Shown here: positions 1-64,000 of the stretch, piece by piece
Layout of the letters: each line of letters starts with the position of its first letter
Numbering within the stretch: the first letter of the stretch is position 1
NCBI GenBank assembly: GCA_019752015.1
Contig: JAIEMQ010000035.1
Coordinates: 1 to 64,000, forward strand
Source of the DNA: Cyanobacteriota bacterium
GTDB lineage: Bacteria > Acidobacteriota > Vicinamibacteria > Vicinamibacterales > UBA2999
Direction of reading: 5' to 3'
Length of the DNA stretch: 64,000 nt
Made by a program: the position numbers and the translations under genes
Notes under the pieces: model-generated
The model's database searches: none
The model's input: only the letters and a program-made list of their open reading frames with translations
Told to the model about the DNA's origin: nothing

Positions 1-23
1 ACAGGCGTCGTCGTTTCATTTGG

Positions 24-70
24 AAGGGGACATTTCTATTTCGCTAAAGAAGGGGACATTTCTATTTCGC
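24..70. repeat. Two-copy 21-nt direct repeat (REP/RAYT-like motif)
   Basis: Positions 24-44 and 50-70 are identical 21-mers with core GGGGACATTTCTATTT, separated by 5 nt. From memory, similar GGGGACATT(T/C)CTATTT motifs flank REP-associated tyrosine (Y1) transposase genes in many bacteria. No transposase is visible here, and one could lie left of the window. The link to such an element is inference. Confidence 0.6.
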
Positions 71-237
71 CTTGACAAGTTTACTCCTGCCGCCTTGACA
101 AAGGTCATCCCCGCGGCGCATAACTAGCATCCTGCCAGCGCATGGTGGCGGGCCACCCGGTGCTTCCCCCACTGCTACGCCCGCCGTAGCCTCTGGCGAA
201 GGCGGGTCGGTAGCCTCCACTGTGCGCGCGGCGTTTT

Positions 238-312
238 CCCCGGTTGACTTCCGTAACCCCGGCTGATTCCGTCACCCCGGCTGAATTCCGTCACCCCGGC
301 TGAGTTCCGCCG
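238..312. repeat. Tandem repeat, four 18-19-nt units
   Basis: Four imperfect units begin at 238, 257, 275 and 294. Each has the form CCCCGGCTGA(N)TTCCGTCA. A related degenerate fragment occurs just before mnmE at about 29970-30005. The last unit ends about 40 bp before the first gene. Confidence 0.8.
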
Positions 313-353
313 TATAGTTTGCATTCCATGACCGCGCGAGCGCGGAAAGCTAA

Positions 354-845
354 ATGAGCGACGACAGGAAATACCGTCAGCGCGGCTACCAGGACGACGA
401 CCGCGATCGTCAGAAGTCCGGCCCTCGCCCCGACGGCGGCGACCGAAAACCGGAGCGAGAGCCGGGCGCCCCGGCCGGCGCCCGCCGCATTTCATCCGAA
501 GGCGCGCGCAACCCGCGCATGATGGGCTCGCGCCAGGTCGCGCGCTGCTCCCGCTGCGGCACGATCGTCGACGCGCAGATCATGTCGCTCAGCAAGTGCC
601 CGAAGTGCCAGGTCGAATTGCGATCGTGCGTGCAGTGCGTGAATTTCGATCCGGGCGCGAGTCTCGAATGCGCGGTGAAGATTCCAACTCGTGTGTCGCC
701 GAAGGACGTGGCCAACGAGTGCCAGCACTTCAGCGGCCGGACCGCGTGGGAACGCGAAACCACCACGGCCGTCGGAGACAAGGCCGGCAATCCGAAAGAG
801 CCGAGCGGCGCGAAGAAAGCCTTCGACGACCTTTTCAAATTCTGA
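354..845 (+). CDS. Zinc-ribbon protein of unknown function
   Basis: This 163-residue soluble protein has a long charged, disordered N-terminus (about residues 1-55, rich in Arg, Asp, Gly and Pro). A compact cysteine-rich domain follows at about 60-130, with CSRCG, CPKC, CVQCVNF, an isolated Cys and a final ECQHF. The spacing suggests two zinc-binding knuckles. A tail ending in a short AFDDLFKF-like helix closes the protein. The architecture fits a conserved hypothetical zinc-ribbon protein, and no catalytic motif is visible. It starts with ATG and precedes the PDO-like gene by 43 bp on the same strand, so co-transcription is possible. The function is unknown. Confidence 0.7.
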   Translation: MSDDRKYRQRGYQDDDRDRQKSGPRPDGGDRKPEREPGAPAGARRISSEGARNPRMMGSRQVARCSRCGTIVDAQIMSLSKCPKCQVELRSCVQCVNFDPGASLECAVKIPTRVSPKDVANECQHFSGRTAWERETTTAVGDKAGNPKEPSGAKKAFDDLFKF

Positions 846-888
846 CGGGAACCGGGAGCCGGGAGCCGGGAACCAGTAAGATTGCTGC

Positions 889-1539
889 ATGGGTCTGTTG
901 TCGCCGCAAGACGAAGCCACGCTCAAGAATCACCTCTCCGGCATCACCATTCCCGTTCAGCTCGTCCTCTTCACGCAGGCCTTCGGCGGATCCGAGAGCG
1001 GCGACGTGGCGAAACAGATCCTCAACGAGGTGGCGTCGCTCAACGACAAGATCACCGTCGTCGAAAAGAACTTCGTCCTCGATACCGAGGACAAGGCGAA
1101 ATACAAGATCGACAAGGCGCCGGCGATCGTCATCCTCAGCGACGGCACCGACACGCGCATGCGGATGTACGGCGCGCCGACCGGTTATGAATTCGTCGGC
1201 CTCGTCGAAGCCATCATCGTCGCCGGCACCGCGGTCATCGACCTCGATCCCGAGACGATGAAGTGGCTCCAGGCGGTCGACAAGCCGACGCACATCCAGG
1301 TGTTCTCGACACCGACTTGACCGCACTGTCCGAGGGCGGTCGTCCTCGCACACAAGATGGCAGCGGCCAACGAGAACATCACCGCGGACGCGATCGAAGC
1401 CACCGAGTTCATGGAGTTGAGCCGCAAGTACCGCGTCACCGGTGTGCCGAAGACGATCGTCAACGAGACGATTGAGATCATGGGCGGCCTGCCGGAGAAG
1501 ATGTTCGTGCGCCAGGCGCTGGAGATGCCGGAAGAATAA
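889..1539 (+). CDS. PDO/glutaredoxin-like disulfide oxidoreductase, predicted selenoprotein (UGA at 1318-1320 read as Sec)
   Basis: The reading frame continues through a single in-frame TGA at codon 144 and then to TAA at 1537-1539, giving 216 residues. Two thioredoxin folds are recognisable. The N-terminal one (about 1-115) has no CxxC. The C-terminal one begins with VFSTPT-Sec-PHCPRAVV, where the family has CPHC, and continues through the conserved RVTGVPKT cis-proline segment. The TGA therefore sits exactly at the nucleophilic Cys of a CxxC motif, making it UxxC. The halves on both sides of the TGA share the same frame, so no frameshift is needed. A hairpin 10 nt after the TGA looks like a bacterial SECIS element. 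The likely role is cytoplasmic thiol-disulfide exchange. The upstream gap carries GGGAACC-type heptamers. A Cys-to-stop mutation is the alternative, but it is unlikely because selD shows the same feature. Confidence 0.85.
1331..1348 (+). promoter_or_regulatory. Candidate bacterial SECIS hairpin of the PDO-like gene
   Basis: CGAGG (1331-1335) pairs with CCTCG (1344-1348) around the 8-nt loop GCGGTCGT. The hairpin begins after 10 intervening bases from the TGA, the distance known for E. coli fdhF, and the loop starts with G and contains GGTC. A competing 6-bp stem, GACCGC (1319-1324) with GCGGTC (1336-1341), includes part of the TGA itself. Confidence 0.6.
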
Positions 1540-1637
1540 ACACGAAGGACACGCAGAACGCGAAGACTTTTTTGGGGGTGCCAATGGCCTTTGTATTTAG
1601 AAAAGTTGTCTTCGTGTCCTTCGTGTCCTTCGTGTTC
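1539..1637. repeat. ACACGAAGG palindromic element, copy 1
   Basis: The left arm at 1539-1567 reads AACACGAAGGACACG and onward. The right arm at 1608-1637 is its imperfect reverse complement, with repeated CCTTCGTGT. The middle differs from the two other copies at 33335-33445 and 35967-36082. The left arm starts inside the stop codon of the PDO-like gene, so the element may also end its transcript. Confidence 0.8.
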
Positions 1638-1658
1638 AACGAGTAACGATCGAGGGCA

Positions 1659-2084
1659 TCACGGTCGGAGACGCGCTTCGCGAATCTTATCGAGAGTCGC
1701 GGCGTCGATGGTGGCCTCCGCGACCTCGATGTGACCTGCCGGCGCCAGCTTCAAGGCGATCGGCACGATGGCGTTCACCGATGCATTTGTTCCCCTGAGC
1801 GTGCCGGTGAGCCGCAGGGTCACGGCGGAACTGTCCGGCGACACGTCAATCTTTTCGAGTTTCGCATCGGTGATCGCGTGCTGCAATGCCTTGATGGTGA
1901 ACCGATATCCCGCCGGCCCGCGCGCGAGCATCAGGATGAGCGGATCGTTTGGATCGCGGCCGAGCAGCGTCTCGAAGGGGGCGCCGTTGATTACGAACTG
2001 CGTCCGTCGATCAAAGAAGCCGTCGGGCAGATCGAGCTTGCGCTTGTTGAAATACTCGATGAGGCGATCGATGTCGGCCGTCAC
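1659..2084 (-). CDS. Hypothetical protein downstream of the NUDIX gene
   Basis: A 141-residue protein with no recognised family. It starts with GTG, and the start overlaps the NUDIX stop codon (GTGA), so the two are almost certainly translated from one mRNA. The N-terminus reads TADIDRLIEYFNKRKLDLP and the rest is mixed alpha/beta without signal peptide or membrane segment. The LTGTLRG and LKLAPAGHIEV segments are beta-rich. No catalytic residues can be named. Confidence 0.6.
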   Translation of the reverse strand: MTADIDRLIEYFNKRKLDLPDGFFDRRTQFVINGAPFETLLGRDPNDPLILMLARGPAGYRFTIKALQHAITDAKLEKIDVSPDSSAVTLRLTGTLRGTNASVNAIVPIALKLAPAGHIEVAEATIDAATLDKIREARLRP

Positions 2085-2815
2085 GCTTTCGCGGGCCGCC
2101 AGCGGACGCCATCTTCAAGCACGAATCGCGTTTCTTCCGGGATGTCCCAGCCCGGTATCGTCGGGAATGTGGGATCGCCGGGCAGGGTCAGCGTCGCCGC
2201 GTCCCCGTCTTTGAAGAAACCCGGCATCACTCGCACGATCGGTTTCGATCGCGCCCATACCAGCGCATCCTCGATCGATCGTCGATGCGCGAGCTGGCGG
2301 ATCGTCGTCCACGTGGGAGGCGGCAGCAGCAGCTCCTTTCGCTCGAAGCGCGCGATCGCGTCCGCCGGCGACAACCATTCGAGCGCGGTGGTCTCGCCCT
2401 CGTCGTGCTTCGCCGTCTGTCCCGGCGGCATCTTCGCGAGAAAAAAGCGCGTGTCGTACCTGCGAATCTCGATCTCCGGCGTCACCCAATGCGCGAACGG
2501 CGTGAGATCGTCGACGGAAATCTGAACGTTCGCCTCTTCCTGGAGCTCGCGGACCGCCGCCCTTCGATACGCCGCTTCATCGGTGTCGCTCAGGTCGCTG
2601 AAGATCGCGGGCCGGCATGGCTCGCCGGCCAGCGGACGATCCGTCTCATCGACGCGGCCGCCGGGAAACACAAACGAGCCTGCCATGAAGGCCACCTTGT
2701 CGTTGCGGCGGACCATCAGGATTTCGAACGGACTGCCGCTTGCCCTGAGCGAAGTCGAAGGGTCGCGAAGCACCACGACCGTGGCGGCGGGACGAGCGGC
2801 GACGATATCGGCCAC
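2081..2815 (-). CDS. NUDIX hydrolase
   Basis: A NUDIX-fold pyrophosphohydrolase of 244 residues. The FVFPGGRVDETD segment starts the Nudix box, and RRAAVRELQEEANVQI supplies its catalytic helix (RExxEE) after an insertion of about 25 residues. Such a split box is common in the larger CoA/NUDT19-like Nudix proteins. The substrate cannot be read from sequence. A GTG start at 2815 is used because the longer frame to 3193 would run antisense through the hydratase gene. An in-frame copy of a CCCTGAGCGAAGTCGAAGG-type repeat near 2743-2766 encodes a DPSTSLRAS-like insertion between the first two strands. The neighbouring hydratase gene diverges from this start with 36 bp between them. Confidence 0.75.
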   Translation of the reverse strand: MADIVAARPAATVVVLRDPSTSLRASGSPFEILMVRRNDKVAFMAGSFVFPGGRVDETDRPLAGEPCRPAIFSDLSDTDEAAYRRAAVRELQEEANVQISVDDLTPFAHWVTPEIEIRRYDTRFFLAKMPPGQTAKHDEGETTALEWLSPADAIARFERKELLLPPPTWTTIRQLAHRRSIEDALVWARSKPIVRVMPGFFKDGDAATLTLPGDPTFPTIPGWDIPEETRFVLEDGVRWRPAKA

Positions 2816-2851
2816 AAGGCAGCGTATCTTAAGGCGGTGTAATCTGTCGCC

Positions 2852-3601
2852 GTGATTGAGCGAAAAGACGTCGACGGCATCCGCACGGTGAGGCTCGCGC
2901 ACGGCAAGGTCAGCGCCATCGATATCGAGCTGGGCGAAGCGTTCGTCAAGGAGATGGAGGACGCGAAAGATCCGTCGGTCAAGGCGGTCATCCTTACCGG
3001 TTCCGGATCGTCCTTCTCCGCCGGCGTCGATCTGTTTCGAGTGCTCAAGGACGGCCCTGAGTACGGCCGCCGATTTCTTCCGGTGCTCGACCGCCTGCTT
3101 CTCGCGGCGTTGACGCTGCCGAAGCCGCTCGTCGCCGCGATCAACGGTCACGCCATCGCCGGAGGATGCATTCTCGCCGCCGCCTGCGACCACCGCATCA
3201 TGACCGAAGGCAACGGCCGCATCGGCATTCCCGAGCTCGCCGTCGGCGTGCCCTTCCCCGCGCTGCCGCTGCAGATCATGTCGGCGCGCGTCGCCGACGG
3301 ACCGTTACGCGATCTCGTCTTCACCGGCCGCACCGTGCTGATCGACGAAGCGAAGACGATGGGATTGATCGACGAGAAGTGCCCGTCAGGAATGCTGATG
3401 GATCGCGCGATGGAAGTCGCGCAACGGATGGCGGCGATTCCGCCGGGCGCCTTGGCGCTCACGAAAGAATCCTTCTACACGCCGATTCTCGAGCGCACGA
3501 AACAACTCTCGTCGATGAACGCGCGCGTCGTCGATGCCTGGCTCCAGCAGCCCACTTACGAAACAATCCGCACTTACCTCGATCAGACAATCAGAAAATA
3601 A
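2852..3601 (+). CDS. Enoyl-CoA hydratase/isomerase family protein
   Basis: A crotonase-fold protein of 249 residues with a GTG start. SSFSAGVDL (about 53-61) and INGHAIAGG (about 97-105) form the oxyanion-hole signature that binds the acyl-CoA thioester. At the positions of the two catalytic glutamates of rat crotonase, the protein has Ile106 (in AGGCILAA) and Glu128 (in GIPELAVG). It therefore keeps only one, which argues against a standard hydratase and for isomerase or another crotonase-type reaction. The C-terminal helix is typical. It stands alone, divergent from the NUDIX gene, so no pathway can be read from the context. Confidence 0.8.
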   Translation: MIERKDVDGIRTVRLAHGKVSAIDIELGEAFVKEMEDAKDPSVKAVILTGSGSSFSAGVDLFRVLKDGPEYGRRFLPVLDRLLLAALTLPKPLVAAINGHAIAGGCILAAACDHRIMTEGNGRIGIPELAVGVPFPALPLQIMSARVADGPLRDLVFTGRTVLIDEAKTMGLIDEKCPSGMLMDRAMEVAQRMAAIPPGALALTKESFYTPILERTKQLSSMNARVVDAWLQQPTYETIRTYLDQTIRK

Positions 3602-3635
3602 ATCTGCAATCCGAAATCCGAGATCAGAGATTCTT

Positions 3636-5651
3636 CTACTGCCAGGTCCAATCCCGAATCGACAGACCGAGATCGCGCCGATCGCGGCTGGTCGGATTGG
3701 CGATGCTCGGATTGAACGTGCGATCGACCGAGGTCTCGATCCGCATGTGCGTTTTGCCGGGCGTGGCGGGAATATCGAGGAGCAGCGGATCGCGATTGCG
3801 GTCGCCTTCGTAGACCATCTTTCCGTCCGCCCACACGCGCACGTGCACGGGTTTGACGTCCGCGTCCGGATGATCGAGCCACGCCACGAACTTCAGGACC
3901 TTGCCCCTCACAGGAATCACCGCCAGCGAATCCTTCATCGTCCAGCGGCGGCCGATTCGGTTGCCGCCAGGATCCTTCTCGAGATCGGTGCCGTCGTTAT
4001 CGTTGGTGTGATAGCCGTAACGGTAATACCAGCCGAAGCGCTCGGCACGATTGTGCGGGCGCAGATCGCCGAACGCATGAATCACGGTCATGCCGGCATG
4101 AAGCGCGATCAACACCACAGCGGCGGATTTCAGCCAGCCGGGTGGCAGCACGATATGGCGGGTGACATCATCGTTCTCGGCAACAAACCAGAACACAAAC
4201 GCCCAGAACGTGATCGTGATCGCCACCGATTGCGAGGGCATGCCGAACAGCGAGGCGACGAAGAATCCGATCAGGATTCCGCGCAGCATGCCGGCCGACA
4301 TTCGATCGGCTGAGCTCTCGAGCGAGAAGAGTTGGCGGCCGAACACGACACACCACCACAGCATTGGAATGAAACCGAGCAAGCCGAGCTCGGCGAGGTT
4401 GTGGCGCCACCACGCCTGTGCGTTATCCGGCTGCGGGATGATTCGCCCCGCTGCCGTGCCGAAATCGTACGAGAGCGTGTGGAACGTTCCGACTCCTGCG
4501 CCCTCAATCGGATGTTCCTTGATGATCTGGATCGCGGCGGGGCCATAACCGTAGCGATCCCAGAGCAGTTCGTTCAGGCTCGGGCCAAGGCCGCGATCGC
4601 CGATGATCGGCAGATAGCCGAGCGAGCCGCGCTGGACGATCGTGTGGGTCGACGCGTTCCGGAGCACAAGTACCAATGCGAGCCCGATCACAATCGTCGT
4701 GGCCGCTGCCGCGCCCAGCTTCTTCGCATCGAGCCCGGACCATCGAACAGCTTCCACCGCCGCGATCAGCACGCTGATCATGATGGCGGCCAGACCGGTG
4801 CGAGTGCCCGACAACCACACCGCGGCCAGGCCGAGCACCAGGCCGGCAATGGCGATCACGATCGGCCAGGGTCTCGACATGCGCCTGCCGAAGACGATCG
4901 CGCCGATGGTCCAGAAGGCGGCGACGGCGCCGAGCTTGTTCGGATCCGCGAGCGTGCCGGACGCGCGGATCATGTATTCCCAGAAGCCGCCGTTCAAAAA
5001 CCCGATGTCGACAAAGCCCTGGTAGATCGCAACGACGGCGGCGATCGCCGCGGCAACAATGAATCCGCTGAGCACTTCACGGCGAAAACGTGCGGCATCA
5101 CTTCGATACCAACGACAGAGCGCGTCGATCCAGAGGATGCCGAGCAGGTGGCCGATCGCAAAGTACGCGATGTTCTGATCGGCTTCCGCGGGCGCGATGC
5201 CGATGCTGGTATTCGACACGCGCGCGAGCGGCAGGATCCAGAGCGCGAAGTCCGCTTCACGCAGGAACACGATCGGCCAGGTGATCGCCACAATCACTGC
5301 CCACGCGATCAGCGGCAGCCGCCACTGTTCCGGCAGCGACCACTGCAGCACGCCACGGCCGGAGATGGTGAGGCCGAGGAGCGGCAGGATCCAGATCGCG
5401 TCGAGCCCGTAGCCGCGGCCGCGATCGCCGAACACCGTCAACAGGATCGCCGGCGTCAGATACAGCGCGGCCATCACGATCGGCATGGCGATCGGCCGCA
5501 GTCGATCGCCGGCGGCCAGCAGCAGCGCGAAGCCGGCCACGCCGATCCAGAACACCTCCGGCGTATACGTGGCGGCGAGAAAGGCTTCAACCAAGGCCGC
5601 GATCACCGCTGACGCGATGACGATCACGCGCGTTGACGACAGGAACGTCAT
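3636..5651 (-). CDS. O-antigen ligase/polymerase-like membrane protein
   Basis: A 671-residue inner-membrane protein with about a dozen hydrophobic segments up to roughly residue 500, then a soluble C-terminal domain. The central loop holds the Wzy/WaaL-type signature: SGTRTGL followed later by IIKEHPIEGAGVGTFH and a NAQAWWRHNLAELGLLG segment. This predicts a ligase or polymerase acting on lipid-linked glycans at the periplasmic face. The start ATG at 5651 overlaps the RlmD-type stop codon by 4 bp, so the gene is the third member of an FKBP-RlmD-ligase operon. The longer frame to 5882 was rejected because it overlaps the methyltransferase. Exact substrate unknown. Confidence 0.75.
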   Translation of the reverse strand: MTFLSSTRVIVIASAVIAALVEAFLAATYTPEVFWIGVAGFALLLAAGDRLRPIAMPIVMAALYLTPAILLTVFGDRGRGYGLDAIWILPLLGLTISGRGVLQWSLPEQWRLPLIAWAVIVAITWPIVFLREADFALWILPLARVSNTSIGIAPAEADQNIAYFAIGHLLGILWIDALCRWYRSDAARFRREVLSGFIVAAAIAAVVAIYQGFVDIGFLNGGFWEYMIRASGTLADPNKLGAVAAFWTIGAIVFGRRMSRPWPIVIAIAGLVLGLAAVWLSGTRTGLAAIMISVLIAAVEAVRWSGLDAKKLGAAAATTIVIGLALVLVLRNASTHTIVQRGSLGYLPIIGDRGLGPSLNELLWDRYGYGPAAIQIIKEHPIEGAGVGTFHTLSYDFGTAAGRIIPQPDNAQAWWRHNLAELGLLGFIPMLWWCVVFGRQLFSLESSADRMSAGMLRGILIGFFVASLFGMPSQSVAITITFWAFVFWFVAENDDVTRHIVLPPGWLKSAAVVLIALHAGMTVIHAFGDLRPHNRAERFGWYYRYGYHTNDNDGTDLEKDPGGNRIGRRWTMKDSLAVIPVRGKVLKFVAWLDHPDADVKPVHVRVWADGKMVYEGDRNRDPLLLDIPATPGKTHMRIETSVDRTFNPSIANPTSRDRRDLGLSIRDWTWQ

Positions 5652-6775
5652 CGCGCGAACGTCACCACGGTCTCGATGTGATCGGTATGCGGGAACATGT
5701 CCAGCGGCTGCACGCGCGTGACGCGGTAGCCGGTCTTGAGGATAACCGGCAATTCCTTCGCGAGCGCATCCGGATTGCAGGAGACATAGACGGCGCGGGC
5801 GGGACGAATGCGCTCGAAGATGCCGCTCAACACCGCCGGCGGACAGCCCTGGCGGGGCGGATCCAGGACCACTGCGTCCCACGGATCTTTCGCTGCCCTG
5901 CTCAACGCATCCTCGACGCGGACGGCGACGAAACGAATCTGCCCTGCCGGCACGCGATTCAGCCGCACGTTCGCCTCCGCGTCCACGATCGCCTGGCGGT
6001 TTTCCTCAATCGCCGTGACCGTGGCACCCGCCCTGGCAAGATGCAGCGAGAACAACCCGCTGCCGCAGTAAAGATCGAGGACGCGGCGCGCCGACCTGCC
6101 CTGAGCGAAGTCGAAGGGTCCACTCTCTTCGAGCACGAGCTTGACGAGGATCTCCGCGGCACCAACGTTGGTTTGAAAGAACGCCGTCGGCGAGACCAGA
6201 TACGACACGCCGCCGACCACTTCTTTCACGTGGCTGCGGCCGTCGATCTTGATCGTCTCCTCGCCAACCATAAACGGCCCGGGCTTCGGGTGAATGTTGA
6301 CGAAGAAGGCGTCGGGGCGATTCGGAGACTTGAGGAAACGTTTGACCGGCCCACGCAGTGACTTGTCATTGCGAGTCACGACCAACATCGCGGATGCTTC
6401 GCGACCGTCCGCGGTCACTCTCACGATGATGTGACGCAGAAGATTTCTGATGGAGCCTGTCTCGCCGAAGCTCGCTCCGCGAGCGAAGGCGGACGCGAGC
6501 CCGAATGCGATTCGATTTCCTCTTTCGTGATGAACCGGACACTCCTCGATCGGCACGATGCGCTGCGATCCGAGCGCATAGTGGCCCATCACGTTATTAC
6601 CGAATACGTACGCGATCTTGCTGCGGAATCCTGACTCGGATGGAGAAGGAATGACCGGCGGCACATCCATCCCGAGCAGCCGCGAGAGCTCTTTTCGCTT
6701 TCTCGCGAGCTGCTCGGCATATGGCACACCAGGCAGCGTGCAGCCGCCGCAGATGCCGAAGTGTTTGCAGATCAC
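5648..6775 (-). CDS. RlmD/TrmA-type rRNA/tRNA (uracil-5-)-methyltransferase
   Basis: A SAM-dependent RNA m5U methyltransferase of 375 residues. The N-terminus [11 protein letters not shown] provides the cysteines of the 4Fe-4S cluster typical of RumA-type enzymes, with a further Cys expected from ECPVHHERG. Motif [16 protein letters not shown] binds [12 protein letters not shown] is motif IV, and [13 protein letters not shown] carries the catalytic Cys. The usual N-terminal TRAM domain is not seen. Two repeat-derived in-frame insertions are visible, one near 6095-6120 ([11 protein letters not shown]) and one near 6455-6492 ([14 protein letters not shown]). Start and stop overlap its operon neighbours by 4 bp each. 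The target could be 23S rRNA U1939, U747 or a tRNA; the sequence alone does not decide. Confidence 0.85.
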
Positions 6776-7230
6776 TTCACTTCGAGCAGCTCCACCTCAA
6801 ACACGAGCGTCGCATTCCCCGGAATGACGCCGCCGGCGCCACGCGCGCCGTATCCCATGTGCGGCGGAATCGTCAGCACGCGCGTGCCGCCGACTTTCAT
6901 GCCCGCAAAGCCCTGATCCCACCCCGGAATCACCTGGCCGCCGCCGAGCGGAAATTCGAATGGATCGTTGCGATCTTTCGAGCTGTCGAACTTCGCGCCG
7001 CGCTTGTCGGGCCTGCTCGCGTCGTACAACCAGCCGGTGTAGTGGACGCGAACCACGCGACCCGGTCGCGCTTCCGCGCCGGCGCCGACTTTCGTGTCGT
7101 TGATCTGCAACTGCGTTATGCCGGTATCGGCCATCGGCGGAGCCTCGGGAAAATCTTCGGTGAATTGGCTGTCGCGACACGACGCCGCGATAAGCGCACA
7201 AAACATGATCAGGAGTACTTGCTTTCTCAC
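6772..7230 (-). CDS. FKBP-type peptidyl-prolyl isomerase lipoprotein
   Basis: A 152-residue protein with a lipoprotein signal peptide ending in LIAASC, where Cys18 is the probable lipidation site, so it should be exported and anchored. The FKBP domain spans about 40-152: [39 protein letters not shown] and [24 protein letters not shown] are all standard signature blocks. It catalyses cis-trans isomerisation of Xaa-Pro bonds in envelope proteins. It is the first gene of the operon that continues with the RlmD-type methyltransferase. The start lies close to a tRNA gene transcribed divergently. Confidence 0.9.
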
Positions 7231-7273
7231 AACTTCATTCTACCGAGCCTCGCGAAGGTAAAATGGACAGAGC

Positions 7274-7363
7274 GGAGAGGTGGCTGAGCGGTCGATAGCG
7301 GCGGTCTTGAAAACCGTTGAACCTTCACGGGTTCCAGGGGTTCGAATCCCTTCCTCTCCGCCA
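7274..7363 (+). tRNA. tRNA-Ser (anticodon TGA)
   Basis: GGAGAGG (7274-7280) pairs with CCTCTCC (7353-7359), followed by discriminator G7360 and an encoded CCA (7361-7363). The D arm, an anticodon loop CTTGAAA with anticodon TGA, a long variable arm and a TTCGAAT T-loop are present. The long extra arm and G73 are serine identity features. It decodes UCA and is not the Sec tRNA, whose anticodon would be TCA. It ends 4 bp from the convergent serS gene. Confidence 0.95.
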
Positions 7364-7367
7364 CTCC

Positions 7368-8651
7368 CTACTTCTTGATCGACGCTCTCCCGCCCATGAA
7401 CGGCCGCAGCGCTTCGGGGATCTCGATCGATCCGTCCTTCTGCTGGTAGTTCTCAAGAATCGCGATCAAGGTTCGTCCGACCGCGAGCCCCGATCCGTTC
7501 AGCGTGTGCACGTGCTCCGCCTTGCCGGTGCCGTCAGGACGGAATTTGATGTTCGCCCGGCGCGCCTGGAACGCTTCGCAGTTCGAGCACGACGAAATCT
7601 CGCGATACATCTTCTGGCTCGGCAGCCACACTTCGATGTCGTACGTCTTCGCAGCCGAAAAACCCATGTCGCCGGTGCAGAGCACGACCGTGCGATACGG
7701 CAGCCCGAGGAGCTGCAACACCTTTTCCGCGTTCGCCGTCATGCCCTCGAGCTCTTCGTACGACGTTTCCGGCGCCGAGAACTTCACGAGCTCGACCTTG
7801 TCGAACTGGTGTTGCCTGATCAGGCCGCGCGTGTCGGTGCCGTACGATCCGGCTTCGCTACGGAAGCACGGCGTGTAGGCGGTGTACTTCAGCGGGAGCT
7901 TTTTGCCGTCGAGGATCTCGCCGCGATACAGGTTCGTGACCGGCACTTCCGCCGTCGGGATGAGATACAGATCCCACTCGCCGCCGATTTTGAACAGGTC
8001 CTGCTCGAACTTCGGCAACTGCCCCGTTCCATACAACGTCGTCGACGACACGAGGAACGGCGGCTCCACTTCGGTGTAGCCGTGCTCGTTCGAGTGCAGC
8101 GACAGCATGAAGTTGATCAACGCGCGCTCGAGCTGCGCGCCGGCGCCCATCAGGAACGCAAAGCGCGTCCCTGAAATCTTGGTGGCGCGCTCGAAGTCGA
8201 TGATGCCGAGCTCGGTGCCGAGATCCCAGTGCGGCTTCGGCTCGAAGTCGAACGCGCGCGGATCGCCCCACGTCCGCACGACCACGTTGTCGGCCGCGCT
8301 CTTCCCCACCGGAACGCTCGAATGCGGAACGTTGGGAAGCGTTTCGAGCAGGATGGTCCGCTGGCGCTCCGCGGCCTCGAGCTCCACTTCCATCTGCTTG
8401 ATCTTCTGCGCGCGCATCTTGCTCGCTTCGAAGAGGTGCTTCGCGTCCTCGCCGTTGCGCTTGGCGCGCGCCACCTGATCGCCGGACGTGTTCTGCTCGC
8501 GCTTCAGTCCCTCGATCTGTGGAATGAGGCGCCGCCGATGCGCTTCGGCCGTGGCCAGCTGCTGCAGCTCGGCCGTCACGCTGAGCCCGCGATTGGCCAT
8601 TGCGGTCTGCACTGCTTCAATGTTGTCGCCGACGAACTTTGGATCGAGCAT
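7368..8651 (-). CDS. serS: Seryl-tRNA synthetase
   Basis: A 427-residue class II aminoacyl-tRNA synthetase. Residues 1-110 form the long coiled-coil arm that binds the extra arm of tRNA-Ser and tRNA-Sec. The catalytic core has motif 2 around [26 protein letters not shown] and motif 3 at [12 protein letters not shown]. The start [10 protein letters not shown] fits the family, and the 45-residue N-terminal extension of the longer frame was discarded. It also charges tRNA-Sec with serine, the first step of selenocysteine formation, so it belongs to the selenium pathway proposed here. It diverges from galU with 22 bp between starts, and its 3' end faces the tRNA-Ser gene. Confidence 0.95.
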
Positions 8652-8673
8652 AAAGAGGACGTGCACTATTCTA

Positions 8674-9555
8674 ATGGGAATGAGCGCGTCGGTCCGTAAA
8701 GCCGTCTTCCCCGCCGCCGGCCTCGGCACCCGATTTCTCCCCGCGACCAAGGCAATTCCAAAGGAGATGCTGCCGATCGTCGACAAGCCGACGATTCAGT
8801 ACGGCGTGGAAGAAGCGATGAGCTCGGGCCTGACCGACATCATCCTCGTCACCAGCCGAGGCAAGAGCGCGATGGAGGACCACTTCGACGAATCGTCGGA
8901 TCTCATCCGCTTCCTCGAGGGCCGCGGCAAGACCGCGCTCGCCGACGAAGTGCGCAAGGTGTCGTCGCTCACGCGAGTGTCAGCGGTCCGGCAAGGCGAT
9001 CCGCTCGGCCTGGGCCACGCCGTGCTCGTCACCGAGTCGACCGTCGGCAACGAGCCCTTCGCGGTGATCCTTGCGGACGATGTGTATGACGCGAATCCGC
9101 CGGCGTTGAAACAGATGATCGACGTCTTCGAGCGCGCGAAGGGTCCCGTCATTGCCGTCGAGCGCGTGCCGATGGAAAAAGTGTCGTCGTACGGCGTCAT
9201 CGACGCGACGCCCGCGCCGGAGTTCGGCAAGGACGTCTATCGCATCCACGACCTCGTCGAAAAGCCGCCGCGCGACCAGGCGCCGTCTGATCTCGCGATC
9301 GTCGGCCGTTACATCCTGACGCCCGACATCTTTCCCGCGCTGCATGAGACGAGCAAGGACAAGTCCGGAGAAATCCAGCTCACGAATGGCATGCGGCGCC
9401 TGCTGAAGTCGCGCCCGCTCTACGCGGTGATCGTCGACGGCGTGCGCCACGACACCGGCAACAATCTCGGCTTCCTGAAAGCAAACGTCTATTTCGGATT
9501 GAAGCGGCCGGAGATTGCCGACGCGTTGCGGGAGTATCTAAAGACCCAGAGCTAA
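8674..9555 (+). CDS. galU: UTP-glucose-1-phosphate uridylyltransferase
   Basis: Makes UDP-glucose from UTP and glucose-1-phosphate for envelope polysaccharides and trehalose. The nucleotide-binding signature [20 protein letters not shown] follows the start, and [26 protein letters not shown] and the late [14 protein letters not shown] block match GalU from end to end. An alternative ATG at 8680 (two codons later) is equally possible. The TAA is followed directly by a double-hairpin repeat and the convergent fmdB-like gene. Length (293 residues) is normal. Confidence 0.95.
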
Positions 9556-9614
9556 GGTGCGCCTGAAGGCGGACCCCACATGAATAACCGTGAGGGTCCG
9601 GCTTTAGCCGGACC
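9556..9614. repeat. GGTCCGCC/GGTCCGGC double-hairpin repeat, copy 1
   Basis: Two 20-nt near-palindromes, at 9556-9575 and 9595-9614, enclose a GTGAGGG-type spacer. The second reads GGTCCGGCTTTAGCCGGACC. It fills the whole gap between convergent galU and fmdB-like genes, so it may act as a bidirectional terminator. Sister copies are at 18051-18119, 41451-41542 and 52716-52790. Confidence 0.9.
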
Positions 9615-9917
9615 TCAGTCTGTCTTCGTCTCGGTCTTCGTTTCCGTCTTGGTCTCGGTCTTCGTTTCCGTTTTCGATTCCGAGGAAGACGAGGTCGCGG
9701 GCGCGTGGTCCTTGCTGTCCTTGCTGTCGCGGCTCCCGGACTTCGCGTAGTCGGTGATGTACCAGCCGGAGCCCTTGAACTGAATCGCCGGCGACGACAG
9801 CAGCTTCATCACCGGACCGCCGCACTTCGGGCACACGTCGATCGGCGCATCAGAAAACTTCTGAATCACCTCGAAACGGTGCGCACATTTCTCGCACTGA
9901 TACTCGTACAGCGGCAT
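9615..9917 (-). CDS. FmdB-family zinc-ribbon protein
   Basis: A 100-residue protein. The N-terminus MPLYEYQCEKCAHRFE, with a second CPKCGG knuckle, is the FmdB regulatory-protein zinc ribbon. The C-terminal 25 residues are a low-complexity KTET repeat encoded by a 12-nt DNA repeat (GTCTTCGTTTCC-like units, 9620-9675), which may change length by slippage. The repeat tail is probably disordered. Function is unknown for the family, although a role in gene regulation has been suggested. The gene follows the DUF885 gene by 5 bp on the same strand. Confidence 0.85.
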   Translation of the reverse strand: MPLYEYQCEKCAHRFEVIQKFSDAPIDVCPKCGGPVMKLLSSPAIQFKGSGWYITDYAKSGSRDSKDSKDHAPATSSSSESKTETKTETKTETKTETKTD

Positions 9918-9922
9918 CTTGG

Positions 9923-11581
9923 TTATTCCAGCACTGAGTCGTCGTGAGTGTCCAGCATCAACTTGCGCAGCGCCCAGAATGGCGCGGAGCCCTGCGCCAG
10001 CAGCGCATCGTGGAAGTTGCGCAGCGACGGCTTGCCGCCCTGCTCCTCGTACCAGTCGTGGCGCAGCTTCAGCAGCATCATTTTGCCCGCCGAGTACACG
10101 AGGTAGGTCGGATCGAACGTGCCCCGCTCCGCTTCACGGCGCGCGCTCGACTCTTCGAGGAACGCCTGCTCCATGAAGAATCGCACGCCCTGCTCCACCG
10201 ACCAGTCTTCGGTGTGCAGCCTGATGCCGACGACGAATCGGGCCAGGCGGACGAGCGCTTCCGCGAGCTGGCCGAGCTTCATCGAGTGATCGCCGCGGCC
10301 GAAGCCGGCCTCGATCATCATCTGCTCGCAGTAGTGCGCCCACCCTTCCATGTACGACGCGGGCGCAAAGAGCGTCGAGCGGCGGACCTTGGATTCGATC
10401 TTCTTCAGGAACTGATAGTGCAGGAAGTGTCCGGGGTAGACCTCGTGAATCGAGATCGCCCACAGCGTCGGCAGGTTGAAGTCGCGCAGATGCTCGCTCT
10501 TCCTGTCGCCGTCCCACTTCGGATCGACGTCGGTGAGGTAATACATCGCGCGCGACGGTCTCGATTCGAACGGCCCCGGCGTCCACATGCTCGCCGACGA
10601 CCAGCGGAAAAACTCCGGCGTCGGCGCCACCTGGATGGTGCCGCTGTCGGGCATCGACATCACCGGCGTGCGCGACAGGAAGGTGTGCAGCTCGTCGAGC
10701 TGTTCGCGCGCCGTCGAGATCAGCGATCCGGCCTGCGGATGTTTCTGCTTCGCCTTGCGCCACGCTTCGATCGGATCGCCGCCGTTCAAGCGGCCCGCCG
10801 CCTGGCGGAATTCCTCCTGGGTCGCGGCCAGCTCGCGCGTGGCAATCGCGAGCAGGCGATCGACCGGCAGTGTGATGCCTTCCTCGAGCCGCAGTTTCTG
10901 TTCGAAGCGATCGCGGCCGAGTCGGAAGGTGCCCTTCGCCTTCGGACGGATGTCGTTTTCGAGATCCTCGACGTAGGCGCCGATGGTATGGACCGCTTCG
11001 CCGCACGCGTCGGCGAGATCGCCGAGCAGGTGCATGTCGTCGACGTTTGAAAACGCGCGAGGCAGATCGGCGTCGATGAACGCCATGGCGCCGCGCCACG
11101 TGTCGATGCCGACCTTCACGAAAATCGCCGGCGGCTCCTTGATGTTGTCGCGGGCCGCCTGCACGAGCCGCGGCACCTGGCGCAGCTTCGACAACACGCG
11201 TCGGGCCCGGTCGGTCTCCGGCGCATAGGTGAAGATCGCCTGCGCCGCGAGACTCGATGCGAGCGTGTCCGCGTAGACGTGCGGATTCCTCTCCCACGAA
11301 CGCACCGCTTCGAGCTCGAACTGGCGGGCGCGAATGTTCGACGAGATGATCTGATGCTCGATCTGCTCGAGCGTGGGCAGCGGCTCGACCGGAATGCCGT
11401 CGAGACGACGGCCGAAGCCGGCCAGCGCGCTCACATGCGTATCAATCGCGGAGCGGCGATAGTCTTCGATCAGATCGTCATGGACATGAACCCCATCCAT
11501 CGTGGCGCCGGTGGGGTGCACCTCGTAAAGGAATGAAAGGTAGTCGTCTACGAAGTGGGGTAATGGTTCAGCCGCGTGCAT
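9923..11581 (-). CDS. DUF885 family putative metallohydrolase
   Basis: A 552-residue DUF885 protein. The motifs IHEVYPGHFLHY and, about 30 residues on, YMEGWAHYCEQMM provide the HExxxGH-type zinc ligands and downstream glutamate of this M32-like peptidase family. No signal peptide is visible at MHAAEPLPHFVDDYLSFLY, so it is probably cytoplasmic. Several DUF885 proteins act as carboxypeptidases or amidohydrolases, but the substrate is not predictable here. It leads a two-gene operon with the FmdB-like protein. The start codon at 11581 fits the domain start. Confidence 0.85.
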   Translation of the reverse strand: MHAAEPLPHFVDDYLSFLYEVHPTGATMDGVHVHDDLIEDYRRSAIDTHVSALAGFGRRLDGIPVEPLPTLEQIEHQIISSNIRARQFELEAVRSWERNPHVYADTLASSLAAQAIFTYAPETDRARRVLSKLRQVPRLVQAARDNIKEPPAIFVKVGIDTWRGAMAFIDADLPRAFSNVDDMHLLGDLADACGEAVHTIGAYVEDLENDIRPKAKGTFRLGRDRFEQKLRLEEGITLPVDRLLAIATRELAATQEEFRQAAGRLNGGDPIEAWRKAKQKHPQAGSLISTAREQLDELHTFLSRTPVMSMPDSGTIQVAPTPEFFRWSSASMWTPGPFESRPSRAMYYLTDVDPKWDGDRKSEHLRDFNLPTLWAISIHEVYPGHFLHYQFLKKIESKVRRSTLFAPASYMEGWAHYCEQMMIEAGFGRGDHSMKLGQLAEALVRLARFVVGIRLHTEDWSVEQGVRFFMEQAFLEESSARREAERGTFDPTYLVYSAGKMMLLKLRHDWYEEQGGKPSLRNFHDALLAQGSAPFWALRKLMLDTHDDSVLE

Positions 11582-11641
11582 GCCTTCCTGAGGTTAGAAA
11601 CGGGGGAGAGCCATCCCGCCATGGTAGCTTAAAATGACCGG

Positions 11642-12493
11642 ATGCCACGGGAGTCGAAAGGCGTCCTTTACGTCGTCGCGACACCGATCGGCAACCTCGA
11701 CGACATCACCCTTCGCGCGATCAAAGTCCTGCAGCAGGTCCAGCTCATCGCTGCGGAAGACACGCGCCGGACGGGGATCCTGCTCCGCCATTTCAACATC
11801 AACACGCCGATCCTGAGCGTTCACGAGCACAACGAGCGTGCACGTATCGATCGAATTGTCAGCCGGCTGGCGAAGGGGGAGTCGGTCGCGCTCGTGACCG
11901 ATGCGGGCACGCCCGGCATCTCCGATCCGGGCGCCGCCCTGGTCGCGGCCATGAGGGAGCACGGATTTACGGTGGAACCGATCCCCGGGGCGAGCGCGGT
12001 GGTCGCCGCGATTTCAGCGTCCGGGGTTACGTCGCAAGGCTTCACGTTCCTCGGATTCCCGCCTGTTAGGGGAACTGACCGCAAGAAATGGTTCAAGGAT
12101 GCCGTCGAGAGCGCCAAGAACCGGATGGTGGTGTTCTTCGAGGCCCCTCACAGGCTGCAGAAAACCTTCGCCGAGCTTAGTGAATTGGGTAATCGACCAA
12201 TAATTGTGGCTAGAGAACTGACGAAGCTCCATGAGGAGTTCGTCACGGCCAAGCCAACCGAGCTGGCGCGGCTCTTCCCAGACCCGCACGGCGAGTTCAC
12301 GATTCTCATGCCCCCGCCAGATCCGGCCGAAATCAGCCAGGTTGAAGTCACTGACGAAGAGGTCTTGGAGTTATTTGGTCAAATAACAGAATTAGGTCAA
12401 GCCGGCTCTAAACGAGAGGCTGCCAGAGCCGCTGGAGAGAAGCTGGGACTCACCGCGAAGCAGGTCTACGATATCCTTGAGCGGAATAAATAG
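11642..12493 (+). CDS. rsmI: 16S rRNA (cytidine1402-2'-O)-methyltransferase
   Basis: A 283-residue SPOUT-independent tetrapyrrole-methylase-fold enzyme. YVVATPIGNLDDIT, AAEDTRRTGILL, VTDAGTPGISDPG and IPGASAVVAAISASG are the four RsmI signature blocks; they bind SAM and recognise 16S rRNA helix 44. It 2'-O-methylates C1402 in the decoding centre. The start codon ATG at 11642 directly precedes the conserved core. It is divergent from the DUF885 gene and runs into glmU with 1 bp between them. Confidence 0.9.
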   Translation: MPRESKGVLYVVATPIGNLDDITLRAIKVLQQVQLIAAEDTRRTGILLRHFNINTPILSVHEHNERARIDRIVSRLAKGESVALVTDAGTPGISDPGAALVAAMREHGFTVEPIPGASAVVAAISASGVTSQGFTFLGFPPVRGTDRKKWFKDAVESAKNRMVVFFEAPHRLQKTFAELSELGNRPIIVARELTKLHEEFVTAKPTELARLFPDPHGEFTILMPPPDPAEISQVEVTDEEVLELFGQITELGQAGSKREAARAAGEKLGLTAKQVYDILERNK

Positions 12494-12494
12494 G

Positions 12495-13880
12495 TTGATT
12501 GACATACACGTAGTGATCCTCGCCGCCGGCAAGGGCACTCGGATGAAATCGCAGTTGCCCAAGGTCCTGCACAAAATCGGCGGACTCACGATCATCGAGC
12601 GCGTCATCCGGACCGCGGCCGCCTTGCAGCCGGCCAGCATCAACCTGGTCGTCGGCCATGGGGCCGATGCGGTCAAACAATCGCTCGCAAAGCGCTCCAC
12701 CTTGAAATTCGTCACGCAGGAGCAGCAGCTCGGGACCGGGCACGCGCTGCTGCAGACGCGGCCGAACCTGGAAGGGAAGAAGGGCACCGTCGTCCTGTTA
12801 TCCGGCGACGCGCCGCTGCTGACGGTCGATTCGGTGAAGGCGCTCCTCGCCGCGCACGAGGAGGCGGCCGCCGCAGCCACTGTCATCACCGCGATCTTCC
12901 CGCGGCCCTTCGGCTACGGCCGCATTGTCCGCACCAACGGCAAGATCTCGAAGATCGTCGAGGAGCGCGATACGACCAGCGCGCAGAAGGCGATCACCGA
13001 GATCAACTCCGGCATTTACGCCTTCGATCTCCCGCCGTTATTTGCCGCGCTCGACTCGATCGGCACCGCGAACAAACAAGGCGAGTACTACCTGCCCGAT
13101 CTCGTGGCGATTTATCGCAAGCAGAGAAAGCCCCTCGCGACCTGGACGGTCGAGCGCGGCGACGAGATCCGCGGCATCAACAGCCGTAACGAACTTGCAG
13201 AGGTAACCACGATGGTCCGCCAGCAGAAGAACGAAGAGCTCATGGCCGCCGGCGTCACGCTGATCGATCCCGCCACGACCTACGTCGACGCCGACGTCGT
13301 CATCGGGCCCGACACCGTGATCCACCCGTGCGTCTTCATCGAAGGCTCGACGAAGATTGGTGCCGCCTGCGAAATCCAGTCGGGCGCGCGCATTGTCAAC
13401 TCGACCATCGGCGATCGCGTGTGTGTGCGCAACCACACTGTGGTCACCGATTCCACAGTCGAGGCGGGCGCGTTGCTCGGTCCGTTCGCGCACGTCCGCC
13501 CCGGATCCACCGTCGGCGAGGACGCGCACGTCGGCAATTTCGTCGAGCTCAAGAAGACCCAGATGGGCAAAGGCGCGAAGGCCAACCATCTCGCTTACCT
13601 CGGCGATTCGACAATCGGCGAAAAGGCCAATATTGGCGCGGGCACCATCTTCTGCAACTACGACGGCGAAAAGAAGCATCAGACCGTAATTGGCGCCGGG
13701 GTCTTTGTCGGATCGAACAGCACGCTCGTCGCTCCGGTTACCTTGGCTGATGGCTCGTACATTGCAGCGGGCTCCGCGGTCACAACGGATGTGCCTGCGG
13801 GCGCATTGGCAATCGCGCGCGCCAGACAGGAAAATAAAGACGGGTGGGTTGAACGCAAAAGGCAGAAGGCTAAAGGCTAA
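12495..13880 (+). CDS. glmU: Bifunctional GlmU: GlcN-1-P acetyltransferase and GlcNAc-1-P uridylyltransferase
   Basis: A 461-residue enzyme that makes UDP-GlcNAc for peptidoglycan and lipid A. The N-terminal pyrophosphorylase domain starts with VVILAAGKGTRMKSQLPKVLH. The C-terminal left-handed beta-helix is seen as repeated hexapeptides from about 260, with GNFVELKKTQMGKGAKANHL and AGTIFCNYDGEKKH carrying acetyltransferase residues. TTG at 12495 is used as start; GTG at 12513 is an alternative close to the core. The 3' end (13857-13880) consists of an AAGGCTA-type heptamer repeat. glmS lies 12 bp downstream, so the two UDP-GlcNAc steps are probably co-transcribed. Confidence 0.9.
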   Translation: MIDIHVVILAAGKGTRMKSQLPKVLHKIGGLTIIERVIRTAAALQPASINLVVGHGADAVKQSLAKRSTLKFVTQEQQLGTGHALLQTRPNLEGKKGTVVLLSGDAPLLTVDSVKALLAAHEEAAAAATVITAIFPRPFGYGRIVRTNGKISKIVEERDTTSAQKAITEINSGIYAFDLPPLFAALDSIGTANKQGEYYLPDLVAIYRKQRKPLATWTVERGDEIRGINSRNELAEVTTMVRQQKNEELMAAGVTLIDPATTYVDADVVIGPDTVIHPCVFIEGSTKIGAACEIQSGARIVNSTIGDRVCVRNHTVVTDSTVEAGALLGPFAHVRPGSTVGEDAHVGNFVELKKTQMGKGAKANHLAYLGDSTIGEKANIGAGTIFCNYDGEKKHQTVIGAGVFVGSNSTLVAPVTLADGSYIAAGSAVTTDVPAGALAIARARQENKDGWVERKRQKAKG

Positions 13881-13890
13881 AGGCAAAAGC
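13857..13890. repeat. Heptanucleotide tandem repeat before glmS
   Basis: Units of the form AAGGC(A/T)(A/G)A, about 7 nt, repeat through the last codons of glmU and the gap to glmS. They also surround the ribosome-binding region of glmS, so a change in copy number would alter the GlmU C-terminus and possibly glmS translation. Confidence 0.75.
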
Positions 13891-13892
13891 TT

Positions 13893-15734
13893 ATGTGCGG
13901 CATTGTTGGATATATCGGTCCGAAGCCCGTTGTCCCGGTCTTACTCGATGGCCTTCGACGTCTGGAATATCGCGGCTATGACTCCGCGGGCGTGGCCGTC
14001 GTCCAGGGCGGCGAGATCGAGGTCCGGCGCAGCGCCGGCAAGCTGATCAATCTCGAAAACGCGATCCAGGGCAAGCCGCTCGGCGGCGTCTACGGCCTCG
14101 GACACACGCGATGGGCGACCCACGGCCGGCCCACCGAAGAGAACGCGCATCCGCATCGCGACGGCTCGGGCCGCATCGTCGTCGTGCACAACGGCATCAT
14201 CGAGAACTATCTCGAAATCAAGCGCGAGCTCATCGCCGAGGGGCACAAGTTCGAGTCCGAAACCGACACCGAAGTGGTGGCGCACCTCGTCCAGAAGGAA
14301 TGGAAGAACGACGGTCTCGAGAACGCGGCGCTGCGGGCCATGAGGCGCGTGCGCGGATTGTTCGCGCTCGTGCTGATGTCCGCCGACGATCCGGAGAAGC
14401 TGGTCGCGGTCCGGAACGGTCCGCCCATCGTTGTCGGCATGGGCGACGGTGAATATTTTGTCGCGTCCGATGTGCCGGCGATCTTGAACCACACGCGCAA
14501 CGTCGTCTTCCTCGACGATCGCGAAATGGCGGTGCTCACCAACACCGGCGTGCGGTTCATGACGATCGACGGGACGATGGTCGATCGCAAGCCGACGCGC
14601 GTCACGTGGGATCCGATCTCGGCGGAGAAGGCCGGCTACAAGCATTTCATGCTCAAGGAGATCTTCGAGCAGCCGCACGCCGTTCGCGATACCGTGCTCG
14701 GGCGCGCCTCGATCGAAACCGGCCAGGTGCATCTCAACGAGATGTCGATCGCCGATGCCGATCTCAGGGCCATCGACAAGATCACGTTGCTGGCCTGCGG
14801 CACGTCATGGCACGCGGCCCTCGTCGGCAAGTTCATGATCGAGGAGCTCGCGAAGCTGCCGGTCGAAGTCGATTACGGCTCCGAGTACCGCTATCGCAAT
14901 CCGATCATCAACAACAAGACGCTCGCGGTCGCGATCACGCAATCAGGTGAAACCGCCGACACGCTCGCCGCGCTGCGCGAAGCCAAAGGGAAGGGCGCGC
15001 GCAGCCTTTCGATCTGCAACGTCGTCGGCAGCATGGCGACGCGTGAGGCCGAAGGGACGATCTACACGCACGCCGGACCCGAGATCGGCGTGGCGTCGAC
15101 AAAGGCCTTCACCACGCAGCTCGTCGCGCTCTATCTGTTTGCGTTGAAGCTCGCCGAAGTGCGCGGCACGCTGCCGCAGAAGGAGCGTTGCGATTACCTC
15201 ACGGCGCTGATGCAGCTGCCGCAGGTCCTCGACGACACGCTGGAAGTCGCGAAGCAGATGGAGGAGATCGCGGCGAAGTTCCACAACCGCTCCGACTTCC
15301 TCTATCTCGGCCGCGGCATCAACTATCCGATCGCGCTCGAAGGCGCGCTGAAGCTCAAGGAAATCTCCTACATCCACGCCGAGGGGTATCCGGCCGGCGA
15401 GATGAAGCACGGGCCAATCGCGCTGATCGACGAGCAGATGCCCGTCGTGGCGCTGGCGACGCACGATCACGTGTTCGAGAAAATGCAGGGCAATATCCAG
15501 GAAGCCAAGGCCCGCGGCGGCTCGATCATCGCGATCACGACAAAGGGCGATACGACGCTGAAGGATCTACTGGGCGAAGACGACAGCTTGATTGAAATTC
15601 CTGCGACACATCGGCTGTTGATGCCAGTTGTGATCTCTCTACCGTTGCAGCTTTTGTCGTACTACATTGCGGTGCGTCGCGGCTGTGATGTCGATCAACC
15701 GCGTAATCTGGCGAAGAGTGTGACTGTAGAATAG
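13893..15734 (+). CDS. glmS: Glutamine-fructose-6-phosphate aminotransferase
   Basis: A 613-residue two-domain enzyme producing glucosamine-6-phosphate, the entry to amino-sugar synthesis. The N-terminal MCGIVGYIG provides the nucleophilic Cys of the glutaminase domain, exposed once Met is removed. The two SIS domains cover about residues 285-613, with [11 protein letters not shown] and the C-terminal AKSVTVE of the family. The gene follows glmU closely. No riboswitch/ribozyme of the glmS type is visible upstream; the gap is only the heptamer repeat. Confidence 0.95.
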
Positions 15735-15739
15735 GAGAG

Positions 15740-18049
15740 TTGGATCTACTCTCCTCGCTGAATCCTGCACAGCAAGAAGCTGTACGACAAACGGATGGCC
15801 CGCTCCTGATTCTCGCAGGAGCGGGGTCGGGGAAGACGCGCGTCATCGCGCACCGGATTGCGTATCTCGTCTCCGAGAAGATCGCCTATCCCGATCAGAT
15901 CATGGCGGTCACCTTCACCAACAAGGCCGCCCAGGAAATGCGCGAGCGTGTCGAGCGGCTGCTCGAGATGGATTGCCGCGCCATGTGGGTGTCGACGTTT
16001 CACGCGCTCTGCGCGCGGCTGCTGCGGCGCGAGGCCCACAACATCGGCCTGAGCCGCGACTTCACCATCTACGATTCCGCCGATCAGCAGGCGGTCGTCA
16101 AGCAGTTGCTCAAGGACTATCACCTCGATGCGGAGTCGTACAACCCGCGCATGGTCCTGAGCCGGATCAGCCATGCGAAGAACCGCATGGAGGGTCCCGA
16201 CAGTTTCGCCAACTCGTGGAATCCGAAGGACAAGGAGATCGCCAAGCTGTTCGAGGGCTACATCAAGGCCTTGAAGAACGCGAGCGCGCTTGATTTCGAC
16301 GATCTGCTGCTGGCGACCGTCGAGCTCTTCGATCAGAACCCTGGCGTCCGGGAGCGCTATGCGAACAAGTTCCACTACGTGATGGTGGACGAATACCAGG
16401 ACACCAACCGGCCGCAGTACCTGCTGGTGAAGCAGATCGCCGGCAAGCATCGCAACCTCGCCGTGGTCGGCGATCCCGATCAGTCCATCTACAAGTGGCG
16501 CGGCGCCGACCTGCGCAACATCATGGACTTCGAGACCGATTTTTCGGATGCGCAGATCGTCAAGCTCGAGCAGAACTATCGTTCCACCGAAGTCATTCTG
16601 GATGCGGCATCGGCGGTCATTGCGAACAACCGCAATCGCAAGAAGAAGGCGCTCTGGACCGACCTGAAGGGCGGCGCCAAGATTCGCCTGTTCCGCGGCT
16701 CCGACGAGCTCGAGGAAGCCGAATACATCACGCGCATTGTCCGGAAGACGCTCGAGGAGGACTACAAGGCGCTGACAGCGGTTCTTTATCGCACCAACGC
16801 CCAGTCGCGCGCGGTTGAAGACTCGCTTCGGGCCGCCGGTATTGCTTACGTGGTTCTCGGCGGCGTCGGCTTCTACGAGCGCAAGGAAATCAAGGACGCG
16901 CTGTCGTATCTGAAGCTGATTCTCAACCCGCACGACGACATCGCGCTGAGGCGCGTGATCAACGTGCCGGCGCGCGGCATTGGCAAAGGCGTGATGGACG
17001 CGCTTGAAGGCGTGGACGTGTCGCAGGTCGATCTGAACCTGCCGCCTCTGCTGGCCGGACTGTCGGCAACGTTCACGCAGGACTCGTTGTGGACCAAGCT
17101 CGTTGCGGCCGTTGACGGCAAGCTGCTTTCTTCCAGGCAGGTCGCGTCACTCGCGGCCTTCCGGGACCTGGTCGTCACGCTGGCGGACGTCGCCCGGAAG
17201 GAATCGGTCTCGATCCTGCTCGGCAAGGTCCTCGATCAATCCGGCTACCTTCGAGACCTTCGCGAGGACAAAAGCGAGGAATCGGAAGGGCGCATCGAAA
17301 ACCTGATGGAGCTCGTCTCGGCCGCGAGTGAATATGAAACACGCGAAGCCGAGCCGTCGCTTGGTGGGTTCGTCGATCGCTTGTCGCTGTTGTCCGACGT
17401 TGACAAGGAGCAGGGCAAGACCGATCCGAAGGTCATGATGATGACCCTGCACTCCGCGAAGGGTCTTGAATTTCCGACGGTGATTCTTGCCGGGCTCGAA
17501 GAAGGATTGTTCCCGCACTCACGATCGCGCGACGATGAAGCGGAGCTGGAAGAAGAGCGTCGCCTGTGCTACGTCGGCATCACCCGTGCGCGAAGACAGC
17601 TGGTGCTGACGAGCGCCTCGAGGCGCCGTGTGTTCGGCGAGTATCAGAACACCGAGCCGTCGCGATTCATCGACGAGATTCCGCAGGATCTGATCGAAGA
17701 AGATCGCACCGAAAGACCGAGCTACAGCAGCGGCCTTGGCCACCGTAGCCTTGGCGGAGGTGGCACCGACTGGAGCTATCGCCCGAATCCGTACGCTCGA
17801 CGCGGCTACGGCTCACGCCGCGATCGTGACGACGGCGACGGGAAAGTGGCGACGCAGAACTTCCGCTACGAGGAAGAGGATCAGACGCCGGGCTTTCGTC
17901 CTGGAGCGCGCGTCTATCACGCGCAGTTCGGGCCCGGCACGGTCGTGACCGTCGAGGACATCGAAGACGACCAGAAGCTGGTCGTGAAGTTCGTCAGCGT
18001 CGGAACGAAGACGTTGAGAGCGAAGTACGCAAAGCTGACTGCGCGATAG
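15740..18049 (+). CDS. pcrA: ATP-dependent DNA helicase PcrA/UvrD
   Basis: A 769-residue superfamily 1A helicase. Motif Ia/I AGAGSGKTRVIAHRI, motif II VDEYQDTN, motif III GDPDQSIYKWRGAD, motif V and motif VI YVGITRARRQL are in order. The C-terminal tail (about 715-769, with VYHAQFGPGTVVTVE) matches the Tudor-like domain that contacts RNA polymerase in PcrA. The start is TTG at 15740 with an AGGAGAG ribosome-binding site directly upstream. The 3' end lies next to a double-hairpin repeat facing the convergent lipoprotein gene. Confidence 0.9.
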   Translation: MDLLSSLNPAQQEAVRQTDGPLLILAGAGSGKTRVIAHRIAYLVSEKIAYPDQIMAVTFTNKAAQEMRERVERLLEMDCRAMWVSTFHALCARLLRREAHNIGLSRDFTIYDSADQQAVVKQLLKDYHLDAESYNPRMVLSRISHAKNRMEGPDSFANSWNPKDKEIAKLFEGYIKALKNASALDFDDLLLATVELFDQNPGVRERYANKFHYVMVDEYQDTNRPQYLLVKQIAGKHRNLAVVGDPDQSIYKWRGADLRNIMDFETDFSDAQIVKLEQNYRSTEVILDAASAVIANNRNRKKKALWTDLKGGAKIRLFRGSDELEEAEYITRIVRKTLEEDYKALTAVLYRTNAQSRAVEDSLRAAGIAYVVLGGVGFYERKEIKDALSYLKLILNPHDDIALRRVINVPARGIGKGVMDALEGVDVSQVDLNLPPLLAGLSATFTQDSLWTKLVAAVDGKLLSSRQVASLAAFRDLVVTLADVARKESVSILLGKVLDQSGYLRDLREDKSEESEGRIENLMELVSAASEYETREAEPSLGGFVDRLSLLSDVDKEQGKTDPKVMMMTLHSAKGLEFPTVILAGLEEGLFPHSRSRDDEAELEEERRLCYVGITRARRQLVLTSASRRRVFGEYQNTEPSRFIDEIPQDLIEEDRTERPSYSSGLGHRSLGGGGTDWSYRPNPYARRGYGSRRDRDDGDGKVATQNFRYEEEDQTPGFRPGARVYHAQFGPGTVVTVEDIEDDQKLVVKFVSVGTKTLRAKYAKLTAR

Positions 18050-18050
18050 C

Positions 18051-18119
18051 GGTCCGGCTAAAGCCGGACCCTCACAGTATTCGCACAAAACCTTGTGAGG
18101 GTCCGCCTTCAGGCGGACC
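18051..18119. repeat. GGTCCGCC/GGTCCGGC double-hairpin repeat, copy 2
   Basis: GGTCCGGCTAAAGCCGGACC (18051-18070) and GGTCCGCCTTCAGGCGGACC (18100-18119) flank an inverted CCTCACA/TTGTGAGG spacer. It occupies the convergent pcrA-lipoprotein junction, the same setting as copy 1, in the opposite orientation. Confidence 0.9.
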
Positions 18120-18125
18120 GAAGCG

Positions 18126-18824
18126 TTAAAGGCCAGTAATCTTCGTAATGATCGGCCGACCCTCGCGGCCGTTGCCGGCGACGCGCTCGATCGTAATCAC
18201 CAGCGTCTTCTCGGACGTCTTGCCGTCGGGCGATTTGAAGTCCGCCTTCACCGTCACGTCCTTCTTGATCGTCTCGCCTTCAAAAGTCTTGGCGTCGAGC
18301 GCCGGCTGACCCGGCTGCGTCAGTGATGCTTCGGCGACGCCGGTCGCGCGCTTGATCGCGGCGGTGGCGCCCGCAGTGGCGCGCGCGTGCTCGGCAATGC
18401 CCTGCCGCCACTTGTCCCACTCGTCCTTGACCTTCTGTTGCGCGGCGGTGAACTTCGCGCCGGGCTGCGCCTCGAGCTTCAGCACTTCCTCGATCTGCTT
18501 GATGTTCGCGGTCTGGTAGTCGATCTTGGTCTTGAGAAACGCCTTCTCGGTCTCGGCCGCCTTCTGCTCCGCCTCGAAGAGCGGCTTGAAGGTCAGCGGC
18601 GTGCGCGTCTCGGGACCGACGTTCTCGATCGAGAAGTCTTCAACCGTTCCCTGCGCGCGCGGATCGATCGTGACCGCCGACATGCGGCCGACGGTCGTGT
18701 TGTCGCGCCCGCGCGACGCCCGGAAGAACTGCGTCAGGAACTGCTGCTCCGGCGGACGGGAACAGCCGATGACAAACAACGCGGACGGAATGATTACGAG
18801 AGTGGCTGCAACAACCTTCCTCAT
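18126..18824 (-). CDS. Putative lipoprotein, function unknown
   Basis: A 232-residue protein with an N-terminal lipoprotein signal ending in FVIGCS, so Cys21 is probably lipidated. The mature protein has a beta-rich start (VGRMSAVTIDPRAQGTVEDF), a long helical, charged middle (about 85-160) that may form a coiled coil, and a C-terminal beta segment. The start overlaps the gyrA stop by 4 bp (ATGA), so it is co-transcribed with gyrA, although a functional link is not evident. No family could be named. Confidence 0.75.
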   Translation of the reverse strand: MRKVVAATLVIIPSALFVIGCSRPPEQQFLTQFFRASRGRDNTTVGRMSAVTIDPRAQGTVEDFSIENVGPETRTPLTFKPLFEAEQKAAETEKAFLKTKIDYQTANIKQIEEVLKLEAQPGAKFTAAQQKVKDEWDKWRQGIAEHARATAGATAAIKRATGVAEASLTQPGQPALDAKTFEGETIKKDVTVKADFKSPDGKTSEKTLVITIERVAGNGREGRPIITKITGL

Positions 18825-21325
18825 TCAGTGCCTCCGGCAGGTTCAGGTTCCTCGTCTCCGTTCGCCGCTTCGACGAGCGCCACCGAGACGATCTTGTCTT
18901 CGCCTTCGAGCTCCATCAGCCTCACGCCCTGCGTGGCGCGGCCGATGGTGCGGATCTCGTTCGCCGGCGTGCGCAGAATCTTGCCCCACTCCGTCATCAC
19001 CAGCAACTCTTCGTTGGCGTGAATCTGCGCAATCGCCACCACGCGGCCGTTCTTGTCCGTGACCTCGACGTTCTTCACGCCCAGGCCGCCGCGGCCCGTG
19101 ACGCGATACTCGTCGATCAGCGTGTTCTTGGCGTAGCCCTTCTCGGTCACCGTCAGGAGCGTTCCGCCCGGCTTGGCGACCTGCATCGCGACGACCTCGT
19201 CGCCCTCGCGCAGCTGGATGCCGCGGACGCCGTATGCCGTTCGGCCCATCGGCCGGACGTCGGCTTCGATAAAGCGGATCGCCTTGCCGTCTCTCGTCCC
19301 GATGAAGACCTCGCTGGCGCCGTCCGAGAGCTGCACGTCGATGACCTCGTCGCCCTCTTCGATGCCCATCGCGATGATGCCGCCGGCGCGCGGGTTCGCA
19401 AACGCCGAGAGCTCGGTCTTCTTGATCGTGCCCTTGCGCGTGCCCATCACGATGAAGCGCGTGTCGTCGAATTCCTGGACGGCGATCATCGCGGCGAGCT
19501 TCTCGCCGGATTCCATCTGCACGAGATTCGCGATCGACTTGCCCTTGCCGTCGGCGCCGACATCCGGGATCTCGTGGACCTTCAGCCAATAGGCGCGGCC
19601 GCGATCCGAGAAGATCATCATGTAGGAGTGCGTCGAGGCCACGAACAGGTGGTTGACGATGTCCTCTTCGCGCGTGCGCATGCCGATGCGGCCCTTGCCG
19701 CCGCGGTTCTGCGTGCGATACGTCGTGATCGGCGTGCGCTTGATGTAGCCGGTGTCGGTGACCGTCACCGCAACGTCTTCGTCGGTGATCAGGTCCTCGA
19801 TGCTGAAGTCGCCCTCTTCATCGACCAGCTGCGTGCGCCGCGGATCGGCAAACTTGTCGCGAACGCCTTTCAGCTCGTCGACGATGATCTGCAGCAACAG
19901 ACGCTGGCTGGCGAGAATGCCTTTCAGCTTTGTGATGATCGCGTTGAGCTCCGCGAGCTCGTCGAGAATTTTCTGCCGCTCCAGGCCGGTCAGGCGCTGC
20001 AGCTGCATGTCGAGGATTGCTTGTGCCTGGACGTCACTCAGCCCGAACTGCGTCGTCAGGCCGCCCTTGGCTTCCGGCGGCGTCTTCGACCCGCGAATCA
20101 GCTTGATGACGGCATCGAGATTGTCGAGCGCGATGCGCAGGCCTTCGAGGATGTGCGCGCGGGCTTCGGCCTTCCGCAGCTCGAACTCGATGCGACGACG
20201 GACGACCTCGCGCCGGAAGTCGACGAAGTTCTCGACGACTTCGAGCAGGCTCAGCACCTTCGGCCGGCCGGCGACAATCGCCAGCGTGATGATGCCGAAC
20301 GACTGCTGCAGCTGGGTGTGCTTGTAGAGGTTGTTGAGGATGACTTCCGCCACCTCGCCGCGCTTCAGCTCGACGACGATGCGCATGCCGTCGCGATCGG
20401 ATTCATCGCGCAGATCGGAAATGCCCTCGATCGTTTTCTCGCGGACCAGCTCGGCGATGCGCTCGAGCAACCTCGCCTTGTTCACCTGGTAGGGAATCTC
20501 GGTGACGATGATCTGTTCCCGATCGCCCTTCTTGGTGGTTTCGACTTCGACCTTGGCGCGGACCTGGATCGAGCCGCGGCCGCTGACCGCGGCCTCGTGA
20601 ATCCCACGCCGCCCGACGATCAATCCGCCAGTGGGGAAGTCGGGGCCCGGAATCAGTCGAATCAGCTCTTTCAGTTTCGCTTCGCGCGAAAATTGCTGGG
20701 GTGGCTGATTATCAACACCCATCAGCGTGTGTTCGATGAACCAGATGACGCCGTCGCATACCTCACCGAGGTTGTGCGGTGGGATGTTCGTGGCCATGCC
20801 GACCGCGATGCCGGTCGATCCGTTCACCAGCAGGTTCGGGTACGGCGCCGGCAGGACCGTCGGCTCGGTCGTCGTCTCGTCGAAGTTCGGCTGATAGTCG
20901 ACCGTGTCCTTCTCGAGGTCGGCCATCAGGCTCTCGGCGATCGCCTCGAGCCGCGCTTCCGTGTATCGATACGCCGCCGGCGGGTCGCCGTCGACCGATC
21001 CGAAGTTGCCCTGGCCGTCGACCAGGGTCTGGCGCATGTTGAAGTCCTGCGCGAGGCGGACCAGCGTGTCGTAGGCGGGCGCGTCGCCGTGCGGATGGTA
21101 GTTGCCGATGACTTCGCCGACGATCTTCGCGCACTTGCGATACGCGCGATTCGACGCCAGGCCCATCTGCCGCATCGCGTAGAGCACACGCCGATGCGCG
21201 GGCTTCAAGCCGTCGCGGACATCAGGCAGCGCTCGACCAATGATTACGCTCATCGCGTAATCGAGGTACGAGCGCTTCATCTCGTCTTCGATATTTACGG
21301 GTGTTCGATTGACGTTGACGTCCAT
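18821..21325 (-). CDS. gyrA: DNA gyrase subunit A
   Basis: An 834-residue subunit of the essential type II topoisomerase. The N-terminus has the winged-helix and tower, with the DNA-cleaving Tyr in [12 protein letters not shown]. The C-terminal beta-pinwheel starts after about residue 520 and carries the gyrase-specific [10 protein letters not shown] box needed for negative supercoiling, which separates it from ParC. It lies downstream of gyrB on the same strand with a 31-bp gap containing AGATCA-type short repeats. Confidence 0.95.
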
Positions 21326-21356
21326 CAGATCAAAAGGTCACAAGATCAACAGATCA

Positions 21357-23966
<2,610 letters not shown>

Positions 23967-23989
23967 CTAATCTGTGTCTAATCTGTGGC

Positions 23990-25099
23990 TCAAACCCGCA
24001 TCGGCATGATGACGTAGGTGTAGTCGTAGCCATCCGCGCTCACCGGCTTCATCACGGCCTGGCTGACTTCATCCTTCAACTCGAGCACCACGACTTCCGA
24101 TTCGACAACGTTCAGGAAATCGAGGACATACTGCGCGTTGAAGCAGATCGTGAGCGACGGGCCGTTGTAATCCGTGGGGATCGGCTCGTGCGCCTCTCCG
24201 AACTCGGGGCTGCTCGACGTGACTTCGACCTTGCCCTTCTCGAGGATCATCTTCACCGCGCGCGAGCGCTCGTTCGACAGAATCGCGACGCGGCGCACCG
24301 CCTGCGTCAGGCGATCGCGCTCGAACTCGACGCTCTTGTCGTTGCCCTTCGGAATCACGCGATCGTAAGCAGGGAACTGTCCGTCGATCATTCGCGAGAT
24401 CAAGAGCCGCGGACCAATCTCGAAGAACAGGTGATTCTCGCCGCGCTCGTACTTCACGTCGGTATCGCTCTCGGCGAGCAGTCGCGACAACTCGGAGAGC
24501 GTTTTCCTCGGCAGGATCGCCTTGATGTCGTCGCCCTTCTGGCCGTCGTGCTTGACGTTCACGAGGGCGAGACGATGACCGTCGGTCGCGACGAGCGTCA
24601 TGTCGTCCGGCTTCAGCACGAACTGCGCGCCGTTCAAGTAGAAGCGCGTGTCTTCGCCGGTAATCGCAAACTGCGTCTTCGTCACCATCTGCAGCAGCGA
24701 CTTGCCGTTGATGGTCGCCTTCACGCCGCCGCCGGCTTCGGGCAGGCTTGGAAAATCTTCACGCGGCAGCGTCGGCATCTTCGAGCTGAACTGGCCGCCC
24801 GACACCTTCACGGTGGTGCCGCCCTTGTCGGTCGCGATGTTCACGTCGCCGTCAGGCAGCGCGCGCACGACCTCGTAGAGCTTTTTCGCCGGCAGCGTGA
24901 CCGAGCCAGGCTTGCTCACGGCGGCTTCACAGCGGCTGCGTAATGCGACCTCGAGGTCGGTCGCCAGCAGCGTTACCTCGTTGCCCGTTCCCTCCAGCAG
25001 CACGTTCGCCAGGATCGGAATGGTGTTCTTGCGCTCCACGATCTGCTGGAAAAATTGCAGTTCCCGCACAAGATCGGCTTTCCTGGCGACCAGTTCCAT
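23990..25099 (-). CDS. dnaN: DNA polymerase III beta subunit (sliding clamp)
   Basis: A 369-residue clamp. The three repeated clamp domains run about 1-122, 123-250 and 251-369, with MELVARKADLVRELQFFQ at the start and the C-terminal YDYTYVIMPMRV end characteristic of DnaN. It forms the processivity ring and binds many repair and replication proteins. It follows dnaA with 227 bp between them on the minus strand and precedes gyrB by 38 bp. Confidence 0.95.
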   Translation of the reverse strand: MELVARKADLVRELQFFQQIVERKNTIPILANVLLEGTGNEVTLLATDLEVALRSRCEAAVSKPGSVTLPAKKLYEVVRALPDGDVNIATDKGGTTVKVSGGQFSSKMPTLPREDFPSLPEAGGGVKATINGKSLLQMVTKTQFAITGEDTRFYLNGAQFVLKPDDMTLVATDGHRLALVNVKHDGQKGDDIKAILPRKTLSELSRLLAESDTDVKYERGENHLFFEIGPRLLISRMIDGQFPAYDRVIPKGNDKSVEFERDRLTQAVRRVAILSNERSRAVKMILEKGKVEVTSSSPEFGEAHEPIPTDYNGPSLTICFNAQYVLDFLNVVESEVVVLELKDEVSQAVMKPVSADGYDYTYVIMPMRV

Positions 25100-25326
25100 A
25101 GCCCTGCTTTAACCTCTGAGAAATTGATAAAAGGCGAAGACATAAAAGTATACAGGAAATAGGTCCTGTTTACGAAATTTCCATCTGAAATAAATCCTTT
25201 ATTTTCAGACGGTTATCTTGTGAATTTTTCTGTGAATGGAATGTGGTTTGGCGAACCGTCCGAAAGGGGTCTTTCGCCCCATCAGCAGGGCCCACAATCG
25301 ATGCACAAACGGGCTGTGGAAAACCC
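25100..25326. other. AT-rich dnaA-dnaN spacer, candidate DNA-unwinding region
   Basis: This 227-bp spacer is clearly richer in A and T than the surroundings, especially 25115-25250, with AGTATACAGGAAATAGG, CTTTATTTTCAGACGG and TTATCTTGTGAATTTTTC. One match to the DnaA box consensus (minus strand TTTTCCACA; plus TGTGGAAAA) lies at 25315-25323. In organisms with a bipartite origin, the AT-rich element flanks dnaA, so this could be the unwinding part of oriC. That is inference from position and composition. Confidence 0.55.
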
Positions 25327-26697
25327 TTACTTGATGGATTCGAGGAGGTTTGCGACCTGTTTGTCGAAATCGCCGTTCTTTTTCCGCATCTCTTCGACTT
25401 TTTTGATCGAGTGAATGACCGTCGAATGATGTTTACCGCCGAAACTGCGGCCGATCTCCGGCAACGACGCATGCGTGAGCGACTTGCAGAGATACATCGC
25501 GACCTGGCGAGGCATTGCAACCGACTTCGAGTTGTTGCGCGACTTCAATTCGTGAAGTTTGAGGTGATAATAGTCGGCGACCGACTTCTGGATCTGTTCG
25601 ATCGTCACGGCCTTCTCGTCGTGATCGATCACGTTCTTCAGCACATCCTGCGCGAGTTCGATCGTCAACGGCCGCGTCGTCAGCGATGAATAGGCGATCA
25701 ACCTGATCAGCGATCCTTCGAGCTCACGCACGTTCGATTTGATGCGGCTCGCCATGAACATCGCCACGTCATTCGCGAGCGGCACGCCTTCCTCTTCCGC
25801 TTTCCTCTTGAGAATCGCCGCCTTCGTCTCGACGTCCGGCACCTGGATGTCGGCAATCAATCCCCACTCGAATCGCGAGCGCAACCGCTCCTCCAGAGCG
25901 GGAATCTCATGGGGAGGACGGTCGCTGCTGATCACGATTTGCTTCTGCGCATCGTGCAGCGCGTTGAAGGTGTGGAAGAACTCGTTCTGCGTGCCTTCCT
26001 TGCCGGAGACGAATTGAATGTCGTCGACGAGCAGCACGTCGACGCTGCGATAGCGTGAGCGGAAATCGAGAATGCGATCGAAACGCACAGCGTTGATCAT
26101 CTCGTTCATGAATCGTTCGGACGAGATGTAGGTCAACACCAGCCCGGGATGATGCTGCACGACGTAATGACCGATCGCGTGCATCAAGTGCGTCTTGCCA
26201 AGTCCGACGCCGCCGTGAATGAACAGCGGGTTGTACGACCGCGACGGCGTTTCCGCGACCGCGCGGCACGCGGCGTGCGCGAACTGATTCGACGGGCCGA
26301 CGATGAAAGTGTCGAAGGTGTAGCGCGGAATGAGGCCGCCGGGCCGCTGCTGGTCCGCGTTTCCGTGGTGGGTGGGCGCCCGGTCCTCCGCAAACTCCGT
26401 GCGCCGTGCGATGACGCTCGGCACGGGGGTTTCGACGGGTTCGGCCGGCGAGGAGCCATCCGGAACGAAGGTCAGCCGCGCGCCGGCCCGCCCGACCTCC
26501 TTGAGGGCTTCGGCGAGGACGACCGAGTAGTGCTTGGGCAGCCATTCGACGAATAGCGGGTTCGGGACCCGGATGGAGAGGCGATTTCCCCCGTCCGCCA
26601 GGAGGCTGGTGGGCTTGAACCAGGTCGAAAAGCTGTGCTTTCCCACCTGGTCTTCAATGCGGCTGAGGACCTCGTCCCACACGGTTAAGCTTGACAT
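25327..26697 (-). CDS. dnaA: Chromosomal replication initiator DnaA
   Basis: A 456-residue initiator. Domain I is seen at the N-terminus (SSLTVWDEVLSRI), followed by a low-complexity linker at about 90-125. The AAA+ domain has Walker A GGVGLGKTHLMHAIG and Walker B VDDIQF. The C-terminal domain IV contains the signature EIGRSFGGKHHSTVIHS that reads DnaA boxes. The ATG start at 26697 follows a TAGGG-like sequence. The presumed regulatory region upstream contains DnaA-box-like sites, so autoregulation is likely. Confidence 0.95.
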   Translation of the reverse strand: MSSLTVWDEVLSRIEDQVGKHSFSTWFKPTSLLADGGNRLSIRVPNPLFVEWLPKHYSVVLAEALKEVGRAGARLTFVPDGSSPAEPVETPVPSVIARRTEFAEDRAPTHHGNADQQRPGGLIPRYTFDTFIVGPSNQFAHAACRAVAETPSRSYNPLFIHGGVGLGKTHLMHAIGHYVVQHHPGLVLTYISSERFMNEMINAVRFDRILDFRSRYRSVDVLLVDDIQFVSGKEGTQNEFFHTFNALHDAQKQIVISSDRPPHEIPALEERLRSRFEWGLIADIQVPDVETKAAILKRKAEEEGVPLANDVAMFMASRIKSNVRELEGSLIRLIAYSSLTTRPLTIELAQDVLKNVIDHDEKAVTIEQIQKSVADYYHLKLHELKSRNNSKSVAMPRQVAMYLCKSLTHASLPEIGRSFGGKHHSTVIHSIKKVEEMRKKNGDFDKQVANLLESIK

Positions 26698-26746
26698 CCC
26701 TATAACTGCTTGATGGCTAACAACTTACTGCTGCGGATTCTCGGGC

Positions 26747-26778
26747 TTTTCCACAGTCTTTTCCACAGGTGTGGAAAT
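26747..26778. other. DnaA-box cluster upstream of dnaA, candidate oriC element
   Basis: Two consecutive TTTTCCACA boxes (26747-26755 and 26759-26767, both matching TTWTNCACA) are followed by a reverse site, TGTGGAAAT (26770-26778), with one mismatch. They lie in the 263-bp gap between divergent dnaA and rpmH, the commonest oriC position in bacteria. Together with the AT-rich spacer at 25100-25326 they suggest a bipartite origin around dnaA. Confidence 0.65.
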
Positions 26779-26931
26779 CTTCGATGACTCGACTGCGCCG
26801 AGCTGTCATAGGGGGAACGCTCACTTTAGCACGCACCCCGAGGCCTGCTATTGCCCTAATCACGCACCCGCCTACGCGGCAGAGCCGCTACGGCGGGTCT
26901 CGCCGTAGCTCGTTTCACAAGCGAAGGCGGA

Positions 26932-26937
26932 TATAAT
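26932..26937 (+). promoter_or_regulatory. Candidate -10 element of rpmH operon promoter
   Basis: TATAAT at 26932-26937 is 23 bp upstream of the rpmH start codon. A convincing -35 is not visible (TTTCAC at about 26913 is too close). The strong -10 alone makes it a likely ribosomal-protein promoter. Confidence 0.4.
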
Positions 26938-26960
26938 CAAACGTTCGACCGAGGAGAAAA

Positions 26961-27125
26961 ATGGCCAGATCCAAGAAGGGCAAGCGAACGTTTCAACCGA
27001 ATACCAGCCGCCGGGCCAAGCGTCACGGCTTCCTGGTCCGCATGGCGACCAAGGACGGCCGGCAGGTGTTGAAGCGGCGCCGCGCCAAGGGGCGGAAGCG
27101 CCTGACGGTTTCCGACGAGAAGTAA
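26961..27125 (+). CDS. rpmH: 50S ribosomal protein L34
   Basis: A 54-residue basic protein. The reading frame [14 protein letters not shown], then [12 protein letters not shown] and [14 protein letters not shown]-type ending is the L34 pattern. The 50S subunit uses it near the peptide exit. ATG at 26961 has a GAGGAG ribosome-binding site 4 bp upstream. It heads the rpmH-rnpA-yidD-yidC-khpB cluster that runs divergently from dnaA. Confidence 0.95.
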
Positions 27126-27164
27126 TCAGGGTCCTGGGACCTCGGTCCTGGGACTTGGGCACAT

Positions 27165-27539
27165 ATGAGCGCAAGCCCCAAGCCCCACGCCCCAAGTCCA
27201 CATCGTTTCCTCGCCCGCGAGCACGTGCGCAAGCGAGCGGAGTTCGAGCTGATTTACAAAACAGGTTTCAAACGGTCGGGCCGTCTCATGACCATGTTCA
27301 CGATGGAACGTGAGGGCGGACCGGCCCGTCTGGGAATAGCAGCCACGCGAAAAATGGGCGCTGCCGTCGAGAGAAACCGCGCCAAGCGTCTCGTCCGCGA
27401 ATTGTTTCGCCACCACAAGCCCGCCGCCGCGCTCGACGTCGTGGTCGTGCCGCGCCGCGAGATGCTGGATGCGTCGTACGATCGCATCGAGGCGGAGTTT
27501 CTGTCTCTACTCACCAAGCGCATGAAACCGAATGGCTAG
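27165..27539 (+). CDS. rnpA: Ribonuclease P protein component
   Basis: A 124-residue basic protein that assists the RNase P RNA in 5' tRNA processing. The central block GIAATRKMGAAVERNRAKRLVRELFRHH is the RNP signature. The extra N-terminus MSASPKPHAPSPHR is encoded by a CCCCAAG-type heptamer repeat; the core starts at about residue 15 (LAREHVRKRAEF), and a true start further in is possible. yidD overlaps it by 8 bp. Confidence 0.9.
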   Translation: MSASPKPHAPSPHRFLAREHVRKRAEFELIYKTGFKRSGRLMTMFTMEREGGPARLGIAATRKMGAAVERNRAKRLVRELFRHHKPAAALDVVVVPRREMLDASYDRIEAEFLSLLTKRMKPNG

Positions 27540-27774
27540 CCGCCTCGCGCTCGCGCTGATCCGTCTCTACAAGATTTCTTTCTCGCCGCTCTTTGCCGGC
27601 AGCTGCCGCTACACGCCTGGCTGCGCCGACTACATGAGCGAATCGATCGCGCGCTTCGGATTGTTCCGCGGCGGGTGGATCGGAACGAAGCGGTTGTGCC
27701 GCTGTCATCCGTTTGGTGGTCACGGCTACGACCCCGTCCCGAATCACAAGATCGCCAGCTCACAAATTCATTAA
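27532..27774 (+). CDS. yidD: Membrane protein insertion efficiency factor YidD
   Basis: An 80-residue membrane-associated protein. The family core ALIRLYKISFSPLFAGSCRYTPGCADYMSE with three conserved Cys is intact. It assists YidC-dependent insertion of membrane proteins, probably at the cytoplasmic face. The start codon overlaps rnpA by 8 bp, and yidC begins immediately after the stop. Confidence 0.95.
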   Translation: MASRLALALIRLYKISFSPLFAGSCRYTPGCADYMSESIARFGLFRGGWIGTKRLCRCHPFGGHGYDPVPNHKIASSQIH

Positions 27775-29478
27775 ATGGAACGCCGAGTCCTTTTAGCAAT
27801 CACGCTGTCATTCATGGTGCTGTTTTTATTCCAGCGCTTCGTCATGCCTCCGCCCGCGCCGGTACCGAGTCAACCGGCAGCGACACCGAATCAATCCGCC
27901 TCCGCGCCGGCCGCATCTCAACCCGGCGCTTCGGCGAGCCAGGCTCCCTCACAGCAAACACAAGCTCCTGCGACGCCGGCCGTTGCGGCAACTGTTACTG
28001 AATCGGCCGAGCGCCAGATCGTTGTCGAGACGACAAAGGTGAAGGCGATCTTCTCGAACCAGGGTGCAAAGCTCCTGCACTGGATCCTGAAGGAGTACCG
28101 CAGCGACGCCGGGCAGCCGCTCGATCTCGTGCCTGGCGGCGCGGGGCCGGATGCGATCAAGCCGTTCTCGCTGTCGCTTGATGATGAGGCGATCAGCAGG
28201 CGCGTGAACGACGCGGTGTATCGCGTGACGGTCAACGGCGCACCGGCGGGGGGAACGATCGACGCCACTGCATCGCCGCAGACGATCGTCTTCGAGGCGG
28301 CGTCCGCCGACGGCCTGACGATCAAGAAGACCTTCGCGGTTGAGCCCACGAGCTACATCATCTCGTTCGGCGCCGACGTGCGGATGGGCGGCCAGCGGCT
28401 CAATCCCGTCATCAACTGGGGCCCCGGCCTCGGCGACGACATCGCGCGCGCGAAGCCGGCCTCGTTCTTCTCACCGAGCTACAACACGCCGGCGCAGCCG
28501 ATTACTCACAAGGACGGATCGGTCGAGCGGATCGCCGCCACGGCATCAGGCGCGCAGGAAGGCGCGCTGCGTTACGCCGGCATCGACGATCACTACTTCG
28601 TCGCGATGCTGCTGAACGAGCAGAACACGCAGCCGGTGCGCTTCGCCTACGAGCCCGTGCTGGTGCCGCAGCCGGACGATCCGAACATCACCGGCCGCTT
28701 CATCAAGTATTCGGTGCGCTTCCAGTCGCCGCAGGATCAGTCGCGGTTCTTCTTCGGTCCGAAGGAATTCGACACGCTGCGCGCGATCGATCCGGAAATG
28801 ACGCGCGTCATCAACTACGGAATCTTCGCGTGGCTGGCGGCGCCGCTGCTCGGCGCGCTCAAGTGGGTGCACGGCTTCATCGGCAACTGGGGCTGGGCGA
28901 TCATCGTCCTCACGCTGCTGATCAACATCGTGCTGTTCCCGCTGCGCCACAAGAGCGTGGTCTCGATGCGCAAGATGCAGGCGATCCAGCCGCAGATGAA
29001 AGCCATCCAGGATCGCTACGCGAAATACAAGATCACCGATCCCGAGCGGCAGAAGATGAACACCGAGGTGATGGAGCTGTACAAGCGCGAGGGCGTCAAC
29101 CCCGCCAGCGGCTGCGTGCCGATGCTGCTCACCTTCCCGTTCCTGTTTGCGTTCTACAACATGCTGTCGCAGTCGATTGAAGTCCGCGGCGCCGACTTCG
29201 CGGGCTGGATTCACAACCTGTCGGCACCGGATCCGTACTTCATCCTGCCGATCGTGATGGGCGTCGCGCAGTTCTGGCAGACCAAGATGACGCCGACCAC
29301 CGCCGACCCGGCGCAGCAGCGCATCATGATGTTCATGCCAATCATGTTCACGGTGATGTCGTTGTCGTTCCCGAGCGGCCTCGTGATCTACTGGCTGGTG
29401 AGCACGCTGTTCACGATCGGCCAGCAGTTCCTGACCAACTATCTGATTGGCGCCGCGCCGCGCCCTGCTGTTAAATAG
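27775..29478 (+). CDS. yidC: Membrane protein insertase YidC
   Basis: A 567-residue inner-membrane insertase. An N-terminal transmembrane segment (about 3-22) is followed by a low-complexity Ala/Pro/Gln stretch and the large periplasmic beta-domain typical of Gram-negative YidC. The C-terminal five-helix insertase core starts around residue 355 and contains SVVSMRKMQAIQPQMKAIQ and a terminal segment of FPSGLVIYWLVS type. The stretch at 27928-27950 (SQPGASASQAPSQ) matches a GGCTTCGGCGAGCCAGGCT-like repeat seen in other genes. The periplasmic domain points to an outer-membrane organism. Confidence 0.95.
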   Translation: MERRVLLAITLSFMVLFLFQRFVMPPPAPVPSQPAATPNQSASAPAASQPGASASQAPSQQTQAPATPAVAATVTESAERQIVVETTKVKAIFSNQGAKLLHWILKEYRSDAGQPLDLVPGGAGPDAIKPFSLSLDDEAISRRVNDAVYRVTVNGAPAGGTIDATASPQTIVFEAASADGLTIKKTFAVEPTSYIISFGADVRMGGQRLNPVINWGPGLGDDIARAKPASFFSPSYNTPAQPITHKDGSVERIAATASGAQEGALRYAGIDDHYFVAMLLNEQNTQPVRFAYEPVLVPQPDDPNITGRFIKYSVRFQSPQDQSRFFFGPKEFDTLRAIDPEMTRVINYGIFAWLAAPLLGALKWVHGFIGNWGWAIIVLTLLINIVLFPLRHKSVVSMRKMQAIQPQMKAIQDRYAKYKITDPERQKMNTEVMELYKREGVNPASGCVPMLLTFPFLFAFYNMLSQSIEVRGADFAGWIHNLSAPDPYFILPIVMGVAQFWQTKMTPTTADPAQQRIMMFMPIMFTVMSLSFPSGLVIYWLVSTLFTIGQQFLTNYLIGAAPRPAVK

Positions 29479-29485
29479 ACAACCC

Positions 29486-29929
29486 ATGGCCACCGCAGAC
29501 ATCACAGAGTTCGTCCAGAAAGTCGTTGACGCGATGGACCTCGATCTCGAGGCCAGCGCCGAGGAAATGCCGGACGGCGTCCGCATCAACCTCACCGGCG
29601 AGGACGGCAACGTGCTGATTCGCCGGCAGGGCGAAGCGCTCGCCGCGCTCCAGCACATCGTCGCGGCGATTTACCGGCACGAAGCGTCCGAGGGCCGCCG
29701 CCTGGTCGTCGATTGCATGGGCTATCGCAAGGGCAAGGACGATGAGCTGCGGCAGATGGCGCTGTTCCTCGGCGGCAAGGCGAAGGACTCCGGCCTGGCG
29801 CAGGAGATCGGCCCGCTCAATCCGTACGAGCGCCGCATCGTGCACCTCGCCGTCGCCGAGCTCGAATCGGTGACGTCGGAAAGCATCGGCGACGCATTCG
29901 AAAAGACCGTCATTATCAGCGTCAAGTAA
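29486..29929 (+). CDS. khpB: KhpB/Jag RNA-binding protein (KH-R3H)
   Basis: A 147-residue protein. An N-terminal KH-type domain runs about 1-75 (NLTGEDGNVLIRRQGEALAALQHIV), then a C-terminal R3H domain with IGPLNPYERRIVHLAVAEL. KhpB binds small RNAs and mRNAs, and the yidC-khpB-mnmE order is common in bacteria. ATG at 29486, 7 bp after yidC, is preferred over an upstream overlap start. The short Jag N-domain is missing, so this is the minimal KH-R3H form. Confidence 0.85.
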   Translation: MATADITEFVQKVVDAMDLDLEASAEEMPDGVRINLTGEDGNVLIRRQGEALAALQHIVAAIYRHEASEGRRLVVDCMGYRKGKDDELRQMALFLGGKAKDSGLAQEIGPLNPYERRIVHLAVAELESVTSESIGDAFEKTVIISVK

Positions 29930-30010
29930 GTCGCGGGGGGCTGCATTACTTGCCGGGGGGCTGTATCCCCGGCAGAACTCCGCAATTCCGGCTGATGTCC
30001 GCCGCCCGGT

Positions 30011-31372
30011 ATGTTTTCAGTCAATGACACGATCGTTGCCATCGCAACACCGCCGGGTCGCGGCGGCCTTGGTGTGATCCGCATCAGCGGTGCTGACGCC
30101 GCGGCGATCGCGAACAAGCTGATCGCCCGCACCAAACCCCTCACCCCCCGCCACGCCACCTTCGCCAGGGGCGTCGTTGGTGCTTCGCACCAACCGCTAC
30201 CCGATCAGGTTGTTTTGACGTACTTCGTTTCACCGGCTTCGTACACCGGTGAGGACGTGGTTGAAATTTCTGCGCATGGCAGTCCCGTTGTCTTGAGCGG
30301 CATCCTTCGCGCGGCGGTTGCTGCCGGCGCGCGGCTGGCGGAGCCGGGCGAGTTCACACTGCGCGCGTTCCTCAACCAGAAGATCGATCTCGTCCAGGCG
30401 GAGGCGGTTGCCGATTTGATCGACGCCGTCACGCCACTGCAGGCGCGAGCGGCGTTCGATCAACTCGAGGGCACACTCACGACGACGATCACCGCGATCG
30501 AGAAGGATCTCTTCGACATTGCCGCGAAGCTCGAAGCGTCGCTGGATTTTCCCGACGAGGGTTATCACTTCGTTGCGCCGAAGGAGGCGGGCGAGGCGAT
30601 CGAGAAGCTGATCTCACGCATCGACACGTTGCTGGCGGATTCGAGGCGTGGACGCATGGTGCGTGAAGGCGCAGCCGTAGCGATCGTCGGGACGCCGAAC
30701 GTCGGCAAGTCGAGCCTGTTCAACGCGCTCCTCAACGCGAACCGCGCGATCGTGACGGCGGTTCCCGGAACGACGAGAGATCTGCTGACAGAGCGGGCCG
30801 ACATCGGCGGACTGTCGCTTTCGTTGATCGATACCGCCGGCCTGCGAGAGACCACGGACGTCGTCGAGAAGGAGGGCGTCGCGCGCGCGAAGGCCGCGGT
30901 TGCTGTGGCCGATGTCACGATCGTGCTGCTCGATCGATCGCGTCCGCTCTCGATGGACGATCGCGAACTGCTCGGCGTCACCACATCCAAACCGCGTGTT
31001 GTCGCGTGGAACAAGATCGATCTGCCGCCATCGCTGCCGCTCGAGCCGCTCGATCCGATTGAAGCCATCGCAATCTCCGCGACGACGGGAGCGGGTATCG
31101 ATCGATTGATTGCCGCGATCGGCGCCGCGCTTGGATCAGGCGAGTCACTTCGCGATCGTCCTCAAGTCACGAACGTTCGCCACACCGCGCTCCTCGATCG
31201 CGCCGGGGAGTCGCTGACGCGCGCGGCAACCGCGCTCGCGTCAGAAGTCTCAGAGGAATTTCCGCTGCTCGATCTCCAGGACGCCGGCGCCGCGCTGCAG
31301 GAAATCACCGGCCGCAAGACCACGGACGATTTGCTCCGGCACATCTTCGAGCGCTTCTGTATCGGCAAATAG
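30011..31372 (+). CDS. mnmE: tRNA modification GTPase MnmE
   Basis: A 453-residue GTPase that works with MnmG to install the carboxymethylaminomethyl group on U34 of tRNAs. The N-terminal formyl-THF-binding domain begins [22 protein letters not shown]. The G domain has [32 protein letters not shown] (G1-G2) and DTAG. The C-terminal ends with the conserved CIGK. mnmG, its partner, is 122 bp downstream. Confidence 0.95.
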
Positions 31373-31379
31373 ATCTCGG

Positions 31380-31480
31380 ATTTGGATCGAGTGGATTTCG
31401 GATTTGTTTTGGGATCTTATCGATCTACGATCCAAAAATAGTTCGAAATCCGCTCGATCTTAAATCCGAAATAGTCATTG
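31380..31480. repeat. Inverted repeat between mnmE and mnmG
   Basis: A left arm near 31383-31408 (GGATTTGGATCGAGTGGATT) and a right arm at about 31445-31470 (AATCCGCTCGATCTTAAATCC) are imperfect reverse complements. This could be a fourth kind of small mobile palindrome or a terminator/attenuator inside the mnm operon. Confidence 0.5.
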
Positions 31481-31494
31481 ACAGATTCATTTTA

Positions 31495-33336
31495 ATGTTT
31501 GAATTGGATGTGATGGTAATTGGCGCCGGCCATGCCGGCGTCGAGGCCGCGTGGGCCGCGGCGAGGCTTGGGTGCAGCGTCGGCCTCTGCACTCTCACTC
31601 GAGAAACGGTCGCGCACATGCCGTGCAATCCCGCGGTCGGCGGCACGGCAAAGGGACATCTGGTCCGTGAAATCGATGCGCTGGGCGGATTGATGGGCCG
31701 AGCGATCGACGCTACGGGAATACAATTCAAGCTGCTGAATCGCAGCCGCGGGCCGGCGGTCTGGTCGCCTCGCGCCCAGGCGGACAAGCCGGAGTACGGC
31801 CGATGGGTACGCCGCACCCTCGAAGCAGAGCCGAATATTCACTGGATTCTCGGGCGCGCGGGGCGAATTGTGCTGGATTCAGGCGAAATTTGCGCGCTTG
31901 AGCTCGAGGACGGGCGCAGTTTTCGCTGCAAGTCGCTCGTCATTACCACCGGGACTTTTCTCAACGGACTGGTTCATGTAGGTCGAGACCAACGTCCAGC
32001 TGGGCGTGCGGATGAGCCGCCGTCCCGTGATCTCGCGGAATCTATCAAATCCTTCGGGTTCCGATGGGGCAGGCTGAAGACTGGGACTCCGCCGCGGCTG
32101 GCTAAGAAGTCGATTGATTTTGATGACGGCACGAAGCGCGGTGTGTTCCACGTGGAACATGGCGATGCGGACCCGATTCCATTCTCGTTCACCGCCATGG
32201 AGGCGCCGACCAATAAGGCGCCGTGTTACCTGATGCACACAAACGAGCGTGTGCACGAGCTCGTACGGAGCCGGATCGGTCAGTCGCCGCTTTACAACGG
32301 CCAAATCGAAGGAATTGGGCCGAGATACTGCCCATCGCTCGAAGATAAGGTGATGCGCTTTCCCGATCGCGAGCGGCATCAACTGTTTCTGGAGCCCGAG
32401 GGGCTCGACGTCGAGGAGATTTACGTCAACGGATTTTCGATGAGCCTACCCGCCGAGACGCAGCGCGATCTCGTCCGCGCCTTGCCCGGCCTCGAGTTGG
32501 CGGAGATGCTTCGACCCGGCTACGCCGTGGAGTACGACTTCGTCCAGCCGACGGAGCTCCGTTCGACGCTCGAAACTCACCGGATTTCCGGCCTGTTTTT
32601 CGCGGGACAAATAAACGGCACGTCCGGCTACGAAGAAGCCGCGGGCCAGGGCATTGTGGCGGGCCTGAATGCCGCGCTCCGGGTCCAGCGCCGCGAGCCG
32701 ATGGTCTTTCGACGAGATGAAGCCTATCTCGGCATCATGGTCGACGACCTGGTCATGAAAGGCTGCCTCGAGCCGTATCGAATGTTTACCTCACGGGCCG
32801 AGTACCGGTTGCTCTTGCGCACCGATAACGCCGACCTGCGCTTAACGCCAAGGGGCCGTCAAGCCGGGCTGGTGGACGATCAGCGCTGGGAACGATTTCT
32901 GGCCAGAAAACAGCGATTCGAGCGGAATCTCGATACGCTCAGCCGAACGTGGGTCAGGGTAGAGGGCGGCGCGAAGGTGCCCGCGACGCAGGCCTTGCGC
33001 CGGCCGGAGCTCAGCCTTTCGGGCCTGGAAGCTAACGGCGATGTCGTTCTTTCGACGACGAACGACGATCGGATGCTGGACGTGACATCGGTCGAGACGA
33101 CCGTGAAATATGAGGGCTACCTCGTCCGGCAGCAGCAAGCCGTGGATCGCGCCCAAAATGCTGAGCGGCGTCGAATCCCCGAGGCTTTCCCCTTCGATCG
33201 AGTCCCTGGCCTGTCGCGCGAGATGGTCCAACGCTTTACGGAGACAAGGCCCGAGACGCTAGGCCAAGCCCAACGGATCCCCGGCGTCACGCCCGCTGCG
33301 GTCGCGGTTGTGGGCGCCTATCTCGACCGATTCTAA
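31495..33336 (+). CDS. mnmG: tRNA U34 modification enzyme MnmG (GidA)
   Basis: A 613-residue FAD-binding enzyme. [19 protein letters not shown] is the Rossmann dinucleotide fold, and [22 protein letters not shown] is the family signature. The [17 protein letters not shown] block and a C-terminal helical domain are as expected. It forms the U34 modification complex with MnmE. A perfect parS-like palindrome (32144-32159) lies in frame and encodes GVFHVEHGD. Confidence 0.95.
32144..32159. other. parS-like site inside mnmG
   Basis: TGTTCCACGTGGAACA is a perfect 16-bp palindrome of the form bound by ParB in many bacteria. It lies within the mnmG reading frame, about 2.1 kb upstream of parA and about 5.4 kb from the DnaA-box cluster, the expected range for a centromere site. 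Confidence 0.85.
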
Positions 33337-33445
33337 ACACGAAGGACACGAAGGGCACGAAGGCAGCTTTTCAAAACGCAAGTGCTGCTAAGCGGCGCTG
33401 CATTTCGCAAGAATGTCTTCGTGCTCTCCGTGTCCTTCGTGTTTA
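33335..33445. repeat. ACACGAAGG palindromic element, copy 2
   Basis: The left arm begins at the mnmG stop codon with AACACGAAGGACACGAAGG, and the right arm at about 33413-33445 is the inverted form. The core CAAGTGCTGCTAAGCGGC at about 33379-33400 matches copy 3. The element fills the mnmG-rsmG gap. Confidence 0.85.
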
Positions 33446-33456
33446 AGTAATGGGCC

Positions 33457-34116
33457 GTGGCGAGCCGCGAATTCCGCGAAAGGCTGGGCCGGAGAGCCAA
33501 ATCTGCCGGAATCTCGCTCGAAAAGCCCCTAATCGACGGCCTGGAAACGTATTACCAGCTCCTCACGAAGTGGAATGCGAAGATCAATCTCACCGCATTC
33601 CGGCTCACTCCCGAGGGCACAGACGAGGCGATCGATCGTCTGCTGATCGAGCCCGTCGCCGCCGCCCGATATATCCCCGAAAACGCGCGGACCCTCCTTG
33701 ACGCCGGCTCCGGCGGCGGATCGCCGGCAATCCCGCTGAAGCTCGCCAGCACGAACCTGGCGCTGCGGATGGTCGAAGTCAAGACGCGCAAAGCCGTGTT
33801 CTTGCGAGAAGCCGTTCGCGCCCTCGGATTGCGGGACGCCCAGGTGGAAACGTCGCGATTCGAAGAGCTCCTTCCGCGAGCGGAGCTGCACGAGGCGCTC
33901 GATCTCGTCTCGATCCGAGCGGTCCGCATCGAAACTCGCACGCTCAATTCGCTGCAGGCTTTCCTCAAACCGGGCGGAAAATTGCTCCTGTTTCGCGGCT
34001 CGAGCAAGAGCGAACTCGAAGACTCCCCGCCACCGCCACTCGCTTGGATGGCGACCTATCCGCTGGTCGACGCACTCCACTCGAAGCTCGTCGTCCTTAG
34101 CAAGACCCGCGTTTGA
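33457..34116 (+). CDS. rsmG: 16S rRNA (guanine527-N7)-methyltransferase
   Basis: A 219-residue enzyme that methylates G527 of 16S rRNA. LLDAGSGGGSPAIPLKLA is the SAM-binding motif I, and the N-terminal helices (AGISLEKPLIDGLETYYQLLTKWNAKINLTA) are standard. A GTG start at 33457 is used, since the ATG at 33450 is out of frame. It follows mnmG with the palindromic element between them; its stop is 1 bp upstream of a parS-like site. Confidence 0.9.
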   Translation: MASREFRERLGRRAKSAGISLEKPLIDGLETYYQLLTKWNAKINLTAFRLTPEGTDEAIDRLLIEPVAAARYIPENARTLLDAGSGGGSPAIPLKLASTNLALRMVEVKTRKAVFLREAVRALGLRDAQVETSRFEELLPRAELHEALDLVSIRAVRIETRTLNSLQAFLKPGGKLLLFRGSSKSELEDSPPPPLAWMATYPLVDALHSKLVVLSKTRV

Positions 34117-34132
34117 TGTTCCACGTGGAACT
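34117..34132. other. parS-like site between rsmG and parA
   Basis: TGTTCCACGTGGAACT differs from the perfect 16-bp palindrome inside mnmG at the last base only. It is 85 bp upstream of parA, suggesting ParB binding here and possible autoregulation of parAB. Confidence 0.8.
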
Positions 34133-34216
34133 TGTCGGGAGTGAAATAGTGCGCTAGTCTGTTACTCCGTCGACACGGCTGGCTGAATTAGGGTAATCAA
34201 TATAACAACTGGCTAA

Positions 34217-35008
34217 ATGACTGATATGTCTAAAGTTATTGCCGTCACGAATCAGAAGGGTGGAGTCGGAAAGACCACCACGGCGATCAACTTGGCCGCC
34301 GCCCTCGCCCTCGACGGCCGCAAAGTCCTGCTCGTCGACTGCGACGCGCAAGGCAACGCGACGAGCGGCGTCGGACAAAAGGGCAGGCACGCCGAGGGAA
34401 GAACGCTGTACGAAGCGATCACCGGCGGCGATCTCGACGTGCACGACTTCATCGTGCCCACTGCAACCGAGCGGCTCTCGTTGATTCCGGCGACGCGCGA
34501 TTTGTCCGGCGCCGAGATCGAATTGATCACCGTCATCGATCGCGAGCGCCGCTTGAAAAATCTGCTCGCGCCGCTGCGCGACGAATTCGATTTCATCATC
34601 ATCGATTCACCGCCGTCACTCGGTCTGCTCACGCTCAACGCGCTCGTGGCCGCCGATCGCGTGCTCATTCCTCTGCACTGCGAATACTTCGCGCTCGAAG
34701 GCCTCGCCGATCTCGTGTCGACCATGAGACGCGTGCGCGCGTCGCTCAATCCTTCGCTCGACATCGAAGGCGTGCTGCTGACGATGAACGATGAGCGAAC
34801 GAATCTTGGCCAGCAGGTGTCGCGCGACGTGCGCGAGTTCTTCAAGGACAAGGTGTATCGCACGGTGATCCCGCGCAACGTGCGCCTGGCCGAAGCGCCG
34901 AGCCACGGACTTCCCGCCGTCACCTACGACGCGCGTTCGCGAGGAGCCGAAGCGTACTTCGCATTCGCTCGCGAGGTGCTGGAAAGAAACGAACCGGCAC
35001 TCGCGTAG
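34217..35008 (+). CDS. parA: Chromosome partition ATPase ParA/Soj
   Basis: A 263-residue deviant-Walker ATPase. KGGVGKTT near residue 15 (deviant P-loop), VLLVDCDAQGNATSG and the FIIIDSPPSLGLLTLNAL block define ParA. It moves ParB-parS complexes after replication starts. An alternative start at 34226 is possible. The upstream region holds a parS-like site, and parB follows 27 bp downstream. Confidence 0.95.
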   Translation: MTDMSKVIAVTNQKGGVGKTTTAINLAAALALDGRKVLLVDCDAQGNATSGVGQKGRHAEGRTLYEAITGGDLDVHDFIVPTATERLSLIPATRDLSGAEIELITVIDRERRLKNLLAPLRDEFDFIIIDSPPSLGLLTLNALVAADRVLIPLHCEYFALEGLADLVSTMRRVRASLNPSLDIEGVLLTMNDERTNLGQQVSRDVREFFKDKVYRTVIPRNVRLAEAPSHGLPAVTYDARSRGAEAYFAFAREVLERNEPALA

Positions 35009-35035
35009 ACAGGCAGACAGGCAGTCAGGTTCATC

Positions 35036-35965
35036 ATGGAAAAAAGACCAGCCCTCGGCAAAGGATTGAGCGCACTCATTCCTGATGCAGACGACGCGTT
35101 GTCGTCGTCGCCGCGCGCGGCGATGGAAGTCGACGTCGATCAGCTCGAGCCGAATCACTATCAGCCGCGCGGCCCGATCGACGCCGCGAAGCTCGAGGAG
35201 CTCGCGCGATCGATCAAAGCGAACGGCGTCATCCAGCCGATCGTCGTTCGGCGCATCGACAACTCGAGCCTGCCTCGCTATAGCGGCGAAGCCGCGACGG
35301 CGGGTGGACGTGAGCGCTATCAGATCATCGCCGGTGAACGGCGATGGCGTGCGGCGCAGCAGGCACATCTCTCGCGAGTGCCGATCGTCGTCAAGGACGT
35401 GCCCGCGACGGAGAAGAAGCGGCTGCTCGAGATGGCGCTGATCGAAAACATCCAGCGCGAGGATCTGAATCCAATGGAAGCCGCGGCGGCGTATCAACGG
35501 CTCGCCGACGAATTCCATTTGAAGCAGGACGACATCGCGGTGCAGGTCGGCAAGGATCGCGCAACCGTCGCGAACTATCTGCGCCTGCTGAAGCTGCCTG
35601 AAGAAGTGCGCGGCAACGTTGCATCAGGCGCGCTCACGATGGGCCACGCGCGCGCGATTGTGGCTCTGAACAACGAGACCGATCAGCGCCGCCTGGCCAG
35701 AGACGTAGTGTCACGCGGCCTCTCGGTCCGCGAGACCGAAGCGCTCGTGAAAAAGGAGATCGGCGGCAAGAGAGACGATGACAACGGCGCGCCGATCAAG
35801 CCGAAGAAAGACGTGCACACGCGCGCGGCCGAAGAGCAGCTGCGCATCTCGCTCGGCACGCCTGTCGAGATCAACCGCAAAGGCAAGGGCGGCACGATCG
35901 CGATCGCGTTTACGAATGAAACCGAATTACAAAGGCTCTACGAGTACTTGACGGAGAAAAAATAA
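35036..35965 (+). CDS. parB: Chromosome partition protein ParB
   Basis: A 309-residue CTPase and parS-binding protein. The ParB/Srx nuclease-like fold has IIAGERRWRAAQQA and IENIQREDLNP; the HTH is in the KDDIAVQVGKDRATVANYLRLL-type region, and the C-terminal dimerisation domain follows. An in-frame insertion near 35273-35310 (LPRYSGEAATAGG) between conserved blocks is encoded by a repeat-like sequence that also appears in the Wzt-like gene. It loads at the parS-like sites at 32144 and 34117. Confidence 0.95.
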   Translation: MEKRPALGKGLSALIPDADDALSSSPRAAMEVDVDQLEPNHYQPRGPIDAAKLEELARSIKANGVIQPIVVRRIDNSSLPRYSGEAATAGGRERYQIIAGERRWRAAQQAHLSRVPIVVKDVPATEKKRLLEMALIENIQREDLNPMEAAAAYQRLADEFHLKQDDIAVQVGKDRATVANYLRLLKLPEEVRGNVASGALTMGHARAIVALNNETDQRRLARDVVSRGLSVRETEALVKKEIGGKRDDDNGAPIKPKKDVHTRAAEEQLRISLGTPVEINRKGKGGTIAIAFTNETELQRLYEYLTEKK

Positions 35966-35966
35966 A

Positions 35967-36082
35967 TGCAAACACGAAGGACACGAAGGACACGAAGACA
36001 AATCTTCTAAACGCCAGTGCTGCTAAGCGGCACTGGCACTTACAAAAGTAGCCTTCGTGTTTTCGTGTCCTTCGTGTTGCAT
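35967..36082. repeat. ACACGAAGG palindromic element, copy 3
   Basis: About 115 bp. The left arm has AACACGAAGGACACGAAGG (35971 onward), and the inverted arm ends at about 36081. The core hairpin GCCAGTGC(36013)...GCACTGGC(36037) is a perfect 8-bp stem. The element lies between parB and selD, and its right edge is about 10 bp from the selD start. Confidence 0.85.
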
Positions 36083-36093
36083 TTTGGAGCGTC

Positions 36094-37140
36094 ATGACAC
36101 AGCAACAAAGGCGGCGGCTGACGGAAATGGTCAGCTGCGCCGGTTGAGCGAGCAAACTCGCAGCCGGCGAGCTCGCTCAGGTCCTGAGCGGCATACCAAC
36201 TCAAACTGACCCACGCATCCTCGTCGACTACAGGACTGCGGACGATGCAGGTGTGTACGCGTGGGAGAGTGGCCCGGCGCTGGTGCAGACGGTGGACTTC
36301 TTTACGCCGATTGTCGACGACCCGTATCTCTACGGGCAGATCGCGGCGGCGAATTCGTTGAGCGACGTCTATGCCATGGGCGGGCGGCCGCTGACGGCGC
36401 TCGCGATCGCCGCGTTTCCGCAGGACGGTCTTCATACCGACGACATCGCGCAGATTTTTCGCGGCGGCTTCGACAAGCTCCGCGAAGCCGGCGTTGCGCT
36501 GCTCGGCGGCCACACCGTCCAGGACAAGGAGATCAAATTCGGGTACGCGGTAACCGGCGCCATCGATCCGAAACGCATCCTCACCAACACGAACGCGAAG
36601 CCCGGCGATCGATTGATCCTGACAAAGGCGCTCGGCACCGGCGTGGTCGGCACCGCGATCAAGTTCGGACGCGCCTCCGACGATCTGATCGATCGCGCGA
36701 CGACGCAGATGCGGATGTTGAACAAGAGCGCCGCGGATGTGATCGTGGAGACGGACGGCGTTCATGCGTGCACCGACATCACCGGCTTCGGTCTCGCCGG
36801 CCATGCATCCGAGATGGCAATCGGCAGCAACGTGACGATCGAGATCGACGTGACGTCGATGCCGATCATTCCCGGCGTGCGCGAAATCGTGTCGACGAAC
36901 AAGTCGGGCGGGATGACTACGAACCGCGATCATTTCGGATCCGGCATCGAGTTCCGCGCTGACGTCCCGGACGACCTTCGCGACCTGGTTTTCGACCCCC
37001 AGACGTCCGGCGGACTACTTATCTCTGTCGCTCCGGGCATCGCCACGCTGGTTGCCGCGCACCTGCAAAAGGCGCGGATTCAGGCCAGTTTTGTGGGGAC
37101 GGTCCGCGAGAAAGCATCGAAGACGCTGATTATCGGGTGA
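36094..37140 (+). CDS. selD: Selenide, water dikinase SelD, predicted selenoprotein (UGA at 36145-36147 read as Sec)
   Basis: Makes selenophosphate from selenide and ATP, the selenium donor for selenocysteine. The ATG at 36094 opens a frame MTQQQRRRLTEMVSCAG, then in-frame TGA at codon 18, then ASKLAAGELAQVLSG and the known C-terminal SelD body (VDFFTPIVDDPYLYGQIAAANSLSDVYAMGG; GGHTVQDKEIKFGYAVTG). Sec18 with Lys21 aligns with catalytic Cys17-Lys20 of E. coli SelD, so the TGA is at the active site. Using it as Sec gives 348 residues, the family length. A strong hairpin starts 10 nt after the TGA. A stop here would remove the catalytic residue, and the alternative start MYAWESG would lack the whole active-site loop. 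Confidence 0.92.
36145..36179 (+). promoter_or_regulatory. Candidate bacterial SECIS hairpin in selD
   Basis: The inner stem CTCGC (36157-36161) with GCGAG (36167-36171) closes a 5-nt loop AGCCG, starting about 10 nt after the TGA, with G at loop position 2. The outer TGAGCGAGC (36145-36153) and GCTCGCTCA (36171-36179) form a further perfect 9-bp stem beginning at the TGA itself. It matches the apical-loop and distance rules for bacterial SECIS. Confidence 0.7.
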
Positions 37141-37224
37141 TCGCCCAAACAAGAGTCCGCGTCTCCGTGCCCCACAAGGAGAAGTCGCGCTCCGTGTCTC
37201 GGCGCGTACGGTAAGATTAATCGT

Positions 37225-37647
37225 TTGTTAACACCCGATATCACCACCCTCTGGGTCGTCGGCTTTTTGCTGTTGTGCACTTTCCTGCTCAATACGCTGG
37301 TCTTCCAGCCGATCCTGCGCGTCATCGACGAGCGCGCCACCGCCGTTCGCGGCGCCAAAGAGCTCGCCGAATCCGCGGCGCAGAAAGCGGCCGCGGCCGC
37401 TGCTGAATACGATCAGAAATTGAATACCGCGCGTGCCGAGGTCTATCGGCAGATGGACGACATGCGCAAGTCGGCGCTCGACAAGCGCGCCGCGCTGCTT
37501 GCATCCACTCGCGCGACCGTCGAACAGGAATTGAAGACGGCGGCTGCGCGCGTGCAGCAGGAATCGAAAGAGGCGCGCGCCGCGCTGGATCGCGACGCTT
37601 CCACCCTGGCCGGCGCGATTGTGTCGCGCGTACTCGGCCGGGCTTAA
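37225..37647 (+). CDS. ATP synthase F0 subunit b' (AtpF2-like)
   Basis: A 140-residue stalk protein with one N-terminal transmembrane segment (about 5-27: TTLWVVGFLLLCTFLLNTLVFQP) and a long helical, charged tail up to LGRA. This is the shape of the F0 b or b' stator. The TTG start at 37225 follows a weak ribosome-binding site. A second b-type protein follows 44 bp downstream, as in bacteria with heterodimeric b/b' stalks. The genes for F0 a and c are not found nearby. Confidence 0.85.
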   Translation: MLTPDITTLWVVGFLLLCTFLLNTLVFQPILRVIDERATAVRGAKELAESAAQKAAAAAAEYDQKLNTARAEVYRQMDDMRKSALDKRAALLASTRATVEQELKTAAARVQQESKEARAALDRDASTLAGAIVSRVLGRA

Positions 37648-37691
37648 TCGTAGAGACGCAGAGAAGCCGGTTGCTGTTGAGGGCGCAGAGT

Positions 37692-38390
37692 ATGCACAGA
37701 GGAGCTTGTGAATTAAAGCGCAATCTCAAAATCGCTGTTGTAGCAGCGGTTTTGACGGCGTTTGCTCCCGTCGTCGCCACCTCCGCGCAGGAACACCCGC
37801 CGGCTCCGGCGAGCCAGGCCAAGCCCGGCGGACACGCACCTGCCGCACAAGATACACACGACGCACCCGATGCACGTGCCGCCGAAGGCGGACATGACGA
37901 AAGCATCGGCGGGATGATCCGCGGCATGGCGTGGCCGGTCGCCAACTTCATCATCTTCATCGGCGTGATCTATTACTTCGGCCACAGGCCGTTCACGGAG
38001 TACCTCGCCGGCCGCAGCGCCACGATCAGAAAAGATCTCGTCGATGCCGCCGAGTTGAAGAGCACGGCCACCGCGCAGCTCGCATCGATCGAACAGAAGC
38101 TGCAGGCCCTGCCCGGAGAACTGGACGCGCTGCGCACGCGCGGCGCCGAAGACATCACGGCCGAAGAGCAGCGCATTGCCGCGCAGGCCGCTGCCGATCG
38201 CGAGCGCCTGCTCGAGCAGACGCGCCGTGAGATCGAGCTGCAGGTGCGCATCGCGAAGAAAGAAATCCTCGACCACGCGGCGGATCTGTCGGTGCAGCTC
38301 GCCACCGAGCGCATCAGGAAGGAAGTCACGCCGGCGGATCAGGAGCGGCTGGTCGAGCGATACCTTACGCAAGTGAAAGAACAGCGATAA
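37692..38390 (+). CDS. atpF: ATP synthase F0 subunit b with long N-terminal extension
   Basis: A b-subunit of about 232 residues. A hydrophobic segment near the N-terminus (IAVVAAVLTAFAPVVA) is followed by a low-complexity Ala/Pro/His stretch and then the real stalk anchor at about residues 76-98 (GMAWPVANFIIFIGVIYYFGH). It looks like an N-terminal signal-type sequence plus the canonical b-subunit. ATG at 37692 is chosen for lack of a better start. The PAPASQAKP segment near 37795 resembles a GCGAGCCAGGC repeat. It is expected to pair with the b' subunit. Confidence 0.8.
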   Translation: MHRGACELKRNLKIAVVAAVLTAFAPVVATSAQEHPPAPASQAKPGGHAPAAQDTHDAPDARAAEGGHDESIGGMIRGMAWPVANFIIFIGVIYYFGHRPFTEYLAGRSATIRKDLVDAAELKSTATAQLASIEQKLQALPGELDALRTRGAEDITAEEQRIAAQAAADRERLLEQTRREIELQVRIAKKEILDHAADLSVQLATERIRKEVTPADQERLVERYLTQVKEQR

Positions 38391-38430
38391 GGCAGAAGGC
38401 AGAAGGCAAAAGGCAGAAGGCAGAAGGCAG
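38391..38430. repeat. GGCAGAA heptamer repeat before atpH
   Basis: Five to six units of (G/A)GGCA(G/A)AA, 7 nt each, fill the gap between atpF and atpH and run up to the atpH start codon. The purine-rich units include AAGG-type ribosome-binding sequence. Confidence 0.9.
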
Positions 38431-38431
38431 A

Positions 38432-38973
38432 ATGTCACTCCGAACATCGGCGAATCGTTACGCGAAGGCGCTGTTCGACGTCGCGCTGGAGGAGAAAGCC
38501 GATCTCGCGCAGATCGATCGCGATCTCCAGGCTGTCGCCGACATGCTGAAGACCAGCCCCGACCTCCAGCTGAACTTGAGGCGCGGTTCGGTCACCGACG
38601 CCGAGCGCCAGTCGCTGATGGAGGCGATCGCGAAGGCGATGTCGCTGTCGAAGCAGGTCTCGAAGCTGATCGCGCTTCTCGGCAAGAGCGGCAAGCTCGA
38701 TCTGATGCCGGACCTCACCGTGGCGTATCGCGAGCGGCTGCTCTCGCACCAGAACATCGTGCGCGCGGATGTGACCAGCGCGGCGCCGCTCTCGCCGGAA
38801 AAAACGAAGGCGCTCGAAGAGAGCCTCTCGAAAGTCACGGGCAAGAAGGTCGAAATCTCCGTCAGTGTCGATCCGGAGCTTCTCGGCGGAGTCGTCGCAC
38901 GAATTGGCAGCACGGTTTACGACGGTAGCGTGAAGACACAGCTCGCGCGCATGCGGCAGGAATTGGTCAAACA

Positions 38974-38977
<4 letters not shown>
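38432..38977 (+). CDS. atpH: ATP synthase F1 subunit delta
   Basis: A 181-residue subunit. The start [21 protein letters not shown] is typical of OSCP/delta. It joins the F1 alpha3beta3 head to the b-stalk. The ATG directly follows the heptamer repeat, and the stop overlaps the atpA start (ATGA, 4 bp). Confidence 0.95.
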
Positions 38978-40501
<1,524 letters not shown>

Positions 40502-40503
<2 letters not shown>

Positions 40504-40543
40504 AGCCAAGAGCCAAAAGGCAAAAGGCAAAAGGCAAAACGTA
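40502..40543. repeat. GGCAAAA heptamer repeat before atpG
   Basis: Three to four units of AGGCAAA, 7 nt each, lie between the atpA stop and the atpG start, with a related AGAGCCA unit before them. The arrangement is the same as before atpH. Confidence 0.9.
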
Positions 40544-40544
40544 A

Positions 40545-41450
40545 ATGCCATCGCTTATAGATATCCGGCGGCGAGTGCGCGCGGTCAAGTCGACCGAGCA
40601 GATTACGAAGGCCATGAAAATGGTCTCGTCGTCGAAGCTGCGCCGCGCCCAGGAGCGCATCCTCAAGAGCCGGCCCTACGCGAAGGACATGCTGCGCGTA
40701 TTCAACAACCTCGCGACGCGCACCGAAAACGCGACGCATCCGCTGTTGAACGACGATCCGCTGTCGGCGCGCACGCTGTTGATCGTGATCACCGCGGATC
40801 GCGGCCTGGCGGGCAGCTTCAACGCCAACGTCGCCAAGGCGGCGCTGCAGTTCACCATCGATCAGCCCAAGTCTCCGGATGGCAAGGACGTCGCGATGGC
40901 GCTCGTCGGCCGCAAGGGCCGCGATTTCTTCATGCGCCGCGGCTTCGACGTCCGCTACGAGGAGGTCGGCCTCTTCCAGAACATCAAGTGGGCGCACGCG
41001 CAGGCGATCGCGCAGACGGCGATCAAGGAATTCCTCGGACCCGACATCAGCTCGGTGTACCTGGTCTACAACGAGTTCAAGTCGGTCATCGCGCAGCGCG
41101 TCGTGATCGAAAAGCTGCTGCCGATTCCCCGCCTTCGCCCCGAAGACACGGACTCCGGGGCTTCGGCGCGGCAGGCTCCGTCTGCAACAGCCGCGGTTGA
41201 TTACCTGTTCGAGCCCGATCCGCAGCAGCTGCTCGACACGCTGCTGCCGCTGCACGTCGCCGTGCAGGTGCAGCGGGCGCTGCTCGAATCGGCGGCCGCC
41301 GAGCACGCGGCCCGCATGCAGTCGATGGACAGCGCGACGCGCAACGCCAAGGAAATGGTGGAGCGGTTGACGCTCTACATGAATAAAGTTCGTCAGGCCG
41401 CGATTACGAGAGAGATCATCGAAGTCGTGTCCGGAGCTCAGGCAACTTGA
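40545..41450 (+). CDS. atpG: ATP synthase F1 subunit gamma
   Basis: A 301-residue central-stalk subunit. IRRRVRAVKSTEQITKAMKMV and the C-terminal NAKEMVERLTLYMNKVRQAAITREIIE are the two long coiled-coil helices that turn inside the F1 head. A short insertion near 41145-41190 ([16 protein letters not shown]) matches a repeat seen in several other genes and lies in the variable globular part of gamma. It is followed by a double-hairpin repeat before atpD. Confidence 0.95.
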   Translation: MPSLIDIRRRVRAVKSTEQITKAMKMVSSSKLRRAQERILKSRPYAKDMLRVFNNLATRTENATHPLLNDDPLSARTLLIVITADRGLAGSFNANVAKAALQFTIDQPKSPDGKDVAMALVGRKGRDFFMRRGFDVRYEEVGLFQNIKWAHAQAIAQTAIKEFLGPDISSVYLVYNEFKSVIAQRVVIEKLLPIPRLRPEDTDSGASARQAPSATAAVDYLFEPDPQQLLDTLLPLHVAVQVQRALLESAAAEHAARMQSMDSATRNAKEMVERLTLYMNKVRQAAITREIIEVVSGAQAT

Positions 41451-43012
<1,562 letters not shown>

Positions 43013-43034
43013 AGGCGGGTCTTTAGACCCGCCT
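43013..43034. repeat. AGGCGGGTCTTTAGACCCGCCT palindrome after atpD
   Basis: A 22-nt palindrome directly after the atpD stop codon. Closely similar sequences are found in frame inside mfd (near 48508-48530). It is probably the same repeat family in an intergenic position. Confidence 0.85.
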
Positions 43035-43050
43035 GCGAGCGAAGACACAT

Positions 43051-43473
43051 ATGGCCTTACCAACCAAGCTCACGCTTCATATCTCGTCGCCCGACGTGAC
43101 CATCTCGCAGGAAGTGGATTACGTGTCGCTGCCGGGAAGCGAAGGGGATTTCGGCGTGCTGCCCGGGCACACGCCGTTCTTCACCTCGCTCCGCACCGGC
43201 GTGGTGTGGTACCAGCAGGGCGGGCAGAAGCATTTCCTGATGGTGTCGGTGGGTTTCGTTGAAGTGCTGCCGGAGTCGGTCACGGTGCTCGCCCAGGTCG
43301 CGGAGCGCGCGGAAGATCTCGATCAGAACCGCGCCGAGGCCGGCATGACGCGCGCCGAAGAAGTGATGGCGGTCGTCGACCACGACATTGACTTCGAGCG
43401 CGTGAGGCTCGAGATGCTGCGCACGCTGCAGCAGCTGGCAAGCGAAGCCCGCAGAGGCGGTGGCCACGTTTAG
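43051..43473 (+). CDS. atpC: ATP synthase F1 subunit epsilon
   Basis: A 140-residue subunit with the beta-sandwich start (LTLHISSPDVTISQEVDYVSLPGSEGDFGVLPGHTPF) and a helical C-terminus (EVMAVVDHDIDFERVRLEMLRTLQQLA) that can inhibit ATPase activity. The stop overlaps the following ABC transporter gene, so the exporter genes may be read from the same transcript. Confidence 0.95.
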   Translation: MALPTKLTLHISSPDVTISQEVDYVSLPGSEGDFGVLPGHTPFFTSLRTGVVWYQQGGQKHFLMVSVGFVEVLPESVTVLAQVAERAEDLDQNRAEAGMTRAEEVMAVVDHDIDFERVRLEMLRTLQQLASEARRGGGHV

Positions 43474-44260
43474 AAATCTCACAGCGCTGTTCCGGTATCG
43501 CGGGCTGATTCAGACGCTCGTCGTCAGGGATCTGAAGGCCCGCTACCGCGGTTCGGTCCTCGGCTTCTTCTGGTCCTTCTTCAATCCGCTCTTACTGCTG
43601 CTGATCTATTCGTTCGTGTTCACGCAGGTGCTGGTCGGCGCCCACGATCCGAACATGGAGCCCTACGCGCTCTTCATGTTCTGCGGCATCCTGCCGTGGA
43701 CGTGGTTCTCGTCGTCGGTGCTGGAATCGTCGAACACGCTGATCGCCGGCGGCAACCTGATCAAGAAGGTGCTGTTCCCGGCTGAAGTGCTGCCGATCGT
43801 CACGGTCCTGGCGAACATGGTGCACTTCTTCCTGGGGCTGCCGGTGCTGATCGGGTTTCTGATCTACTACCAGCGGCCGGTCGATCCGCTCGAGCTGCTG
43901 TGGTTCCCGGTGATCGTGCTGGTGCAGCTGATCTTCACGATCGGGCTGGCGCTGTTCCTCTCCGCGCTGACGGTGCACTTCCGCGACCTGAAGGATCTGC
44001 TCGGCAACGTCGTCCAGCTGTGGTTTTTCGCGACGCCGATCATCTACCCGATGCTGCAGGCGCCGGCGAACATGCGTCGGTGGTTGAACCTCAACCCGAT
44101 GACGCACATCATGATCTCGTATCAGGAAGTGCTGTTCTTCCCTGGCCCGCACGGACATTGGAAGTGGCTGGCCGCGCTCGGCGCGTTCTCAGTCGTCGTG
44201 TTCCTCGCCGGATACTTCGTCTTCGATCGCCTGCGCGATTCGTTTGCAGAGGAAGTGTGA
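43460..44260 (+). CDS. Wzm-type ABC-2 transporter permease
   Basis: A 266-residue membrane protein with about six transmembrane segments and the ABC-2 start LTALFRYRGLIQTLVVRDLKARYRGSVLGFFWSFFNPL. It is the pore of an ABC exporter for polysaccharide or O-antigen linked to undecaprenyl diphosphate. The GTG start overlaps atpC by 14 bp, and the ATPase partner starts 1 bp before its end. NeuB and GalU elsewhere in the window could supply sugars to such a polymer. Confidence 0.85.
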   Translation: MATFRNLTALFRYRGLIQTLVVRDLKARYRGSVLGFFWSFFNPLLLLLIYSFVFTQVLVGAHDPNMEPYALFMFCGILPWTWFSSSVLESSNTLIAGGNLIKKVLFPAEVLPIVTVLANMVHFFLGLPVLIGFLIYYQRPVDPLELLWFPVIVLVQLIFTIGLALFLSALTVHFRDLKDLLGNVVQLWFFATPIIYPMLQAPANMRRWLNLNPMTHIMISYQEVLFFPGPHGHWKWLAALGAFSVVVFLAGYFVFDRLRDSFAEEV

Positions 44261-45630
44261 TGACGCCGGCGATTGATGTCATCAACGTTTCGAAGGTTTA
44301 CCGCAAGTACGCGCGGAAGAGACAGTTCGCCACGCTGAAATCGGCGATCCTCGACGGGAGTCTCCTCGGCGATCTGAATCCCGACGAAACCTTCCAGGCG
44401 CTGAAAGGCGTGTCGTTCTCCGTTCCGAAGGGCTGCACCTACGGGGTGATTGGCCGGAACGGATCGGGTAAGAGCACGCTGCTCAAGTGCGTCGCCGGCA
44501 TCACGCGTCCGACGCAGGGCGAGGTCAGGGTCGATGGTCGAATCTCCGCGCTGATCGAGCTCGGCGCCGGCTTCCATCCGGAAATTTCCGGCCGCGAAAA
44601 TATTTTCATCAACGGCATCATGCTGGGCCTGACCAAGAAGGACATCCAGCGCCGCTTCGACGAGATCGTCGAGTTCGCGGAGATGCAGGACTTCATCGAC
44701 GCGCCGGTGAAGACGTATTCGTCGGGCATGTACATGCGCCTCGGCTTCGCCGTGGCGGTGCACGTCGATCCGGAAGTGCTGCTCGTCGACGAAGTGCTCG
44801 CGGTCGGCGATCAGGGCTTCACGCACAAGTGTCTCGATAAGTTCGCGGAGTTCCGCCGGCGCAACAAGTCGATCCTCCTCGTGACCCACTCGCTCGACCT
44901 CGTGGAGAAGTTCTGCGACATCGCGCACTGGCTCGATCACGGCGTGACGAAGGGCGAAGGCGATCCCAAACGCGTCGTCGCCGCGTATGTGATCGATGTC
45001 GAAGACACGGAAGAGAACGAGCTCGCGAAGGCGGAGGCCACCAGAGTCGCGGCGGCGGCGAAAGAAGTGTCGGAAGCGAGGGAGACGGAGATCACTGAAC
45101 CCTCCGTGTCCTCCGTAAGCGGCGAAGCCGCCTCCGTGTCCTCGGAACCGAGCGGTCCAAAGGATGGCTTCAAGTCCGATGAAGGTAGATGGGGGACCAG
45201 GGAGATCGAGATCACCAATGTGACGATCTCCGGACCGGACCGCGAAGCCGGCCATGTGTTCCAGAGCGGCGACTCCATCCAGGTGCGCATGGACGTGAGC
45301 TCGAAGGAAAAGATCACCGACTTCGTCTTCGGACTCGGCCTCTTTAACGCCGACAACGTCTGCGTCTACGGCACGAACACCAATCTCGAGGAATTCCAGC
45401 CGACCGAGATTGACGGCAACGGTGTCGTCACCTTTACGGTCGATAAGCTCGATCTCGTGGAAGGCACGTATCGCCTGGATCTCGCTGCCCACAAGGCCGA
45501 CGGTTATCCGTACGACTATCACCGCCTGCTCTACACGTTCCGTGTGAAGTCTCGCATTCGCGACGTCGGCATCTATCGTCCCGATCACCGCTGGAGCTTT
45601 GACGGCTCCATCAAGTTCGAACGATCGTGA
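44260..45630 (+). CDS. Wzt-type ABC transporter ATPase with C-terminal carbohydrate-binding domain
   Basis: A 456-residue ATPase. Walker [13 protein letters not shown] (about 66-77), the ABC signature in the YSSGMYMRL form typical of Wzt/TagH proteins, and Walker [13 protein letters not shown] are present. The C-terminal part from about 310 ([18 protein letters not shown]) is a beta-rich Wzt_C-like domain that recognises the terminal sugar of the glycan. A linker near 45110-45150 includes a GCGGCGAAGCCGC repeat-derived segment ([12 protein letters not shown]). It is coupled to the permease, and rfaE2 overlaps its stop. Confidence 0.85.
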
Positions 45631-46070
45631 GTCAAGCCCCAAGCCCCAAGTCCCAAGCCCCTACGGTTGTTTTCACGAACGGGGTGTTCGATATTCTGCA
45701 CCCCGGGCACGTGCGCTACTTGCGTGAAGCGCGCGCGCTCGGTGACAAGCTGATCGTCGCGATCAATTCGGATCGATCTGTGCGCGCATTGGGCAAATCT
45801 CCGGACCGTCCGATCAATCCAGAGAATGAACGCGCCGAAGTGCTACGTGCGCTGGCGTGCGTGGATGAGGTCGTGATCTTCGACGAAGACACGCCGCACG
45901 AGATCATCAAGAAGCTGCAGCCGGACATTCTGGTCAAAGGCGCCGACTGGGGAGAAAACGCAATCGTCGGCCGAGACATCGTCGAAGCCCGTGGCGGTCG
46001 AGTCGTCCGCATCAAGCTCGCCGAAGGCTACTCAACAACACAAATCCTCCAGCGAATCCGGAATAAGTAA
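45627..46070 (+). CDS. RfaE2/HldE-type nucleotidyltransferase
   Basis: A 147-residue cytidylyltransferase-fold protein. [29 protein letters not shown] includes the HxGH motif, and [15 protein letters not shown]-like sequence and the terminal [12 protein letters not shown] match the D-glycero-beta-D-manno-heptose 1-phosphate adenylyltransferase family, which makes the ADP-heptose precursor of LPS core. The N-terminus [11 protein letters not shown] derives from CCCCAAG-type heptamers. It fits with an exporter locus, but no other heptose genes are nearby. Confidence 0.85.
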
Positions 46071-46174
46071 ATCGCAAAAGTATCCTATCAGTCGGATCTT
46101 TACTTCTGACTGAATGATAGATAATATATATCGTAACGACTTGATATAACAAGCAATCTATCGGGCTTGGCTGT
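46071..46174. other. AT-rich gap before the Fic gene
   Basis: A 104-bp gap of unusually low GC for this window, with a run around 46118-46140 (AATGATAGATAATATATATC). It may contain the promoter of the Fic gene, and its composition supports recent transfer of the Fic gene. Confidence 0.5.
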
Positions 46175-47323
46175 ATGTTGTTCAAAACACCTGAGTTAGG
46201 CGAGGAAGAGGTGGCAGTTATTGCCAAGGTGGATGAGGCGCGTACAACGCTAAGTTATGCGGTTGCGTCTCGGAGGTGGACTGGAAGTATTCGACGCATG
46301 GCAGAGGCCAAGGCCATTCAGGGTTCGAACAGCATCGAGGGAATACATGTGACCGTTGACGATGCGATTGCCGCGGTCCAGAACGAAGAACCTCTCGATG
46401 CCGACAGCGAGGCTTGGCTGGCGATCAAAGGATATCAGTCAGCCATGACGTATGTGCTGCAACTATCCGACGATCCACATTTCAGTTTCTCGAGGGGGTT
46501 AATCCGGAGTTTGCATTTCATGATGCTGGAACATGAGCTTCAGAAGCATCCTGGAAAGTGGAGGCCCGGTCCCGTTTACGTTCGCAACGAGCAGTCAGGC
46601 GAAACGGTCTACGAGGGACCGGACGAATCTGAAGTAAACGACTTGATGCACGAGCTGGTCGAGTCGCTAAACGCCAAAACGCCGGCGCCGATCATGGTCC
46701 GCGCAGCGATGGCTCATTTGAATCTGGTGATGATTCACCCATTCTCCGATGGAAACGGACGCATGGGAAGGTGCGTTCAAACCCTGGTTCTTGCGAGGGA
46801 ACAAATACTCGCGCCCGCCTTTTGTAGCATCGAAGAGTACCTGGGGAAAAACCAGCAGGCGTACTACGACGTGCTCGGTGAAGTCGGTGCGGGTGCCTGG
46901 CACCCTGAGCGCGATGCGCGCCCGTGGATAAGGTTCTGTCTGACAGCACACTATCGGCAGGCTACCCGTTTGGTTCAGTGGAGCCGGATCTATCAACGCA
47001 TCTGGGATCAGATCGAGACTGAATTGGTATCGCGAAAGTTACCAGAGCGGTTCCTGCTCGCCTTGATTGACGCGGCGATTGGTTACAGGGTCCGCAACCC
47101 TCTTTATCGTAAGGCTGCGGAGGTGTCAGAGTTGACGGCGAGCCGAGACTTGAAGGCCTTGGTTGAGGAAGGCTTGTTGATTGCGAAGGGGGAGCGCCGC
47201 GGCCGCTATTATCTGGGCTCGCCGATTCTCAAGGAATTTTATGCGCGCGCCTACGAGGCGCCGACGAACGCTGACCCGTTCAAACTCGCAGAAAGTTATC
47301 TGCCGGGCCTGGCGCCTCTCTAA
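46175..47323 (+). CDS. Fic-family protein
   Basis: A 382-residue protein. The catalytic motif HPFSDGNGRMGR begins near residue 188 and is the FIC loop of AMPylating enzymes. An inhibitory motif of the form GSNSIEG near residue 49 is N-terminal to the FIC domain (class II arrangement), so activity may be self-repressed. A C-terminal winged-helix-like segment (ELTASRDLKALVEEGLLIAKG) resembles those of Fic proteins that bind DNA. The gene is AT-rich at its 5' end and lies between an RfaE2 gene and mfd, without a visible cognate antitoxin. Substrate unknown. Confidence 0.85.
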   Translation: MLFKTPELGEEEVAVIAKVDEARTTLSYAVASRRWTGSIRRMAEAKAIQGSNSIEGIHVTVDDAIAAVQNEEPLDADSEAWLAIKGYQSAMTYVLQLSDDPHFSFSRGLIRSLHFMMLEHELQKHPGKWRPGPVYVRNEQSGETVYEGPDESEVNDLMHELVESLNAKTPAPIMVRAAMAHLNLVMIHPFSDGNGRMGRCVQTLVLAREQILAPAFCSIEEYLGKNQQAYYDVLGEVGAGAWHPERDARPWIRFCLTAHYRQATRLVQWSRIYQRIWDQIETELVSRKLPERFLLALIDAAIGYRVRNPLYRKAAEVSELTASRDLKALVEEGLLIAKGERRGRYYLGSPILKEFYARAYEAPTNADPFKLAESYLPGLAPL

Positions 47324-47388
47324 GTTGCCGAAATCTCAGCTCGTGAGACAATTGAAGGCTCGGCTGGTCATTGCCAGCCGGACAGAGC

Positions 47389-50300
47389 ATGTCGACCGCA
47401 CCGTCTCTCGCGTTACGGTCGCTGCTGACGGGCGTTCTTCGGGAAACGGGGCTGTTATCCCCCCTCCAACGCATCAGCGGCGCGACCTCCCCTGTACGCG
47501 CGATGGCGGTGGCGGCGGCGGCGAAGCGCCTTCCTGACACCACCATCCTTCTAGTCGTTCCGACGGACGCCGAGATCGAATCGACGTGCGGCGACATCAG
47601 TTTCTTCCTGTCGGTACTCGAAGGGTCCGCTGCAACTGTTGTCGAGCGGCAGGTGCTGCCGTTTCCATCAACACAAGTTGATCCGTATCGCGGCTTTCAA
47701 CCGCACCTGAAAGTTGCATCCTCGCGAGCGCGCGTGCTTCATGCGCTCGCGAGCCGCCTTCGCTCCTCCGGAGCTTCGGCGAGCCAGGCTCATGTCCGTG
47801 TAGTTATTGCATCAGCAGCGGCGCTGCTGACGAAACTACCGGAGCCGGCGTCGCTGCTGCTCGCCTCGCACGAGATCAAGCCGGGCATCGACATCGATCC
47901 GCACGAGCTCGCCAACACGCTGGTGCTTGGCGGATACGAGCCCGCGGATCCGGTCGATGCGCACGGCGAGTTCGCGCGCCGCGGCGGCATCTTCGACGTC
48001 TTCCCCGCCGGCGAAGAGCTGCCGATCCGTATCGAGTTCGTCGGCGACACGGTCGAATCGATTCGCCGCTTCGATCCCGGCACGCAGCGCTCCGTCGAGA
48101 CCCTCGATCGCTTCGGCATCATCCCCGTCCGCGCGGAACGCTACGATAGGGGGCTGGCCCCCAACGTAGCCTCGGACGACGACTACGTTGGGGGCCAGCC
48201 CCCGGGTGTAGCCACGTTGTTTCAGTTCCTGCGTACGCGCGATGCGCAGGTGTGGATATCCGAGCCAACCGATGTGGAAAACCACATCAAGACGGCCTGG
48301 GAACAGATCGGGACCTCGTACGCGGATGCGGTCGAGCGAGCGAAACCCTTCGACTCGCGGGCCGACTCCGCGGCCCGCTCGCTCAGGGCGCCCTCTTACG
48401 CGGGCGGGACCGTTCCTGCGCCGACAGATCTAATAGTCACGGAAGACGAGATCGCCGCGGAGCTCGCAAACGCGGTCATCGTTGAAGAACTCGCCATCGG
48501 CGCAGGCGGGTCTGAAGACCCGCCTCTACGTTCCGCGTTAGAGCTGTCCGTCCAGCCGACAGCGACTTTCCACGGACGGATTCCCGACTGGATCAACGAC
48601 GTCAACGGCGCGCTGGAGACTGGCGATCACGTCATCTTCGTTGCCGGCTCGCACGGCCGCGCCGAGCGCGCGATCGAGCTGCTGAAGGATTACGACATCC
48701 GCGCGGTCATGGCGTCGGATGCCGGCGACTACATCCGCGGCGCCGTGATGATCGCCGAGGGTTGGATCTCGAAGGGCTTTCGTCTGCGCGCAGGCGGGGC
48801 TGCAACCCCGCCCCTACAGATCTACGCCGAGACCGACGTCTTCGATGAAGAGCGCCGCAAGACCCACCTTCGCCAAGGCTACGGTGGGCAAGCCGGCTCT
48901 AAGCGGTCGCCGTCGGCCGCCTTCCTCTCGGACCTGCGCGATCTCAAGGTCAACGATCTGATCGTTCACGTCGATCACGGCATCGGCCAGTTCGTCGGGC
49001 TCAAGCAGATCTCCGTCGCCGGCGGCGACATCGTTCAGGAATTCCTCGAGCTCCGCTATCACGGCGACGCCAAGCTGTTCGTCCCCGTCGAGCGCCTCGA
49101 TCTGATCCAGAAGTACACGGGCGGATCGAAGCCGCCGCTCGATCGGCTCGGCGGCACGACCTGGGAGAAAGCGAAGACCAGGGTCAAGAAGGCGATGCGC
49201 GACATGGCCGAGGAGCTGCTCAAGCTCTACGCCGCGCGCAAGGCCGTCCCGGGCCACGCGTTCAGCGCCGACACGCACTGGCAGGAGGAGTTCGAGGACG
49301 CGTTTGAATTCGATCTCACGCCGGATCAGTCGACGGCCATCGCCGACATCAAGCGCGACATGGAAACGCCGACGCCGATGGATCGCCTGCTCTGTGGCGA
49401 TGTCGGCTATGGCAAGACCGAAGTCGCGATGCGCGCGGCGTTCAAGGCGGTGATGGAAGGCAAGCAGGTCGCCTTCCTGGCGCCGACGACGGTGCTGGCG
49501 GCGCAGCATTTGAAGACGCTGCGCGACCGCTTCGCTGCGTTCCCCGCGAAGATCGAGATGGTCAGCCGTTTCCGGACGAAGCAGGAAATCAAGGAAGCGC
49601 TCGATTCGCTCGCGGCGGGCCGCCTCGACGTGATCGTCGGCACGCATCGCCTGCTGTCGAAGGACGTCATCTTCAAGGACCTCGGCCTGCTCGTTGTCGA
49701 CGAGGAGCAGCGCTTCGGCGTGGCCCACAAGGAGCGCATCAAGCAGATGCGCAAGAAAGTCGACGTCCTGACGATGACGGCGACGCCGATCCCGCGCACG
49801 CTGAACATGTCGCTCGTCGGCATCCGCGACATGTCGGTGATCGAGACGCCGCCGAAGGATCGCCTGGCGATCCAGACCAACGTCGTGAAGTTCGATTCGA
49901 ACGTGATCGTGCGCGCGATTCGAGCGGAGATGGAGCGTGGCGGCCAGATCTTCTTCGTCCACAACCGCGTCGAGTCGATCTACTCGATGGGCAATCTCCT
50001 GCAGCGGCTGGTCCCCGATGCGCGCATCGTGATCGGTCACGGCCAGATGGCGGAGGATGCGCTCGAGCGCGCGATGCTCGACTTCATGAGCCACAAGGCC
50101 GACATCCTGCTCGCGACGACGATCGTGGAGAACGGACTCGATATTCCGAACGCCAACACGATCATCATCAATCGCGCCGATCGCTACGGCCTGGCGCAGC
50201 TCTATCAGCTGCGTGGACGCGTCGGGCGCAGCGATCGACCGGCGTATGCATATCTGCTGATCCCGCCTGAAGAAGCACTGTCGCCGGTCGCGCGCAAGCG

Positions 50301-51111
50301 GCTCTCGGCGATGAAGGAATTCAGCGAGCTCGGCAGCGGCTTCCGCGTGGCCGCGCTCGATCTCGAGATCCGCGGCGCCGGCAATCTCCTCGGCGGCGAG
50401 CAGAGCGGCACCATCGATGCCGTCGGCTTCGAGATGTACATGAAGCTGCTCGAGGAAACGATCCGCGAGCTGAAGGGCGAGGACCTCGAAGACGACGTGC
50501 GCGCCACGGTGAACCTGAAGGTCGATTTCAGGCTCGACGATTCGTACGTGCCCGACATGAATCAGCGCCTGATGATCTACCGGCGCATGGCGGGATCGCG
50601 AAGCGAGGACGAAATCGGCCGCATCGTCGACGAGGTGCGCGATCGATACGGCCCGACGCCGACCGCCGTGTTGAACCTCGCCGACTTCGCGCGCATCCGC
50701 GTGCTGGCTGATGCGCTCGGAGTGGAGACGATCGATCGCGCAGAGTCGACCGTCGTGATCAAGTTCCGTCAGAAGACGAAGGTGGATCTGAAGCAGGTGA
50801 TAACGCTTGTGCAGGAGAGAGGTGATCTGCAGCTGGTGCCGCCGAACTCGTTGAAGCTTGATCTCAAGTATCGAGACCCGGAGTCCGCCTCCGCTCCGGC
50901 GTCGCTTCGCGCCGCCGGAGCTTCGGCGAGACAGGCTGGTTCAGCGAAGAAAACACGAAAACCAGCCTGGTGGACGGCGAGAGCGACGACTGGCGAGGTC
51001 ACGCCGGGGTTTACCAAGGCCGAGATAGAGAGGAAGGCGCCCGAAGACCCGCGGGCTCCGGACGGAGTCTTATCAAAGGTAACGAGCTTGCTCGAGGAGT
51101 TGGATGTTTAG
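47389..51111 (+). CDS. mfd: Transcription-repair coupling factor Mfd
   Basis: A 1240-residue DNA translocase that removes stalled RNA polymerase and recruits UvrA. The UvrB-like N-terminal, the CarD-type RNAP-interacting domain (VHVDHGIGQFVGLKQI), the helicase core (LLCGDVGYGKTEVAMRAAFKAVMEGKQ, VDEEQRFGVAHKE, TATPIPRTL) and the C-terminal TRCF domain are present in order. Six repeat-derived in-frame segments are visible: about 47768-47800, 48149-48203, 48500-48535, 48785-48822, 48870-48905 and 50880-50945. ATG at 47389 is preferred over the upstream TTG. Function should be retained because the insertions fall between conserved blocks. Confidence 0.9.
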   Translation: MSTAPSLALRSLLTGVLRETGLLSPLQRISGATSPVRAMAVAAAAKRLPDTTILLVVPTDAEIESTCGDISFFLSVLEGSAATVVERQVLPFPSTQVDPYRGFQPHLKVASSRARVLHALASRLRSSGASASQAHVRVVIASAAALLTKLPEPASLLLASHEIKPGIDIDPHELANTLVLGGYEPADPVDAHGEFARRGGIFDVFPAGEELPIRIEFVGDTVESIRRFDPGTQRSVETLDRFGIIPVRAERYDRGLAPNVASDDDYVGGQPPGVATLFQFLRTRDAQVWISEPTDVENHIKTAWEQIGTSYADAVERAKPFDSRADSAARSLRAPSYAGGTVPAPTDLIVTEDEIAAELANAVIVEELAIGAGGSEDPPLRSALELSVQPTATFHGRIPDWINDVNGALETGDHVIFVAGSHGRAERAIELLKDYDIRAVMASDAGDYIRGAVMIAEGWISKGFRLRAGGAATPPLQIYAETDVFDEERRKTHLRQGYGGQAGSKRSPSAAFLSDLRDLKVNDLIVHVDHGIGQFVGLKQISVAGGDIVQEFLELRYHGDAKLFVPVERLDLIQKYTGGSKPPLDRLGGTTWEKAKTRVKKAMRDMAEELLKLYAARKAVPGHAFSADTHWQEEFEDAFEFDLTPDQSTAIADIKRDMETPTPMDRLLCGDVGYGKTEVAMRAAFKAVMEGKQVAFLAPTTVLAAQHLKTLRDRFAAFPAKIEMVSRFRTKQEIKEALDSLAAGRLDVIVGTHRLLSKDVIFKDLGLLVVDEEQRFGVAHKERIKQMRKKVDVLTMTATPIPRTLNMSLVGIRDMSVIETPPKDRLAIQTNVVKFDSNVIVRAIRAEMERGGQIFFVHNRVESIYSMGNLLQRLVPDARIVIGHGQMAEDALERAMLDFMSHKADILLATTIVENGLDIPNANTIIINRADRYGLAQLYQLRGRVGRSDRPAYAYLLIPPEEALSPVARKRLSAMKEFSELGSGFRVAALDLEIRGAGNLLGGEQSGTIDAVGFEMYMKLLEETIRELKGEDLEDDVRATVNLKVDFRLDDSYVPDMNQRLMIYRRMAGSRSEDEIGRIVDEVRDRYGPTPTAVLNLADFARIRVLADALGVETIDRAESTVVIKFRQKTKVDLKQVITLVQERGDLQLVPPNSLKLDLKYRDPESASAPASLRAAGASARQAGSAKKTRKPAWWTARATTGEVTPGFTKAEIERKAPEDPRAPDGVLSKVTSLLEELDV
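48149..48203. repeat. 55-bp palindromic element in frame inside mfd
   Basis: Two 21-nt arms (48149-48169 and 48183-48203) are perfect reverse complements around a 13-nt centre. Each arm itself contains GGGGGCTGGCCCCC-type self-complementary sequence. The length keeps frame and adds about 18 residues (DRGLAPNVASDDDYVGGQPP) to the UvrB-like domain of Mfd. Confidence 0.9.
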
Positions 51112-51160
51112 CCCAGGTCCCAGGCCCCGGGTCCCAAGCCCCGTATAATTAGAGATTCAC

Positions 51161-52213
51161 ATGAACGCAAGAAACATCGTCGTTGCGGCGGTTATGGTCG
51201 CGTTGGTCGCGGCTTCAGCACACGCTCAGAGCACCATCATCGAGCAGGTGCTGGTGAAGGTGAACGGCGAGATCATCACCAAGACCGATCTCGAAGCGCG
51301 GCAGATCGCGGCGCTCCGCCAGAAGAATCCGAACCTGCGGCCGGATAGCGACGCGGCGCTAAGAGCGGCGCTCGCGGAAGTGACACCCGCGGTGATCGTG
51401 GACGCCGTCGACGAAATGCTGATGGTGCAGCGCGGCAAAGAGCTCGGCTTCGCCATGACGACCGATCGCTTCAACAGCATTGTCGAGAACATCAAGAAGG
51501 AGAACAAGATCGCGTCCGACGAGCAGCTGCAGGCGGCGCTCAAGCAGGAAGGCATGACCATGGCCGACCTGCGCCGGCAGCTCGAACGCACCATGATGGT
51601 GCAGCAGGTGCAGCAGCAGGAGATCATGCAGAAGCTGCAGGTCACCGACACCGAGCTCAAGACCTACTACGAAGCGCACAAGGACGAATTCGGCACCACG
51701 CCGTCGGTGACGCTGCGCGAGATCACGATCAACGTGCCGACGACCGCGCAGGGCATCAACGTCGCGCAGGATGATGCGGCGAAGGCGAAGGCCGAGGAAG
51801 TGCGCGCGAAGATCGTGGCCAATGAGCCGTTCGCGCGGCTCGCCGCTGATTACTCGGATTCAGGATCGAAGGCCAACGGCGGTCTCGTCGGCCCTCTGCA
51901 GAAGACCGATCTCTCAGAGGACCTGCAGAAGGCGATCGCCGGCCTGAAGACCGGCGGCGTGACGCCGGTGCTGCGCACGTCGCGCGGCTACCAGATCATC
52001 AAAATCGAGAATCTCCAGGAGTCGACGACCAGGCCGTTCGACGACGCGCGCGGCGACGTTGCCGACAAGATCGCCAACGGCAAGCGCCGGGGCGAGTACA
52101 GGAAGTTCATTGCCAAGCTGCGCACCGAAGCGATCATCGACTGGAAGAACGACGAGATCAAAAAGGCCTACGAAGTCGGCCTGAAGAAGGAAGAAGCGGA
52201 GACTCCGCAGTAA
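51161..52213 (+). CDS. SurA-like periplasmic peptidyl-prolyl isomerase
   Basis: A 350-residue exported chaperone. Signal peptide up to about residue 22 ending AHAQ. The N-terminal SurA_N-like region contains VLVKVNGEIITKTDLEARQI, followed by one parvulin rotamase domain with SVTLREITINV, ARLAADYSDSGSKANGGLVGPLQKTDL and the C-terminal VLRTSRGYQIIKIENL. It likely helps fold outer-membrane proteins. It follows mfd by 49 bp and precedes a UpxY-type gene by 7 bp. Confidence 0.9.
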   Translation: MNARNIVVAAVMVALVAASAHAQSTIIEQVLVKVNGEIITKTDLEARQIAALRQKNPNLRPDSDAALRAALAEVTPAVIVDAVDEMLMVQRGKELGFAMTTDRFNSIVENIKKENKIASDEQLQAALKQEGMTMADLRRQLERTMMVQQVQQQEIMQKLQVTDTELKTYYEAHKDEFGTTPSVTLREITINVPTTAQGINVAQDDAAKAKAEEVRAKIVANEPFARLAADYSDSGSKANGGLVGPLQKTDLSEDLQKAIAGLKTGGVTPVLRTSRGYQIIKIENLQESTTRPFDDARGDVADKIANGKRRGEYRKFIAKLRTEAIIDWKNDEIKKAYEVGLKKEEAETPQ

Positions 52214-52220
52214 CGCACGG

Positions 52221-52715
52221 ATGGAGCCGAGCTGGTATGCGATCTGGACGCGATCGCGTCACGAAAAGATCGTCCGCGACCAGTTGGAGAAAAAAGGCGA
52301 CGTCGACGTTTTCCTCCCGACCATCGGCAAGTGGAGCCGCTGGAAGGATCGCAAGAAGAAGATCGACTGGCCGCTGTTTCCCGGGTACGTCTTCGCGCGG
52401 TTCGTGCCCGACGAGCGCATCGGCATCCTCAAGGTCGACGGCGTCGTGCAGATCATCAGCAACAACGGGATACTGTCGCCGATTCCCGCGGAAGAGATCG
52501 ACAGCATCCGCACGCTGGTCGAGAGCGAGCTCGCCTACGATCCGGTGCCGCTGATCAAGGAAGGCGACATGGTGCGCGTCGCGCACGGTCCGTTGAAGGG
52601 CGTCGTCGGCCGCTTGATTCGCAAAGGTGCCCACGCTCGTTTAATCTTGTCGGTAGATCTGATTGGGCAAGCGGTGTCCGTTGAGGTGGACGCCGCTGAC
52701 GTGAAGCCATATTGA
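52221..52715 (+). CDS. UpxY-family transcription antitermination protein (NusG-like)
   Basis: A 164-residue NusG paralogue. The NGN domain begins SWYAIWTRSRHEKIVRDQL, and the C-terminal KOW domain is visible in LIKEGDMVRVAHGPLKGVVGRLIR. Specialised NusG proteins of this family control long polysaccharide operons, and a surface-polymer locus would be the expected target. No ops-like element can be identified. It lies next to a dus gene with a double-hairpin repeat in the gap. Confidence 0.85.
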   Translation: MEPSWYAIWTRSRHEKIVRDQLEKKGDVDVFLPTIGKWSRWKDRKKKIDWPLFPGYVFARFVPDERIGILKVDGVVQIISNNGILSPIPAEEIDSIRTLVESELAYDPVPLIKEGDMVRVAHGPLKGVVGRLIRKGAHARLILSVDLIGQAVSVEVDAADVKPY

Positions 52716-52790
52716 GGTCCGCCTGAAGGCGGACCCTCACAGGATTATTCTGTGAGCGTCATTCTGTGAGGGTCCGGCTTTAGCCGGACC
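52716..52790. repeat. GGTCCGCC/GGTCCGGC double-hairpin repeat, copy 4
   Basis: GGTCCGCCTGAAGGCGGACC (52716-52735) and GGTCCGGCTTTAGCCGGACC (52771-52790) with an inverted CCTCACAG/CTGTGAGG spacer. Located between the UpxY-type gene and dus on the plus strand. Confidence 0.9.
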
Positions 52791-52798
52791 GCAGTGAC

Positions 52799-53842
52799 AT
52801 GAAGATCGGACCCATCCAACTCGAATCGCCGTTCGTTGTTTCGCCGATGGCGGGCATGACCGACACGGCGTTTCGCCGCCTGGTGAAGCGACAGGGCGGG
52901 TGCGGGCTCGTTGTGTCCGAAATGGTCAGCAGCGAAGGACTGATTCGCGGCATCGATCGCACGCTCGAGTACGCCGAGTACACCGAGGAAGAGCGTCCCG
53001 TCTCGATTCAGATTTTCGGCGGCGAGCCGGCGAAGATGGCCGAAGCCGCGCGCGTCGTCGAACAGATGGGCGCGAACATTGTCGACGTCAACATGGGCTG
53101 CCCGGTGCCGAAGATCGCGAAGCACAACGCCGGCTGCAGCCTGATGCGCGAGCCCGCGCACGCCGCGGAGATCATCGCGGCCATGTCGAAGGCCGTGAAG
53201 ATTCCCGTCACCGTCAAGATGCGCAAAGGCTGGGACGACGGCGAGATCAACGCGGGCGATCTGGCGAAGCGCGTCGAGGATGCGGGCGCAAAAGCGATCG
53301 CGATCCACGGCCGCACCGCGAAGCAGAGCTACACCGGTTGTGCCGACTGGCATTTCGTCACCGAAGTCGCCAAGACGGTATCGATTCCGGTGTTCGGATC
53401 CGGCGACTGCATCGAGCCTGAAGACATCATCTCGAGAATGAAGTCGGGCGTGAGCGGCGTGTACGTGGGCCGCGGTGTGCTGCGCAACCCGTGGATCCTC
53501 GCGCAGGCGCGCGATCTCATGGAAGGCAAGCCCGCTCGATCGATCACGGACGAAGAGCGCGGCCAGTTCCTCCTCGATTACATGAATCTGTTGCTGTCTG
53601 AGATCGATGGCGAAGCTGAGGGCTTCAGGCATGCCCCAAGCCCCAAGCCCCAAGCCCGCGAGGCCGTAGGCCGAGAACGCTGGGTGATCAACAAGATCCG
53701 CGCGCTCTGTTCCTGGTATACGAAGGGCTTCGAAGGCGGAGCCCAGTTCCGGATTGGCGTGAACTCGGCCAAATCGATCGCCGAGCTCGAGGATTTGATC
53801 GAGAAGTTCTTCGTTCTCAATAAGATAGTGGCAAGCGCTTGA
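52799..53842 (+). CDS. tRNA-dihydrouridine synthase (DusB-like)
   Basis: A 347-residue FMN enzyme that reduces uridine in tRNA D-loops. SPMAGMTDTAFR starts the TIM barrel, VDVNMGCPVPKIAKHNAG holds the catalytic Cys near residue 101, and GVYVGRGVLRNPWI is the phosphate-binding block. A heptamer-encoded stretch (PSPKPQAREA, near 53633-53665) is inserted in the C-terminal helical region. It starts with ATG after the repeat and ends just upstream of a toxin-antitoxin pair. Confidence 0.85.
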   Translation: MKIGPIQLESPFVVSPMAGMTDTAFRRLVKRQGGCGLVVSEMVSSEGLIRGIDRTLEYAEYTEEERPVSIQIFGGEPAKMAEAARVVEQMGANIVDVNMGCPVPKIAKHNAGCSLMREPAHAAEIIAAMSKAVKIPVTVKMRKGWDDGEINAGDLAKRVEDAGAKAIAIHGRTAKQSYTGCADWHFVTEVAKTVSIPVFGSGDCIEPEDIISRMKSGVSGVYVGRGVLRNPWILAQARDLMEGKPARSITDEERGQFLLDYMNLLLSEIDGEAEGFRHAPSPKPQAREAVGRERWVINKIRALCSWYTKGFEGGAQFRIGVNSAKSIAELEDLIEKFFVLNKIVASA

Positions 53843-53881
53843 GTGCTTGCATGCTTCGCATGCACAGCCTACAATAGGTGC

Positions 53882-54124
53882 ATGCAATACACGATTCGGG
53901 GCATTCCACCAGAGGTGGACCAGGCGCTGCGAAAGCGGGCCCGATCGACCGGCAAGAGTCTGAACGAAACGGCGCTTGAAGCGCTGGCCGATGGTGCCGG
54001 CGTCGCCGGCACGTCGCGCAAGCGTCGCGACCTGAGCGACATCGTCGGAACATGGGTGCCCGACCCGGAGTTCGAAGAAGCCCTGGCTGACCAGCGGCGG
54101 ATTGATGAGGATCTCTGGCGCTGA
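53882..54124 (+). CDS. FitA-like/ribbon-helix-helix antitoxin
   Basis: An 80-residue protein that starts MQYTIRGIPPEVDQALRKRARSTGKSLNETALEALAD, a ribbon-helix-helix N-terminus with its DNA-binding strand. The C-terminal charged tail would bind the toxin. It ends with TGA (54122-54124) overlapping the downstream PIN-toxin start, giving translational coupling. Confidence 0.8.
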   Translation: MQYTIRGIPPEVDQALRKRARSTGKSLNETALEALADGAGVAGTSRKRRDLSDIVGTWVPDPEFEEALADQRRIDEDLWR

Positions 54125-54504
54125 GGATCGCTCTCGATACCAATCGGTACACTGACCTCTGTCGCGACGTTGCCGAAACCGCGCAACTGGTTGAAAAGGC
54201 GGAGGCGGTCGTGTTGCCGTTTGTTGTTGTGGCCGAGATGCGCGCAGGCTTTTCGCATGGCACCCGACAGGGCCAGAACGAGTTGACGTTGCAGCGCTTC
54301 CTGTCCAAGGCCGGCGTCAGCGTTCTCTTTCCGGATGAGCAGACGACGCATCATTACGCGGCTGTCTACAGGCAATTGCGAAAGCAGGGCACACCCCTGC
54401 CAACAAACGACATGTGGATTGCCGCACTTGTCTTGCAGCACAATCTCGTCCTGCACTCCCGCGATGCTCACTTCGATCACCTGCCACAGCTGGTGCGCGT
54501 GTGA
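54121..54504 (+). CDS. PIN-domain (VapC-like) toxin, CTG start
   Basis: A 127-residue PIN nuclease. Reading from CTG at 54121 gives L(M)[14 protein letters not shown], which supplies the first catalytic Asp missing from the shorter ORF beginning at 54211. [10 protein letters not shown] has the second acidic residue, and [25 protein letters not shown] the last cluster. CTG overlaps the antitoxin stop as CTGA, equivalent to the ATGA of other pairs. The toxin likely cleaves RNA, and the antitoxin blocks it. The stop overlaps the neuB-like start (TGATG). Confidence 0.8.
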
Positions 54505-55550
54505 TGACGAGCGCTCCTGAGATCACCATCGCCGGCCGCAAGATCGGCCCCGCCCATCCTCCGCTCGTCATCGCGGAAATCGGCATCAACCACGAGGGCA
54601 GCCTCGCCGTCGCGAAGGAAATGGTCGACGCCGCGTCGCGCGCCGGCGTCGAAGTCGTCAAGCACCAGACCCACATCGTCGAAGACGAGATGAGCGGCGC
54701 GGCAAAGAAAGTCGTGCCGGGCAACGCCAGCGTGTCGATCTACGAGATCATGGAGCGCTGCGCGCTCTCGGAACAGGACGAGCGCGAGTTGCAGCGCTAC
54801 GTCGACTCGCGCGGCATGATCTTCATCAGCACGCCGTTCTCGCGCGCGGCCGCCGATCGCCTGCGCTCGATGAACGTGCCGGCGTACAAAATCGGCTCCG
54901 GCGAGTGCAACAACTATCCGCTGTTGAAACACATCGCGGAGCTCGGCAAACCGATCATCCTCAGCACCGGCATGAACACGATCGAGAGCGTGCGCAAGGC
55001 GGTCGACATTTTCGAGAAGGCGCGCGTGCCGTACGCGCTGATGCACACCACGAATCTCTATCCGACACCGCCGCATCTCGTTCGCCTTGGCGCGATGGTG
55101 GAGCTGGGCAAGGCATTTCCGAACGCGGTGATCGGCCTGTCCGATCACACCACCGACAACATCGCGTGCCTGGGCGCGGTGGCGCTCGGCGCGTCGATCC
55201 TCGAGCGCCATTTCACCGACGACATGTTCCGCCCCGGCCCCGACATCGTCTGCTCGATGGACGAGAAGGTGTGCCGCGAGCTGATCGCGGCCAGCGCGAA
55301 GCTGCACCAGGAGCTCGGTGGAACGAAAGGTCCCGCGAAAGAAGAGCAGGTGACGATGGACTTCGCGTTTGCGACGGTGGTCACCATTGCGCCGATCAAG
55401 GCCGGTGAGGCGCTGACGAAACAGAATCTCTGGGTGAAGCGCCCCGGCACCGGACCGATTCCGGCAGAACGGTATGAATCGCTCCTCGGCCGGAAAGCGC
55501 TGCGCGACCTGCCGCCCGACACGCACGTGAGCGAACAGGATCTGGTCTAG
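54504..55550 (+). CDS. NeuB-type N-acylneuraminate/nonulosonate synthase
   Basis: A 348-residue NeuB/SAF protein. The barrel has [34 protein letters not shown] and [20 protein letters not shown], and the C-terminal antifreeze-like SAF domain is visible near [20 protein letters not shown]. It condenses phosphoenolpyruvate with a hexosamine to make a nine-carbon sugar for surface polymers. It could be sialic acid, legionaminic acid or pseudaminic acid; no partner genes clarify this. It starts at an overlap with the PIN toxin, so its expression may be linked to the TA pair. Confidence 0.9.
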
Positions 55551-55588
55551 GCATCAAGTCATCACCAATGTTGACATCAAGGCATCAC
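55551..55588. promoter_or_regulatory. Direct repeats before TA pair 2, possible operator
   Basis: GCATCAAGTCATCAC (55551-55565) and ACATCAAGGCATCAC (55574-55588) differ at two positions with a 23-bp period. They lie in the short gap between neuB and the antitoxin, where an autoregulatory operator is expected. Confidence 0.5.
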
Positions 55589-55605
55589 ACTGTTACGCTC
55601 GGGTG

Positions 55606-55839
55606 ATGCGCACGACGCTCACCCTCGATCCGGATGTCGCGGCTCGCATCAATAAAGAGGCGGCAAAAGGCGATCGCACGTTCAAGGAAATCGTGAACGA
55701 CGCACTGCGCCGTGGCCTCGCTTCCCCGGCCAGACCGAAGAAACGATTCGTCCAGCGCACATACGCCGGTGGCGGGTTTCCGCCGTGGGAAGAGATCAAG
55801 CGGATGCTCCAGGACGAAGATCTCGAGCGTTACAAGTGA
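55606..55839 (+). CDS. VapB-like antitoxin
   Basis: A 77-residue protein, MRTTLTLDPDVAARINKEAAKGDRTFKEIVNDALRRGL, a ribbon-helix-helix protein. The tail with WEEIKRMLQDEDLERYK could cap the toxin. A GTG at 55603 directly upstream is an alternative start. It overlaps the following toxin gene by 4 bp. Confidence 0.8.
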   Translation: MRTTLTLDPDVAARINKEAAKGDRTFKEIVNDALRRGLASPARPKKRFVQRTYAGGGFPPWEEIKRMLQDEDLERYK

Positions 55840-56270
55840 AGCTCCTGGACATCAACCTCTTGCTCTACGCCACGGATCGGGAAGATGTCCGCCATCCGAC
55901 CGTAGCGCCATGGTTCGACGATGTCATGAATAGCGGCGAGCGCGTGGCGATGCCGTGGCACACCCTGCTCGGGTTCGTCCGTGTTTCCACGCAGCCCAGA
56001 GCGGGGCGAGACAGCAGGCTGACGATGAAAGACGCGCTGGAGTTCGTCAGCGATTGGCTCGAGTGGGACTCCGTGTGGATTCCAGAGCCCACAGCCAGCC
56101 ATTTTCATGTTGTTTCAGAACTCCTGCGTTCGGCGCCGCGTGCCAGCCTCGTGTCGGATGCGCACCTCGCGGCTCTCGCGATCGAAAACGGCTTGGTTCT
56201 ATGCTCGACCGATTTGGACTTCCGGCTGTTCAAGAATCTGCGCCTGCTGAATCCGCTCGACGCGGATTAA
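55836..56270 (+). CDS. VapC-like PIN toxin
   Basis: A 144-residue PIN-domain nuclease. KLLDINLLLYATDRE carries the first Asp, and the VSDAHLAALAIENGLVLCSTDLDF segment holds the third and fourth acidic residues. GTG start at 55836 overlaps the antitoxin stop (GTGA); the longer frame starting at 55785 runs into the antitoxin. Its 3' end joins a truncated host gene on the opposite strand. Confidence 0.8.
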   Translation: MKLLDINLLLYATDREDVRHPTVAPWFDDVMNSGERVAMPWHTLLGFVRVSTQPRAGRDSRLTMKDALEFVSDWLEWDSVWIPEPTASHFHVVSELLRSAPRASLVSDAHLAALAIENGLVLCSTDLDFRLFKNLRLLNPLDAD

Positions 56271-56444
56271 TCCAGCTGTAACGGTGCCCTTCACCTTCCG
56301 GCCGTCGAGCGTCTGCACCTCGACCTTCGTTCCCAGCGGAATCGCCTCCGCCACCTTGCGCCAGGTCTGCGCCTCTTGAGCGAATGCATTTCCCGCCATG
56401 AGAGTAATCCACGAAACGATCAACGCGATGGCCGTGCTCTTCAT
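56271..56444 (-). pseudogene. Fragment of an exported protein, truncated
   Basis: The frame from 56444 starts with a signal peptide (MKSTAIALIVSWITLMAGNAFA) and continues EAQTWRKVAEAIPLGTKVEVQTLDGRKVKGTV, then runs into the toxin 3' end on the other strand. The remembered longer homologues in related organisms continue with a beta-strand-rich part, so this looks like the first half only. Its start overlaps the previous fragment's stop. Confidence 0.55.
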
Positions 56445-56608
56445 AACAAGATCCGGCCCGGGTTGCTCCACCCGTACTCGTATTCGGTCTTGACATTACG
56501 GGTCCAGTAATACGAGATCGAGCCCGCATACCGGCCTTCCGCATACCAGTCGTCGTAATTCGGCGCTTTTCCTTCGTCCGGCCGGTTCGAAATCATCCCG
56601 GCGCTCAC
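56441..56608 (-). pseudogene. Fragment of an outer-membrane beta-barrel-like protein
   Basis: The minus-strand frame from 56596 (or GTG 56608) encodes MISNRPDEGKAPNYDDWYAEG, then YAGSISYYWTRNVKTEYEYG and stops at 56441. The alternating aromatic pattern resembles barrel strands. It is much shorter than any barrel protein and starts at the end of the FitB-like toxin gene. Likely the remnant of a gene disrupted by toxin-antitoxin insertion. Confidence 0.45.
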
Positions 56609-57021
56609 GCCGACGGATCGATCAGCTTCAGTCCCTCGATGCCTTCGAAATCCCGGGTATTCAGCGTGGCGAGCGCGAAGCCGGTCGTGATCGCAATGGC
56701 CGCGAACTGCGCGTCAAGCGCTTCGATCGGACGGCCCGCGCGCCGCCGCGCCGCCACGATGCGGGCGAACTGTTCGGCCGCCAGCGCATCGAACGGCGCG
56801 CATTGTTGTCCAAACAGGTGGAGGGCGCGATCGATCGCGAGGCGCAGCTCCGACTTTTTTCGGCCATCGGCCATCAACTCGATTCCCAAGCGGAGTTCGG
56901 CGATGGCGATCACCGAAATCCAGAGCGCTGCCGGGTCGTAGCCGTTGATCCAGGTCTGTACTTTTGGGTTCGGCCGGGCCTTGACGATGTCCGAAACGAC
57001 GTTGGTGTCGAGGAGAATCAT
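56605..57021 (-). CDS. FitB-like PIN toxin
   Basis: A 138-residue PIN nuclease. MILLDTNVVSDIVKARPNPKV holds the first Asp, AIAELRLGIELMADGRKK the conserved Glu, and PIEALDAQFAAIAITTGFALATLNTRDFEG the last acidic cluster. It pairs with the FitA-like antitoxin whose stop overlaps its start by 4 bp. Close paralogue of the toxin at 60221-60637. Confidence 0.85.
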   Translation of the reverse strand: MILLDTNVVSDIVKARPNPKVQTWINGYDPAALWISVIAIAELRLGIELMADGRKKSELRLAIDRALHLFGQQCAPFDALAAEQFARIVAARRRAGRPIEALDAQFAAIAITTGFALATLNTRDFEGIEGLKLIDPSA

Positions 57022-57293
57022 TTGTCCTCGTCGTCGGCGTCGACGTGGAACACCTGTGGATTAAATGGGTAGCTCGACCTGGGCGGGATCTCGAGCTCGC
57101 CCACGACGCCGTGTTCTTCGAAGATGCGGCGCAAGCGCGTTCCGAGGCCCTCCCTGGACGTAGGGACGCGACGCAACTGGGCGCTCAGGATGACCCGGGC
57201 TTCCTCCTCCATGGATCGCCCATTCGCCGCCGCCCGTTTCCTTAGCGCTGCTTTTACAAAATCGTCGAGGTTTCTGATGAGCAACGTAGCCAT
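57018..57293 (-). CDS. FitA-like antitoxin
   Basis: A 91-residue ribbon-helix-helix protein, MATLLIRNLDDFVKAALRKRAAANGRSMEEEAR, with the FitA pattern. The C-terminal charged tail would cover the FitB active site. The GATATC operator begins 3 bp upstream of its start codon, so its own binding would block the ribosome-binding region or the promoter. A close paralogue lies at 60634-60900, and a damaged relative at 63180-63401. Confidence 0.85.
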   Translation of the reverse strand: MATLLIRNLDDFVKAALRKRAAANGRSMEEEARVILSAQLRRVPTSREGLGTRLRRIFEEHGVVGELEIPPRSSYPFNPQVFHVDADDEDK

Positions 57294-57295
57294 GC

Positions 57296-57319
57296 GATAT
57301 CAATGATATCACTGATATC
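57296..57319 (-). promoter_or_regulatory. GATATC operator of fitA paralogue 1
   Basis: Three GATATC copies at 57296, 57305 and 57314, exactly 9 bp apart, start 3 bp from the antitoxin start codon. The same motif, period and distance recur in front of two other FitA-type genes, supporting an operator. Confidence 0.75.
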
Positions 57320-57325
57320 TCTTGC

Positions 57326-57420
57326 CCGGGAAACCGGGAACCGGGAACCGGGAAGGAACCGGGGACCCGTTGGAACCAACCCTTGGAACCTTTGGAACCC
57401 CTGGAACCCTTGGAACCGCT
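57326..57420. repeat. GGGAACC heptamer and TTGGAACC-type tandem repeats before the kinase
   Basis: Units of GGGAACC (7 nt) at about 57326-57360 are followed by TTGGAACC(C/T)N-like units of about 9 nt up to 57418. They fill the gap between the divergent fitA and kinase genes. Confidence 0.85.
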
Positions 57421-57440
57421 AGAATCTTTTCGCTCCAGCA

Positions 57441-60161
57441 ATGGCTTCACCCGAACCGACACAAATCGGTCGCTATGAAGTTGTGTCCCGCCTCGGCCAG
57501 GGCGGCATGGGATCCCTCTATCTCGCCAAGGATCCGAAGATTGGCCGCCTCGTGGCGATCAAGCTCGTGCGCCAGGAGTTCGATTCGCCCGACGCGCGCC
57601 AGCGGTTCGCGCGCGAAGCGCAGTCGGCCGGCACGCTCCGCCATCCGAACATCGTCACCATCTTCGACGTCGACGAGCACGACGGGCTGCCGTTCATCGC
57701 GATGGAATACATCGACGGTGAGACGCTCGCCGAGATCGTCAAGCGCAAGGCGCTGCTGCCGATCCCGAAGCGCATTCAGTGGGTCGAGGATCTCTGTTCG
57801 GGCCTGGCTTACGCGCATCGCCAGGGCGTGATTCACCGCGACATCAAGCCGGCCAACTTGATGATCGATACCGAAGGCGCGCTCAAGATTCTCGACTTCG
57901 GCCTGGCGCGGCGCGACGCGTCGAAGTTCACGCAGTCGCACGTCATCATCGGCACGCCGAACTACATGTCGCCCGAGCAGATCCGCGGGCAGAACATCGA
58001 CACCCGAAGCGACATCTTCGCCGTCGGCGCGCTGCTCTACGAAGTCCTCACCTACAAGGAGGCCTTCCCTGGCGCCGTGCACCAGACGATGCACAAGATC
58101 CTGCACGAGGAGCCGGAGCCGCTCGACACGTATCTCCCCGGCGTCGATCCGCAGCTCCCGAAGATCCTCGCCCGTTCGATTGTCAAGGATCGCGACGGCC
58201 GGTATCCCGATCTGTCGATGATGAAGAACGAGCTGGCCGAGACGCGCACGCGCATCGAGGCCGCGGCGCTGTCCGGCGCGGCCGACGCGGCCACGATGCC
58301 GATGGGCAAGGACGCGCGCTTCAACATCCCGACCCAGACGCAGCGCATGTCGCAGGGCGGAGCAACGGCGCCTGCTTCGTCGCAGGGGCAGGGATCGCGC
58401 ACCGGCTCGTCGCGCGCATCGAAGCGCTACCAGACCAATCGCCAGTCGCTGCAGCGCCGCCGCTCGGAGCAGATCACCGCGCTGCTCGACGACGCCAGGC
58501 GCATGTTCGAGGCGGGTGATCTCGACAAGGCCCGCGACAAGTGCGATGAAGCGCTGATGTTCGACCCGGATCATCCGGGCGGGCTTCAGTTGATGGACGA
58601 CATTGCCATCGAGATCGATCGCCAGGCGCTGGCGAAGATCATCGGCGAGGCGCGAGCGGAGCTGCAGAAGGGCCAGCTCGATCGCGCCGAAGCGCTCGTC
58701 GCGGATGCGCGGCAACTGTCGCCAGAATCGGCGGACGTTCAGCAGTTGCAGGAGGCGATCGACACCACCCGCCGCGAGATCGAGCGCACGCGTCAGATCC
58801 AGGAGACCATGCGCCGCGCCCGGGCGCGCTTCTCCGAGGGCGGATTCGAAGCGGCGATCCGCGCCGCCGGCGAAGTGCTCGCGATCGATCCGGAAAACGC
58901 GCAGGCGAAAGATCTCCAGCAGCGCGCGCACGACGCGATCGAGCAGCACAAGACGCGCGGCGAGCGCGATGCCGCCGCGCAGGCCGCCGTCGCCGTCGCG
59001 AGAAAGAAGTTCGAGAGCGGCGACAAGGACGGTGCGATCAAGGAGCTGCAGTCCTTCCAGGGCAAGCACGATCTGGTGACGGCGTTTCTCGCCACGCTCA
59101 AGGGCGAGTCCTTCGACTCGGGAGACTCGGCGCAAGGCGCCGAGTCCCCTCGCTCAGGATCCGGCGGCGAGACGGCGCACATTCTACGTGGCGCGCGGGG
59201 GGAAGCGCCGAACCTCCCGGCGCGCCGGAATTTCCTGGTCGTCGCCGCCATCTTCATCGTCGCCGTCGTCGCCGCCGCGATCGGTTATCTGCAGACGATC
59301 AGGAACTCGCCTTCGCCGTCCAGCAATCAATCGACGGCTTCGGCGCAGCAGGCTCTTGCGCCTGGTAATTCAACAGCTGCTGCACCGATCGCCGCGCCGC
59401 CGCCGCTGGCGCCGGTGACCGCGCCGGTCACCACGGAGAACACGCAGGACTCGAGAGACGTCCTTGCAGTCTACGCGCTCCTCAACAAGAACGACATTCC
59501 GGGCGCGCAGAAGATCTACGCCGCGATTCGCCGGAGGAATCCCAAGTACGAGGGACTTTCCGACCTCAACACCGCAATCGACGCGCGCGCGTCGGACATC
59601 AGGAAACAGGAAGACGCGGTCAAGGCCACTGAAGACGCCAACGCGCGCAACGCGATGTTGCTCGAGGAAGAGAAGAAGCGCACGGCTGCGGCGCAGCAGG
59701 AAGCGGAAGACGCCAAGGCTAAGGCAGCGCCGATCATGTCGGTGGCGCCGGGCGGCGCGTTCATCGCGCCGAGCGCGCCGCCGACGCCGTTACTGAGAGG
59801 TCAAGTCGAGCGCCCCGAGATCGAGAAGGCGATTCAGCAATGGGCGGACGCGTTCGCGAAGCTCGATGTGAACGCGCTCAGCCAGATCCGCACGCTCAGT
59901 GAGACCGAAATGAATCGCTGGCGGAACACGTTCAAGGGCATGGCGACGTTCAAGATGAACGTGAGCGTGATGGGCGATCCGCTGGTGATCGACAACGACG
60001 CGATCGTGGACGTTCAGGAGACGGCGCAGTACACGCGCGGCAAGGGGCAGCCGCTCCTCTCGATGAACACGACGAACATCAAGTATCGCCTCCGGAAGAT
60101 CGGCGGCCAGTGGCGCGTGATCCGTCCGGACCAGCCGATGCCGAAAGAAAGTTCGCAATAA
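57441..60161 (+). CDS. Large transmembrane Ser/Thr protein kinase with tetratricopeptide-like and NTF2-like regions
   Basis: A 906-residue protein. The N-terminal kinase domain (about 9-265) has LGQGGMGSLYLAKD, the ATP Lys in VAIKLVR, HRDIKPANLMID at about 131 and DFGLARRD at about 152, with APE-like SPEQIRG. A helical repeat region of TPR type follows at about 340-540. A single transmembrane segment is near 594-615 (FLVVAAIFIVAVVAAAIGY), and a C-terminal domain near 800-905 resembles an NTF2-like fold. An in-frame palindromic segment (59110-59165) makes ESFDSGDSAQGAESPRSGSG. The sensory part would be outside, or the reverse. Targets are not shown. Confidence 0.85.
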   Translation: MASPEPTQIGRYEVVSRLGQGGMGSLYLAKDPKIGRLVAIKLVRQEFDSPDARQRFAREAQSAGTLRHPNIVTIFDVDEHDGLPFIAMEYIDGETLAEIVKRKALLPIPKRIQWVEDLCSGLAYAHRQGVIHRDIKPANLMIDTEGALKILDFGLARRDASKFTQSHVIIGTPNYMSPEQIRGQNIDTRSDIFAVGALLYEVLTYKEAFPGAVHQTMHKILHEEPEPLDTYLPGVDPQLPKILARSIVKDRDGRYPDLSMMKNELAETRTRIEAAALSGAADAATMPMGKDARFNIPTQTQRMSQGGATAPASSQGQGSRTGSSRASKRYQTNRQSLQRRRSEQITALLDDARRMFEAGDLDKARDKCDEALMFDPDHPGGLQLMDDIAIEIDRQALAKIIGEARAELQKGQLDRAEALVADARQLSPESADVQQLQEAIDTTRREIERTRQIQETMRRARARFSEGGFEAAIRAAGEVLAIDPENAQAKDLQQRAHDAIEQHKTRGERDAAAQAAVAVARKKFESGDKDGAIKELQSFQGKHDLVTAFLATLKGESFDSGDSAQGAESPRSGSGGETAHILRGARGEAPNLPARRNFLVVAAIFIVAVVAAAIGYLQTIRNSPSPSSNQSTASAQQALAPGNSTAAAPIAAPPPLAPVTAPVTTENTQDSRDVLAVYALLNKNDIPGAQKIYAAIRRRNPKYEGLSDLNTAIDARASDIRKQEDAVKATEDANARNAMLLEEEKKRTAAAQQEAEDAKAKAAPIMSVAPGGAFIAPSAPPTPLLRGQVERPEIEKAIQQWADAFAKLDVNALSQIRTLSETEMNRWRNTFKGMATFKMNVSVMGDPLVIDNDAIVDVQETAQYTRGKGQPLLSMNTTNIKYRLRKIGGQWRVIRPDQPMPKESSQ

Positions 60162-60220
60162 CTCAGATTATTCTTACGCCGGCTCCGGCGGCGTGGCTTC
60201 GCCATTCTTCGGTCACGTGA

Positions 60221-60637
60221 TCACGTCGAAGGATCGAGCAGCTTCAGTCCGTCGATCCCGTCGAAGTCTTTCACATTCAGGGTTGCGACCATGAAGCCGC
60301 GGCAGAGCGCTGTCGCGGCGATCAGCGCGTCGAACTCGTTGATGGGTCTGCCCGCCCCACTCCTCGCCCTGATGACCTTCGCGTAATCATCAGCGGCCAG
60401 GCCTTCGAACGCGACCGGGTATCGCCCGAAGCGATCGAGCAATTCCGCGACGAGCGTCATCAATTCCGCTTTGCGTTTGCCGTCCGGCAGCATCGCAAGC
60501 CCGGTTTTCAGTTCGGCGACGGTCAGCGCTGACGTGTAGTAATCACGCCATTCATTGGCATCGAGCCACGCCACCACGTTCGGATTCGGCGACGGTTTCG
60601 ACAACTCCGAGATGACGTTGGTGTCGAGGAGGATCAT
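60221..60637 (-). CDS. FitB-like PIN toxin, paralogue 2
   Basis: A 138-residue PIN nuclease with MILLDTNVISELSKPSPNP, ALTVAELKTGLAMLPDGKRKAEL and INEFDALIAATALCRGFMVATLNVKDFDGIDGLKL. The acidic catalytic residues are retained. It resembles the toxin at 56605-57021 throughout. It overlaps the antitoxin by 4 bp and ends shortly after the kinase gene. Confidence 0.85.
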   Translation of the reverse strand: MILLDTNVISELSKPSPNPNVVAWLDANEWRDYYTSALTVAELKTGLAMLPDGKRKAELMTLVAELLDRFGRYPVAFEGLAADDYAKVIRARSGAGRPINEFDALIAATALCRGFMVATLNVKDFDGIDGLKLLDPST

Positions 60638-60900
60638 GACGACGGCTCGTCATCGGCGAAAGGATTTCTGATCCTGGCGGGCCGGCGCGGCGGAACGAGC
60701 AGCTCGCCGCCGCCGATCTCGGCGAACCGCCGCGACAACCACGTTCCCAGTCCTTCGCCCGGCCTGCGCGAATCGCGGAACACCTCGGCGTCGAGGATGC
60801 GTCTGGCCTCTTCCTCCATCGACCGGCCGTTAGCGGCCGCCCTTTTTCTCAGAGCTGCCTTCACGGCATCGTCCAGGTTCCTTATCAATAAGGTGGCCAT
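60634..60900 (-). CDS. FitA-like antitoxin, paralogue 2
   Basis: An 88-residue ribbon-helix-helix antitoxin, MATLLIRNLDDAVKAALRKRAAANGRSMEEEARRIL, nearly identical to the first paralogue in the DNA-binding half but with a different toxin-binding tail. A GATATC operator begins 3 bp upstream of its start codon. Confidence 0.85.
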   Translation of the reverse strand: MATLLIRNLDDAVKAALRKRAAANGRSMEEEARRILDAEVFRDSRRPGEGLGTWLSRRFAEIGGGELLVPPRRPARIRNPFADDEPSS

Positions 60901-60902
60901 GT

Positions 60903-60917
60903 GATATCAAAGATATC
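60903..60917 (-). promoter_or_regulatory. GATATC operator of fitA paralogue 2
   Basis: GATATC at 60903 and 60912, 9 bp apart, directly 3 bp from the start codon. A further ATCAAT-like partial copy follows at 60918. Confidence 0.75.
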
Positions 60918-61006
60918 ATCAATAGGGGTGTTGACGGGGTGTGGACGGGAGACGATTGAGACGGTGAGACGACTATGATACGATCGGGTCCGTGGCAGCA
61001 GGAGCA

Positions 61007-61276
61007 ATGGTCACCGTGGAAGAGGCGGGGCGCGCCCTTGGCGTCTCGCGTTCGACGGTCTGGCGGCTGATTCAGCGAGGCGGCCTGCCGAGCGTTCGCC
61101 GCGGGGGACGGCGCCTCGTCCCGGCGAGCGCCCTGCACACGCGCGCGCGCCGGCGCCGGACCGGAGGAATACCTTCGTTCTCTCACGACCATCCGCTGTT
61201 CCGTCTCGCCGGCGCGGGCCGCGGCGGCGGCGGTGCCCCCGGCGCCCGCGACAAGCACGCCATTCTCGATCGGTGA
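61007..61276 (+). CDS. Excisionase/HTH-type DNA-binding antitoxin
   Basis: An 89-residue protein beginning MVTVEEAGRALGVSRSTVWRLIQRGGLPSVRRGGRRLVPASAL, a MerR/excisionase-type winged helix-turn-helix. An RRRR tail follows and may contact the toxin. GTG 60992 is an alternative start. It overlaps the next PIN toxin by 4 bp (GTGA), typical of an antitoxin-toxin pair, and differs from the FitA-type pairs in this area. Confidence 0.7.
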   Translation: MVTVEEAGRALGVSRSTVWRLIQRGGLPSVRRGGRRLVPASALHTRARRRRTGGIPSFSHDHPLFRLAGAGRGGGGAPGARDKHAILDR

Positions 61277-61686
61277 CCGGCAGCGTTCTCTGGGATTCGA
61301 GCGCCATCCTCGCGTTGCTCGACGCCGACGATGCGGATCATGCGCGGGCGGTCGCCGCGGCTCGTGCCATCGCGTCCGAGCGGCGGCCGAGCTTCATCAC
61401 CAACTACGTCGAAGCGGAGACCCACGCGCTCCTTTTGCGCAAACTCGGCCGGGCGATTGCCCGCGAATGGCTCCTGACAGGCGGGTTGACGGTCGTACCG
61501 GTGCTCCCGGCCGAGGAGCAACGAGCCAGGGAAATCCTGGCCCGTCACACCGACAAGGACTGGACGTTGTGCGATGCGATCTCGTTCGCCGTGCTCGACG
61601 CCCGTCACGTGACGAGGGCTTTCACCTTCGATCACCACTTCCGGGAGTACGGGCGCATTGAGGTGCTTGGTTTGAACAGAATCTGA
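61273..61686 (+). CDS. PIN-domain toxin of the HTH-PIN pair
   Basis: A 137-residue PIN nuclease with VLWDSSAILALLDADDADH, YVEAETHALLLRKLG, KDWTLCDAISFAVLDAR and FTFDHHFREYG. Acidic catalytic residues are present. GTG start at 61273 overlaps the HTH gene. Part of its sequence (FITNY) recurs at 62327-62347 as a duplication relic. Confidence 0.8.
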   Translation: MTGSVLWDSSAILALLDADDADHARAVAAARAIASERRPSFITNYVEAETHALLLRKLGRAIAREWLLTGGLTVVPVLPAEEQRAREILARHTDKDWTLCDAISFAVLDARHVTRAFTFDHHFREYGRIEVLGLNRI

Positions 61687-61713
61687 TCTCTGACGGTGAG
61701 GTAGGATGCCGGG

Positions 61714-61925
61714 GTGGCGATTGATCTGGATCGGCTGACGACGGCATTGGCGGCGGAGCCGGTCGTGGTCTTTGCGTTTCTCTTCGGCAGCCAGGCGTCG
61801 GGGGCGGCGCACTCGGCGAGCGATGTCGACGTGGCGCAGTACCCGCGCGAGTTGCGCGAGGTCACGGCCGTCGGCCGCGCGGCGTACCTGGCGGATTGGC
61901 GGGCGCAACGGACGGCGGAGCATCG
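61714..61925 (+). pseudogene. Collapsed MNT-HEPN fusion (duplication relic)
   Basis: The first 123 bp are nearly identical (two differences) to the intact mntA at 62378-62500, through GSDVDVA-type residues. The sequence then jumps to part of hepT (QYPRELREVTAVGR...), as if about 307 bp had been deleted between two TGGCG microhomologies. An open frame reads on to 62388 but it runs antisense to a DUF433 gene and is not a real product. Confidence 0.8.
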
Positions 61926-61949
61926 GTCACCTTCAGCCGTCGACTTCTT

Positions 61950-62010
61950 CGAGGCAGATCGGCGGACAGTGGCGTGTCATCCCGCCGGATCAGCGGATGG
62001 CCAAGGCTCG
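61950..62010 (+). pseudogene. Relic matching the C-terminus of the large kinase
   Basis: The sequence around 61950-61998 matches kinase positions 60098-60145 at roughly four of five bases. The protein form QIGGQWRVIPPDQRMAK corresponds to kinase KIGGQWRVIRPDQPMPK. This suggests the last part of a former kinase paralogue landed here. Confidence 0.65.
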
Positions 62011-62051
62011 CAAAGTCTTTCTGACAACGGCTCATCGAAGAGGAGTTGCAA
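61977..62051 (-). pseudogene. Truncated DUF5615-like PIN-like toxin
   Basis: From TTG at 62051 the minus strand encodes LQLLFDEPLSERLCE before a stop at 61977. This is the start of DUF5615 (MxLLFDENLSxRL), the usual toxin partner of DUF433. The remainder is lost at the kinase-like relic, so the antitoxin gene at 62056-62283 appears to stand without its toxin. Confidence 0.65.
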
Positions 62052-62055
62052 CGTA

Positions 62056-62283
62056 TCACGCCGCTGGCGTCGTCAGGGTGCGCCGCTCACGCTCCGCAGC
62101 GTACGCGAGGCAAGCGCGGATGTCGTCCCGCTCGAGCTGCGGAAAGTCCGACAGAATCTGATCCTCCGACATTCCGCCCGCGAGGTACTCGAGCACGTCA
62201 CCGGCGGAGATCCGTGTGCCCCGGACGCACGGCTTGCCGAATCGAACCGCCGGGTCGATGGTGATTCGGTCGAGCAGATTCAT
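62056..62283 (-). CDS. DUF433 antitoxin
   Basis: A 75-residue protein, LLDRITIDPAVRFGKPCVRGTRISAGDVLEYLAGGMSEDQILSDFPQLERDDIRACLAYAAE, full-length for DUF433. These are HTH antitoxins usually followed by DUF5615. Here the downstream toxin gene is cut off after about 13 recognisable residues. Confidence 0.85.
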   Translation of the reverse strand: MNLLDRITIDPAVRFGKPCVRGTRISAGDVLEYLAGGMSEDQILSDFPQLERDDIRACLAYAAERERRTLTTPAA

Positions 62284-62326
62284 GGTCGTAGTCTACAGCA
62301 GCCGCCGGGACGTTTGTTGCCTTGCC

Positions 62327-62347
62327 CCGAGCTTCATCACCAACTAC
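62327..62347 (+). pseudogene. Relic of the PIN toxin gene
   Basis: This 21-bp piece is identical to part of the PIN toxin at 61387-61407 and is joined to the sequence following that gene (AGAATCTGATC). It shows that the second copy of the PIN-MNT-HEPN block lost most of its PIN gene. Confidence 0.7.
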
Positions 62348-62377
62348 AGAATCTGATCCGTGAGGTAGGATGCCGGG

Positions 62378-62770
62378 GTGGCGATTGATCTGGATCGGCT
62401 GACGACGGCATTGGCCGCGGAGCCGGTCGTGGTCTTTGCGTTTCTCTTCGGCAGCCAGGCCTCGGGGGCGGCGCACTCGGCGAGCGATGTCGACGTGGCG
62501 GTGTATCTGGGGCCGGGCGTCGACCGGTTCGAGGAGCGGCTGCGTCTGCTTGGCGAGCTGCAGCAGCGATGCCGGACCGAGGCCGTTGACCTGATCGTCC
62601 TCAACGATGCGCCGGTGTCGCTGGCGGGCCGCATCCTGCGGACGCGGCTGGTGCTGGTCGATCGCGATCCCGCGGCGCGTCACCGCTATGAATCGGTGAC
62701 GGCCAGGCAGTTCTTCGATTTCCGCTTCCGCGAACATCGTCTGCTCGAGGCGATGGTGTCGCATGGTTGA
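62378..62770 (+). CDS. MNT-type minimal nucleotidyltransferase (MntA-like antitoxin)
   Basis: A 130-residue protein with GS(X10)DVD intact: FGSQASGAAHSASDVDVAVY. It is the AMP-transferring antitoxin of HEPN-MNT pairs, which modifies the HEPN toxin. GTG start at 62378; the stop overlaps the HEPN gene by 8 bp. Copy 1 at 61714 is a collapsed relic of the same gene. Confidence 0.85.
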   Translation: MAIDLDRLTTALAAEPVVVFAFLFGSQASGAAHSASDVDVAVYLGPGVDRFEERLRLLGELQQRCRTEAVDLIVLNDAPVSLAGRILRTRLVLVDRDPAARHRYESVTARQFFDFRFREHRLLEAMVSHG

Positions 62771-63176
62771 TCGCGATCTGGTGAACCGCCGGCGCGTGGC
62801 GCTGGCGCAGTACCTGCGCGAGTTGCGCGAGGTCACGGCCGCCGGCCGCGAGGCGTACCTGGCGGATTGGCGGGCGCAACGGACGGCGGAGCGATCGCTC
62901 CATCTGGCGACGGAGGCCTGCCTCGATCTCGCGGAGCACGTGATCGCGGATCGCCGGCTGCGCGCGCCCGACACGGCGGCGGAGGTCTTCGCGATCCTGC
63001 GGGATGCCGCGCTCCTCGCGGCGCCGCTCGCAGAGGCGCTGGCGCGGATGGCGCGATTCAGAAATCTCCTCGTGCACGACTACGTGCGTCTCGATGCCGG
63101 CAAGGTCTTCGACATTGCCACGAATGACACGCCGGACCTGGAGCGTTTCAGCGAGATCGTCGGCGGACTGATCTGA
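62763..63176 (+). CDS. HEPN-domain toxin (HepT-like)
   Basis: A 137-residue all-helical protein. The RX4HXY motif is present as RNLLVHDY near residue 103, the HepT RNase active site and its AMPylation target Tyr. It pairs with MntA. No other conserved motif is required. Its 3' end faces a damaged antitoxin gene on the minus strand. Confidence 0.85.
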   Translation: MVDRDLVNRRRVALAQYLRELREVTAAGREAYLADWRAQRTAERSLHLATEACLDLAEHVIADRRLRAPDTAAEVFAILRDAALLAAPLAEALARMARFRNLLVHDYVRLDAGKVFDIATNDTPDLERFSEIVGGLI

Positions 63177-63179
63177 CTG

Positions 63180-63401
63180 CGACGATCGCTTCTCCCACTC
63201 CTCATCGGTCACGAAGGGCGGCCGGCGCGGCAGTTCCGTTCGCAGTGGAATCACCAGCTCGCCGGCCCCGCTCTCCCGGAAAATGCGCGAGCCGTGTGCC
63301 GAGCGCGCTTCCTCTTCCATCGACCGGCCGCTGGCGGCCGCTCTTCGCCTCAACGCAGACTTCACGGAATCGTCCAAGTTCCTGATTAACAGAGCAACCA
63401 T
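63180..63401 (-). pseudogene. Orphan FitA-like antitoxin with internal deletion
   Basis: MVALLIRNLDDSVKSALRRRAAASGRSMEEEAR matches the DNA-binding half of the two FitA paralogues. The next segment is shorter than theirs (SAHGSRIFRESGAGELVIPLRTE), so the middle has been lost, and no FitB toxin follows. The frame reads on antisense through hepT without a natural end. The operator in front is retained, so it might still bind DNA. Confidence 0.65.
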
Positions 63402-63403
63402 GT

Positions 63404-63418
63404 GATATCAATGATATC
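63404..63418 (-). promoter_or_regulatory. GATATC operator of the orphan FitA-like gene
   Basis: GATATC at 63404 and 63413, 9 bp apart, beginning 3 bp upstream of the start codon. Same arrangement as at 57296 and 60903. Confidence 0.75.
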
Positions 63419-63426
63419 ATTACTGC

Positions 63427-63486
63427 GTCTGTCTGCCTGTCCGCCTGTCTACCTGTCTGCCTGTCTGCCTGTCTGCCTGCCTACCT
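63427..63486. repeat. CTGTCTGC octamer tandem repeat
   Basis: About seven units of CTGTCTGC with occasional substitutions (CTGTCCGC, CTGTCTAC). A related AGACAGGC unit occurs at about 35007-35030 before parB. Confidence 0.9.
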
Positions 63487-63522
63487 GAAATAGCTATTGA
63501 CGGCCGCGCTCGGGTGATCGAG

Positions 63523-63545
63523 ACTAGGGACCGATAGTCCCTAGT
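63523..63545. promoter_or_regulatory. Perfect hairpin upstream of the final gene
   Basis: ACTAGGGAC (63523-63531) and GTCCCTAGT (63537-63545) pair over a 5-nt loop CGATA. It lies about 90 bp upstream of the exported protein gene. It could be a protein-binding palindrome or an RNA leader structure. The rest of the 63402-63635 gap holds no other feature. Confidence 0.6.
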
Positions 63546-63635
63546 AGAAGGGATCCGTGTCTGCCGTTCCACCTCCGCGCGGGAGCGCTCTGGTGGACAA
63601 GCGCGCCAACGGCAGCAGCACACGAACCGAGGTTG

Positions 63636-64000
63636 ATATGAAGAAGCTGGTAGCTTCCGCTCTCGTTGTCGCTCTGGCAATCGCCGCCGCGCCGATCAAT
63701 CTGATCGCGGCCGCGCGATTCCAGGCCGCCGGCCAGATTTCAGGCGTTGCCACCGTCGATGGCAAGCCGCTCGCGAACGTGGCCGTTCGCCTGCGTAATG
63801 TGGACACCGGTCAGCTCGTGGGGAACACCACCGCGAATGAGTTGGGGCAGTTCTCGTTCACGGGCCTGGGCGCGGGGAATTTCGTTGTCGAGACAGTCGC
63901 GGCCAACGGCACGATCCTGGGCACAAGCACGACGATCGCTCTTACTGCTGCCGCAATGGCGGCGACCGGAATCACTGTGGCGACGAGCGGCCCGGCGCTC
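63636..64000 (+). CDS. Exported protein with carboxypeptidase-regulatory-like beta domain (partial)
   Basis: The frame starts MKKLVASALVVALAIAAAPI, a signal peptide. It continues with GQISGVATVDGKPLANVAVRL, NVDTGQLVGNTTANELGQFSFTGLGAGNFVVETV, the pattern of a carboxypeptidase regulatory-like or transthyretin-like domain. The gene runs past the right end of the window, so length and C-terminal parts are unknown. It could be a surface protein. A GAGG ribosome-binding sequence lies just upstream. Confidence 0.7.

Follow-up and report, generated by a model that had tools for sequence, protein, structure and literature searches.

In AhpF, the first thioredoxin domain of the N-terminal region lacks a CxxC motif and serves as a redox-inactive scaffold; AhpF also has a reductase fused to it and works with cysteine. 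A selenoprotein family termed 'homolog of AhpF, amino-terminal domain' was listed with two members in a 2006 table, and the organisms named for it were Carboxydothermus hydrogenoformans and Symbiobacterium thermophilum (PMC1794560). The same family was later given as '(Grx-like domain protein), TIGR02187, UxxC', with accession ABB15282.1 (PMC9312934, 2022; PMC13188914, 2026). Carboxydothermus CHY_0740, reported as a TGA-containing 'glutaredoxin-like' protein (PMC1914089), is probably the same protein as the listed Carboxydothermus member. Asgard archaea (Borrarchaeales) were reported to have a selenocysteine (Sec) form of this AhpF-related family, for which the authors infer a possible recent origin from homologues with Cys (PMC11227280). 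The family is not named in the available text of the Sargasso Sea study (PMC1088965) or of the deep-Sep study (PMC12013277). The protein disulfide oxidoreductase (PDO) of S. solfataricus is supplied with reductant by NADPH-thioredoxin reductase and reactivates a peroxiredoxin (PMC7278568).

Gene, fold and family membership

The gene studied here occupies positions 889–1539 (forward strand) of the window, the whole 64,000-nucleotide stretch that was analysed. It begins with ATG at 889 and ends with TAA at 1537–1539. The sole in-frame TGA (1318–1320) lies in the same frame as both flanking halves, as originally predicted, and stands where a CPHC motif would have its first Cys. When TGA was translated as Sec, a product of 216 residues was obtained with the motif STPT-U-PHCP (U144-P-H-C147). 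This redox protein, from a bacterium that its relatives place in the Acidobacteriota, very probably uses selenocysteine at its active site. The adjoining upstream gene (354–845) is terminated by TGA (843–845); a global reassignment of UGA was ruled out by this stop, by the conservation described below and by the many separate genomes involved.

NCBIfam model TIGR02187 (PDO_seleno_TRX) matched residues 7–212 of 216 over positions 3–208 of its 209-position profile (232.3 bits, cut-off 185). It was the only NCBIfam model above its cut-off, with the glutaredoxin models far below theirs; the Pfam Glutaredoxin match lay just at its cut-off (22.9 bits). An AlphaFold model with Cys in place of Sec (pLDDT 94.4, pTM 0.91) had two tandem thioredoxin folds. 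The closest solved chain was 1A8L, the PDO of Pyrococcus furiosus (E 1e-34 over residues 1–211, model TM 0.94), and the Aquifex PDO (2AYT) was matched at E 6e-29 over residues 21–210 with a model TM of 0.93. Comparison with TIGR02187 and 1A8L thus supports the PDO-type tandem fold that had been proposed. The N-terminal domain of AhpF has the same tandem thioredoxin fold (5H29 and 1ZYN; model TM 0.89 and 0.82, respectively); unlike AhpF, the window protein is free-standing and carries Sec.

A classical PDO has CxxC in both domains. This is so in 1A8L (CQYC, CPYC), whereas the window protein has SESG first, aligned to CQYC, and UPHC second, and falls outside the classical definition. In many other PDOs a CxxC stands at the N-terminal site, here residues 32–40 (982–1008, forward strand; with GGSESG). 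The window protein has lost the motif there, as had been predicted. The Carboxydothermus and Symbiobacterium members, as listed, share TIGR02187 and UxxC with the window protein and come from a different phylum. The Borrarchaeales Sec form belongs to the same named selenoprotein family but is archaeal (PMC11227280).

The original prediction had presented a tandem-fold, PDO-type Sec protein as an undescribed form. This fails at family level, because the family has been listed as a selenoprotein since 2006 (PMC1794560, and later PMC9312934 and PMC13188914) and TIGR02187 carries the name PDO_seleno_TRX; the find is accordingly real yet mostly ordinary. For the acidobacterial branch, the loss of the N-terminal CxxC and the pairing with a zinc-ribbon-like gene, no description was found in searches of an open-licence library.

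Proposed reaction and electron donor

In the best reading, which we consider highly likely, the UGA is decoded as Sec via a hairpin and the product reduces disulfides at a single Sec-Cys site, probably driven by thioredoxin reductase. With the hairpin at 1331–1348 as guide, SelB and Sec-tRNA(Sec) would decode UGA 1318–1320. The N-terminal thioredoxin domain, its CxxC gone, would be a redox-inactive scaffold as in the AhpF N-terminal domain, and the whole redox chemistry would fall to the C-terminal domain with its Sec144-Cys147 pair. A substrate disulfide would be attacked by the selenolate and then resolved by Cys147, and the selenenylsulfide would be re-reduced, probably by the thioredoxin reductase of the genome (410 bits, cut-off 343). 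We infer SelB binding to the hairpin and catalysis and, since the genome encodes both this reductase and a GCS2-family ligase, the electron donor and the client also.

Glutathione stays a possible donor because the GCS2-family ligase gene is present. A true selenoprotein driven by glutathione in the manner of a glutaredoxin, and not by thioredoxin reductase, would also agree with the borderline Pfam Glutaredoxin match. We nevertheless regard it as unlikely, given that the PDO model alone exceeds its NCBIfam cut-off, that thioredoxin reductase serves the Sulfolobus PDO, and that a glutaredoxin-like protein of P. horikoshii was reported to be without glutaredoxin activity (PMC7278568).

Selenocysteine machinery and distribution of homologues

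The genome of the window was searched for the machinery of Sec insertion. tRNA-Sec was found on contig C36 (61 bits, over its cut-off; tRNA-SeC(tca) by ARAGORN), as were SelA (1e-134), SelB (342 bits including neighbouring pieces, cut-off 242) and SelD (above its cut-off). A genome without selA, selB and selC had been named beforehand as evidence against a selenoprotein; all three are present, together with selD. The selD gene (selenide, water dikinase; 36094–37140, forward strand) has an in-frame UGA of its own at 36145–36147 and reads as a Sec form with the motif CAGUASK, a second selenoprotein gene within the window. A tRNA-Ser(tga) at 7274–7363 scored 46.5 with the tRNA-Sec model (cut-off 47) and was taken for an ordinary tRNA-Ser.

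Homologues were collected from 43 genomes of the same family, its own included, and a PDO homologue was present in 24 of them (25 loci). Residue 144, at which the original prediction had asked for Cys or Sec in homologues, was encoded by TGA in 22 of the 25 loci (21 genomes), each with exactly one TGA, at this active-site codon. It was Cys in the other three (TGT in L031, TGC in L032 and L033), so that the in-frame UGA is aligned with Cys of homologues. SelA was found in 20/21 family genomes with the TGA form, the exception being G041 with no SelA match; among the three genomes with the Cys form, it was absent from G022 and G032 and present in G035.

A wider sample comprised 396 genomes of the phylum, with E < 1e-20 taken as a strong match. 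PDO matches were found in 84 genomes and were strong in 71, with TGA in 29 and without it in 42. A broad Acidobacteriota branch (29/396 genomes with a strong TGA-form match) thereby joins a family listed with two members in PMC1794560. SelA (E < 1e-20) was present in 28 of the 29 genomes with TGA versus 18 of the 42 without (Fisher p 2e-6 over the 71 genomes, related genomes being non-independent). The remaining TGA-PDO genome, G364, gave an unconvincing SelA match (E 4e-4); SelA may be missing from G364 and G041 through assembly gaps. Cys occupied the site in those non-TGA homologues of the phylum that were read (L129, L135–L138, L140, L143, L145, L147 and L148). Of the named relatives with at least 55% identity (L049–L068 and L070), nearly all carry the title Acidobacteria or that of a class or genus within this phylum, one of them Vicinamibacteria. 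L049, at 86% identity, was titled Acidimicrobiia and was taken for a misnamed MAG.

Differences per site at codon positions 1+2 relative to position 3 were calculated for 21 loci. The ratio was 0.46 for the codons ahead of the TGA and 0.38 for those from codon 155 on, and the downstream half is therefore a conserved protein.

Hairpin downstream of the TGA

A SECIS-like hairpin at 1331–1348 (forward strand) begins 10 nt past the TGA (CGAGGGC / GGTC / GTCCTCG). Its stem has 7 pairs including one G-U, and −10.1 kcal/mol was calculated for the stem-loop alone. Published bSECIS rules comprise a loop of 3–9 nt, a stem of 4–16 bp, G in the first two loop positions, a spacing of 16–37 nt and an MFE of −7.5 or lower (PMC13188914), and the hairpin conforms to them (spacing 17 nt, stem 7 bp, loop GGTC, and −10.1 for the isolated stem-loop). 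The hairpin thus exists as predicted and has the bacterial SECIS pattern, but the pattern discriminates poorly. The rules were passed by 33/34 Sec sequences (L133 fails), by 26/71 Cys sequences and also by 66/150 random TGAs of the window; because of these last, agreement with the rules is weak evidence alone. An Rfam search of window positions 1200–1500 found nothing at E values as high as 10; to our knowledge, bacterial SECIS elements fall outside the coverage of Rfam's SECIS models.

The main support for the putative hairpin, and for reading the TGA as Sec, is comparative. All 7 pairs form in 21 of the 22 family TGA loci; in L030 the register is shifted and the stem has 6 bp. One pair, between the third bases of the Pro148 and Leu153 codons, shows a compensatory change (CCG-CTC in 13/21, CCC-CTG in 8/21, none mispaired), an exchange that may have happened just once on the tree. 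Pairing was retained in all 105 cells (15 distinct sequences); shuffles gave 93.2%, and slid registers no more than 65%. Changes on both sides were confined to 1 of the 7 pairs, with 4 invariant, and the counts of both-side-changing pairs and of pair types were not above those of shuffles (492/500 reach them).

When all 9-codon stretches of the gene were compared, mean third-base entropy was lowest at codons 144–152, a stretch that takes in the TGA itself and conserved residues. At four-fold sites, third-base entropy was lower in codons 145–154 (p 0.019 uncorrected, 7 versus 78 codons). A synonymous-shuffle fold test gave a mean z of −1.64 for the 34 Sec sequences versus 0.05 for the 71 Cys sequences; p ≤0.05 was reached singly by 16/34 and 3/71, respectively.

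These comparisons bear on three other explanations of the TGA. Readthrough with a near-cognate Trp or Cys tRNA in place of Sec-tRNA is very improbable in view of SelA in 28/29 strong TGA-PDO genomes of the phylum sample, the GGTC-loop hairpin conserved at synonymous sites, and the Cys seen at the site in non-TGA homologues. Scarcely more credible, and if anything less so, is a genuine stop, which would leave a degraded gene or a one-domain protein of 143 residues with a decayed tail. The adjacent upstream gene does end in TGA, but constraint is no weaker after the TGA at 1318–1320 than ahead of it (0.38 versus 0.46, 21 loci), and a solitary TGA at the active-site codon is common to 22/25 homologous loci. 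A sequencing or assembly error of TGC or TGT to TGA would need a one-base change and three relatives do have TGT or TGC, but its probability is negligible when the same TGA recurs in 21 family genomes (own included) and in other families of the phylum. The selenoprotein reading, as predicted, is supported by the TGA shared among the family loci and by the Sec machinery of the genome; comparison further supports UGA recoding through the exchange of Sec with Cys and through the constraint on the hairpin.

Evolution of the two active sites

A quick tree was made of 105 proteins, in which 41/102 inner branches were open. At least seven Sec/Cys changes were required on it, at least four of them forced by well-supported branches, along with at least seven gains or losses of the N-terminal CxxC. 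Many of the Cys rows came from a contig scan with the pattern TPTCPHCP, from which the best 80 of 117 were kept; this pattern favours Cys, and Sec is therefore probably undercounted there.

The N-terminal CxxC was kept in 12 of the 34 Sec proteins and lost in 22. All but one of the latter (21/22) fall within a 23-row clade that includes the window protein, the other being L146. Two Cys members, L068 and L070, also lie inside this clade, and from their placement they appear to be reversions from Sec. The clade shows the Cys site of one domain lost while the other domain carries Sec, with apparent returns to Cys. Elsewhere, L145 (Cys) and L149 (Sec) are close sister PDOs from genomes that both have SelA (G355 and G362), apparently through a recent Sec/Cys exchange.

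Upstream zinc-ribbon-like gene

The gene at 354–845 (forward strand, stop TGA) encodes a zinc-ribbon-like protein of 163 aa with eight Cys, a possible partner of the PDO. Its product gave weak zinc-ribbon matches, none above a Pfam or NCBIfam cut-off. The eight Cys were invariant in 45/45 aligned proteins, its own included, and the protein represents an uncharacterised family deserving a name.

The zinc-ribbon-like gene was found upstream of the PDO gene and on the same strand in 24/25 family loci (not L033), at a spacing to the PDO start of 6–251 nt by alignment ends. One family genome, G038, carries two pairs of Sec-PDO and zinc-ribbon-like genes (L029 and L034) on different contigs. Outside the family, a homologue stood beside the PDO in 8/81 loci, many of the 81 belonging to distant phyla or being truncated where a contig ends. 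It was upstream on the same strand in seven of these, with Sec in L079, L130, L132, L133 and L141 and Cys in L071 and L129, and on the opposite strand in L069.

Within the family, 38/43 genomes had the zinc-ribbon-like gene, made up of 24/24 with a PDO and 14/19 without; the gene therefore has no need of a PDO. Downstream ORFs were viewed in 14 stretches, from 13 of the 14 PDO-less genomes with the gene (G017 omitted) and from G035. No substitute redox protein was apparent 3' of the zinc-ribbon-like gene in these stretches, judged by eye from the first 90 residues of mixed ORFs. The zinc-ribbon-like genes L152, L158 and L164 have no PDO downstream; the ORF that comes next is similar in all three and looks, by eye, like a methyltransferase.

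Comparison of gene order and spacing supports the gene pairing, and the zinc-ribbon-like protein is the likeliest dedicated partner or client of the Sec-PDO. For this selenoprotein, for which the available text of the literature names no physiological client, it is a partner that can be put to the test. More tentatively, the Sec-PDO and the eight-Cys protein could form a dedicated two-protein redox system belonging to the Acidobacteriota, in which the Sec-Cys site would reduce or reload the Cys clusters and the zinc-ribbon-like protein would either act as a redox switch or carry metal. The zinc-ribbon-like protein might then be the core, retained more widely, and the PDO a dispensable accessory, its active residue switching between Sec and Cys with the Sec machinery of the cell. 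Shortly before the zinc-ribbon-like gene, a tandem repeat with a 19-base unit (3.8 copies) occupies positions 238–309.
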